A stretch of DNA of 39,507 nucleotides from Desulfobacula sp. (GTDB lineage Bacteria > Desulfobacterota > Desulfobacteria > Desulfobacterales > Desulfobacteraceae), in assembly GCF_030145145.1 (NCBI RefSeq), contig NZ_JAQYWD010000046.1, positions 1 to 39,507 on the forward strand. The letters run 5' to 3'. Below the pieces are notes generated by a model. It had not been told where the DNA came from. It saw only the letters and a program-made list of their open reading frames with translations, and did not search any database. The first letter of the stretch is position 1. Each line of letters begins with the position of its first letter. Shown piece after piece: positions 1 through 39,507 of the stretch. A program made the position numbers and the translations under genes.

Positions 1-1252
1 GCTCCACTAAGCGGTGGTAAAGGCCGGATACTTCATAATTTTCCAGGGTCACGGCGTTTAGATTGTAGCGTTCATGGTCTTTCAGAATTTGTTTTACAAT
101 CAGTTTTTCCGTATTGACCTTAAAATTAACTTGATTCAAAGTTACAAACTGCGACTCTTTGCCTGGATTTTGAATTTTTAGAACAACCGTCCATATACTG
201 GCATCGGATTTTGAAGTCTGAATTAAATTCTTTGCCCTATCTAAACCGGCACCGATAAAATATTCACGGCCCTGGGTCAATTCCTTAACCTGTTCGGGTG
301 TTACAGGTAGCGGGTAATCCTTTTGGATACCGGTAATAATGTCATGGGAAAACAGGTTATTAATGGACTGTGTTCTGATACCCAGGATGTCACGCTTAAA
401 TTCATCGGGGAGCAATGTCTTTTCAAGGGCCTTAGCCTTGGCTCGATCTATCCAGACCGGGGCATTAGCATTGTAATCGTCCCAATCTTTATAATAAAGA
501 TGGTTACAAACCATATCGGGGTCAATCTCACAGGCCTCTTGCAGGTTATGGACATGGCCGCCAAAACCATCGGTATTGGAGTCACAAAGGATAAGTGTGT
601 CCTGGGAGTCAAGTAAACTGGCCTGCCATGCATTAAAAACGCTTGTATCCGGGCAGGCGTGGAAATCACTTACCCACAATAAATTGCAGCGATCCCCAAA
701 ACTGGCAGCCATGTTTAGGCCCCGCATGGACTGAATAACACCTGCAATTTTTTTCTTGTGAATCCAGCGAATCTCTGTTTTTGAAATTTCAAGAGTCTTT
801 TTCTCCGTCACAAGCGCCCATAATTTAGGACTGCGTTCAATCGTTTTCACAAGCCGATTGAATTGAGTGCGGCGGCTGTGACTCTCTTCGTTTCCCAAAA
901 GCTGAATAGTGAAGTTGTCTCTGGTGGTCAAAAGCCATAGAACAACCAGCATGAATAGCGTTGACTTTCCATGGCGGCGGGGCTCTATGTTTAAAATCAG
1001 GTTGTAAAGAAACCCACTACCCTTTGAAGCAAAGCATTTATCTATTAAAAGTTGCTGGTGGGCTGTGGGCTTGAAGACCTCATATTTATTTTTGGAATTT
1101 AAAACCCTGGGCTCGTAATATCTCAACCAGACCATAAAACCTGCCGGGCTGTTTTCTTCGGCTTGCAAAAGCAATTTGGAGCGTAGAATGCCGCTTTTAT
1201 CCCGAACAAGGCCGGGTGGCACTGTCCGTTTTATTGGCTTCCCTTTGGGCAT
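1..1252 (-). CDS. Terminase large subunit-like ATPase/nuclease (3' end beyond the window)
   Basis: Reading the minus strand from an ATG at 1252 gives 417 open codons that run off the left edge. The frame has a P-loop-like stretch IEPRRHGKST near residues 89-98, a Walker B-like strand NLLWVSDFHA near 190-199, a following LILCDSN stretch resembling the coupling motif, and a later FIGAGLDRAKN segment that could be the first acidic strand of an RNase H-like nuclease. This order is that of phage terminase large subunits, which pump DNA into capsids and cut it. The ATG overlaps the stop of the upstream small gene by one base (TAATG), so the two are probably translationally coupled. The acid after the Walker B aspartate is not a glutamate, which is atypical. 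A plasmid or satellite packaging ATPase is an alternative. No capsid or portal gene is visible. Confidence 0.7.
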   Translation of the reverse strand, partial: MPKGKPIKRTVPPGLVRDKSGILRSKLLLQAEENSPAGFMVWLRYYEPRVLNSKNKYEVFKPTAHQQLLIDKCFASKGSGFLYNLILNIEPRRHGKSTLFMLVVLWLLTTRDNFTIQLLGNEESHSRRTQFNRLVKTIERSPKLWALVTEKKTLEISKTEIRWIHKKKIAGVIQSMRGLNMAASFGDRCNLLWVSDFHACPDTSVFNAWQASLLDSQDTLILCDSNTDGFGGHVHNLQEACEIDPDMVCNHLYYKDWDDYNANAPVWIDRAKAKALEKTLLPDEFKRDILGIRTQSINNLFSHDIITGIQKDYPLPVTPEQVKELTQGREYFIGAGLDRAKNLIQTSKSDASIWTVVLKIQNPGKESQFVTLNQVNFKVNTEKLIVKQILKDHERYNLNAVTLENYEVSGLYHRLVE

Positions 1253-1482
1253 TATTCGGTTGATTCCTCTGATGGAATCACCTTTTCAATGTTCCGCAGA
1301 CAGGCAGGACAAAACCACTCCCCATCTGCTGCAAGCCCTTCACAACCGAAATCTTTCATTTTACATGGAGTTTCACCGGGGCTATGGTTTAGCTGTGTGA
1401 TTTCAATCTTCTTTGTAACCTTGCCAGATTTTAATATCTTCTCACTGGTTTTAATGGTTACTTCAATCGCTTGTTTTTTCAT
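1252..1482 (-). CDS. Small Cys-rich hypothetical protein between HUH and terminase genes
   Basis: This is a 76-residue protein of unknown function. It has a Lys-rich amphipathic N-terminal half (MKKQAIEVTIKTSEKILK) and a C-terminal cluster of four cysteines (CKMKDFGC about 14 residues before CPACL) that could bind a metal ion. It starts 8 bases after the HUH gene stop, and its own stop overlaps the start of the terminase-like gene by one base. The three genes therefore look like one minus-strand operon. I recognise no named family. A terminase small-subunit or DNA-binding adaptor role would be a guess from position alone. Confidence 0.6.
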   Translation of the reverse strand: MKKQAIEVTIKTSEKILKSGKVTKKIEITQLNHSPGETPCKMKDFGCEGLAADGEWFCPACLRNIEKVIPSEESTE

Positions 1483-1490
1483 ATTTCCCT

Positions 1491-2471
1491 TTATGCTGCC
1501 TTTTTGTTTTCATAGCATCTCGGCCCAATGGCTACTTTCGTCTTTGCAAGCTCCCTGGCTAAGTCAAGCAGCCGTTGGGCATCGGTTTTACCGATAAACA
1601 CATTTGAACCATTTCCTTGGTTCATAATGCTTAGTTTTCGGCCGGTGGAAATGGTGCGCTTCCGGCTGTTGTGCTTTTTAACCTGGGCTGTTATGTAATT
1701 TTTCAATAGCCGTCTGAATATTTTGCCCTCTGTGGGGTTCAATTCTTGTTTGGGCACTACTTCTACGGGCGGGATACCTATCTTAAACCACGCTCTGCCA
1801 ATTGAAAAACCAGCGTGATATTCTTTTCTACGGCCCTTCTCAATATAATAGCCGTCCAGGGCTTCAAGTGCCCTGTTATCGTGGGGTTTACAAAGGTAGG
1901 ATATCCATGCCTTTGTATCGGTCTGAATAGGCCGGGAATCATAGCTTTTGGCGGCTGCTTTATCCAGATAGCTATGATACCCCGGCTTTTCCAGCTCTTG
2001 GTTCCCCAACCAGAAGGTTTTAAATTCTTTATCGTATTTTTCAAATTGTTTGGTCACGACAAGGTGCATATGCGGCAAGGGCTGGCCTGTAAAATACCCT
2101 GATTTTCGACATTCATACTCGACCTTGACAAACCCTGAAATATTCCTTTCCTCAAGCCATGCCATTACTTTTTTCCGAATAACATCGAAACGCTTAATTC
2201 TTGCCTTCGGGCCTTTGTACCCAAAAAAGAATGCGTCATGTGGATTCAGGGTTATAAAATGCGCCATAAACGGTGCTGATTTTGTCAGAACCACTTTGAA
2301 ATTACATTGTGACGATTTTGAAAAGCAATCAACGATCCCTCTTTTGTGTTCAGATTGTATTTTCATTTTACCATCCATCTGTTTTTTTGATGCGGTGACA
2401 TCCGGCGGGCTGATAGAAGCCAAACCTCCTGTGAAGATTTGCACCGTCTCATTATTCTGTTCTGGTCTCAT
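1491..2471 (-). CDS. HUH-type replication initiator / relaxase-like endonuclease
   Basis: The 326-residue product carries the three motifs of single-strand-nicking HUH enzymes in order: a hydrophobic strand HFITLNP at 71-77 (motif 1), a metal-binding HxH in PHMHLVV at 133-139 (motif 2), and SYLCKPHD at 191-198 with a single candidate nucleophile Tyr192 and Lys195 (motif 3, YxxK). Such proteins nick one strand at a hairpin-associated origin and start rolling-circle replication or transfer. The C-terminal third is basic (KKHNSRKRTIS), fitting DNA binding. The ATG is preceded by GAGG about 8 bases upstream. It leads a minus-strand operon with a terminase-like ATPase and sits just downstream of a long nested inverted repeat (2534-2620). 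The exact HUH subfamily is not resolved. One Tyr argues against a two-Tyr phage A-type protein. Confidence 0.72.
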   Translation of the reverse strand: MRPEQNNETVQIFTGGLASISPPDVTASKKQMDGKMKIQSEHKRGIVDCFSKSSQCNFKVVLTKSAPFMAHFITLNPHDAFFFGYKGPKARIKRFDVIRKKVMAWLEERNISGFVKVEYECRKSGYFTGQPLPHMHLVVTKQFEKYDKEFKTFWLGNQELEKPGYHSYLDKAAAKSYDSRPIQTDTKAWISYLCKPHDNRALEALDGYYIEKGRRKEYHAGFSIGRAWFKIGIPPVEVVPKQELNPTEGKIFRRLLKNYITAQVKKHNSRKRTISTGRKLSIMNQGNGSNVFIGKTDAQRLLDLARELAKTKVAIGPRCYENKKAA

Positions 2472-2533
2472 TGGGGAACCTCTTTCATGTGTTAAATTTC
2501 TTTTATTTTTTCAACATCCCTATATAAACGGGG

Positions 2534-2620
2534 TTATTAGGCAATTTTCCAAGTGGTCAAATCTCAAGCCCTTTAATGACGGGCTTCTATGGAAAATGGT
2601 TTTTTTAAAGTGCCTAATAA
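2534..2620. repeat. 87-bp nested inverted repeat upstream of the HUH gene
   Basis: Three nested pairs of complementary segments are visible: TTATTAGGCA at 2534-2543 with TGCCTAATAA at 2611-2620, TTTTCCA at 2545-2551 with TGGAAAA at 2590-2596, and AAGCCC at 2566-2571 with GGGCTT at 2581-2586. All pairs are perfect and correctly ordered to fold into one long stem with internal loops. The position, 63 bases upstream of the HUH endonuclease start, makes a replication/nicking origin or a structured mRNA leader plausible. Both roles are inferred. Confidence 0.55.
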
Positions 2621-2686
2621 AAATTTTAGATTCCCTCCAAAAATATCTTTAATATAAAAACAACTAATTAACTTTTACTTAAAAAT

Positions 2687-2724
2687 ATAAATGGCCTTGA
2701 GTTTTATTTCTCAAGGCCATTTAT
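2687..2724 (-). terminator. Perfect 15-bp hairpin, probable terminator of the 56-codon gene
   Basis: The arms 2687-2701 and 2710-2724 are exact reverse complements (core AATGGCCTTGAG / CTCAAGGCCATT) around an 8-base loop. It begins 22 bases after the stop of the small minus-strand gene. On that strand it is followed by an AT-rich tract with a run of five T, so it fits an intrinsic terminator insulating the HUH operon from upstream transcription. Confidence 0.7.
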
Positions 2725-2746
2725 AAATTGGAATATGGTGTTTGTG

Positions 2747-2917
2747 TTACATGACTGTCACCGGGTTGTCATCGTTCCTGATAAGGAGGCAGTGTCCGTC
2801 GCCCATAAGCACTGCTGTATCACCATTTGGGCGGACATAGGTATCAGGGCTTGCAGTTGATTCAAAGTCTTCTTTTAAGGACACAATTTCATCTGATACG
2901 ACTTGGAAGCGTTTCAT
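2747..2917 (-). CDS. 56-residue hypothetical protein of the mobile element
   Basis: A short gene reads MKRFQVVSDEIVSLKEDFES at its start and ends DDNPVTVM. It has a clear ribosome site, AAAGGAG, 6-7 bases before the ATG, and is followed by a strong hairpin terminator, so it is a self-contained transcription unit. I recognise no family. It is acidic and too short for an obvious helix-turn-helix. It is the first leftward gene from the operator region at 3043-3109, where mobile elements usually keep control genes, but no function is claimed. Confidence 0.6.
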   Translation of the reverse strand: MKRFQVVSDEIVSLKEDFESTASPDTYVRPNGDTAVLMGDGHCLLIRNDDNPVTVM

Positions 2918-3042
2918 GGTTTACTCCTTTTTTAAATTAAATAAAATTTGATCTTAACTATGTTAAAACCAGTAATTTATTCAAAATACAATGTCAAGCT
3001 CTTTTTTTATAAGTTACTGAAATAAATATTAAAAAGTTGAAG

Positions 3043-3109
3043 AAAGTGTTGACACTTTGTAAAATTACATATAATCGGTTACTATATTTTTTCAAAGTGT
3101 CAACGCTTT
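3043..3109. promoter_or_regulatory. Paired palindromic operator-like sites
   Basis: AAAGTGTTGACACTTTG at 3043-3059 is repeated in inverted orientation at 3093-3109 with a single mismatch. Each copy is itself nearly a palindrome (AAAGTGT..ACACTTT), as expected of a dimeric repressor site. The left copy contains the -35 hexamer of a rightward promoter candidate. The pair lies between divergent transcription units, the leftward 56-codon/HUH/terminase block and the rightward Rha block, so it probably controls one or both. Confidence 0.5.
3049..3075 (+). promoter_or_regulatory. Candidate promoter of the Rha locus
   Basis: TTGACA at 3049-3054 and TATAAT at 3070-3075 both match the sigma-70 consensus exactly but are separated by 15 bases rather than 17. 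The -35 lies inside the palindrome at 3043-3059, so a bound repressor would block it. A transcript from here would carry the palindromic remnant box at 3122-3163 in its leader. Confidence 0.45.
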
Positions 3110-3121
3110 TTTGACTTTTTA

Positions 3122-3189
3122 GTAAAAGAATTTAGCCAATTCAAAATTGAATTGGCTAACTATCTGGATAAACAGGGAAAAATCAATCC
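3122..3189 (+). pseudogene. Rha box remnant in the leader of the first Rha gene
   Basis: In frame 2 this reads VKEFSQFKIELANYLDKQGKIN, which aligns column for column with the EFNQLNFELVEY...DKKG segment of the downstream Rha genes. No start codon or preceding domain remains, so it is a leftover copy. Its palindrome has 13-bp perfect arms (3132-3144 / 3147-3159). Its core is AAAATT, the reverse complement of the AATTTT core in the other copies, so it encodes KI where the others encode NF. It ends where the ATG of the first Rha gene begins. Confidence 0.6.
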
Positions 3190-3672
3190 ATGCCGATACC
3201 GTCCATTGAATTGCCGGAAGGCCTTGTTACCCTGGGTGAAGACGGCAAGCTCACCACCACCAGCCTGAAGGTTGCTGAAGTGTTCGGGAAGCGGCATGGC
3301 AATGTTGTCAGGGACATTCAATATCTTGAATGTAGTAAAGAATTCAACCAACTCAATTTTGAGTTGGTTGAATATATGGATAAAAAAGGGGAGCTTAGGC
3401 CAAGTTATGGGAAAGAACACAAGAATGTAATTAGAATTATCAAAAGTCTTAACTGCAATGAAGAATATGGTCGGCTCAATTTTGAGCCCACTAACTATCT
3501 GGATAAACAGGGAAAAACAAAACCCTTAACTGTCGTTTTGAATTTAGAGCGGGAAATTTTTCCCGCTCTAAATTCAAAAGCCTTGATTGTAGTGCGTCTT
3601 TCACTGGCGTTAATTTTAACGCCAGTGAATATAAAGACTCAACTGGCCGACTTTTACCTTGCTATAATATAA
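3190..3672 (+). CDS. Rha-type phage regulatory protein, mosaic/truncated copy
   Basis: The 160-residue frame begins MPIPSIELPEGLVTLGEDGK and then shows the Rha N-terminal domain: TTTSLKVAEVFGKRHGNVVRDI, CSKEFNQLNFELVEY, DKKGELRPSY. Rha proteins of temperate phages act as DNA-binding antirepressor or regulatory factors. After PSY the sequence jumps into the middle of a second copy (GKEHKNVIRIIKSLNC...EEYGRLNFEPTNYLDKQGK), consistent with recombination between repeats. The normal Rha C-terminal half is absent, and the last 45 or so residues look like out-of-frame readthrough of the next copy. An AGGG about 12 bases upstream is a weak ribosome site. It is expressed from the promoter candidate at 3049-3075 if at all. 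Confidence 0.6.
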   Translation: MPIPSIELPEGLVTLGEDGKLTTTSLKVAEVFGKRHGNVVRDIQYLECSKEFNQLNFELVEYMDKKGELRPSYGKEHKNVIRIIKSLNCNEEYGRLNFEPTNYLDKQGKTKPLTVVLNLEREIFPALNSKALIVVRLSLALILTPVNIKTQLADFYLAII

Positions 3673-3905
3673 CCCGTGACGGTTTCACCACCACCAGTTT
3701 GAAGGTTGCTGAAGTGTATGGGAAGCGACATGACCATGTAATTGAAAAAATTAAAGGGCTTAATTGCAGTAAAGAATTTAACCGCCTTAATTTTAGGGGC
3801 GTTGAATATATTGATAAAAAAGGGGGACTTAGGCATAGTTCTATATTCAACCAGGGAGGTTTTTCCCTGGTTGAATATAGGAGCTTAGACCATCTTATGA
3901 AATGA
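3507..3905 (+). pseudogene. Internal Rha segments in another frame, no start codon
   Basis: Frame 3 is open from 3507 to the TGA at 3903-3905 and is clearly Rha-like: LNCRFEFRAGNFSRSKF, then LDCSASFTGVNFNASEY, STGRLLPCYNITRDGF, TTTSLKVAEVYGKRHDHV, CSKEFNRLNFRGVEY and IFNQGGFSLVEY. It overlaps the 3190 gene out of frame, so a one-base change in the A-rich stretch near 3511-3524 would join them. No ATG starts it. The stop overlaps the ATG of the next Rha gene (ATGA). The order of pieces is abnormal, with partial units fused at or near the palindromic boxes, so I treat it as a broken or shuffled copy. Frameshifted expression cannot be excluded. Confidence 0.55.
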
Positions 3906-4339
3906 CCCGTGACGGTTTCACCACCACCAGTTTGAAGATCGCTGAAGTTTACGGGAAAGATCATTCCAATATTATAAAAAAGATTCTCGGACTCAATTGC
4001 AGTGAGGAATTTAGCCGCGTAAATTTTAACGCGGCTAACTACCTGAGTAAACAGGGTAAAATGATACCTATGTATAATATAACCCGTACAGGCTTCGCCT
4101 TTTTGGTTGGAAAATTTTCCGGAAAGAAGGCCGGTTTATTTATGGAACAATTCATTGCAGTTTTTAACGCCATGGAAAAAGCCCTGATGCAACCCACGGT
4201 GACCAGTGCACCCGTTGTATATCAAACCGACCCGGCATTGAAACAGGCCCTTGTTTCAATGGCTGAAATGCAAAGACACAATGATAAAAATGACGAAAAT
4301 GATAAAGGGAAAACCAGACCGGGAATATCAAGGTTATAA
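3902..4339 (+). CDS. Rha family transcriptional regulator, most complete copy
   Basis: The 145-residue product has an N-terminal Rha domain (FTTTSLKIAEVYGKDHSNIIKKI, CSEEFSRVNFNAANY, PMYNITRTGFAFLVGKF) followed by the conserved C-terminal part GKKAGLFMEQFIAVFNAME and a polar tail rich in N, D and K. It is the only copy with the full order of domains. Its beginning, MTRDGFTTTSLK, looks like a fusion: the MTRDGF is normally found after the PxYNI motif inside the protein, and the same DNA (CCCGTGACGGTTTCACCACC onward) occurs in the preceding copy at 3673-3704. The ATG overlaps the previous stop (ATGA), suggesting coupling. The palindrome at 4011-4038 lies inside it. Confidence 0.68.
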   Translation: MTRDGFTTTSLKIAEVYGKDHSNIIKKILGLNCSEEFSRVNFNAANYLSKQGKMIPMYNITRTGFAFLVGKFSGKKAGLFMEQFIAVFNAMEKALMQPTVTSAPVVYQTDPALKQALVSMAEMQRHNDKNDENDKGKTRPGISRL

Positions 4340-4655
4340 AAATGGATAGGCGTTTTTGATCTCCAAGGGGAAAAGAAAATGCCAGCACATGGGAATCACA
4401 GTAAAGTGTGCCCCTGGTCGCTCCGCTCCCAGGTTGATATAGAGAAGGGCTTTATAAGGGGGCAAGCGCTTTTTGACCTCAAAGGGAACATGTGTCGATA
4501 GAAGGGGCTTATATCCTGCTGTATATAATAGAGGGGTTCGCCTGCGCTCACCTTTCAGTATAAGGGGGGTGTAATGGGCTGAAAGGCTTTGTTGATAGGG
4601 TTCTGCTTGTTTTAGTTCGGGGTGGGTTGTGTATGTATGTTGTATTACCAAGGTG
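4340..4655. other. Noncoding G-rich region with degenerate direct repeats at the end of the mobile element
   Basis: No gene is supported here. Two related segments occur: GCGTTTTTGATCTCCAAGGG from 4350 and GCGCTTTTTGACCTCAAAGG from 4466. AGAAGGGCTTTATA at 4443 is echoed by AGAAGGGGCTTATA near 4500. A small CCTGG...CCAGG hairpin with a 10-base loop lies near 4409-4430. The stretch could be a noncoding end or attachment region of the element, but no flanking duplication was found. Confidence 0.35.
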
Positions 4656-4689
4656 TTCCCGGCCCTGAATGGATGTATCAGGCCGGGAA
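4656..4689 (-). terminator. GC-rich hairpin after the HsdR_N-like gene
   Basis: TTCCCGGCCCTGA and TCAGGCCGGGAA pair around a 9-base loop with one bulged base, 8 bases after the stop of the minus-strand gene at 4698. No U-run follows on either strand, so termination is likely but not certain. Confidence 0.45.
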
Positions 4690-4697
4690 TGGTCTAT

Positions 4698-5300
4698 TCA
4701 ATCTTTTTCCGCTTTTGGACTTGGGTAACAATACCCGTTTGGACATTTGAAATCATCATTCATATAACATGATCCATCCACCTCACAGGCATAGGCAATT
4801 CTGGATGCCTGATCAAGCCGGACCGCCTTAATGGGCGCAAAGGAAAAAGATGCCATATTTTCTTCTATGGTTTTTTTATCCGGAAGATGTTCAAGCCCGG
4901 TGGCCATGACCTTCCCTGAATTCCCGTCAAGGATCTCGGCATCTTCACCATTTGTAACGACAACAATCGGAATTTGGTAAGGTCTGAGGATTCTGGAGAG
5001 TGCCAGTGTCGAAAGACGTCTGGTGACAAGGGAACCCGGCGCATATTGAATCAATACAATGGTTTTTTCCTGGTATGTGATAAGAAAATCCACTTTTATG
5101 GTTGCTTTTTTCTCTCCTGCAACCACCTCAAGGCTGATATTGCTCTCAATTTCTTGTTTTTCAAACTTGCCGGCCAATACGAGATTTTCCACAATTTTCT
5201 GACGATATCGTTCATCCAGAGTATCGGTTAAAACAGCACCAGTCAAAAAATCATTGAGTTCTCCAAGCACCAGATGATGCGGGTTGGGTTCATTTTCCAT
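4698..5300 (-). CDS. HsdR N-terminal-domain-like protein with degenerate nuclease motif
   Basis: The 200-residue protein resembles the type I restriction HsdR_N fold found as stand-alone proteins in many deltaproteobacteria: a helical start (LDERYRQKIVENLVLAGKF), then strands KATIKVDFLITY and KTIVLIQYAPGSLVTRR. In active PD-(D/E)xK nucleases the second strand carries ExK; here the position is QYA, so the catalytic pair is lost although the first Asp (VDF) remains. A nucleic-acid-binding or regulatory role is therefore more likely than cutting. Four cysteines near the C-terminus (ACEVDGSC, KCPNGYC) may bind metal. No other restriction genes are nearby. It stands alone with its start just upstream of a long AT-rich intergenic stretch shared with wtpA. 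Confidence 0.6.
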   Translation of the reverse strand: MENEPNPHHLVLGELNDFLTGAVLTDTLDERYRQKIVENLVLAGKFEKQEIESNISLEVVAGEKKATIKVDFLITYQEKTIVLIQYAPGSLVTRRLSTLALSRILRPYQIPIVVVTNGEDAEILDGNSGKVMATGLEHLPDKKTIEENMASFSFAPIKAVRLDQASRIAYACEVDGSCYMNDDFKCPNGYCYPSPKAEKD

Positions 5301-5548
5301 TTATGATTTCCTCTATGTTTAGCGTTAACCTGAATGAATGCAGATCATGGGTTACCTCACAAACCGTAACATTTACTTTCTTCCTTTAATGCTAAGAATC
5401 ATCCATCCTTTTACAAGTCCAGTGGTACAGGAAAAAACTTCCCAGATACTGGATTCTGTTGCAACACAAAAAAAAATTCGCATTTTATTGTTATTTTTGG
5501 TAACTATTAGTTAATTTGAGTATTATTTTTTCTGACCATATTTATTTC
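5301..5548. other. Divergent intergenic region between HsdR_N-like gene and wtpA
   Basis: The region is AT-rich and noncoding. An inverted repeat GTTAC (5351-5355) / GTAAC (5366-5370) with a 10-base gap is the only symmetric motif noticed. It could be an operator for a molybdate/tungstate regulator, but I see no sequence that I can assign to a known ModE or TunR box. Confidence 0.25.
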
Positions 5549-5577
5549 TTGACTAAGTTTAAATCAAAAACTATAGA
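5549..5577 (+). promoter_or_regulatory. Sigma-70 type promoter of wtpABC
   Basis: TTGACT at 5549-5554 and TATAGA at 5572-5577 are separated by exactly 17 bases. A ribosome site AGGAG follows at about 5603-5607, in front of the wtpA ATG at 5616. This is the best-formed promoter in the window and would drive the three-gene importer operon. Confidence 0.6.
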
Positions 5578-5615
5578 TTGGGTTTGTTTTTAACTACTAA
5601 ATAGGAGATCATATA

Positions 5616-6605
5616 ATGAAAAAACAATCCATCAAACGAATATCTCACTTTATTGGAAGCCTTTTATGCGTTTTAATCTTGTTTCCATTCCCAGCACAGG
5701 CCGGGCCGAAAGGCAAACTGAGCATTTTTCATGCAGGAAGTTTAACCGTACCCTTTGCAAAAATTGAAAAAGCTTTTGAAGCCAAATATCCTGGCGTTGA
5801 TGTGCAAAGAGAAGCCGGTGGCAGTACCAAAATGGCACGCCTTATTTCAGAGGTTGGCAAACCAGCCGACATCATGGCCTCGGCAGATTACAAGGTCATT
5901 GACAACAACCTGATTCCGGATTTTGCCACCTGGAATGTCAGGTTTGCCACAAACCAGCTGGTGCTCTGTTACACAACTCAAAGCAAATATGCAGACCAGG
6001 TCAATGATAAAAACTGGTATGACATCCTGCAGAAAAAAGAAGTTGTCTGGGGGCATTCCGATCCAAACCTGGATCCCTGTGGATACCGCAGCCTTATGGT
6101 GTTACAGCTGGCTGAAAAATTCTACAATATTGACGGACTGTATCAAAAGCTCATTGATAACCGACCCCAGAAAAACGTTCGGCCGAAATCCGTTCAACTG
6201 GTCAATCTGCTGAAAACCGGACATATGGATTATGCCTGGGAGTATATGTCTGTGGCCATTCAGCATGACCTTAAATTTGTAACGTTAAACGATCATATTA
6301 ACCTGGGCAATTACAAGTATGATGACTTTTACAAACAGGCCCAGGTGAAAGTCACCGGCAAAAAACCCAACACATGGATTACAAAAAAAGGACAATCCTG
6401 TACCTATGGCATCACCATGATCAAGGATGCCCCCAACCCCGAGGCTGCCAAGGCATTTTTAAGCTTTCTGCTGTCTCCTGATCACGGGTTAAAAACCTTG
6501 AGAGAAATGGGTCAGCCCCCCTTTATCCCCTGCCGATTGCCCTCACAGGAAATGGCAGCAACCCTTCCATCTGAAATCAGATCCCTGGTGGAAGTAAAAA
6601 ACTAA
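5616..6605 (+). CDS. wtpA: Tungstate ABC transporter substrate-binding protein WtpA
   Basis: This 329-residue exported binding protein captures tungstate (or molybdate) in the periplasm. The N-terminus is a Sec signal peptide (KKQSIKRI, then a hydrophobic core, cleavage after PAQA near residue 29). The oxyanion-binding fold shows family landmarks: [10 protein letters not shown] near the mature N-terminus, [24 protein letters not shown] and the DPCGYRSLM loop, all typical of WtpA rather than ModA. It starts behind AGGAG and is followed after 5 bases by the permease wtpB and then the ATPase wtpC. In sulfate reducers tungsten and molybdenum serve formate dehydrogenases and related enzymes. None is encoded in the window. 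Substrate choice between tungstate and molybdate cannot be decided from sequence. Confidence 0.9.
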
Positions 6606-6610
6606 ACGCA

Positions 6611-7399
6611 ATGAAACGGATTGAACCCTTAAACTGGCTGTTCATGTTTATGAGCCTGCCGTTAATTCTGCTGCTGACATTGCCGCTGATCAAAATGACG
6701 TTTGAGCCGTCAATGGAAATGATGATAGAGACCCTATCTGACAAGGATGTGGTCAATGCCATCGCACGATCCATCAGCCTGTCATTTTGTGCTGGAATCC
6801 TTTCCTTTGCAATGGGAACCCCCCTTGCCTATCTGCTGGCCAGGAAACGCATTGTCGGCAAAAAAATCATAGAAGGGATCATTGATTTACCGATCATGAT
6901 CCCTCATCCTGTTGTAGGCATTGCCTTTCTCAGCCTCACGGGCAGAAACAATCCCATTGGAAGGTTCCTGTCCGATATTGGCATTCAAATTATGGGCACC
7001 CAAACCGGTATTGTTTGTGTGTTGCTCTTTGTGGGTCTGCCATTTTATATCAACACGGTCAAGGCCGGATTCGAAAGTGTTCCCATCCGGCTTGAAAATG
7101 CTTCCCGGACCCTTGGTGCGGGGGCATTTTCAACCTTTGTGCGCATCACATTCCCATTAACCTGGCGGCACATGATATTGGGTATCATTATGTGTACAGC
7201 CCGGGCCATCAGTGAATTCGGCGCAGTGGTCATTGTTGCCTATCACCCCATGACAGCCCCTGTTATGATCTATGAAAGATTTACCGCTTATGGACTGAAA
7301 TACTCACAACCCATTGCTGTCTGGTTGATTCTCATTTCATTTATTTTATTTATTGTCTTGCGAATGCTGTCAAAATCAATTAACCACGAATACAGATAA
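6611..7399 (+). CDS. wtpB: Tungstate ABC transporter permease WtpB
   Basis: The 262-residue inner-membrane permease has about six hydrophobic segments, starting with LNWLFMFMSLPLILLLTLPL and ending with PIAVWLILISFILFIVLRML. The cytoplasmic coupling loop is visible as LENASRTLGAGAFSTFVRITFPLTWR, matching the EAA motif (EAARTLGAS...F..V.LP) that contacts the ATPase. It lies 5 bases after wtpA, and its end nearly touches wtpC, so the three subunits are cotranscribed. The family also includes molybdate permease ModB; the linked WtpA favours the tungstate name. Confidence 0.88.
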   Translation: MKRIEPLNWLFMFMSLPLILLLTLPLIKMTFEPSMEMMIETLSDKDVVNAIARSISLSFCAGILSFAMGTPLAYLLARKRIVGKKIIEGIIDLPIMIPHPVVGIAFLSLTGRNNPIGRFLSDIGIQIMGTQTGIVCVLLFVGLPFYINTVKAGFESVPIRLENASRTLGAGAFSTFVRITFPLTWRHMILGIIMCTARAISEFGAVVIVAYHPMTAPVMIYERFTAYGLKYSQPIAVWLILISFILFIVLRMLSKSINHEYR

Positions 7400-7403
7400 A
7401 AAA

Positions 7404-8444
7404 GTGATCCAACTAAACCATATCAATTTGACATTACCTGAGTTTTCCCTCAAGGACATCACCCTTGAAATTCAAAAAAATGATTTTTTTTCATTAATTG
7501 GCCCCACGGGTTCAGGAAAATCATTATTGCTGGAAGGAATGATGGGATTAATCCCATTTTCAAGCGGTACCATGTTTCTTGAAAACCATGATATCACAAC
7601 CCTTGCCGTTGAAAAACGCAACCTTGCGTTAGTGTATCAGGATTTTGCACTCTTCCCTCATCTGGATGTGACACAAAACATATTTTATGGTGTTTCCTAT
7701 CATAAAATCCCCAAGCTGACCGCCCAGAAAAGATTTGATGCCCTTGTTTCCACATTAGGGTTGGAAAAAATCACTAAAAGACGTCCACAACATTTGAGCG
7801 GCGGTGAAAAACAGCGGATCGCCCTTGCACGATCCTTGATTTTAAATCCCAATGTGCTGCTTCTGGACGAGCCCTTGTCTGCTTTGGATCCGATTTTTCA
7901 TGAGGATGCCAAGCAACTGCTGAAAAAAATTCATGATGACCTGGAAATAACCGTGATTATGGTTTCCCATAATTTTTCCGATGTGTTATATCTTGCCAAC
8001 AGAGGGGCCATTATAAAAAACGGCCGAATCATGCAGCAGGGTGACATCATGTCAATTTTCGAACAACCAAACTCAACATTCACTGCCTCTTTTGTGGGAA
8101 TGAAAAATATTACCCCAATCTGCAGACAAAATAACCACATAGTGATTAAAGATATAAATATTGAAATCGCAATTTCACACCCCCCTGGCATCAATGATAC
8201 GTATATGGGTATCCGGCCCGAAGATATCTCTTTAACAGCCTCAAGTTCCAATCATTTTAAAAATTGCTTCCAGGGAAACATAACAAAAATAACCAGTCAT
8301 GGTATTTTCCTGAATATCTATTTGCAAACTGAAAATTTTCAATTTGAAGCCATCTGGCCCCGAAGCTATCTCAGGGATCATGGTCTTGATATTGGAAAAA
8401 CCGTAGCTTTTGGATTTCATCCGGAATCTGTCCATACATTTTAG
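7404..8444 (+). CDS. wtpC: Tungstate/molybdate ABC transporter ATP-binding protein WtpC
   Basis: The ATPase subunit shows Walker A GPTGSGKS near residue 34, the Q-loop VYQDFALFPH, the signature LSGGEKQRIALARSL, Walker B NVLLLDEPLSALD and the switch His in VSHNFSD. The last 100 or so residues (YMGIRPEDISL...) form a TOBE-type anion-sensing domain. I chose a GTG start at 7404, 4 bases after wtpB, because VIQLNHINLTLPEF is where family members begin. An in-frame ATG at 7353 would overlap wtpB by 47 bases and add an unusual Cys-rich stretch (MSCECCQNQL). Neither start has a strong ribosome site, so coupling to wtpB is likely. Confidence 0.87.
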   Translation: MIQLNHINLTLPEFSLKDITLEIQKNDFFSLIGPTGSGKSLLLEGMMGLIPFSSGTMFLENHDITTLAVEKRNLALVYQDFALFPHLDVTQNIFYGVSYHKIPKLTAQKRFDALVSTLGLEKITKRRPQHLSGGEKQRIALARSLILNPNVLLLDEPLSALDPIFHEDAKQLLKKIHDDLEITVIMVSHNFSDVLYLANRGAIIKNGRIMQQGDIMSIFEQPNSTFTASFVGMKNITPICRQNNHIVIKDINIEIAISHPPGINDTYMGIRPEDISLTASSSNHFKNCFQGNITKITSHGIFLNIYLQTENFQFEAIWPRSYLRDHGLDIGKTVAFGFHPESVHTF

Positions 8445-8462
8445 AATTGATCCCCATAACAA

Positions 8463-8653
8463 ATGAACGATAAACTCAAAATATTATTCATATGCACCGG
8501 CAATTCATGCCGCAGCCAGATGGCCGAAGGCTGGACCAGGGAATTGAAGGCAGACATCATTGATGTCTGTTCCGCCGGTATTGAAATGCACGGCCTGAAC
8601 CCAACACCATAGCAATGATGGCTGAAAATATTTTTCCCTGTGACGACAATTAA
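8463..8653 (+). pseudogene. Broken low-molecular-weight phosphatase / ArsC-like gene
   Basis: The ATG at 8463 opens a frame reading [22 protein letters not shown], the N-terminus of the arsenate reductase / LMW protein tyrosine phosphatase family with its CxxxxxR catalytic loop intact. Translation stops after GLNPTP. Shifting frame at 8609 continues the family sequence (IAMMAEN) for only a few residues before another stop at 8651. About two thirds of the gene is therefore missing, with a frameshift before the break. It lies 18 bases after wtpC and may once have been the last gene of that operon. It converges on the histidine kinase gene. Confidence 0.75.
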
Positions 8654-8727
8654 AATTCCCGTTTTTCCATACCCTTAATCATTCATATCAGGGCATGCCC
8701 CAAATGCGGTCATCGGTTTCCAGTAAA

Positions 8728-10323
8728 TTACAATGAAAAGGTGTGAATTTCCGGAAAATTGATGATCGGAAAGGTAATGGTAAAACATGAACCTCTACCC
8801 TCCTCGCTTTTAACAGTAAGGGTTCCGCCGTGCTTGGCAATAATCCCCTGGGATACGCTTAATCCCAGACCGGTTCCCTTGCCTTTTGATTTTGTGGTGA
8901 AAAACGGGTCAAAAACAGAAGGTAGAACATGCTTTGGAATCCCTTGGCCATAATCAATCACACTCACTTTGACCGAATCTCCTGTATCCCCGAGAGTTCC
9001 AATTACCTGTATTTTGCTTCCTTTAATTGAGGCATCCAGCGCATTCAAAAGCAGGTTAACAAAAACCTGCTGAACTTTCTGAGCATCCCCGTGTATCTTT
9101 GGAAAATTTTCAGCAAACTGAAGATCAACCTGAATACCTGAAAACCGGATCTGATTTTCCAAAAGATGCACAGTGTCTTTCAGCAAAATCGACAGGTCAA
9201 AAGATTCCATTGTGGAGGTACTCTCCCGTGCAAAATCCAGGAGATTACGAATGATTTTTTTTGACCGGTCTGTCTCTGCTGCAACATCCTTGAGCATCTC
9301 CATTATTTCCTCTTCCGAAAGCTCATGGTAATCCTCCAGCAGCATGTGAACCGTCAGCATGATATTATTCAAAGGATTATTTATTTCATGGGCGACACCT
9401 GCGGTAAGCGTTCCTATGGCTTTCATCTTATGGGTCTGAATCAGAACGGCCTCCCGGAGATCAATTTCTTTTATCATTTCATTGATCGCAATGGCAAGAT
9501 CAGTGAATTCATCACGGAAATTGCGCTGGGGGAGGATGGGCCTGAAATCACCGGAAGCGATACGCTTGGCATAGGCAGCAAATCGATTGAGGGTTGAATA
9601 AAGTCTGCTTACAAGCAGATAAGTATTGATGGCAAGAAAAACCAACAGGATCAGAATGGAATAAATATGAATGTACCGGGACCGGCTCAGGGTTTTTTCA
9701 AGGGTCTTTTTTTCAAGGGTTATCATGGTTTGGGCAGAGGTCAGTATCTCTTTACCGTAACCTCTCAATTTTAATTCAATTTCTTTTGAAAAAGGTGTGA
9801 CGTGAAAATTGTTTTGATCTTTTTGTCCACGCTGATACAATTGTTCAAGAAGGGTTTTATATGCACCGATTTTGCTAAAAATTTCCTGCCGTGCAAACTG
9901 ACCTCCCAAAAGCTCTGAAAACTCTTCTGATTTTGTAGTAAAAATAGATTCTGCCAGATGAATATTTTCTTTGGCATCATTGAGGTTGGTTCCATACAGA
10001 AAATAATTTTTTTCATACCGCCTTGCCTGTTGTATTTCTGAAGAAAAATCATTTACGAACTCTAGAAATTTCAACCGTTTTTGCACCTGATTATTATTTA
10101 ACGTCAGTACCAAAACCATGACCAGAGCAAACAAAAACACCAATACATTGCCCAGATAAATCTGATTTCTTACGCTGAAATGCTTTCGAGACAAAAGGGT
10201 TTTCTGGGCGTCATGGATGTCTGCCATATGATCATACACGGCTTGGGTCGTTTCCCCGGACTCATTATCATTTCTTTTTGTTTCCAAAACAGGGCGGTCT
10301 GTTCCCGGCATTTTTCTATCCAC
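8728..10323 (-). CDS. Membrane sensor histidine kinase
   Basis: The 531-residue kinase has a first membrane segment near residues 54-72 (YLGNVLVFLFALVMVLVLTL), a periplasmic helical sensor of about 150 residues rich in coiled-coil heptads, a second membrane segment (YSILILLVFLAINTYLLV), a HAMP linker, and the phosphoacceptor His in GVAHEINNPLNNIM. The ATPase domain follows with the N box (VNLLLNALDAS), G1 (DYGQGIP) and G2 (GKGTGLGLSVSQGII). The H box in HEINNPLNN form is typical of NtrB-like kinases. Its start overlaps the end of the response regulator gene by 8 bases, so the two form a translationally coupled pair. The ligand is unknown. Confidence 0.88.
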   Translation of the reverse strand: MDRKMPGTDRPVLETKRNDNESGETTQAVYDHMADIHDAQKTLLSRKHFSVRNQIYLGNVLVFLFALVMVLVLTLNNNQVQKRLKFLEFVNDFSSEIQQARRYEKNYFLYGTNLNDAKENIHLAESIFTTKSEEFSELLGGQFARQEIFSKIGAYKTLLEQLYQRGQKDQNNFHVTPFSKEIELKLRGYGKEILTSAQTMITLEKKTLEKTLSRSRYIHIYSILILLVFLAINTYLLVSRLYSTLNRFAAYAKRIASGDFRPILPQRNFRDEFTDLAIAINEMIKEIDLREAVLIQTHKMKAIGTLTAGVAHEINNPLNNIMLTVHMLLEDYHELSEEEIMEMLKDVAAETDRSKKIIRNLLDFARESTSTMESFDLSILLKDTVHLLENQIRFSGIQVDLQFAENFPKIHGDAQKVQQVFVNLLLNALDASIKGSKIQVIGTLGDTGDSVKVSVIDYGQGIPKHVLPSVFDPFFTTKSKGKGTGLGLSVSQGIIAKHGGTLTVKSEEGRGSCFTITFPIINFPEIHTFSL

Positions 10324-10729
10324 GTACTGATTTAGGATTAAATTCTATTGAAAATCCCAAAGCTTTGGCAGCCTTTGCAATTACCGCTCGCAAATCATCG
10401 GGTTTAAACGGTTTTGCAATGAAGTCAAAAGCCCCCTTTTCCATGGCCTCCCGGGCAAGGGATATCATGGCATAGCCTGTAATCATGATGACTTTGGTTC
10501 TGGGTAATTTTTCGTGAACCAGTTCCAATACCTGCAACCCGTCCATGCCATCCATATAAATATCTGTCACGACTATGTCAAAATCTTTTTCGGCAATTCG
10601 CTTCACAGCCAGTTCGGGATCTTGAAAAACCTCCACGTTGCAGCCGATACTTCCAAGGGCAGGTTTCAAACGTTTGCCAACAATGACTTCATCATCTAAT
10701 AAAAGAATTTCCAGCGGTTTGGACATCAT
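10316..10729 (-). CDS. Single-domain response regulator
   Basis: The 137-residue protein is a receiver domain only: acidic pocket LLDDE at 11-14, phosphoacceptor Asp56 in VVTDIYMDG, switch Thr in MITGYA and Lys in FIAKPFKPDD. There is no output domain, so it acts as a CheY-like relay or through protein contacts. I start it at the ATG at 10729 because AAAGGAGA lies just before that codon; a longer frame back to 10762 lacks such a site. It is upstream of, and overlaps, the histidine kinase gene by 8 bases, which makes it the probable phosphorylation partner. Confidence 0.86.
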   Translation of the reverse strand: MMSKPLEILLLDDEVIVGKRLKPALGSIGCNVEVFQDPELAVKRIAEKDFDIVVTDIYMDGMDGLQVLELVHEKLPRTKVIMITGYAMISLAREAMEKGAFDFIAKPFKPDDLRAVIAKAAKALGFSIEFNPKSVRG

Positions 10730-10811
10730 GGTCTCCTTTATCTCATTTATGTTTCGTATCACGCTTTCCCCAAGCGATCAATGCATAGAACGCAACATAC
10801 CATCGCCCCAA

Positions 10812-11636
10812 TCAACGGCAACTTATTGCAGCCTCGGTGATTATATCCTTGTTCCAGTGAACCTCCAGGTATCCAATGCCTTTGACATGACTGGCAATTT
10901 CTTTGATGGTCTCAATCTTTCTTGATTTTTCACGTTTCACTGAACTGGTCGTCACGACAACCCTACCATTCTGTGTATGGACATGGATATCTGTCATTGA
11001 TTTCACCAACAGGGCATTTTTTACTCTGGCCGCAAGGACATGGTCCATCAAATTGTTTTTCGAATACGTCATGGCCTTGAATCTTGGGTATTCCATTGTC
11101 ATTGACAGGGTATTTACGGCCTCATCAACCTGTATCTGATCCAGATTGATCACCATATCATATAGTCCCGGTTCTGCCTCTTTTCTATTGAAAGCTTTCA
11201 TTGACCACTTTTCCCGATCCCGTTCCTGTCGGGCAAGATATTTTTTCATCTTATCCGGAGCCATTTTAACTATATCCGATTGTGAGCATGAATCATTCCT
11301 GCCAATCAACCTCACTTTCAGGACATGGGAGACGATCATAACATAAAGATGTGCTGCCAGGCCCCAGCAGACACAACGATCTTCCACGAGTCGTTCCAAA
11401 ACTTCAAGTTCAACACAGGACAGGGAATAATGCCACAATTTAGGTGACATGCGTTTCAGAATAGAGGGAGTTGAATGCATCGCTTCCCACATTTTTTTTC
11501 TTTCAAGCAAGTGCTTGTCGGCAATTTTATTAAGGAAATGTTCGTTAATCGTCGTGTACGAAAGCTTTTTGGCAATTTTTTCGGCAATTTCTTGTTCAAG
11601 GTCCTTGTTTTCCGATGATAAAATCAGTATTGGCAT
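10812..11636 (-). CDS. Cytidylate kinase-like protein with degenerate P-loop and C-terminal BON-like domain
   Basis: The 274-residue protein is a clear paralogue of its neighbour at 11680: both share KKL.Y.....LL..IAD/A near the start, a central GLAAHLY...SHVLKVRLI, an acidic/basic segment ending KW, then LYDMVINLDQIQVDEAVN. The nucleotide-binding loop that reads ISRGSYSMGK in the neighbour is LSSENKDLEQ here, lacking both Gly and Lys, so ATP binding is probably lost. The last 80 residues (VKNALLVKSMTDIHVHTQNGRVVVTT...) resemble a BON-type or small alpha/beta fold. The cytidylate-kinase-like family (CMP kinase-like, Pfam) is common in deltaproteobacteria beside stress and transport genes; its substrate is unknown. 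A pseudokinase partner of the next protein is inferred. Confidence 0.68.
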   Translation of the reverse strand: MPILILSSENKDLEQEIAEKIAKKLSYTTINEHFLNKIADKHLLERKKMWEAMHSTPSILKRMSPKLWHYSLSCVELEVLERLVEDRCVCWGLAAHLYVMIVSHVLKVRLIGRNDSCSQSDIVKMAPDKMKKYLARQERDREKWSMKAFNRKEAEPGLYDMVINLDQIQVDEAVNTLSMTMEYPRFKAMTYSKNNLMDHVLAARVKNALLVKSMTDIHVHTQNGRVVVTTSSVKREKSRKIETIKEIASHVKGIGYLEVHWNKDIITEAAISCR

Positions 11637-11679
11637 GATATCCTCCTTTTATTTTAGGCATACACCAAAAGATTCCCAA

Positions 11680-12489
11680 CTAAACAGCGTTAGCCGGAAC
11701 AGGTAATCCAGTATGCACCTCAAGATTATGGATGCCGACATTTTCTTTTTGAAAAGCATCCAGAATTTTCTTAAATTTGGCCATGTGCGCTTCTTTTTCC
11801 GATGCATATACCAACAAATTTCCGTATTCACAGGTAATGCCGACCTCGGGAAAGCTCTCGATCATTGATGCCTTTGCCTTGCAGGCCAAAGATAAATCTT
11901 TAGCCTGTCTGATCCGGTCGCTGGTCGATTCAAACGTTTTTTTAGAAGCACTCTGACAAATAAACGAAACAGCATCTTCTATGGAAAGCTTGTCAATGCA
12001 GATAACCATATCGTAAAGAGAACTGTCGTTGGGATCTGCATGGTATATTTTTTGGGTCCATTTTGTTCGCTGTCCGTCATCTTCTATGATCATAGTCCGG
12101 GCTTTATGCTCAGAAAAACCTTCCTTCATTTTTCTGGCGATACGACTTTCCAGATTAGCAGTAATTCTGACTTTAAGAACATGGGGAAGACGATTCAAAA
12201 GCAGGTGCCCTGCCAAACCGTGGTACACGATATTTCCGCCGGCAACCATCTCGGTCAAAGTTGATCGGATATAGGCCAGATAAACCTCTTTGGTGTGGCT
12301 GTACTGCTCAAAGACCCCGGGCGCATCATGAATTGCCTTTTCCAGTTTTTTTTGGGGAATATGAAAACTGGCACTTGCATTAATTAGCAAATCCCGACTG
12401 AGAATGCAGTATTCAAGTTTTTCAGCCACCTTTTCAGCCACTGCTTTTCCCATGGAATATGATCCACGGGAAATGGTAATAATAGCCAT
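11680..12489 (-). CDS. Cytidylate kinase-like family protein
   Basis: The 269-residue protein begins MAIITISRGSYSMGKAVAEK, a P-loop similar to the (A/G)xxxxGK loop of bacterial cytidylate kinase-like proteins. The core has GNIVYHGLAGHLLL, LPHVLKVRITANLESRI, an Arg-rich stretch and DPNDSSLYDMVICIDKLS. After residue 190 a separate domain (LACKAKASMIESFPEVGITCEYGNLLVYAS) looks like a BON/alpha-beta sensor module. True CMP kinases are about 225 residues and phosphorylate CMP; the substrate of this family is not established. It sits between a permease gene (17 bases upstream) and its degenerate paralogue (43 bases downstream), all on one strand, so the products probably act together. Confidence 0.72.
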   Translation of the reverse strand: MAIITISRGSYSMGKAVAEKVAEKLEYCILSRDLLINASASFHIPQKKLEKAIHDAPGVFEQYSHTKEVYLAYIRSTLTEMVAGGNIVYHGLAGHLLLNRLPHVLKVRITANLESRIARKMKEGFSEHKARTMIIEDDGQRTKWTQKIYHADPNDSSLYDMVICIDKLSIEDAVSFICQSASKKTFESTSDRIRQAKDLSLACKAKASMIESFPEVGITCEYGNLLVYASEKEAHMAKFKKILDAFQKENVGIHNLEVHTGLPVPANAV

Positions 12490-12506
12490 TTGTTAAATTC
12501 CTTTTG

Positions 12507-14321
12507 TTAAACGCCATAAAATAGATAAATCATGGTAATCATAACTACCAAAAAAAGGATACTGACCAGCGATCCTGCCCTGAGAAAATCAATGGTCCGA
12601 TATCGACCCGGCCCCATATAAAGGGCATTGACCTGATGGGTGGGAAGAACAAAGGAATTGCTCGTGGCAAGTCCCACTACCAAAGCCGCCATTCTCGGAT
12701 CTGTATGGGCAGCCAGAGCCATGTTCACCACCAGGGGCACCAGCAATACGGTCGCTCCAACATTGGAAATTACCAGGGTAAACAGGGTGGAAAGTATCCC
12801 AATAACCGTCAACAGAACAATCGGTTGTACATTACCGATGATGTGAAGAATAGAATTCGCTATCCAGGCTGCCGTCCCGGTTTTTTGAGTGGCAATGCCC
12901 AGGGGGATCAGGCCGGCCAGCAAAAATATGGTTCGCCAGTCAACTGACTGATAGGCCTCGTCTATGCTTAACACTTTTGTGAGCACCATCCCCAGAGCCC
13001 CTGTCATTAAAGCAACAGACAATTGGATATCAAATCCCATGATCATTAACAGGGACAGGGCCAGCCAGCCACCTGCCCATAATGCCTTTTCCGGCCGCAT
13101 ATCTTCTAAATCCGAGGGCAGACTGAACAGCAGTCCTCCCTCCTGGTGAAGGGCTTCCAGGCGTTTCCATGTCCCGTAAAAACTAATGACATCCCCGGTC
13201 TGAAGAATGATATCATCCAACCTTGCCAGAAAGACATCCTCCTGGCGGTGTACTGACAGAGGGGTAACCCGGAATCGGTCATTAAAATTATTCTTTCCCA
13301 GAGACCTGCCTGTGAACGGTGACCGGGGAGAGATAACCGCCTCCACAATACCGGAATGGGCAGTATCAAACTCTTTATCATAGCATTCAATGGCCGCTTT
13401 AACCTGCATTTCCTCCTCGGCTGCCATCCGTTCCACATTCTTTTTATCCCCCCATACCACCAAATCGACACCAGACCGGATCTCGGTGTCTGGAGAGGGT
13501 GACAGGGTTTTAACGTCAGGGGGTTCTGTGAGTGCGAGAATATTTACCAGATAACGACGATGAAGATCTCCAACCCTTACTATATCCCGATAATCCATAA
13601 AGTCATCGGCCGTTGACAATTCATAGGTACACTGACCTTCTGCACCCTGTTCATAGGGTGAGACACAGGTCTGCGGGTTATCCTGATTTTCTGATGTATT
13701 CCCCTGGGGAAGAATAAATTTACCCAGAAAAATAAAACACAGGATACCGCTTGCAACCAGGGCAAGGCCTATGGGGGTTACGTCAAACAGACCAAAGGGC
13801 TCCAGATGAAACGGTAATAAAAGATCGTTTAAAAGAATCAGGGGGGAACATCCGACCAGGGTAATGGTGCCACCGAGAATCGCGCTGAACCCAACCGGCA
13901 TCAGCAGGCGGCTCAACGGTATTTTCTGTACTTTACTAATCCGTTGAATGGCCGGCAGAAAAAGTGCGGCAGCACCGATGTTCTGCATAAAACTTGAAAT
14001 TATGGCCACGGTAAATGAAATGGCCACAATAATACGGGAGGTGCTTGTCCCGGCAACAGCCAGGACCGGTTTGACCAGTTTGTTTATCATTCCGGTCTTG
14101 TCAAGACCTGCACCGATAATAATAACGGCAATGATTGAGACGACCGCATTACTGCTGAGCCCCACAAAAGCCTCTTTGGGTGTTACCAGATGGAGAAGCG
14201 GCAGACAGACCATCATAAGGATAGCCACCACATCGACTCTCACCCACTCCACAATAAAAAGGAAAATTGCTATTCCGATCATCACCATCACTAAAATCAT
14301 GTCCGGCGTCAGTTGTTCCAT
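12507..14321 (-). CDS. SLC13 family permease with two RCK_C domains
   Basis: The 604-residue inner-membrane protein has a first set of hydrophobic helices (residues about 1-215), a cytoplasmic insert of about 210 residues with two TrkA_C/RCK_C-like segments (RYLVNILALTEPP...VDLVVWG and VVEAVISPRSPFTGRSLG-type motifs near RFRVTPLSVHR...DVISFYG), then a second set of helices ending VVMITMIYLFYGV. The split arrangement is that of SLC13/DASS-like anion permeases with regulatory RCK_C inserts. The transported anion (dicarboxylate, sulfate or other) is unknown. The start at 14321 has GGAGAG a few bases upstream; an in-frame ATG at 14345 lacks one. It is cotranscribed with the cytidylate-kinase-like genes downstream. 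Confidence 0.83.
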   Translation of the reverse strand: MEQLTPDMILVMVMIGIAIFLFIVEWVRVDVVAILMMVCLPLLHLVTPKEAFVGLSSNAVVSIIAVIIIGAGLDKTGMINKLVKPVLAVAGTSTSRIIVAISFTVAIISSFMQNIGAAALFLPAIQRISKVQKIPLSRLLMPVGFSAILGGTITLVGCSPLILLNDLLLPFHLEPFGLFDVTPIGLALVASGILCFIFLGKFILPQGNTSENQDNPQTCVSPYEQGAEGQCTYELSTADDFMDYRDIVRVGDLHRRYLVNILALTEPPDVKTLSPSPDTEIRSGVDLVVWGDKKNVERMAAEEEMQVKAAIECYDKEFDTAHSGIVEAVISPRSPFTGRSLGKNNFNDRFRVTPLSVHRQEDVFLARLDDIILQTGDVISFYGTWKRLEALHQEGGLLFSLPSDLEDMRPEKALWAGGWLALSLLMIMGFDIQLSVALMTGALGMVLTKVLSIDEAYQSVDWRTIFLLAGLIPLGIATQKTGTAAWIANSILHIIGNVQPIVLLTVIGILSTLFTLVISNVGATVLLVPLVVNMALAAHTDPRMAALVVGLATSNSFVLPTHQVNALYMGPGRYRTIDFLRAGSLVSILFLVVMITMIYLFYGV

Positions 14322-14400
14322 ATTCTCTCCAGATTTAATATCCATATCTCATTGATTGATCCATCATTCATTAACCATTTATCTTTCCCGGAGTTCATCT

Positions 14401-14841
14401 TTATTTTAACCGTCTGGTTACGGTTAACAGCGGGCACTCAAGATGCCTGGACAGATGACAGAGCCAGTGTTTTTTCTTTGCGCTTCCGGTAAAGGGAAGA
14501 TCTTCTCCGCTTCCCCAGATAATCGCCTGAAACGAAGGCCTATCTGCCAAAAATTTCAATAATTCCTGAGAAGGATCTCCTATTCTCATGACAGCACAAG
14601 TTTCAAGGCTTTTCTGGATAAATGTTTCCGTCAATTCAGCCAATAACTTGCCTGTCTTGGTTTCAATTTCCTGGAGCATCTTTCTTTTAGCCCCCGGAAA
14701 ATCAAAACATGAAAAAGACATGGCAACAAGCATGAGAAAGGTTACCCTTGCATCAGAACGTGCAGCATATTCCCTGGCATATGTCAGTGCCCCTGAAAAA
14801 ACCTGTTCATTTTCAAAAACAATCAACACCTTATTGTTCAT
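14401..14841 (-). CDS. Universal stress protein-like (UspA fold) protein
   Basis: The 146-residue protein has the alternating alpha/beta pattern of UspA: KVLIVFENEQVFSGALTYA at the start, ARVTFLMLVAMS in strand 2, and GDPSQELLKFL...FQAIIWGSG near the nucleotide-binding region, ending ECPLLTVTRR, which matches the usual CPVLVVR end. The ATP-binding G-2x-G-9x-G(S/T) motif is not well formed, so it may not bind ATP. The start at 14841 is preceded by AGGAGG; the ATG at 14880 is not. A sigma-54-like promoter (14869-14884) and a cluster of GTTGCA boxes lie upstream, next to the sigma-54 regulator gene, so the neighbour probably controls it. Confidence 0.72.
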   Translation of the reverse strand: MNNKVLIVFENEQVFSGALTYAREYAARSDARVTFLMLVAMSFSCFDFPGAKRKMLQEIETKTGKLLAELTETFIQKSLETCAVMRIGDPSQELLKFLADRPSFQAIIWGSGEDLPFTGSAKKKHWLCHLSRHLECPLLTVTRRLK

Positions 14842-14868
14842 ATTACCTTGCCTCCTGATATGAATTAT

Positions 14869-14884
14869 TACAATATCCATGCCA
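14869..14884 (-). promoter_or_regulatory. Candidate sigma-54 promoter of the usp-permease operon
   Basis: On the minus strand the bases read TGGCATGGATATTGTA. They match TGGCAC-N5-TTGCW with correct GG-N10-G spacing and two mismatches (T for C in the -24 part and GT for GC at -12). The expected start of transcription is about 14858, just before the AGGAGG of the UspA-like gene. The sigma-54-dependent regulator encoded immediately upstream strengthens the call. Confidence 0.45.
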
Positions 14885-14936
14885 GTCCGATAAAATGGAG
14901 TAAGTAGCTGATTTTTTGGATTTTTTTTATATTTTA

Positions 14937-15071
14937 TGCAACAAGGATAAAAAAGGAATGCATTGTTGCAGAATGCAACCCTATGGCAGGACAGAAACGG
15001 TGTGAACTTGCCGTTAATGAGAAAAGAATGGGATGTTGCAAAACCGAACAGGGATGTTACAAAATCGAACG
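14937..15071. promoter_or_regulatory. Cluster of GTTGCA/TGCAAC boxes, candidate activator sites
   Basis: TGCAAC at 14937, GTTGCA-GAA-TGCAAC at 14965-14979, GTTGCA at 15035 and GTTACA at 15056 lie between the UspA-like gene and the sigma-54 regulator gene. The last two belong to two tandem 21-base units (15030-15050 and 15051-15071, core GGATGTTRCAAAAYCGAAC). The sites are 65-200 bases upstream of the candidate sigma-54 promoter, the usual place for bacterial enhancer binding. Confidence 0.5.
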
Positions 15072-15073
15072 GA

Positions 15074-16423
15074 TCAGTCCAATCCTAACTTTTTGATTTT
15101 CCGCCACAATGAAGCCCTGTCAATTCCTAAGATTTCTGCTGTTTTTGCCTTGGTATGATTGGTGTTTTTCAACAAGTGTGTTATATAATCTTTTTCCAGT
15201 TCAGCCAGGGTCATCCGATAGTCTTTAGGAGGCTGATAGGTGTGTAGTTCAAGCTCCGTAAGGTCCGGAGGGAGATCACGGGCACAGATTTCATGGCCCT
15301 GGGAAATTGCGGCTGCCCTTTCCAGTATGTTTTCAAGTTCCCTGACATTCCCGGGAAAGGCATAACCGGTTAACAATGCCATTGCTCTGGATGATATGAA
15401 ATTGATTGTTCGGTCTGTGTTTTGGTTCAATCGTTTAATAATATGATAGGCCAGCAAGGGAATATCTTCAGGCCGTTCTTTCAGGGAGGGCATTTTTATA
15501 TTCACCACATTGATACGATAGTACATGTCTTTTCTGAACATACCTGCTGCCACTTCAGCTTTCAAATTCTTTGATGTGGCAGACACCAGCCGCAGATCAA
15601 CGGATATTGTCCGGTTCCCCCCAACCCGCATCAATTCCTTTTCCTGGAGAACCCTCAGCAGCTTGACCTGCATTGAATGGGGCATTTCTCCGATCTCATC
15701 TAAAAAAATGGTTCCTTTATCTGCGACTTCCAGCAAACCGATTTTTTTGTCAACAGCACCGGTAAATGCCCCCTTCTCGTGACCAAAAAGCTCATTATCA
15801 AGAAGGGTTTCATTGAAAGCACCACAGTTTGCAGGCACAAACGGTCCTTTTGCCCGATGGCTTAAAGCATGTATGGAACGGGCCACCAATTCTTTTCCAG
15901 TTCCGGAATCACCCGTAATTAAAACACTGCAGTCCGTGGGAGCAATCTGATGAATCAAGGTTTCTATATCGCGAATTTTTGGACTTTTCCCTATTATAAC
16001 CGGTAGATCAGACACCTTTCCCTTGGCGCCATTTATTCTCTTGGATTCTTTGTAAAACTGCAGCCGGTTAAGGGCCTTTTTAACCGTTTTCAAAAATTGT
16101 TCCGGGGTAAAGGGTTTTTCCAGATAGTAAAATGCCCCTTCCCGGGTGGCCTCGATGGCTTTATCAATGCTGGCATACCCGGTCATGAGGATGACTTCCG
16201 TTGTGGAGGAATGCGTCTTCACATTTATCAGCAAGTCCATCCCACCCATTCCAGGCATCTTCACATCGGTGATGACCAGATGGTAATGATGGGCTTCCAT
16301 CTGTTTGAGTGCAGCCAAAGGATTTGTATAAGATGAGACCTTATACCCCTGCTTTTCTATTATCCTTCGCAATCGTTTGAGGGTAATGGGGTCATCATCA
16401 ATAACCATAATTCTTGGCATCAT
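15074..16423 (-). CDS. Sigma-54-dependent NtrC-family response regulator
   Basis: The 449-residue protein has a receiver domain (acidic pocket DDD at 9-11, phosphoacceptor Asp53 in VITDVKMPG, Lys in YLEKPFTPE), a AAA+ domain with Walker A GDSGTGKE, the sigma-54 contact loop GAFTGA, Walker B TIFLDEIGEM and R-finger region (VRELENILERA), and a C-terminal Fis-type helix-turn-helix (LKNTNHTKAKTAEILGIDRASLWRKIKKLGLD). Once phosphorylated it would oligomerise and open sigma-54 promoters. It lies upstream of, and in line with, the usp-permease-kinase-like genes with the GTTGCA cluster between. Its partner kinase is probably the NtrB-like kinase at 8728 or one outside the window. Confidence 0.92.
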   Translation of the reverse strand: MMPRIMVIDDDPITLKRLRRIIEKQGYKVSSYTNPLAALKQMEAHHYHLVITDVKMPGMGGMDLLINVKTHSSTTEVILMTGYASIDKAIEATREGAFYYLEKPFTPEQFLKTVKKALNRLQFYKESKRINGAKGKVSDLPVIIGKSPKIRDIETLIHQIAPTDCSVLITGDSGTGKELVARSIHALSHRAKGPFVPANCGAFNETLLDNELFGHEKGAFTGAVDKKIGLLEVADKGTIFLDEIGEMPHSMQVKLLRVLQEKELMRVGGNRTISVDLRLVSATSKNLKAEVAAGMFRKDMYYRINVVNIKMPSLKERPEDIPLLAYHIIKRLNQNTDRTINFISSRAMALLTGYAFPGNVRELENILERAAAISQGHEICARDLPPDLTELELHTYQPPKDYRMTLAELEKDYITHLLKNTNHTKAKTAEILGIDRASLWRKIKKLGLD

Positions 16424-16563
16424 AAAAACAACTCGCTTCTCTTTCCTGGTTAGCCTTTATAGGCTTTATTTTCAATTGTTTAAACCCGTTCAAAAATAAA
16501 TCTTCATACCACGATTTAAATACAGAAGACAACTTCATTATCACTGGCAGACAACCCAATCAA

Positions 16564-16625
16564 ATGGGGTCGGACCAAACGACAGTTTGATATTTTGGCC
16601 TGGGCCTGGGGACTCCGACCCCCAT
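16564..16625. repeat. REP-like inverted repeat
   Basis: ATGGGGTCGGA at 16564-16574 is complementary to TCCGACCCCCAT at 16614-16625 with one bulged base. Between them is a smaller stem CAAAC/GTTTG. GGGGTCGGACC...CCGACCCC ends look like dispersed palindromic repeats of other bacteria. Only one copy is seen in the window, so the repeat status is inferred. Confidence 0.4.
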
Positions 16626-16652
16626 GGTTTAGATCATCTGCAGAAACGGTTG

Positions 16653-17603
16653 TCAGTGATTTGCCAGTGTTCTGATATAGAAGAGTTCGTTCTGATATTC
16701 CGAGACCTGAAGTTTGTTTTCTTCCAATAATTTTTCAATGACTGAAAAATCACTGTCCGCCTTTTTTAAATACCCGACAACCGCATCTTTTCGCATGGGA
16801 TGAACCGATGTAATGCTTAATATGTCAGCTTCAATATTCCCGGTAAATGCAAACTGGTTCCCCTCGTACCCAATCAGGTATTCGGTATTTATCCCCCGGG
16901 CGTCAAACACATGGTAGGCCTCATTCAGGGTTTGTTCCCCGGGAGGCCTTACCCATTTTTGTGCCGGTGGCCGTGTTGGAATGCTCAGGTATGCTGTGGC
17001 ACAATCAATGCTGCGGATAAAATCAGCTGTTTTTTCGATGTATTGCCTGTCGTCGTTCAGGCCTTTGACCAGCATGGTTTCCGTTACAAGCCGCCCGAAA
17101 AATTTTTTGGCAAATGAACAAATTCCGTCTAACATGACATCAAATTTAATGCTGTTATGGGGGCGGTCTGTTTTCCGCCATATCTTTTCATCCAGGGTAT
17201 CAATTTTAATGGATACCCAGTCTGCCTTGTACAGATCCTGTCGGACGTCAGTCCTGTGCAGGAGGCTCGAGTTGGTAATGACGGCAATTTTGATGCCCAG
17301 CGGACGCAGCCGATCGATTAATAGTCCCAATTTTGCATCAAGTGTGGGTTCGCCATCCGACACAATGGTCAAGTAGTCAATGGATTCATTATTGGATTGC
17401 GCATTGATTAATTTTGCTTTTGTCTCTTCCACCAGCGTGTTCGGATCATGAAAGACACACCTGTACGATATCATTTTTTTTGTTTTGCCCAGCTGACAGT
17501 ATACGCAGGAATAGGTGCATATCTTTGGGGGAATATTGTTTATCCCGACACTTTTTCCCAGCCGTCTGGATGGCACAGGGCCAAATACATTTATTGAATT
17601 CAT
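16653..17603 (-). CDS. Radical SAM protein of the COG0731-like group
   Basis: The 316-residue protein starts NVFGPVPSRRLGKSVGINNI and binds a 4Fe-4S cluster through CTYSCVYCQ (CxxxCxxC) near residue 29. A SAM-binding strand follows in IDYLTIVSDGEPTLD, a GGEP-type motif, and the barrel continues to ITNSSLLH and WVSIKIDTLDE. The FGPVPSRRLG opening is characteristic of the archaeal/deltaproteobacterial group annotated as uncharacterised Fe-S oxidoreductases related to wyosine-synthesis proteins. The C-terminal 60 residues resemble a winged-helix segment (MRKDAVVGYLKK...VIEKLLEENKLQ). The reaction is unknown. Its start is 12 bases from an intrinsic terminator that would end any upstream transcript, so its own promoter or an antitermination step is needed. 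Confidence 0.82.
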   Translation of the reverse strand: MNSINVFGPVPSRRLGKSVGINNIPPKICTYSCVYCQLGKTKKMISYRCVFHDPNTLVEETKAKLINAQSNNESIDYLTIVSDGEPTLDAKLGLLIDRLRPLGIKIAVITNSSLLHRTDVRQDLYKADWVSIKIDTLDEKIWRKTDRPHNSIKFDVMLDGICSFAKKFFGRLVTETMLVKGLNDDRQYIEKTADFIRSIDCATAYLSIPTRPPAQKWVRPPGEQTLNEAYHVFDARGINTEYLIGYEGNQFAFTGNIEADILSITSVHPMRKDAVVGYLKKADSDFSVIEKLLEENKLQVSEYQNELFYIRTLANH

Positions 17604-17614
17604 GTGTGCTCCTT

Positions 17615-17664
17615 TGAAAAAAAAATAGGTGTGAAGGTCAGTCTACAGCCACTGATCCACACCT
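17615..17664 (-). terminator. Intrinsic terminator just upstream of the radical SAM gene
   Basis: AGGTGTG (17627-17633) pairs with CACACCT (17658-17664), extended by a nearly perfect inner stem GGTCAGT/ACTGATC. On the minus strand the stem is followed by TATTTTTTTTTC. The T-run ends only about 12 bases before the radical SAM ATG and lies in front of its ribosome site, so this is either the end of an upstream noncoding unit or an attenuator. Confidence 0.75.
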
Positions 17665-17817
17665 TTGTAAACCGCTTCCACCTTTAATGCAATCGCTTCA
17701 TGGCCTTTATGTTTTCATGGCCTTGCTGACTTCTTCTGGTAACACGGCAATTAAAATGATCCTTTGGGAAACGGGATAGAAAAAAGATCTTGTCAATTAT
17801 CGTTAATGAAATACCTT
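17627..17817 (-). ncRNA. Candidate small RNA or regulatory leader
   Basis: A sigma-54-like promoter (17828-17843) faces a strong intrinsic terminator (17615-17664) on the minus strand with about 190 bases and no convincing gene between. The RNA would contain the direct repeat AAGGCCATGAA twice and end in the terminator stem. A very short frame, GTG to TAA reading LPEEVSKAMKT, and a tail EAIALKVEAVYKGVDQWL before a stop suggest that it may instead be the remnant of a small gene. Function is unknown; the RNA interpretation is inference from layout. Confidence 0.35.
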
Positions 17818-17827
17818 TCCCAATAAA

Positions 17828-17843
17828 AGCAAGATTTATACCA
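17828..17843 (-). promoter_or_regulatory. Candidate sigma-54 promoter of the leader/sRNA unit
   Basis: The minus strand reads TGGTATAAATCTTGCT, with the GG and GC pairs at the exact 10-base spacing of sigma-54 promoters (TGGCAC-N5-TTGCW) and two C-to-T differences in the -24 block. The -12 element TTGCT is perfect. Confidence 0.4.
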
Positions 17844-18145
17844 AAGGATAAATGAAAAAATACATATAATTTCAGATAGTTATTTAAATCCGTTTTTTTT
17901 ACGAGGCATACATGATACAAAATGGTAGCAGGACTGCGATAAAAAAATCAAACTCATACAAAAAAATGCGGCAACGGTTGATTTGAAACTGTTTTAAGGA
18001 TACCATGAGGTGATTCGGGTTTGATAAGTTTCAAGTTCAGTTCGGATTATTGGAGGTTGAAAAAACGGGTTGCATTAAAATCATGACTATATTACTTTAC
18101 TCAAAGTAATACTTTTAAACCATATTATACAAGGAGTTTTTCACA
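17844..18145. other. Intergenic region before the Cys-rich small gene
   Basis: This stretch is AT-rich with no supported gene. A ribosome site, AAGGAG, ends it in front of the gene at 18146. A 78-codon minus-strand frame across its left part has no ribosome site or recognisable motif and is not called. Confidence 0.3.
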
Positions 18146-18415
18146 ATGGCTGACAAAAAACACATACCTGTCCCAAAGGATACCAAAGCGTTTATCTGTG
18201 CCAATTGCGGGGCTGTTTCATTGGATGCAAACAATATCTGCAAGGTTCAGGGCATGGGAAAGAAATCAGACTGGTGCGGCGTAAAGGGGTCAAAACCGCC
18301 CAAAAACTGCCATACCAAAGAGCATACTGACAGGTGGCAATGTCGAAATTGTGGGCAGACGGCTGTGAATCCAGCGTTACTGTGTGAACCGGAAAAATTA
18401 GAAATATCCGAATGA
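18146..18415 (+). CDS. Small Cys-rich protein, probable metal-binding
   Basis: The 89-residue protein contains eight cysteines arranged as CANC, a CK.........WC pair, one in KNCH, CRNC and one near the C-terminus. The first and last pairs could form a zinc ribbon. The text around the first pair (AFICANCGAVS) and the last (WQCRNCGQTAVNP) are similar, so the protein may be an internal duplication of a zinc-knuckle unit. It has no signal peptide. It lies 68 bases upstream of the antiporter gene on the same strand. I recognise no named family; similar small proteins are seen in other deltaproteobacteria. Confidence 0.62.
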   Translation: MADKKHIPVPKDTKAFICANCGAVSLDANNICKVQGMGKKSDWCGVKGSKPPKNCHTKEHTDRWQCRNCGQTAVNPALLCEPEKLEISE

Positions 18416-18483
18416 TTCTGACACCGCAATGATAGAAAATAAAATACAGGCATAGCGCTGGCCAGATGTAAAAGGAAAACCTT

Positions 18484-20307
18484 ATGTCATTTACCATTAC
18501 TATTGCCTGTATTTTAATACTCTGCAGTATTTGTCAATGGGCTGCCTGGCGGGTAAAACTGCCTGCTATTATTTTTCTTCTCCTTACCGGCATTGTCGTC
18601 GGCCCTGTGTCCGGCCTTGTCAAACCGGATGACATGCTTGGCCCGCTTTTTCTTCCGTTTATATCTTTTTCTGTTGCCATCATTTTGTTCGAGGGCGGAC
18701 TGACACTTAAATTTCGTGATCTTTTCGGGTTGGAAGGTGTTGTCAGAAACCTGGTAACCATCGGTATGGTTGCAACCTGGCTCATCACAGCCTGGGGAAC
18801 ACGGATTCTGACAGGGCTTTCCTGGGAACTCTCATTTTTGTTCGGTGCCCTTACCGTTGTGACCGGACCCACGGTGATCATTCCGATGTTGAAAACCGTA
18901 CGACCCACAGCCTCCATTTCAACCATTCTTCGCTGGGAAGGAATCGTGATCGATCCCATAGGCGCCTCCCTGGGGGTTCTTGTCTATGAATTCATCATTG
19001 CCGGCGGAGGACAGGGAGCATGGATGCACACCCTGGTCACCTTTGGCATGATTTTAGCTGCAGGCGGCATTACCGGCCTGGCTGGGGGATATGTTTTCGG
19101 CCTTTTATTAAAACATCGCTGGATACCGGAATACCTTCAAAACCTGACGACCCTGTCACTGGTTCTGGCGGCTTTTGCCCTGTCCGATGCTGTGCAGCCC
19201 GAGTCCGGTCTGGTTGCAGTGACGGTTATGGGCATGGTGCTGTCCAACATGAAACATGTTGAAATCGAAGAGATCCTGGACTTTAAGGAGAGCCTGAGCC
19301 TTCTTCTGATTTCCATGCTTTTTATCCTGCTGGCCGCCCGCCTTGATCTTTCAGCGATAAAGGAATTGGGGTGGTCGGTGGTCGGGATCTTTATTGTGAT
19401 TCAATTTGTTGCAAGACCTCTCAATGTGATGATTTCCACACTGGGATCAGACCTGTCCTGGCCTGAACGCCACCTGCTGGCCTGGATAGCACCCAGGGGT
19501 ATTATCGCAGCCGCTATTTCAGCCCTGTTTGCCCTTAAACTTGAAACAGCCGGTTTTGCCAATGCCCAGGTCATTGTCCCCCTTGTTTTTTCGATCATTA
19601 TCGGCACGGTAATTCTCCAGAGCCTTACAGCCAGACCCATTGCTGTTTTGCTCAAAGTCGCAGAACCCGAGCCCCTGGGATTTTTAATCATCGGTGCCAA
19701 TACCCTGGCCATTGCCATGGCAAAATCCCTGGTGAAGAACGGTTTCAGGGTTCTGCTGGCAGATACATCCAGGGATAGGGTGGCCGCAGCCAGGATGGAA
19801 AGTCTGCCAACCTACCTGGGCAATCCGATTTCAGAACATGCGGACCGGCATCTGGACCTGGTGGGAATCGGCTGTCTGCTGGCATTGTCCCACCATGAGA
19901 GTATCAACACCTCTGCTGCAATGCGTTACCGGATGGAATTTGGAAAAGATAAAATTTTCATGGTTCGATCAAAGGCCACTGAAGCGACGCCCGACAGCAT
20001 GAGACTGCCGACCCAGTGGACCGGAGAAATGCTTTTTGGAACAGCGGTGACCTATGCAGAACTGGCATCACAGCTGGCCCTGGGCGGACAGATAAAAACA
20101 ACATCCATAACCGAAGAGTTCAGCCTTGAAAACCTTGTGTCTACCCACAAAGACAAAGTGTCACTGCTGTTTGCCATGGATCCCGAAAACCGCCTGCACT
20201 GGTTTACTGAAGTGCGTCAGCCTCAGCTCGAACCTGGATGGCAGATCAGTTTCCTCTTAAAGGCAGATTCAGCAGCGCCTGCTGTCAGGGAAACAGGCGC
20301 TCTTTAA
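18484..20307 (+). CDS. Cation:proton antiporter (CPA1 type) with C-terminal RCK domain
   Basis: The 607-residue inner-membrane protein has about 12 hydrophobic helices up to residue 395. Conserved antiporter stretches include LLLTGIVVGP, ALTVVTGPTVIIPML and RWEGIVIDPIGASLG, which carries the ion-binding Asp of the CPA1 (ND-type) core. From about residue 396 a cytoplasmic Rossmann-like TrkA_N/RCK domain follows (FLIIGANTLAIAMAKSLVKNG, acidic VLLADTSRDRV). It probably exchanges Na+ or K+ for H+ under nucleotide control. It precedes a DUF4203-like membrane protein after 70 bases. Confidence 0.85.
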   Translation: MSFTITIACILILCSICQWAAWRVKLPAIIFLLLTGIVVGPVSGLVKPDDMLGPLFLPFISFSVAIILFEGGLTLKFRDLFGLEGVVRNLVTIGMVATWLITAWGTRILTGLSWELSFLFGALTVVTGPTVIIPMLKTVRPTASISTILRWEGIVIDPIGASLGVLVYEFIIAGGGQGAWMHTLVTFGMILAAGGITGLAGGYVFGLLLKHRWIPEYLQNLTTLSLVLAAFALSDAVQPESGLVAVTVMGMVLSNMKHVEIEEILDFKESLSLLLISMLFILLAARLDLSAIKELGWSVVGIFIVIQFVARPLNVMISTLGSDLSWPERHLLAWIAPRGIIAAAISALFALKLETAGFANAQVIVPLVFSIIIGTVILQSLTARPIAVLLKVAEPEPLGFLIIGANTLAIAMAKSLVKNGFRVLLADTSRDRVAAARMESLPTYLGNPISEHADRHLDLVGIGCLLALSHHESINTSAAMRYRMEFGKDKIFMVRSKATEATPDSMRLPTQWTGEMLFGTAVTYAELASQLALGGQIKTTSITEEFSLENLVSTHKDKVSLLFAMDPENRLHWFTEVRQPQLEPGWQISFLLKADSAAPAVRETGAL

Positions 20308-20377
20308 AAAGAGATATAATTTAACATCGCGTATTAAGTGTCAGGTGGTTTAGCCATCTTGTAAAGGAGTATATTTC

Positions 20378-20896
20378 ATGACCATTCTTAATCTGATGAC
20401 GGGCGTTTTGCTGCTTTTGGCAGGCCGCCGGCTTTTTTGGGTGTCGGTTGCCTGTGTAGGATTTATCGTTGCATATCGCTACACTGTGGAGGCCGGGGTT
20501 CCCGGGCCTGCCTGGATCGTATGGGCTGTTCCGCTGGGAATAGGGTTGATCGGTGCCATAGTGGCCCTTGTTTACCAAAAACTTGCGGTTATCCTGGTTG
20601 GATTCATGATCGGTGGATTAATCGTCATGGACCTGTTTCATAATATTGGTTTCCATGGCGGCAGTCTTTCCTGGATGATTCTTCTGGTCGGCGGCCTGGT
20701 AGGGGCCATTGCCATACTCTTTGTATTCGACTGGGCATTGATTGTGCTGTCGTCCCTGGCAGGGGCTTTTGTGATTGTCCCGTTAATGGGGCTGGACAAT
20801 GCAGACGGCAATATTGCATTCGTTATTTTAGCCGTTATCGGAATGGCCACTCAGGCTTTCTTTTTCCTGAAAATCAGGAAGCAGTCTAAATTATAG
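20378..20896 (+). CDS. DUF4203/TMEM198-like integral membrane protein
   Basis: The 172-residue protein consists almost entirely of six or so hydrophobic helices with glycine-rich turns (PLGIGLIGAIVALVYQ, LLVGGLVGAIAILFVF, LSSLAGAFVIV) and a short basic tail KIRKQSKL. The repeated pattern of helix plus small Gly-Ala turn is that of the DUF4203 membrane family; no catalytic residues can be named. A ribosome site AAAGGAG precedes the start. It follows the antiporter gene on the same strand and may be cotranscribed, but no functional link is known. Confidence 0.65.
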   Translation: MTILNLMTGVLLLLAGRRLFWVSVACVGFIVAYRYTVEAGVPGPAWIVWAVPLGIGLIGAIVALVYQKLAVILVGFMIGGLIVMDLFHNIGFHGGSLSWMILLVGGLVGAIAILFVFDWALIVLSSLAGAFVIVPLMGLDNADGNIAFVILAVIGMATQAFFFLKIRKQSKL

Positions 20897-21022
20897 ACAA
20901 AATAGTTTAGATTTTTTTCAAAGACAAGTATGGAAAAGTATCATGGATGACCGTCATTTATTAAAACTGCGACAGTAAAAAAATGGGAATTATTACAACT
21001 AACATCCGCAAAGGAGAATTCC

Positions 21023-22441
21023 ATGACCAGAGAAGTTGATGTGGCAATTATCGGTGCCGGTACTGCCGGTTTGACTGCCCAGGAGATCGTCGTGCAGAAA
21101 ACAGACAGCTACGTGATCATTGACGACGGCCCCCTGGGCACCACCTGTGCCCGGGTGGGATGTATGCCGTCCAAGGCGCTCATTGCCGTGGCAGACGATT
21201 TTCACAAGCGCCTCTTTTTTGACGAATACGGCATCTCGGGGGCAAAGGCCCTCCAGCCCGTCTATTCCAGAATCATGTCCCGGGTGAGGATGCTCAGGGA
21301 CGAGTTTACCGGCGGCGTCATCCATGAGATGTCTCCGTTCATGGACAAATTGATCCGAAAGCGTGCCAGGTTTGTCGATCCCAATACCCTGGACCTTGGA
21401 GACGAAAGGATCCGGGCCAGGCGCATCATCATCGCCACAGGCTCAAAACCGCGGATCCCGGAAAAATGGCAGCCCTACAGGGACCTTATCATTGATACAG
21501 ACCAGTTTTTTGAATTAGAGGAACTGCCCGGAAGAATGGCGGTCTTTGGCCTGGGCCCCATTGGTATCGAACTGGGCCAGGCCCTGCACCGTCTGGGGGT
21601 GGAAATCATTGCCTTCAGCCGGCGCAAAACCGCAGGTGGCCTGACCGACCCTGACCTTCAGACCTATGCCTTTGAACATTTTTCAAAAGAGATGAACATC
21701 AAGCTGGGTACGGCAGAAATCCGCCGCAGGTCTGGAAACGGGGTTGTTGTGGGATGTGAAAGCGGAGAATGGACGGTTGACCGGATATTACTGGCCACGG
21801 GACGCAGCCCCGCAGTCCAGGGTCTTGGCCTGGAAAATCTGGGGGTTGAACTGGATGACAGGGGCATGCCTCTATTTGATCCCGGCACCCTCCAGATCAA
21901 GGATCTGCCCGTATTCCTGGCAGGAGATGTCAACGGGCAAAAGCCCATCCTCCACGAAGCCGCCGATGACGGCACCATTGCCGGGTACAACGCCACGGCC
22001 GAAAGCATTTCCTGCTTTAAAAAACGCACCCCGCTGGCCATCACGTTTTCATCCCCAAACATCGCCATCGCAGGGCTTTCCCACCGGGAGCTGACACACC
22101 GGGGAATCGAGTTTGTAACGGGCAATGCCTCATGGGAAGGACTTGGCCGAGCCAGGATGATCCTGGGCAAGGCCGCGGGCATCGCCCGGATTTACGCGGA
22201 TAAAAAGGACGGCAGGCTTTTGGGGGCAGAACTTATGGCACCGGCCGGAGAGCACATGGCCCATCTGTTATCCTGGGCAGTGGGCGCTGGAATGACTGCG
22301 GCGGTAGCCCTGGCCATGCCCATTTACCATCCCGTGCCCGAGGAGGCCTTAAGATCTGCCTTGGGTAAGATTTTAAAACAGACAGACGATCCTCCCCCGG
22401 ATTCCCGACTGGAACTCTGTCGAGCGGATCAGGGGGAATAG
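21023..22441 (+). CDS. FAD-dependent disulfide oxidoreductase (dihydrolipoyl dehydrogenase-like)
   Basis: The 472-residue protein has the FAD site VAIIGAGTAGLTA at the N-terminus, the redox disulfide GTTCARVGCMPSKAL (CxxxxC), a second dinucleotide site MAVFGLGPIGIELGQAL for NAD(P)H, the FAD contact VFLAGDVNG, and the dimer-domain His-Glu pair in IYHPVPEEAL. This is the class I flavoprotein disulfide reductase pattern shared by dihydrolipoyl dehydrogenase and mercuric reductase. No 2-oxoacid dehydrogenase or glycine cleavage genes are adjacent, so its partner substrate is unknown. The gene is more GC-rich than its surroundings. AAAGGAG precedes the start. Confidence 0.84.
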   Translation: MTREVDVAIIGAGTAGLTAQEIVVQKTDSYVIIDDGPLGTTCARVGCMPSKALIAVADDFHKRLFFDEYGISGAKALQPVYSRIMSRVRMLRDEFTGGVIHEMSPFMDKLIRKRARFVDPNTLDLGDERIRARRIIIATGSKPRIPEKWQPYRDLIIDTDQFFELEELPGRMAVFGLGPIGIELGQALHRLGVEIIAFSRRKTAGGLTDPDLQTYAFEHFSKEMNIKLGTAEIRRRSGNGVVVGCESGEWTVDRILLATGRSPAVQGLGLENLGVELDDRGMPLFDPGTLQIKDLPVFLAGDVNGQKPILHEAADDGTIAGYNATAESISCFKKRTPLAITFSSPNIAIAGLSHRELTHRGIEFVTGNASWEGLGRARMILGKAAGIARIYADKKDGRLLGAELMAPAGEHMAHLLSWAVGAGMTAAVALAMPIYHPVPEEALRSALGKILKQTDDPPPDSRLELCRADQGE

Positions 22442-22859
22442 GAAGGTTTCCCGCGGGACGGGAACCCCTCCAATAGACCCAGATGCGACCATTGAGGTGC
22501 AGATCAATTCAGGAGGCTTCAACTTGTTGTGATTCAAATTGAGCCCGCTTTACGCATACGACGAAAGTCGATGTGAATGGCGACGAAAAGAGTGGGGTAG
22601 CAATGATATCTATAGTTTGATGAAGATAACCGGCTTATAACAAATAGTACATAAGCCATTGCTTTCTATAAACCTGAGTATGGCAAAAGTGCCCTTGTGT
22701 GTTATCGAGTAAATTATTTTTTAATTCAATTGAATGTGATACAATAGACGCGAAACCTACTGCATAGATTATGCCGTACATGACAATTTATACACTTGCA
22801 ATAGTGGGATACAGTGAAGTGAAAAAGCCGGTGATTTAAATCGTATAAAAAGGTATATA
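22442..22859. other. Noncoding region after the oxidoreductase gene
   Basis: No gene is supported. A GC hairpin (GGTTTCCCG/CGGGAACC, 22445-22466) follows the oxidoreductase stop and may terminate it, without a U-run. A second inverted repeat GGCTTAT/ATAAGCC spans 22632-22657. The right third is AT-rich and probably contains the promoter of the TPR gene. Confidence 0.4.
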
Positions 22860-23381
22860 ATGGATAAAAAGAGTACACCACTTTCTGCCACTGATTGGTT
22901 TAATGAAGGTTTAAGATGTTTCCACAAACCGGATGGGATTGGTGCTGTCCGGGCATTTGAGGCAGTTGTCAATATCAATCCTGCTTATCGTCACGAGGAT
23001 GGTGACAACCCCTATTTCTATCTGGGCAAAATTTCTGAAATGGAAGGACGGATCGACGACGCAATTATGCTTTACTCCCGGGCATTGACACTGAACCCGT
23101 ATGACGAGGAGAGCCTTATCGGCCGGGGAAGTTGTTATACGGTTAAAAAGAATCACGAAGTGGCCGTGGCCGATTTCAAAAAGGTGCTGGATATCCCACC
23201 TGAAAGCAGGAATGCGCCGCTGCAGCATGTGCTGTATGCCATTGCGGAAAACTACCGCCAGCAAAAGGATTTTCCAAATGCACTACTTTGGGGAGAAAAA
23301 GCACTTTTGGAAGACCCTATTGATGATCGACACCAGAAATTGGTTGCCGATGTCAAAAAACTGATGCGGGACATTCCTTAA
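22860..23381 (+). CDS. Tetratricopeptide repeat protein
   Basis: The 173-residue cytoplasmic protein contains about three TPR helix pairs: GAVRAFEAVVNINPAY, then PYFYLGKISEMEGRIDDAIMLYSRALTLNP, and AVADFKKVLDIPPES...YAIAENYRQQKDFPNALLWGEKALLEDP. The W/A/P spacing of TPRs is clear in each. Such proteins mediate protein contacts. It has no signal peptide and no operon partner. It lies next to a block of pseudogenes on the other strand. An AAAGGT upstream is only a moderate ribosome site. Confidence 0.75.
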   Translation: MDKKSTPLSATDWFNEGLRCFHKPDGIGAVRAFEAVVNINPAYRHEDGDNPYFYLGKISEMEGRIDDAIMLYSRALTLNPYDEESLIGRGSCYTVKKNHEVAVADFKKVLDIPPESRNAPLQHVLYAIAENYRQQKDFPNALLWGEKALLEDPIDDRHQKLVADVKKLMRDIP

Positions 23382-23418
23382 AGAATCCAAGGATCTGCAA
23401 GGATCTGGGGACAGGATC

Positions 23419-23886
23419 TCAGATGGTGAGAGCGTCCATGGCAACGACAATCCCCGGGGCGATTTCGAATACCCGTGAGGCATTGTTGCCAAAAGTTGCA
23501 TTTTGATAAGCAGCACCATGGTGGACAGTGAACGAGTTGTTGAGGTGCCTTAAGCGGATATCAAACGCTCGAATCCCGGAGTCCAGTTGTTGCGCGAGCG
23601 ACATCGACTGACATTCGATACCGTCTCCCCCGAAACGGGCCATGGTTTCATGTGTTCCCGGTATCGAGAGTTCACTGATTCTCTTGCTGGACGGTATTTC
23701 TGCCATCCAATCGGGATTGTGGCCCACGGGCGACGCACCGTGCCAATACCCGGGATTATCGTGCGCCAGGACGGGCGATACAGCGTAAGTGACGAGCAGC
23801 AGGGCGCAAACGCCAAAGAGCGTCGCACAATTGATGAAGCCCGATGCGATTCCAGTGTGAGGGCTGCGCGGATTGGTTCTATCCAA
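23419..23886 (-). pseudogene. Truncated phosphatidylinositol-specific phospholipase C-like gene
   Basis: A signal peptide (residues about 18-41) is followed by NPDWMAEIPSSKRISELSIPGTHETMARFGG and SLAQQLDSGIRAFDIRLRHLNNSFTVHHGA, the first half of the bacterial PI-PLC X domain with both catalytic-site histidines (PGTHET and VHHG). The family normally has about 300 or more residues; here the frame ends after 155 with an unrelated-looking tail. The only start is a TTG overlapping the end of the DUF255 pseudogene. The truncation and poor start favour a pseudogene. Confidence 0.6.
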
Positions 23887-25061
23887 GTTTGTCGACGGTC
23901 TGAATTTTTTTCAAAAAATCGGCCGGGGTTTCAGCGGGGGATTTACACGACCCTTTTTCACAGATATAGGCGGTTGTCTTTTCATTCAACGCAGTCTTCC
24001 CTGAAACCAACGGGACGATCTCAGCCTGACCATCAAGATCCTTACTCTCTTGCGCCAGGATGAAAACCCGGTTGGGAAGGAACTGGCCGGCAAAGGCCGA
24101 GGACCATTCGGCGGCAGCCCCTGGGCTGACCCCTTCAGCGCATGACGTCCCCGTTCAGCGTATTGATCTTTTGAGGCATACTGGGCCAGGCGAAAAAGAC
24201 ATAAAACAGCCACGGAATTTCCGTCAGGGATGGCACCGTCGCCGGTGATTTTCTGCCGGGCGATCAACACCTCGTGATCGTGGGCGGTCATGAAAAAACC
24301 GCCGTTTTCACGGTCTTCAAATTTTTCTTCCAGGATGTGGTCCATCTCCATGGCTTTTTTAAGCCATGTGATATCATGGGTGGCTTCATAAAGGTCGATG
24401 AGCCCGGCCATAAAAAAAGCGTAATCCCCGCAGCCATTTTCATAAGGGAGGTTCTTGCCATCTCAAGAATTTCCGGATCGCCGGTTCGTCTCCAGTAGCG
24501 CAGTAAAAACCGGACCGGCAAACTGCTGGGAAACTTTGGTGCACCTTTGAGCCCCCCGTTTACCGGATCAAAACCCTGGGTGTAACTTTTGGCTGCCGCA
24601 TGCAGGACATGGGCATCCGGGAGTTTTTCTCCTTTCCGGCTCATCCATTGCCGGCGAATGGCGTTAACAAATGAATGGCCCGAGTTTTCCACTTTTCCAC
24701 GATCGGTTTTGTATACCTCAGCCAACCGCTCAAGGAGGGTTAAAAACCCCATGTTCATGCCACGATTTCCGTCCCTGGCCGGAAAATAAGTACCGCCGTA
24801 AAAGGGGTGTTTGTCCGGAGTCAGCCAAACGTTCAGGGGCCATCCGCCGCCGCCGGTAAGGACCTGTACGGCCGTCATATAGATGGCATAAATATCCGGC
24901 CGTTCTTCCCGATCCACCTTGATGGCAATGTAATTTAAATTTAAAAATCGGGCGATGTCTTCGTCTTCAAAGGACTCTTCCTCCATAACATGACACCAGT
25001 GGCAGGTGGAGTAGCCGATGGAAAGCAGGGAAAGGATCAATACTATCATTATCTTCTTCAT
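23879..25061 (-). pseudogene. Broken thioredoxin-domain (DUF255 / YyaL-like) gene
   Basis: The first frame (from 25061) has a signal peptide, then STCHWCHVMEEESFED with the CxxC of the DUF255 thioredoxin domain, and GGGGWPLNVWLTPDKHPF. Near 24440 the sequence jumps to another frame reading MAGLIDLYEATHDITW..., and near 24130 to a third ending SGKTALNEKTTAYICEKGSCKSPAETP..., so at least two frameshifts and an internal deletion are needed to rebuild the protein. Intact members have about 600 residues or more with a C-terminal alpha-toroid. The remaining length of about 390 codons supports decay. Confidence 0.8.
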
Positions 25062-25395
25062 GATGTTTCATCCTGGTGCCTCTCAAAACGCAGCGCTCTA
25101 TCCCGTTATTTTTGAAGCCTGATTAAACTCTAAAATATACGACGATGTGGGTATTGTCAACCGGGACAACAGGACATGAGGGACTCGGAAATAAATAATT
25201 ACACGAAATATGGATTAGGATTTCAGCTCGTCGTGTTCAAGGTGCATCAAATGGACAACTAAAAATAGGCTGACAGATTTTCAACGTCACCAGCCTCAAC
25301 AGGGTTACCTTCTAATGCCCCTCCCTGACCGTATTCGTTATATATTGCTTTAAACATAATTTCATGGCATTATCCGTATTTAAAGGATAAATTCA
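25062..25395. other. Intergenic region before the pcm operon
   Basis: No gene, repeat or clear promoter was seen in these 334 bases. The last bases carry a ribosome site, AAAGGATAA, for the pcm gene. An upstream promoter probably lies in the AT-rich right half. Confidence 0.3.
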
Positions 25396-26112
25396 ATGAG
25401 ATTATTCAAATTCATTTTTTCTATTCTGATTCTTGGATCGTGTTTGCTTGTGCCAGCGACAGCTCAGGATGAAAAAGACCACACCCATTTGCGCAGAGAC
25501 ATGGTCGCAAGACAGATCAAAGGCCGCGGGATCAAAGACAAAAGCGTTTTGTCGGCAATGGAGACTGTTCCGCGACATGCATTTGTTCCGCCGGGAAAAA
25601 AAGCCGCTGCATATGAAGACAGACCTTTGGCAATCGGTTTCGGGCAAACCATTTCCCAACCCTATATCGTAGCACTGATGACAGAGCTTCTCAAACTGGA
25701 TAAATCCGCCAGGGTTCTGGAAGTGGGAACAGGTTCAGGATATCAGGCTGCGATTCTGGCAATGACCGCCAAGGAAGTCTATTCCATTGAAATTGTCCAG
25801 CCCCTTCACCAGCGGTCAAGCAAGGTCCTGGAAAAACTTGGGTATCGCAATATTTTCACCACCCATGGGGACGGTTACTACGGGTGGGAGCCTTACGGAC
25901 CCTATGATGCCATCATTGTGACCTGTGCCTCTGAATTTGTACCTCCCCCGCTGATCCGGCAACTCAAACCGGGCGGTCGGATGTGCATCCCTGTGGGCCC
26001 CCCGTTCAAGGTGCAGCACCTGGTACTCATTGAAAAAGGGAAAAACACGGAGTTGACCACAACCATCATTGGTTCGGTACGCTTTGTTCCCCTGGTCAGG
26101 GATATCAATTAA
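25396..26112 (+). CDS. pcm: Exported protein-L-isoaspartate O-methyltransferase
   Basis: The 238-residue protein methylates isoaspartyl residues of damaged proteins using SAM. Family landmarks are RHAFVPPGKKAAAYEDRPLAIG, the substrate loop GFGQTISQPYIVALM, the SAM motif VLEVGTGSGYQAAILA and YDAIIVTCAS. Unlike the usual cytosolic enzyme it begins with a hydrophobic export signal (FIFSILILGSCLLVPATAQ); LGSC could be a lipobox or cleavage could occur after ATAQ. A periplasmic repair role is inferred. It ends one base before the membrane spermidine-synthase-like gene, so the two are coupled. Confidence 0.85.
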   Translation: MRLFKFIFSILILGSCLLVPATAQDEKDHTHLRRDMVARQIKGRGIKDKSVLSAMETVPRHAFVPPGKKAAAYEDRPLAIGFGQTISQPYIVALMTELLKLDKSARVLEVGTGSGYQAAILAMTAKEVYSIEIVQPLHQRSSKVLEKLGYRNIFTTHGDGYYGWEPYGPYDAIIVTCASEFVPPPLIRQLKPGGRMCIPVGPPFKVQHLVLIEKGKNTELTTTIIGSVRFVPLVRDIN

Positions 26113-26113
26113 C

Positions 26114-28540
26114 ATGAGCGAGCCCAAATCAGCCATTGTCAATTTTTTTGTTTTTATTACCTCCTTTTCAATCCTGGCTTATGAAATCAATTTCACCCGG
26201 ATTTTTGCATATGCCCAGTGGCACAATCTTTCTGCACTTATCATTACAATGGCACTGCTGGGATTCGGTGCCAGTGGTTCTGTCATCGCCATGGTGCAAA
26301 AGAAGATTGAACCGAACCTGCTGCGGTATTTATACGCCGTAAGCCTTCTTTTTCCGGTTTCCCTGTGCATTGGATTTATTGTGTCGGCCCAGCTTGATTT
26401 CAACCCCTACGAAATGACATTAAGCTTGGATCAGGCCCTGGATATGGTTATTTACTTTGCCCTCATGGGCATCGGGTTTTTCCTGGGGGCGTGTGTCATC
26501 TGCATGGCACTGATGCGTTACAAGGTTTCTTTTACCTATTTCATCAACTTGACCGGTTCAGCTGCCGGCGTTCTTTTTGTCCTCTGTGCCTCTTTTTTTA
26601 TTCACCCTTACGATGTCATGCTGGTGATCATATTGATTTCCCTTGTCCCTGCCTGCCTGGTGGCCCTGGAGGGAAGCATGAAGATAAATGCAGGGGCGGC
26701 AGTCCTGTTGACTGTGGTTACCCTTATCATCTCTGTTTGTTTTTTTGATTTAAAGCAGGTTTCCCAGTATAAACCTGTTTCAGGTGCCCTGACCCTGCCG
26801 GATGCAAAAATTGTTCATGAAGCCTATTCTCCCCTTGGCGTGGTACAAGTAGTCCAGGCCCAGGGCCTTCGGTCCACAGCCGGCTTAAGCCTTGTCTCTC
26901 CTTTCCAGGTGCCGGTCCAGAAAACCATTTTCTGTAACGGAGAAGGGGGCAGTGCCATCACACCCTATTCAGGCAGTCCGGAGGATATCGGTTACCTGCG
27001 GTATCTGACGTCTTATCTTCCGTTTTATCTGGCAACTTCTGGCAGCCGAAACCGGGCACTGATCATCGGTTCCGGTGGAGGCGAGTCTATCCTCAAGACT
27101 ATTCTGGCTGGTTTTGACCGTGTGGATGCCCTGGAGGCAGATCAAAACGTCATCGATCTGATGAAAACTAAATTTGCATCATTTTCAGGAAATATTTACG
27201 ACCGTGAAAAGGTGAATGTCCTCAACCGTGAGGCCAGAAATTTCATCCGGCACACCCAGAACCGGTATGACCTGATCGAATTGTCGTTGATTGATGCTTA
27301 CAATGCGTCAGCATCAGGTGTATACGGGTTGAACGAAAGCTATCTGTTCACGGTTGAAGCCATAAAGGATTATCTGAGCCGCCTCAATGACAATGGCATG
27401 CTGGCAGTTACAAGATGGGTGGTGACACCTGCCAGGGATAACCTCAAACTGTTCGACACTGTGATCAAGGCATTAAAAGAAACCGGGGTTAAGAATTTTC
27501 AAAACCACCTCATCGCCGTCCGGTCCCTTCAGACCCTCACCCTTTTGGTACTGAAAAAAGAAGCCTCGGCCGGTTTAATTGACCATACAAGATCCTTTGC
27601 CGGGAACAGACGCTTTGATCTTGTCCATTACCCCGGAATGATGAAAAAAGAGGCCAACCGACATATCCGTCTTGAAAAACCGGTCTATTATTCGGGCATA
27701 AAAAAGCTGATGGGGCCGGATGCCGAGACCTTTATCAAAACATACGATTTTTACATACGGGCCGCCACGGACAATCAGCCTTATTTTTATAATTTTTTCA
27801 AACCCCGGGTCATTGAGCTGATCCTCAGCTTTGGCCCTTCCCAGGTTCCAATGACGGAATGGGGCTATCTTCTGCTGCTGGTCATCCTGATCCCTGTTCT
27901 GGCCATCAGTTTTTTACTGATCCCGGCGCCCATACTGCTCTTTAAAAAACGACCCCGGAAACATAAGGCTGATGTTTTCTTTTATTTTTCATTCATCGGC
28001 GCTGGATTTTTTTTCATTGAAATGCCCTTGATCCAAAAAATGACCCTGTTTCTGGGCCAGCCTGTTTATGCCATATCTGTTATTATTGCGGCACTCCTGG
28101 TGTCCAGCGGCATGGGCAGTTATTTTTCCGATAAAATATTTCCCCGGAGAAACCGAATACTGACTGCAACAATCCTGATCGCAGTACTTACCTGTTTATA
28201 CATGTTGACCCTGGACAGCCTGTTCCGGGAATTGATCCGCCTTGGACTCGGGCAGCGGCTCTGTCTTAGCATTTTTCTGGCCGTCTCCCTTGGCTTCTTC
28301 ATGGGAATCCCCTTCCCTGCCGGCCTCGAACTTGTCAAAAAGCTGGATAGGTCTTTGACAGCGTGGGCATGGGGAATCAATGGTTTTTTTTCAGTGATCA
28401 GCATTCTTTCAGCCACGCTTCTGGCCGTCATGGTCGGCTTTAAGGCTGTTTTAACTGCTGCGGCTCTTTTTTATCTGACTGCAGGGTTTATTTCCTTAAA
28501 CCTGCTGGAACAAAGGAGCAACCCCCTTGATAGACTTTAA
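26114..28540 (+). CDS. Membrane-embedded spermidine synthase-like protein
   Basis: The 808-residue protein starts with five or six membrane helices (residues about 8-220), then a soluble SAM-dependent aminopropyltransferase-like domain with RALIIGSGGGESILKTILAG, VDALEADQNVIDLMK and YDLIELSLIDAYNAS, and ends with about eight more helices from near residue 590. This is the layout of fused membrane transporter/spermidine-synthase proteins; the actual substrate is unknown. The ATG at 26114 directly follows the pcm stop, and the earlier in-frame GTG at 26069 would overlap pcm. Loss of the usual DG/D catalytic Asp pair cannot be judged without an alignment. Coupling to pcm suggests a joint envelope role. 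Confidence 0.76.
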   Translation: MSEPKSAIVNFFVFITSFSILAYEINFTRIFAYAQWHNLSALIITMALLGFGASGSVIAMVQKKIEPNLLRYLYAVSLLFPVSLCIGFIVSAQLDFNPYEMTLSLDQALDMVIYFALMGIGFFLGACVICMALMRYKVSFTYFINLTGSAAGVLFVLCASFFIHPYDVMLVIILISLVPACLVALEGSMKINAGAAVLLTVVTLIISVCFFDLKQVSQYKPVSGALTLPDAKIVHEAYSPLGVVQVVQAQGLRSTAGLSLVSPFQVPVQKTIFCNGEGGSAITPYSGSPEDIGYLRYLTSYLPFYLATSGSRNRALIIGSGGGESILKTILAGFDRVDALEADQNVIDLMKTKFASFSGNIYDREKVNVLNREARNFIRHTQNRYDLIELSLIDAYNASASGVYGLNESYLFTVEAIKDYLSRLNDNGMLAVTRWVVTPARDNLKLFDTVIKALKETGVKNFQNHLIAVRSLQTLTLLVLKKEASAGLIDHTRSFAGNRRFDLVHYPGMMKKEANRHIRLEKPVYYSGIKKLMGPDAETFIKTYDFYIRAATDNQPYFYNFFKPRVIELILSFGPSQVPMTEWGYLLLLVILIPVLAISFLLIPAPILLFKKRPRKHKADVFFYFSFIGAGFFFIEMPLIQKMTLFLGQPVYAISVIIAALLVSSGMGSYFSDKIFPRRNRILTATILIAVLTCLYMLTLDSLFRELIRLGLGQRLCLSIFLAVSLGFFMGIPFPAGLELVKKLDRSLTAWAWGINGFFSVISILSATLLAVMVGFKAVLTAAALFYLTAGFISLNLLEQRSNPLDRL

Positions 28541-28571
28541 GCAAACCGAACGTTTAGTTTTAAGGCTGGCT

Positions 28572-28727
28572 TATTTAGTGTTTGAACGAAAACTCACCCA
28601 TCTGCTGCGTTGCTGCAAAACTCTGAAATCCTCATGTACATTAGTACACTCCGGTTTCACAATTTCTTACGCCTTGCATATGGGCAACTTTTCGTCCAAA
28701 CACGGGTTTTCGTTCAGGCACTATTTA
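28572..28727. mobile_element. MITE-like element with terminal inverted repeats and target-site duplication
   Basis: A 144-bp element (28578-28721) begins GTGTTTGAACGAAAAC and ends with its reverse complement GTTTTCGTTCAGGCAC, differing at two of 16 positions. It is flanked by an exact 6-bp direct repeat TATTTA (28572-28577 and 28722-28727). The inside is also imperfectly palindromic around GTACATTAGTAC. It encodes nothing, so it needs a transposase supplied elsewhere. Confidence 0.68.
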
Positions 28728-28820
28728 TGAAAAATACATGAAAATCGCTAATTTTTACGCCATGGAAGCGCTCCGTAAAAACAAGTAAATTAACGTTAAT
28801 TATTTTCAAGGAATTTATAA

Positions 28821-29591
28821 ATGGATATAAATGATTCAGTTATCATAGATGCCCATGCTCACTGCGGCATACAGGACCATTCTTTCGACCAGTCCTTTGA
28901 GTCCTATCTCTCCTATGTAAGGCATACCGGAATCAAATGTGTGGCCGCATTTCCACCGGTGGCAGAAATATATGACCGCCATGATTTTCATTTCCAGGAC
29001 AATTCTCTTTGGATTGATCGGCGGACCAATGCCAACCAATATTTGTTAACTATTGGCAGCAATGACCTTCAGGTCATCCCCTATTTTTTTATCTGGAACG
29101 ACTTTGCCATCGATCAAATAACCCCACAGCACAAAGGTATCAAATGGCATCGCCATCCCTCAGAACCCATCTATTATTATGACTCTAAGGAATGCCGACG
29201 TGCCATTGATGTCATTACAGAAAAAAACATGCCCATTGTTCTGGAAGAAGCGTTTTCAAACACGATTAAATTCATTAATGACTATGCCCCGGATGCCCGT
29301 GTGATTATCCCTCATCTTGGAGGACTCAACGGCGGTTACAATACCATTGCCCGGGCAGGTCTGTGGGAAAATATCAATGTTTATACGGATACAGCTCTGG
29401 CATCCGCTCATGAAATACAAAATTATATTGAAACATACGGGCATAAGCGAATCATGTTTGGATCAGACTTTCCATTTGGAGATCCAGCAGATGAACTGAA
29501 AAAAATTGTTACCCTTAACTTGGAAAAAAATGTTGAAAAAGCGGTTTTATCTTCGAATCTGATTAAACTAATATCTGACAGTAATATTTGA
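28821..29591 (+). CDS. Amidohydrolase family (TIM-barrel metal-dependent hydrolase)
   Basis: The 256-residue cytoplasmic protein has the amidohydrolase_2 metal signature at the N-terminus, VIIDAHAHCG (HxH), further His in IKWHRHPSEP, a barrel His in IIPHLGG and the terminal Asp in IMFGSDFPFGDP. The spacing fits a TatD/amidohydrolase-like barrel that hydrolyses C-N or C-C bonds or acts as a decarboxylase; the substrate is unknown. A ribosome site AAGGAA precedes the start. The gene follows the MITE and is a single unit before the nitroreductase gene. Confidence 0.78.
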   Translation: MDINDSVIIDAHAHCGIQDHSFDQSFESYLSYVRHTGIKCVAAFPPVAEIYDRHDFHFQDNSLWIDRRTNANQYLLTIGSNDLQVIPYFFIWNDFAIDQITPQHKGIKWHRHPSEPIYYYDSKECRRAIDVITEKNMPIVLEEAFSNTIKFINDYAPDARVIIPHLGGLNGGYNTIARAGLWENINVYTDTALASAHEIQNYIETYGHKRIMFGSDFPFGDPADELKKIVTLNLEKNVEKAVLSSNLIKLISDSNI

Positions 29592-29685
29592 ATGATAGAA
29601 TTCAATTTGATTCATCCTTGTCATTTTTCCATTGAGGATTATCTTCAAGATAAATCATCCTCATAACTATAAGGAGAGTTTAATT

Positions 29686-30291
29686 ATGCAAACCGATGAA
29701 GCAATCCGCGCACGGCGCGCAATCAAATGGTATGACCCTGAACACCAAATGCCGGAGGAAACCTTTCGTAAGCTGATTGAGCATGCCATTCTTGCACCAA
29801 CAGCTTTCAATATTCAAAACTGGCGCTTCCTGCGGGTCACTGACCCTGAGCAGCGCAAGGCGATTCGTGCTGTAGCCTGGGACCAGGCACAGGTCACCGA
29901 GGCATCAGAGTTGCTGGTATTATGCTTTGACAACAAGTCCTGGCAACGTGACCCGAAACGATACTGGCGCAATGCACCACAGGACGTACAGAATTTCCTG
30001 ATACCGGCGATTGATGACTATTATCGTGACAAACCACAGGTTGAGCGTGACGAGGGTATGCGATCCTGTGGGATGGCCGGGCAGACAATCATGTTAATGG
30101 CACTGGAACTGGGCTACCAGACCTGCCCGATGGATGGCTTCGATTACGATGCGGTTGCTAAAATCATCAACCTGCCCGAAGACCACAGCATTGCTTTCAT
30201 GATTGCCATTGGCAAAGGCATCAAGGACTCATGGCCAAGACCCGGTCAGCTGTCGCTGGATGAAATCATGGTAAACAACCGCTTCGATTAA
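29686..30291 (+). CDS. Nitroreductase family protein
   Basis: The 201-residue FMN-dependent oxidoreductase shows the nitroreductase start AIRARRAIKWYDPEH, the FMN-phosphate loop APTAFNIQNWRFL and the later glycine-rich GMAGQTIMLMALELGYQTCPMDGFD. These enzymes use NAD(P)H to reduce nitro or quinone compounds as homodimers. I use the ATG at 29686 behind AAGGAG rather than a longer frame from 29632. A hairpin at 30329-30362 follows. Confidence 0.87.
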   Translation: MQTDEAIRARRAIKWYDPEHQMPEETFRKLIEHAILAPTAFNIQNWRFLRVTDPEQRKAIRAVAWDQAQVTEASELLVLCFDNKSWQRDPKRYWRNAPQDVQNFLIPAIDDYYRDKPQVERDEGMRSCGMAGQTIMLMALELGYQTCPMDGFDYDAVAKIINLPEDHSIAFMIAIGKGIKDSWPRPGQLSLDEIMVNNRFD

Positions 30292-30328
30292 AACGTGTCT
30301 CACCGGGCAAGAATGGCATTGCCATTAA

Positions 30329-30362
30329 ACCGGTCACCCCTATACTGTAAGGGCTGACCGGT
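30329..30362 (+). terminator. Hairpin after the nitroreductase gene
   Basis: ACCGGTCA and TGACCGGT pair, with an inner CCCT/AGGG stem across single mismatches. There is no U-run, so it may be a factor-dependent terminator or a small repeat. Confidence 0.4.
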
Positions 30363-30525
30363 GAGAATCCGGGCTCAATTGCCTAAGTTATTTTCGGTCC
30401 TGATTTGCAATTATCGATAAAATTCTCAAGACGATTGACCTGGATGGCGTTTAGTGCTTAACTGTCCCAAGCATGGGGTCGTTGACCTTGTGCGCGCAAA
30501 CAAAACAACCCTATTGGAGGCCATC

Positions 30526-30831
30526 ATGTCTGAATCCATACCGGAAATACTGGAAAATCAACTCAAGCTTTACCTCGGCGAGGCGGTTCCCACTCACGCC
30601 GTCTCTGACATCCACGCAGCTCTGGAACTATCTGAAATTCTGGAAGCCAAAGGATTTTCCTTTCAGCTGAAAGACCTCTGCCCCAAAAGCCCGAACGAGA
30701 CTCAGTGGCGTGGAATTTTTATCAAGGATGGCGAGAAATTTTCAGCTGACGATCCGCAATCATCAGTGGCGGTCTGTAAAGCAGCCGTTGATGCGCTGGC
30801 CAGCCAATGGGTTAATGGGTTGCCGGAATGA
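30526..30831 (+). CDS. Hypothetical protein, phage ABA-sandwich-like
   Basis: The 101-residue protein starts at 30526 behind TTGGAGG. The second half (FSADDPQSSVAVCKAAVDALAS) matches the pattern of small phage proteins in which a short beta domain is followed by ...APLAICRAALLA. I name the resemblance only; no function can be assigned. It stands between the nitroreductase and the HNH nuclease gene on the same strand. Confidence 0.55.
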   Translation: MSESIPEILENQLKLYLGEAVPTHAVSDIHAALELSEILEAKGFSFQLKDLCPKSPNETQWRGIFIKDGEKFSADDPQSSVAVCKAAVDALASQWVNGLPE

Positions 30832-30919
30832 AAATTTTCGTGCATTATGCGGGGAGTTGAAATCGGTGTGGATTTAGTGACAACCCACAAGTAAAATTAT
30901 AATTCGGGAGCAAGTATCT

Positions 30920-31294
30920 ATGACTGTAAAGGGCAGCAACAACAGCAAACAAATTCTTGAAGATATCCGCAGGGAGCAGCAAGCACGTGAAGGGACCTAT
31001 CGTGAGCGTGCACTTAAAATATATCCCTGGATCTGTGCCCACTGCGGTCGTGAATTCGAGGGCAAACGGCTGAAGGAACTCACGGTTCACCACAAGGACC
31101 ATAACCACGACAACAATCCCCCGGACGGCAGTAATTGGGAACTGCTGTGCATTTATTGCCATGACAATGAGCATTCCAGGGACCAGGTGGCGGATGCCTA
31201 TGGTGACGCGACCTCCGAGGGTGCATCGAAAAAAGGGGGGACCACCAATCCCTTTGCCGGACTGGGAGATTTGCTGAAAGGAAAGCTGGGGTAG
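30920..31294 (+). CDS. yajD: YajD family HNH nuclease
   Basis: The 124-residue protein has the HNH core with zinc cysteines: WICAHCGREFEG, LTVHHKDHNHDNNPPDGSNW (the HH of the active site and Asn) and LLCIYCHDNEHS. The order CxxC-HH-N-CxxCH is that of the YajD family. The function in E. coli is not established. A tail of glycine and lysine follows. A ribosome site precedes the start and a clean hairpin follows. Confidence 0.84.
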   Translation: MTVKGSNNSKQILEDIRREQQAREGTYRERALKIYPWICAHCGREFEGKRLKELTVHHKDHNHDNNPPDGSNWELLCIYCHDNEHSRDQVADAYGDATSEGASKKGGTTNPFAGLGDLLKGKLG

Positions 31295-31296
31295 CG

Positions 31297-31318
31297 TGGC
31301 CGGAAATGAATCCGGCCA
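31297..31318 (+). terminator. Hairpin after yajD
   Basis: TGGCCGGA (31297-31304) and TCCGGCCA (31311-31318) are perfect complements with a 6-base loop, 3 bases after the yajD stop. No U-run is present. Confidence 0.5.
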
Positions 31319-31476
31319 GTATCCCACAATGTTGCCACAAAGGCTTTTGCAGCAGAAAAAGACCATAGAATTCTGGTTCATCGAAAAATCCAGTATCCCT
31401 TGATATTCAAACCGTTCAGAGACGTATCTTTTTTGATCCTGATCAAGGTGAAAGGTTCTGAAAATGGAGAAAACTG

Positions 31477-32919
31477 ATGGATGAATGTACGTTTGCTCAC
31501 ACGTGTATTGTTGAAACCGCAGAAGGATTACGAGCCGGCCTGAGCCATTTTTCAGGACCCAGCAGAACCGCTGTTATTTATTCCATTAAACCGGATGACC
31601 CCATGCAGATTTTTGATCCCCAAGGCCTTTTGACAGGCCATGAACCCAAATTCAAAGAATTGTATATCGATGCGGATAAATGGCGGGGAAAGACCCCCTT
31701 TGCCTATGACAAAAAAAAATTCAGTAATTTAATTACGGAAAAAAATCTAGAGCTGGCCGGGCTGATCTCTTATGGCGGACGTTCAAGTTCTGTGGTTTAT
31801 CAAATGTGGTTTACAGAACACCATCCGGATATGTGTTCCATCGGCCCCACTGAAAGGTGGCTGGAGCAGGCTGTGTGGCGGCTCTCCCATGATATTGCCA
31901 ATGAACAGGATTTATACACCGGTATTTCAGGCAGTTTTCTCAAGGAATACGCGACTCATGCGGTCCGGGATTATCTGGTCGATGAAATGAACGTCCTTAT
32001 TGGATGGGACACACAGATTCGGATCTATCCGATTCTCGAGGCAGTTCTAAAAATATCAAGAACACCTGAAGAAAGAGCCTGGCCAATAGGCGAATTAATT
32101 TTCGTTGAAAAACAATCCCTCCCAAAAATGACGTTTATTGCAAAATTCCCAAAGGCGGAGCAACCCGAACTTGAAAATATTGAGCATATCCGAAAGCTTC
32201 TCCAATCTGTTGAGAACTCAGATCGAAAACTGGTGTCAGATGAAAGAACCATTATCGGCATTATCAAGGGGGAGAAACCAGAATTTTCCATCTCAGCAGA
32301 TTTCAAAGGGCGGTATGGTTTTTTAAAATTAAATAATAAAACCATATGCAGCTTTTCAGACGGCAGTTTCAAGTCAACCACCCGTAAAGCAAAACTTGTA
32401 CAGGTTGAAGAAGCATTGCTTGAATCTGACATGGATCCGGCAGCCGCATCTGCTTTTTTTAAAATTATTGTCAGCATTGTTCACAGTGCGGCAAAGCAGA
32501 GACATGGGTGCAGCATTGTAATAGACCTGAATGAAACACCCATTTTTATCTCCGGTCATTCTCTTGAGCAGCCGATTGAGCTTAAAAAGCGAGAGGGCCT
32601 TGAATTGACCAAATCTCTGTCAAAGGTGGATGGCGCACTGCATCTTGGGGCTGACCTGAGACTTCATGGTTTTGCATGCCTCCTGGACGGTCATTTTATT
32701 CCAGGTGAAAACCGGGCTCGCGGTGCCCGTTTCAATTCAGCACTCCGATTCACTGCAGAACATAAAAATATTATCGTCATTGTGGTTTCTTCTGATGACC
32801 CTGTTTCCATCATGATTGATGGTGAAGCCGTGAACACCAATACTCAGTGTAAATTTTCATCCCTTTACAATGACCCATTGCTGCTTGAACAATGGGTGAC
32901 AATTTCAAAGACCTCCTGA
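31477..32919 (+). CDS. Protein with a DisA_N-like (DAC) domain and altered catalytic motif
   Basis: The 480-residue cytoplasmic protein ends with a domain resembling the diadenylate cyclase (DisA_N) fold: KVDGALHLGADLRLHGFACLLDG carries the DGA motif and RARGARFNSALRFTAEHKNIIVIVVSSDDP the position of the usual GTRHRAA motif. Here RHR is RFN, so cyclic-di-AMP synthesis is doubtful. Families of this kind are called predicted DAC-like sensor domains. The N-terminal 350 residues have no recognised domain; they contain alternating strands and an aromatic-rich helix WLEQAVWRLSHDI. It lies 33 bases before the proline-racemase-like gene, but no link is apparent. Confidence 0.7.
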   Translation: MDECTFAHTCIVETAEGLRAGLSHFSGPSRTAVIYSIKPDDPMQIFDPQGLLTGHEPKFKELYIDADKWRGKTPFAYDKKKFSNLITEKNLELAGLISYGGRSSSVVYQMWFTEHHPDMCSIGPTERWLEQAVWRLSHDIANEQDLYTGISGSFLKEYATHAVRDYLVDEMNVLIGWDTQIRIYPILEAVLKISRTPEERAWPIGELIFVEKQSLPKMTFIAKFPKAEQPELENIEHIRKLLQSVENSDRKLVSDERTIIGIIKGEKPEFSISADFKGRYGFLKLNNKTICSFSDGSFKSTTRKAKLVQVEEALLESDMDPAAASAFFKIIVSIVHSAAKQRHGCSIVIDLNETPIFISGHSLEQPIELKKREGLELTKSLSKVDGALHLGADLRLHGFACLLDGHFIPGENRARGARFNSALRFTAEHKNIIVIVVSSDDPVSIMIDGEAVNTNTQCKFSSLYNDPLLLEQWVTISKTS

Positions 32920-32952
32920 GGGTCAATAGTTATTTAAGAGGATCAAAAAAAC

Positions 32953-33978
32953 ATGCAGTCAAAAAAAATAATTCATACGATCTCCTGCCATGCCGAAGGC
33001 GAAGTCGGGGATGTTATTGTTGGAGGCGTTGCACCACCGCCCGGGAAAACCTTGTGGGAACAGTCCAGATGGATTGCCAGAGATAAAACATTAAGAAACT
33101 TTATGCTCAATGAACCTCGAGGCGGTGTTTTCAGGCATGTTAATCTTCTGGTTCCCCCAAAAAATCCCCTGGCACAGATGGGCTGGATTATTATGGAACC
33201 CGAAGATACCCCACCCATGTCCGGGTCCAATAGTATCTGTGTTGCCACTGTACTATTAGAGACCGGTATCCTTCCCATGGAGGAACCAAAAACACGATTG
33301 ACGCTGGAAGCACCCGGAGGCCTTATTAATGCTGTCGCAACCTGCAGGGACGGAAAGGTGCAGCGAATGACCATCCATAATGTTCCCTCATTTGTCGATA
33401 AGCTTTCTGTTCCTTTAGAGGTAGAAGGATTTGGAACCCTTATAGTGGATACAGCCTATGGCGGTGACAGTTTTGTGATGGTGGAAGCAAAAGATTTAGG
33501 GTTTAGCGTAACCCCGGATGAAGCAAGGGATATGGCAAAGGCCGGGATTAAAATAACCAATGCCGCCTCTGAACAGCTGGGGTTTTATCATCCTGAAAAC
33601 CCTGACTGGAAGCATATTTCCTTTTGTCAGATCACAGCCCCCCTGAAAAAAGAAAAGGGTATTTACGTGGGAAAGAATGCCGTTGCCATCCAGCCGGGAA
33701 AGCTTGACCGGTCTCCCACGGGCACGGGGTGTTCCGCCCGCATTGCTGTCTTGAAAAAAAAAGGAATGATCTCAGTCGGTGACGTCTATATTGGTGAATC
33801 GGTTATTGGATCACGGTTTTACTGCCGCCTAGAATCTGAAACCCGTGTGGGCGAACTTTCTGCTGTGATTCCAAGTATATCCGGAAGGGCCTGGATCACA
33901 GGGACACACCAGCATATGCTGGACCCTGAAGACCCTTGGCCGGAAGGATATAAAGTGTCAGACACCTGGGGCATATAG
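32953..33978 (+). CDS. Proline racemase family protein (Ser/Cys active-site pair)
   Basis: The 341-residue protein has the family start [15 protein letters not shown]. The first catalytic position (MCGH in proline racemase) is [19 protein letters not shown], so Ser replaces Cys. The second, [14 protein letters not shown], keeps Cys. Members with Ser/Cys include hydroxyproline epimerases and trans-3-hydroxyproline dehydratases; which reaction occurs here is not clear from sequence. The remaining motifs ([11 protein letters not shown]) are intact. The start is 33 bases after the preceding gene, probably in the same transcript. Confidence 0.82.
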
Positions 33979-34445
33979 GTCATCTTTTATCAGCTTATTT
34001 CCAAAGCACAACAAGCCTTTTCCAGAAAAAAAGACCGAGAAGCAAAAATTTTTGATATAAGGATTAAACCCTACATCACAAAACAGGAACGGGCCGAACT
34101 GATAGCCAAAATATTGGAGAGTTAATATCCCTCATCTTAATAACGCCCATGCCCTGAAGGGCACAACAAAACATAAAAGTTATGAGAGGTGAGTAATGAG
34201 TATTGAGGGAGGTATAACGTCTCACTACTCAAAACTCATAACGCACTACTTTCATATAAACCTGACCCGCCAGGAGAAACGCTGTAAAGGTGGAACCCGT
34301 TTGATGATATTCAATGCCTTCACCAATACCAATGATATAAAATACGGGTGTAACGAGAAAAAAGATTTGACTTTTAAATTAAATGACGATTTTATTCCAA
34401 AATCCACAAAAGCGTGTATCTTTAAATTATTGTTGGAGGCTGTCC
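33979..34445. other. Intergenic region between the proline-racemase gene and the second permease
   Basis: Right after the racemase stop the same frame stays open for 48 codons (FYQLISKAQQAFSRKKDREA... to TAA at 34125) without a start codon, which may be a remnant. A hairpin GTTATGAG/CTCATAAC spans 34179-34242. The rest is AT-rich with no gene seen. Confidence 0.3.
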
Positions 34446-34586
34446 ATGAAATATTGTGTTTGTTTATCAATCAGGTGTTTTTTAATATTTTGTCTGGCGC
34501 TTTTTCGTCAGCGTCCCCTGCCCTGCTTCAATGGGCCAGCGCCCTTCACCAGAACGGGGAAGTTGTCAACGGAATGGGCAAGCTGA
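34446..34586 (+). CDS. Small open reading frame immediately preceding the SLC13 gene
   Basis: An ATG behind TTGGAGG opens 46 codons, MKYCVCLSIRCFLIFCLALF at the start, and its stop (34584-34586) directly abuts the ATG of the permease gene at 34587. The hydrophobic, Cys-rich N-terminus resembles a signal anchor. The tight coupling suggests a leader peptide that brings ribosomes to the permease start, but the frame could be chance; no homologue is recognised. Confidence 0.3.
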   Translation: MKYCVCLSIRCFLIFCLALFRQRPLPCFNGPAPFTRTGKLSTEWAS

Positions 34587-36947
34587 ATGTCACCTGAAAT
34601 CACGATAGTTCTGGCCATTCTTATCAGTGTCATTGTGTTGTTAGTCACCGAGTGGATGCCGCTGGAAGTTGTTGCGCTGCTGGTCTTAGGCACATTGGCG
34701 ATCAGCGGCATTGTCAGCCCCCTTGACGCCCTGGCAGGATTCAGCAACCCTGCAGTGGTGACGATATGGGCGGTGTTCATATTGAGCGGCGGCCTGACCC
34801 GCACCGGTATTGCCAATATCCTCGGCCGCCAGCTGCTCAAGGTCGCAGGACGGAAACCGTCACTCCTGGTGGTGACCATCATGGGTATTGCCGGCGGATT
34901 GTCTGCGTTTATGAACAATGTTGCTGTGGCAGCCCTGATGCTGCCGGTTGTCATGGATATTGCAAGAAAAACCGATTGCTCCCCCGCTGCTTTGCTGATG
35001 CCACTGGCTTATGGGTCCTTGCTTGGGGGATTAACCACAATGATCGGTACCCCGCCCAATATTCTGGTCAGCGAAGCGTTGCGGGAAAATGGTCTGACCC
35101 CATTTAAACTGTTTGATTTCACACCGCTGGGACTGCTGGTGATGGTTTCCGGCATCGCATTTGTCACCTTAATCGGGACACGCATGCTTCCAAAGCACAA
35201 CAGGAAGATGGACACATCCGGAACTCATCGGGATTTCCGCCAGCAGTACGAACTGCAAAAACGCCTGTTTCAGATCAACATACCGCCGACATCGGCCCTT
35301 GTGGGCAAAACACTGGCCAAAAGTCGTCTGGGATCCGGATTCGGCCTCAACGTGGTAGGCATCATCCGGGAGGGTAACACCCTGTTGGCCCCGGAGGTAA
35401 CCCAGGCCATTCAAGCAGAGGACATGCTGGTTGTTGAAGGGCGGCTGGACCGGATTCAAGAGATGAATCATTGGAGTCAATTAACACTTGAAACCGATCC
35501 TGTTGATTTTGATATTTTTTTTACCCAAGGGATGCAGGTCGCAGAATTGACGATCCGCCCAGCGTCCCCTTATGTCGACCAGACCCTTTCTGACATAGGC
35601 TTTCGGAACCGGTTTGGACTCACCGTGCTGGCCATTGGCCGCAACGGTTACCAGATGAATGAAGACCTGAAATCCCAGTCGCTTAAAGCAAATGACACGC
35701 TTGTGGTATACGGACCGGCAATGGAAATAGCGGCATTTCAACATCATACAGATTTCCTGCCCCCCAGACCCCTTGACCGATCAGGGCTGCACCGCAAGTA
35801 TCCCATGAATAACCGCATTGGCCGTTTGCGGATACCTGAAAATTCCAACCTCATCGGTTTATCTTTAAATGAGAGCCGCCTGGGAGACACTGTTGATCTG
35901 CAGATTCTGTGCATTGTCCGGCAAAACGGTTTGACCCTGGTTCCCAAATCCGGCGACCGGTTTGAAACCCTGGACCAGCTCATTGTATCCGGAGATTTTG
36001 ACATGATCTCCGTCCTGCTGAGCAAGGGAATCGAAAGTATCTTCATCCAGGACTATTCATTCCATCCTGACCCGGCAATGCTGGAAGATGACCATGTGGG
36101 TATCGTTGAGGTAATCTTCTCACCCCATTCCGTTCTGTCCGGCCTGACATTGCGTCAAATCAATTTCAGAGAAAAATATGGACTCAATGTGCTTGCCATC
36201 TGGCGTAAAGGCCGGCCCTATTCATCCGGATTGCGGGATATGGCCCTGGAATTCGGTGATGCATTGCTTTTATATGGACAGTGGAAAAAGTTGACGGTAC
36301 TCGGCAAGGAACCTGATTTTCTGGTACTCACTGAAACAGCCCAGGAATCCCCCCGGGAAGACAAGGCCAAAATCGCCCTGACCATCATGGGTGCCGTTCT
36401 CTTGCCCGTCATAATGGGATGGGTCCCGATTTACATTGCAGTGGTCATGGGCGCAGCTTTCATGGTCTTAACCAAATGCCTGACCATGGAAGAGGCCTAT
36501 CGCTATATTGAATGGAAAGCCGTCTTCTTGATTGCCGGGATGCTGCCGCTGGGCATGGCGCTGGACAAATCCGGTGCGGCCCGCCTTCTGGCCGAAGGTG
36601 TTGTGAGCCTATTGGGTCCCTTTGGGCCCTATGCCGTTTTATTCGGGATTTTGGTCATCACCTTTTTAGCCACCAGTATTATTCCCACCTCGGCCCTGGT
36701 GGTCCTCATGGTGCCCATCGCCCTGAAAACATCCGCCAGCCTGGGAATCTCTCCCTATGCCCTGATGATGGGTATTGCAATGGCGGCATCGTCCAGCTTT
36801 ACCTCTCCCATCTCCCATCCGGCCAATGTGCTGGTGATGGGACCCGGCGGTTATCGTTTCATTGACTATGTAAAGGTCGGCGCCCCTTTGACACTTGTCA
36901 TACTGATCGTGTTGATGCTGGCCCTGCCTATTTTATGGCCGCTATAA
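34587..36947 (+). CDS. SLC13 family permease with four RCK_C domains
   Basis: The 786-residue membrane protein has an N-terminal helix bundle to about residue 200 (SVIVLLVTEWMPLEVVALLVLGTL; NNVAVAALMLPVVM and the GTPPNILVSEAL loop of DASS-type transporters), a cytoplasmic insert of about 370 residues with four TrkA_C-like units (motifs VVGIIREGNTLL, VLAIGRNGYQ, ILCIVRQNGLTLVP, VLAIWRKGRPY), and a second helix bundle with the mirrored SSSFTSPISHPANVLVMGPG. It is larger than the 604-residue paralogue at 12507, which has two inserts. The transported anion is unknown. Its end overlaps an EF-P-like fragment. Confidence 0.85.
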   Translation: MSPEITIVLAILISVIVLLVTEWMPLEVVALLVLGTLAISGIVSPLDALAGFSNPAVVTIWAVFILSGGLTRTGIANILGRQLLKVAGRKPSLLVVTIMGIAGGLSAFMNNVAVAALMLPVVMDIARKTDCSPAALLMPLAYGSLLGGLTTMIGTPPNILVSEALRENGLTPFKLFDFTPLGLLVMVSGIAFVTLIGTRMLPKHNRKMDTSGTHRDFRQQYELQKRLFQINIPPTSALVGKTLAKSRLGSGFGLNVVGIIREGNTLLAPEVTQAIQAEDMLVVEGRLDRIQEMNHWSQLTLETDPVDFDIFFTQGMQVAELTIRPASPYVDQTLSDIGFRNRFGLTVLAIGRNGYQMNEDLKSQSLKANDTLVVYGPAMEIAAFQHHTDFLPPRPLDRSGLHRKYPMNNRIGRLRIPENSNLIGLSLNESRLGDTVDLQILCIVRQNGLTLVPKSGDRFETLDQLIVSGDFDMISVLLSKGIESIFIQDYSFHPDPAMLEDDHVGIVEVIFSPHSVLSGLTLRQINFREKYGLNVLAIWRKGRPYSSGLRDMALEFGDALLLYGQWKKLTVLGKEPDFLVLTETAQESPREDKAKIALTIMGAVLLPVIMGWVPIYIAVVMGAAFMVLTKCLTMEEAYRYIEWKAVFLIAGMLPLGMALDKSGAARLLAEGVVSLLGPFGPYAVLFGILVITFLATSIIPTSALVVLMVPIALKTSASLGISPYALMMGIAMAASSSFTSPISHPANVLVMGPGGYRFIDYVKVGAPLTLVILIVLMLALPILWPL

Positions 36948-37078
36948 AAAAAACAAACCGCAAAAAACGCAGGGTGGCCATCGAGATTCCCAATTCCCTG
37001 GTGTTTGAAATATCGGAAACCGCGCCGGGCATCAAAGGGGCCAGGTCAATTTTCTGTGAACCGAGTGTGGTTAAATAA
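36935..37078 (+). pseudogene. Elongation factor P-like C-terminal fragment
   Basis: From an ATG at 36935 a frame of 47 codons reads VAIEIPNSLVFEISETAPGIKGARS, closely resembling the OB-domain segment of EF-P (P.xVELEVVETEPGVKG). Nothing of the N-terminal KOW-like domain or the Lys-bearing loop is present, and the end after GIKG diverges. It overlaps the last codons of the permease gene out of frame and the end of the convergent lipoprotein gene. A fragment left by deletion is the best reading. Confidence 0.45.
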
Positions 37079-37703
37079 ATCCGGCTTTTTTCATATCTTG
37101 CACAATGAGTCCAGCCGCCTCTTCCGCTATTTTTTTCCCGGAGATGGGATTGACACTTCGGGTGGCCCCAGACCAGATCATCTGTTCTGTTTTAACTGAA
37201 AGAACTATAATCTCAAGTTTTACAATGGTATCGGTCACCATATATCCTGGGTCGTAATCTAAATTGCCTGAAACAAAATAATAGTTGTTTAATTCCCGGT
37301 TATTTCTCCATACAGGTTCATAGTATACCCTAGACGGCATATACCGTTCCTTTTTTTCCACACCCACCAGGGTGACAATCATGACGGCATCGGCATTGGT
37401 TTTGCCAACGACGGTCCGAATTTTTTCTTTTTCATCATAATCGGCGACATGGGTCATATGGGAGTAACCGGTGATGGCCAAACGGTTTTCCTTTTCAAGT
37501 GCTTTGACCACCGCATCCTCATATAACCTGCGGTTTAATTCATTTTCAAATACCCCGAGAACCAGTATCTTTTCCACGGGGTTGTCCCCAAAGGAAGGGG
37601 CTTGCCAGGATTGAACCAATTGGGTTGAAGCACACCCCATCATCATCAGGATTAAAAATACCAGTATCAGGGGAACCCACCACTTTATTTTGTTCAAACA
37701 CAT
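37071..37703 (-). CDS. Lipoprotein with DUF4136-like fold
   Basis: The 210-residue protein has a lipoprotein signal peptide with lipobox MMGCAS, cleaved before Cys24. The mature part reads QLVQSWQAPSFGDNPVEKILVLGVFENELNRR, then ALEKENRLAITGYSHM and NADAVMIVTLVGVEKKERY, a pattern of the DUF4136-like outer-membrane lipoproteins. It ends VQDMKKAGFI. Function is unknown. It converges on the permease gene with a short overlap of the EF-P fragment, and lies 30 bases from the selenoprotein gene on the same strand. Confidence 0.72.
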   Translation of the reverse strand: MCLNKIKWWVPLILVFLILMMMGCASTQLVQSWQAPSFGDNPVEKILVLGVFENELNRRLYEDAVVKALEKENRLAITGYSHMTHVADYDEKEKIRTVVGKTNADAVMIVTLVGVEKKERYMPSRVYYEPVWRNNRELNNYYFVSGNLDYDPGYMVTDTIVKLEIIVLSVKTEQMIWSGATRSVNPISGKKIAEEAAGLIVQDMKKAGFI

Positions 37704-37733
37704 CCTACCCCCTTCCTTTTGAATTATTATGGG

Positions 37734-38066
37734 TTAAAAATTTTCATAGATCTGATCATTATAACCGATAAAAAAGCCGGTATCTGTTTTTATTGCAGGT
37801 GCCCGAAGATTTCCGGATCGTCCCATTGCCATTTTCAAAATTTCTTCCCGGTTCACCTCTTTCGGCGCAAAGGACAATACTTTCTTGCCTTTCCCTATAT
37901 AAACCTGGTCCTGGGTCCGAATCAATTCCCAGGCGTTTTCCAGATCAATTTTTTCTTTTCTGGCATCTGATATGTCCATAATTGTTATCCCGTTCTGCTC
38001 AAAATACATTTGAGCTTTTTTACAGGACACTCACCCTTTTCGGATATAGGCCCATTGGATCATCAT
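37734..38066 (-). CDS. ArsC/Spx family selenoprotein (UGA = Sec at residue 12)
   Basis: Translation from ATG at 38066 reads MMIQWAYIRKG, then TGA (38031-38033), then VSCKKAQMYFEQNGI and continues to TAA at 37734. In ArsC/Spx proteins this place holds the CxxC redox motif of the first loop (CxxCKKA). Here UGA occupies the first Cys, giving U-V-S-C. A perfect 7-bp hairpin with a 5-base loop lies just downstream of the UGA (37997-38015), at a suitable distance for a bacterial SECIS. GGAGAG precedes the ATG. The 110-residue protein ends TGFFIGYNDQIYENF, matching the family fold. It would need SelABCD, not seen here. Reductase or redox-sensing role is inferred. Starting at the GTG after the UGA would delete the motif and lacks a ribosome site. 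Confidence 0.82.
37989..38026 (-). promoter_or_regulatory. Candidate SECIS hairpin of the selenoprotein gene
   Basis: In the mRNA, GCUCAAA pairs with UUUGAGC around UGUAU (G at loop position 2), and below it CCUGU pairs with ACGGG (one G-U pair) across an A-rich internal loop. The apical loop begins 22 bases after the UGA, in the range for bacterial SECIS elements that bind SelB. Confidence 0.6.
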
Positions 38067-38203
38067 ATGTCTCTCCTTTTCTTTTAAAAACTTGGCATAC
38101 TTTTCAAGATAAGAATACTCAGCACCCCGTCAAGGCGGATCCTTTTGGAATCTTTACGCTTGGATGACAAGCGCTTTGACGATTGAAAAGGGTTAAATGA
38201 AAA

Positions 38204-38890
38204 TTACTGGACAACCGGATAACGGTGTTTGACCCAGTCCGCAATGCCTTTCCTTAGGTTGAAAATATCGGTGAAACCTGCATCGATCAGAATTTTTGAC
38301 GCCACGGTACTTCTGTTGCCGGTGGCACAGTAAAGCAAAATTTTGTCATTCTTGTGGCCACTCAATTCTCCTATACGCTTCTGGAGTTCCTGAACAGGTA
38401 ACAGGACAGCATTTTCAAGATGCCCATTTTTATATTCCCGCAGGGTCCTGACATCAATTACAAAAGGGTGGTGCACCTTGATGAAATCATCCGCTTGCTG
38501 GGCAGACAATTCCCTGTAGGTTTCCTCCTGGTAATCAATAACCTTGATTTGTCCCTGTAAAGCCCCCATGTTGAACGGATAAATCCCTGTCTGCTTCATC
38601 TTGAAGTAGGCCGCTGTTTCAAGATGGCTGGTAAGGGGCTTGCTTTCCTTCAGCGTGGGAAAAACAATAGTAGTGGTGCTGATTTCTTTTGGCAGGCGGA
38701 ATTTGATATAATCTCCCCTGTATACTGTGAACTGCTGAATCTTTTCGCTCGACTGAATATCCAGTACACGGTATCCGTCCTGGACTGAACCGGATACGCT
38801 TTCTTCGGATCCACACGACATCCCAATCGATAAAAGGACCGTTGCTATGACATATAGAAAAATTATCCGCATCAATGGTTTTTGCTTCAC
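38204..38890 (-). CDS. Lipoprotein with cupredoxin-like and rhodanese domains
   Basis: The 228-residue protein starts with a lipoprotein signal (LLSIGMSCG, lipid attached at Cys26). The middle (VYRGDYIKFRLPKEI ... MKQTGIYPFNMGALQGQIKVI) looks like a cupredoxin-type beta barrel but has no clear copper-binding Cys/His set. The last 100 residues are a rhodanese: FVIDVRTLREYKNGHLENAV and the active-site loop LLYCATGNRSTVAS with Cys. The GTG start at 38890 is behind AAAGGAA. A sulfur-transfer or redox role at the membrane is inferred from the rhodanese alone. It is the last gene of the selenoprotein neighbourhood on the minus strand. Confidence 0.78.
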   Translation of the reverse strand: MKQKPLMRIIFLYVIATVLLSIGMSCGSEESVSGSVQDGYRVLDIQSSEKIQQFTVYRGDYIKFRLPKEISTTTIVFPTLKESKPLTSHLETAAYFKMKQTGIYPFNMGALQGQIKVIDYQEETYRELSAQQADDFIKVHHPFVIDVRTLREYKNGHLENAVLLPVQELQKRIGELSGHKNDKILLYCATGNRSTVASKILIDAGFTDIFNLRKGIADWVKHRYPVVQ

Positions 38891-39070
38891 GTTTCATTTC
38901 CTTTTCTTAATTTCAGTTTTTATCCTAATCTACCATTTCTAACCCATTATGTCAGATAGAAAGATGCTTTCTGGTTCCTTGCCCAGGCATTGGCCAGTAT
39001 CCTTGATATGCTCTTTCATACAGCGAAGAAAGTTCGATGAGATAGAACTGGTAAAAGGGATAATGAATGT

Positions 39071-39448
39071 TCATTGTTTTTCCTCCAAAATAAAGGGGAT
39101 ATCACCGGAATTATCAAAAATCGCCCAATCATCAACCAGGTGTTTATAATATTTTTCAAAATTGGCCCATCCTCGATGGAACCTTCTTACAATAACATCT
39201 TCGGGGACATTGTGTCCACCTTCCGATACTCTGGTCTGGACACGTTTGAGTGCCATTTCTTCGCTTGGGAGCTTGAGGAAATATAAAATGATTTCATAAC
39301 CCATTTTTCTCCATGATTTAATGCGATCGATATAATTCAAACCACTCAATGTCGTTTCAAATGCAAACGATTCTTTATTGGAAACAATGGTGTCCATTCT
39401 TTTAAGAAATATCTTACGGGTGTAAATCATCCCTGTTGTAGTAATCAA
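39071..39448 (-). pseudogene. Zeta toxin-like fragment lacking its P-loop
   Basis: The 125-residue frame reads ESFAFETTLSGLNYIDRIKSWRKMGYEIILYFLKLPSEEMALKRVQTRVSEGGHNVPEDVIVRRFHRGWANF, the second half of zeta-type kinases (UDP-N-acetylglucosamine kinases or related), followed by FILEEKQ. The Walker A GPNGAGKTT segment that should precede it by about 60 residues is absent, and the frame opens with a poor TTG that overlaps the stop of another frame. A truncated remnant is likely. It is close to the right edge, but the missing part lies within the window and is not found. Confidence 0.6.
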
Positions 39449-39507
39449 GCAGCCATTATCTGCTCAGTTCGATGATCCCAAAATTCATCCCACCATCCAT
39501 TGGCTCT
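39445..39507 (-). CDS. C-terminal end of an unidentified gene (edge)
   Basis: A frame enters from the right edge reading ANGWWDEFWDHRTEQIMAA and stops at 39445. The stop overlaps the TTG of the zeta-like frame (TTGA). The composition is consistent with a coding end, but only about 20 residues are visible, so no family can be named. Confidence 0.3.
   Translation of the reverse strand, partial: RANGWWDEFWDHRTEQIMAA

Follow-up and report, generated by a model that had tools for sequence, protein, structure and literature searches.

In-gene operators and autoregulation are both known. The origin of phage lambda lies within gene O, which encodes the lambda O protein, and operators lie within lacZ and galE; in all three the site of a regulator or initiator occupies coding sequence, and in lambda that sequence belongs to the initiator's own gene. 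The operators of the LacI family lie mostly outside the gene of the regulator, and the Roi protein of phage HK022 is said to have a binding site that is perhaps placed in its own gene. The LacI-family code (PMC2978694) is likewise a search for residue-base rules within a regulator family, the kind of rule that we describe below for Rha. The rha copies in the DNA studied here belong to Phage_pRha (PF09669), the family of the Rha proteins of phi80 and P22.

The rha array and its palindromes

The window, by which we mean the whole stretch of 39,507 nucleotides that was analysed, carries eight palindromic boxes at 3132-4044, each within a copy, whole or broken, of a Phage_pRha gene. The locus is a decayed array in which at least six rha copies, differing in specificity, have left pieces. 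Inner arms vary among the boxes, yet within each box the two arms complement each other. The original prediction described eight boxes with matched arms, and this stands; it does not stand for the centre of box B1, which is AA rather than TT and codes F-K in place of N-F. The rest of its description is right but for two small points: B6 is an imperfect palindrome, and the N codon of B7 is lost.

B1 (3132-3159; perfect arms of 13 bp, middle bases 3145/3146) is the box of a 5'-truncated rha copy and lies about 30 nt upstream of the ATG (3190) of the next open reading frame; it agrees with the code of copy 2 at 8 of 10 positions and with that of its own wing at only 2 of 4. The frame at 3190-3672 (forward strand, like all those below; 160 aa; PF09669 E 1.2e-19, 71.1 bits against a cut-off of 29.9) fuses copy 2 to a truncated copy 3. 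Copy 2 has its recognition-helix region GKRHGNVVRDI (residues 13-23) at 3286-3318 and its wing YMDKKGELRP at 3373-3402, and its predicted operator, B2 (3342-3373; perfect arms of 15 bp, middle bases 3357/3358), has all 10 of 10 bases predicted from that helix and wing. For copy 3 the corresponding features are GKEHKNVIRII at 3409-3441, YLDKQGKTKP at 3496-3525 and the predicted operator B3 (3470-3491; perfect arm of 7 bp, 9/11 pairs, middle 3480/3481), whose bases are predicted 8/8. B4 (3536-3579; perfect arms of 21 bp, middle bases 3557/3558) belongs to a truncated copy. The copy that holds B5 (3600-3629; perfect arms of 14 bp, middle bases 3614/3615) has lost the helix part, and its wing, YKDSTGRLLP at 3630-3659, fits the box 4/4.

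Copy 6, with GKRHDHVIEKI at 3720-3752, falls in a Phage_pRha match at 3699-3905 (38.3 bits); its box B6 (3776-3807; middle bases 3791/3792) is imperfect, with 8/11 pairs, and agrees with the copy's own code at 5 of 8 positions. B7 (3841-3880; arms of 17 bp, middle bases 3860/3861) has six unpaired central bases, and its N codon has changed to G. Copy 8, an open reading frame of 145 aa at 3902-4339 (E 6e-22, 78.5 bits), spans profile positions 1-91 of 91 and holds the only whole Phage_pRha domain in the window. Between its helix region GKDHSNIIKKI (3953-3985) and wing YLSKQGKMIP (4040-4069) lies B8 (4005-4044; 10/11 inner pairs with a mismatch at pair 3, middle bases 4024/4025), which the copy's code fits 6/8, the same score that it gives against B1 and B3. 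On these matches, rha pieces of different specificities have come together in the array.

Several other features deserve mention. In B4 and B7 the palindrome exceeds the usual box, as if flanking sequence had been copied from one arm to the other. An imperfect 36-nt inverted repeat with a TTGACA-like sequence, unlike a Rha-type site, lies just upstream of the array (3032-3120). Three more contigs of the same genome have rha with dyads of other sequence, and in another genome of the same genus several dyads stand in a small array of rha genes (L021:1430-1950). A viral contig (L067:6900-9500) has four consecutive rha boxes and three Rha proteins with predicted sites of differing specificity.

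Spread of the dyad and the residue-base code

The pairing extends well beyond this locus. In a list drawn from genomes of the same family, 80 IMG/VR contigs, phi80, mEp460 and an Aeromonas phage, 66 of 81 distinct boxes form at least 7 of 11 inner pairs around the boundary between the N and F codons (N|F). The other 15 comprise nine second-domain boxes, with 4-6 pairs, plus six that include some weak matches; the low pairing of the former indicates that two-domain Rha proteins have the dyad in the first domain only. With one genome per species (80 loci, giving 81 matches and 78 unique boxes), 66 of 78 boxes retain at least nine inner pairs: 11 in 13 boxes, 10 in 25 and 9 in 28, followed by 8 in nine, 7 in one and 4 in two. 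The record titles in this set name Desulfobacterota, Proteobacteria, Bacteroidota, Firmicutes and others. Among phages, the rha box pairs at 10 of 11 positions in Bordetella PHB09, 9 in HK639 and LPM4, 8 in mEp460, 7 in phi80 and, poorly, 5 in P22. Homologous rha genes elsewhere thus carry palindromes with their own matched arms; a lack of such palindromes is what the original prediction had named as its refutation.

The original prediction was correct in its premise that the pairing is constrained and would be lost in the course of ordinary divergence. For 70 unique first-domain boxes, 7.06 of the nine pairs 3-11 are formed, compared with 3.85 (sd 0.17) after right arms are swapped between sequences and 3.64 after synonymous recoding; for 153 boxes the figures are 7.20 and 3.99 (sd 0.11). 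Pairs 3-6 and 9-10 have paired fractions of 0.87-0.91, where column composition predicts 0.33-0.43 (0.79 for pair 5), and pairs 7 and 8 reach 0.41 and 0.54. When Leu (CTN) at residue -1 is combined with E, Q or K at residue +1, the third, silent Leu base is the complement of the base that opens the +1 codon in 72 of 81 cases; we know of no protein-level constraint that would account for this match. Recoding of the whole domain is a weak test for Rha (p 0.05 reached by 42/72 and 46/76 Rha and by only 7/25 in the viral set L212-L314), since part of the palindrome is dictated by the protein sequence.

The bases of the arms can be predicted from residues 17, 18, 21, 46, 48 and 50, none of which the palindrome encodes. 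Among 134 Rha (198 matches before removal of redundancy, each with 70 or more of the 89 model columns covered and 7/11 or more pairs formed), helix residue 17 specifies pair 6, K with G in 57/57 and D with C in 48/50; residue 18 N goes with T at pair 4 in 72/72; and wing residue 46 K goes with A at pair 10 in 50/51. Close relatives follow the same rule. The comparison took protein pairs, disjoint within each class, that share 80% identity or more at the remaining positions. Where the residue differs, the base differs too in 13/13 cases for residue 17, 12/13 for 18, 11/12 for 21, 16/19 for 46 and 11/17 for 48 with 50; where the residue is the same, so is the base, in 21/21, 21/21, 13/13, 18/18 and 18/18, respectively. 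At the 70% level, the base changes at a rate of 0.86-0.93 when a contact residue differs and 0-0.13 when it agrees; for 38 other variable columns the mean rates are 0.39-0.55 (best single column 0.74-0.86) and 0.30-0.55 (lowest 0.15-0.26). The code also carries over between collections. Trained on the viral and family sets it predicts 0.85-0.95 of each half-site base in the species set, compared with 0.16-0.72 for guessing the commonest base, and in the reverse direction 0.74-0.96 compared with 0.21-0.57; the gain is small at pair 3 and large at pairs 9 and 10. No pairing filter was applied in this test, second-domain Rha were omitted, and 0-11 proteins per pair were set aside for a residue unseen in training. 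On these measures the sequence of the site fits the specificity residues of the protein.

Position of the site and the proposed operator

Residues suffice for a table-based prediction in 173 of 256 unique Rha, and the top-scoring site anywhere in the locus is inside the Rha domain in 165 of these, exactly at N|F in 140, the N|F cases being partly circular because the table was written by hand from the 134-Rha code. Viral set L212-L314 contributes only two members to the code set. Of its 82 unique Rha, 57 are not predictable; in 23 of the other 25 the best site is inside the domain (102/311 with swapped codes), and 18 of those 23 sites lie 11-21 nt upstream of N|F and so sit in other codons. 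Individual phage genes from Staphylococcus and Lactococcus gave the first examples of a shifted register. A dyad of at least 9/11 pairs occurs somewhere in the domain in 36/80 of this set, as opposed to 16/310 random windows, so the site is common in this part of the family and not universal; the species set gives 65/76 and 24/332. The window, the species set and the site predictions agree in placing the dyad inside the regulator's own gene.

Such sites are scarce in the neighbourhood. Across 75 Rha whose loci span 8 kb or more, sites of 14/16 or better are absent outside Rha genes, and those of 13/16 are no commoner there than with other codes. At up to three mismatches the Rha site is confined to rha genes in four of five genomes and absent from the fifth. 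In phi80 the sole exact copy is in rha, and elsewhere there is one match with two mismatches, compared with two for the reversed control. With a looser pattern, a Bordetella phage and one viral record give no match beyond the own site; over both strands of three bacterial genomes (L185, L199 and L207) this pattern gives 8, 39 and 55 matches, compared with 1, 11 and 16 when reversed, a three- to eightfold excess that may reflect composition or real extra sites. The density of strong Rha-type dyads per 10 kb falls from 27.3 in the domain to 3.5 within 150 nt upstream and to 0.25-0.28 at a distance, counting neighbouring copies more than once. Nine strong dyads lie upstream, those of L033, L117 and L192 not being array neighbours, and upstream sites that match the own code at 13/16 or better are no more frequent than the null (3/115 compared with 12/733). 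Upstream of one rha-holding frame, by about 290 nt, are four tandem intergenic dyads with AATTTT centres and differing arms (L207:5330-5430), two of which score as strong Rha-type. The distance from dyad to start codon varies; the dyad rides with the domain, not with the promoter.

From the dyad, its conservation, the residue-base code and the scarcity of sites nearby, all observed computationally, we infer binding by a dimer, winged-helix contacts and autoregulation. Judged by sequence, Rha very probably binds its own dyad, and each palindrome is very probably an operator for the Rha whose gene contains it. The DNA-binding domain, a predicted helix-turn-helix with a wing, would bind the dyad as a homodimer. 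In each half-site the recognition helix would read pairs 3-6 through residues 17, 18 and 21, and the wing would read pairs 9-10 through residues 46, 48 and 50; the loose pairs 7-8 would then fall between the helix and wing contacts. If identical subunits read both half-sites, any change of specificity must alter both arms, and codon pairs would change together. The operator would be placed inside its own gene, in the codons between recognition helix and wing, and because it sits in these joining codons it would travel with the domain whatever the domain is fused to. A bound dimer would block transcription of the gene from within. Negative autoregulation would be the simplest use for a site largely confined to its own gene, and we lean toward it as the main one, although the varying distance from the start codon leaves room for others.

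A less probable reading, still to be taken seriously, is that the main job of the site lies outside autoregulation, in control of replication or packaging, or as a self-address that marks the DNA of the element. The phi80 record notes inhibition of DNA synthesis in IHF-negative hosts under rha. In phi80 and P22 the gene directly follows the lysis genes, and in HK639 it has an annotated endochitinase nearby. A dyad that follows the domain rather than the promoter would suit such a role, and the lambda origin within gene O offers a parallel. Similar in-gene dyads, however, occur in KilA-N and ORF6N genes of bacterial genomes, for which we know of no replicon, and the dyads close upstream of some rha genes point to control of transcription.

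The original prediction had offered other causes. Control at the RNA level, by a hairpin in rha mRNA serving attenuation, processing or translation, now looks very improbable. Perfect stems could fold, and their shape is retained though the sequence varies; yet among pairs 3-6, 9 and 10 there are 835 Watson-Crick pairs, 16 G-T, 22 A-C and 45 other mismatches, with no enrichment of G-T on either strand, which argues that the constraint acts on DNA and not on RNA. Nor would a hairpin lead one to expect loose pairs 7-8 within the stem or arm bases predicted by helix and wing residues, and an Rfam search of the window at gathering scores returned no match. Covarying palindromes in coding DNA, we would caution, need not mean RNA structure.

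We consider it equally doubtful that the palindromes form a diversity generator, in which snap-back synthesis copies arm onto arm and so diversifies the protein. Boxes of the window with similar flanks do have differing arms, and the long pairing of the truncated B4 and B7 is what copying would leave. Such copying would not explain why residues some 25-60 nt away, outside the palindrome, predict the arm bases, why pairs 7-8 are loose between the paired blocks 3-6 and 9-10, or why the code is kept when the site lies in other codons; close relatives, moreover, indicate that arms change only with matching changes in helix or wing. Nor do the arms call for a diversity-generating retroelement, with its reverse transcriptase and its template and variable repeats. 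Because residues that the palindrome does not encode predict its arms, hairpin-templated diversity is not needed, and we retain templated copying only as a possible origin of the extended B4 and B7 arms, by snap-back copying in decayed genes.

Recognition of the hairpins by a neighbouring HUH protein is also disfavoured, on the annotation of phage rha neighbourhoods. LPM4, phi80 and mEp460 have the dyad, and their annotation places no HUH gene within 3 kb of rha; LPM4 is the clearest case, its rha being flanked by tail genes and one hypothetical protein, and mEp460 has a replication protein like that of SfV. The frame at 1491-2471 in the window, which the original prediction took for HUH, has no Pfam match; its sole match is to a PHROG replication-initiation family and is weak (E 0.032).

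That the box is palindromic by chance, through protein-level coupling or codon bias, can hardly be entertained: conserved E-F, N-F and E-Y residues do determine some of the bases in the outer and inner arms, and 3.64 of nine pairs survive synonymous recoding, but 7.06 are observed, the silent Leu base is matched, the predicted operators of L212-L314 fit the code in other codons, and the nine unique second-domain boxes retain N-F with so few pairs.

Related families and known systems

Other domains share this arrangement. In-gene dyads reach p ≤0.05 in 21/27 ORF6N, 20/22 KilA-N, 19/30 Bro-N and 5/6 AntA genes, and in 0/29 HTH_3 and 2/29 Phage_integrase genes, which serve as controls because ORF6N, meant for that purpose, proved to have dyads. 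The test used one 270-nt window per gene, trimmed at stops, with a recoding null; it skipped three ORF6N loci, one HTH_3 and one integrase, and KilA-N stands for 22 of 30 fetched loci. The ORF6N dyad lies between helix and wing. Among the 37 of 45 sequences with a clear dyad, kinship uncontrolled, its bases at pairs 4, 7 and 8 follow helix columns 26, 27, 29 and 30 (column 46 being as strong as 29 at pair 8), and pairs 9-13 follow wing columns 81-88. A 28-bp KilA-N palindrome, allowing up to three mismatches, occurs once per genome in 5/5 genomes, within a KilA-N match; the 19 KilA-N sequences are too thin for covariation to assign contacts. Bacterial KilA-N genes (L381-L408) have perfect or near-perfect palindromes of 26-28 bp with a GAATTC centre and variable arms. 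Comparison of the Rha and ORF6N profiles gave a probability of 1%, so homology is not shown by that comparison, and no PDB chain matched Rha, ORF6N, KilA-N or Bro-N examples by sequence below E 0.16.

One source lists these families together as a Bro network (PMC10111431); five Pfam families of its list show in-gene dyads here, and no word beginning with "palindrom" occurs in its main text. On balance we favor, with some reserve, the view that pRha, ORF6N, KilA-N, Bro-N and AntA form a self-addressed superfamily of DNA-binding domains of phage and viral type, in which the DNA that codes for the domain is the domain's own predicted binding site. If so, a swap of about 150 bp would move the specificity of a protein and its cognate operator together, so that new specificities could arise and spread without ever being mismatched, and the residue-base table would make the targets of many uncharacterised members readable from sequence. 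For Rha the code predicts the target of a common kind of phage regulator for which no solved relative was found by sequence, and it suggests a route by which domain-swapping proteins could gain new specificity without losing the operator.

Among phage regulators, Roi of HK022 is linked to IHF, as is Rha of phi80. The HK022 frame that we take to be Roi, a name that its record does not give, is a remote Rha match (12.4 bits) and forms 2/11 pairs at the aligned place. In the open-licence literature we found no account of an in-gene operator or a recognition code for Phage_pRha; subscription papers, including that of Clerget and Boccard (1996) on Roi, are outside that scope, so the novelty is provisional. 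What is apparently new is that, across a family and at base resolution, coding DNA is the predicted cognate target of its own product and that the two co-evolve. Unlike the operators of the LacI family, the Rha site lies inside the codons of the DNA-binding domain itself, and whereas lambda, lacZ and galE are single cases, Rha presents a family-wide site that co-evolves with the residues that would read it.
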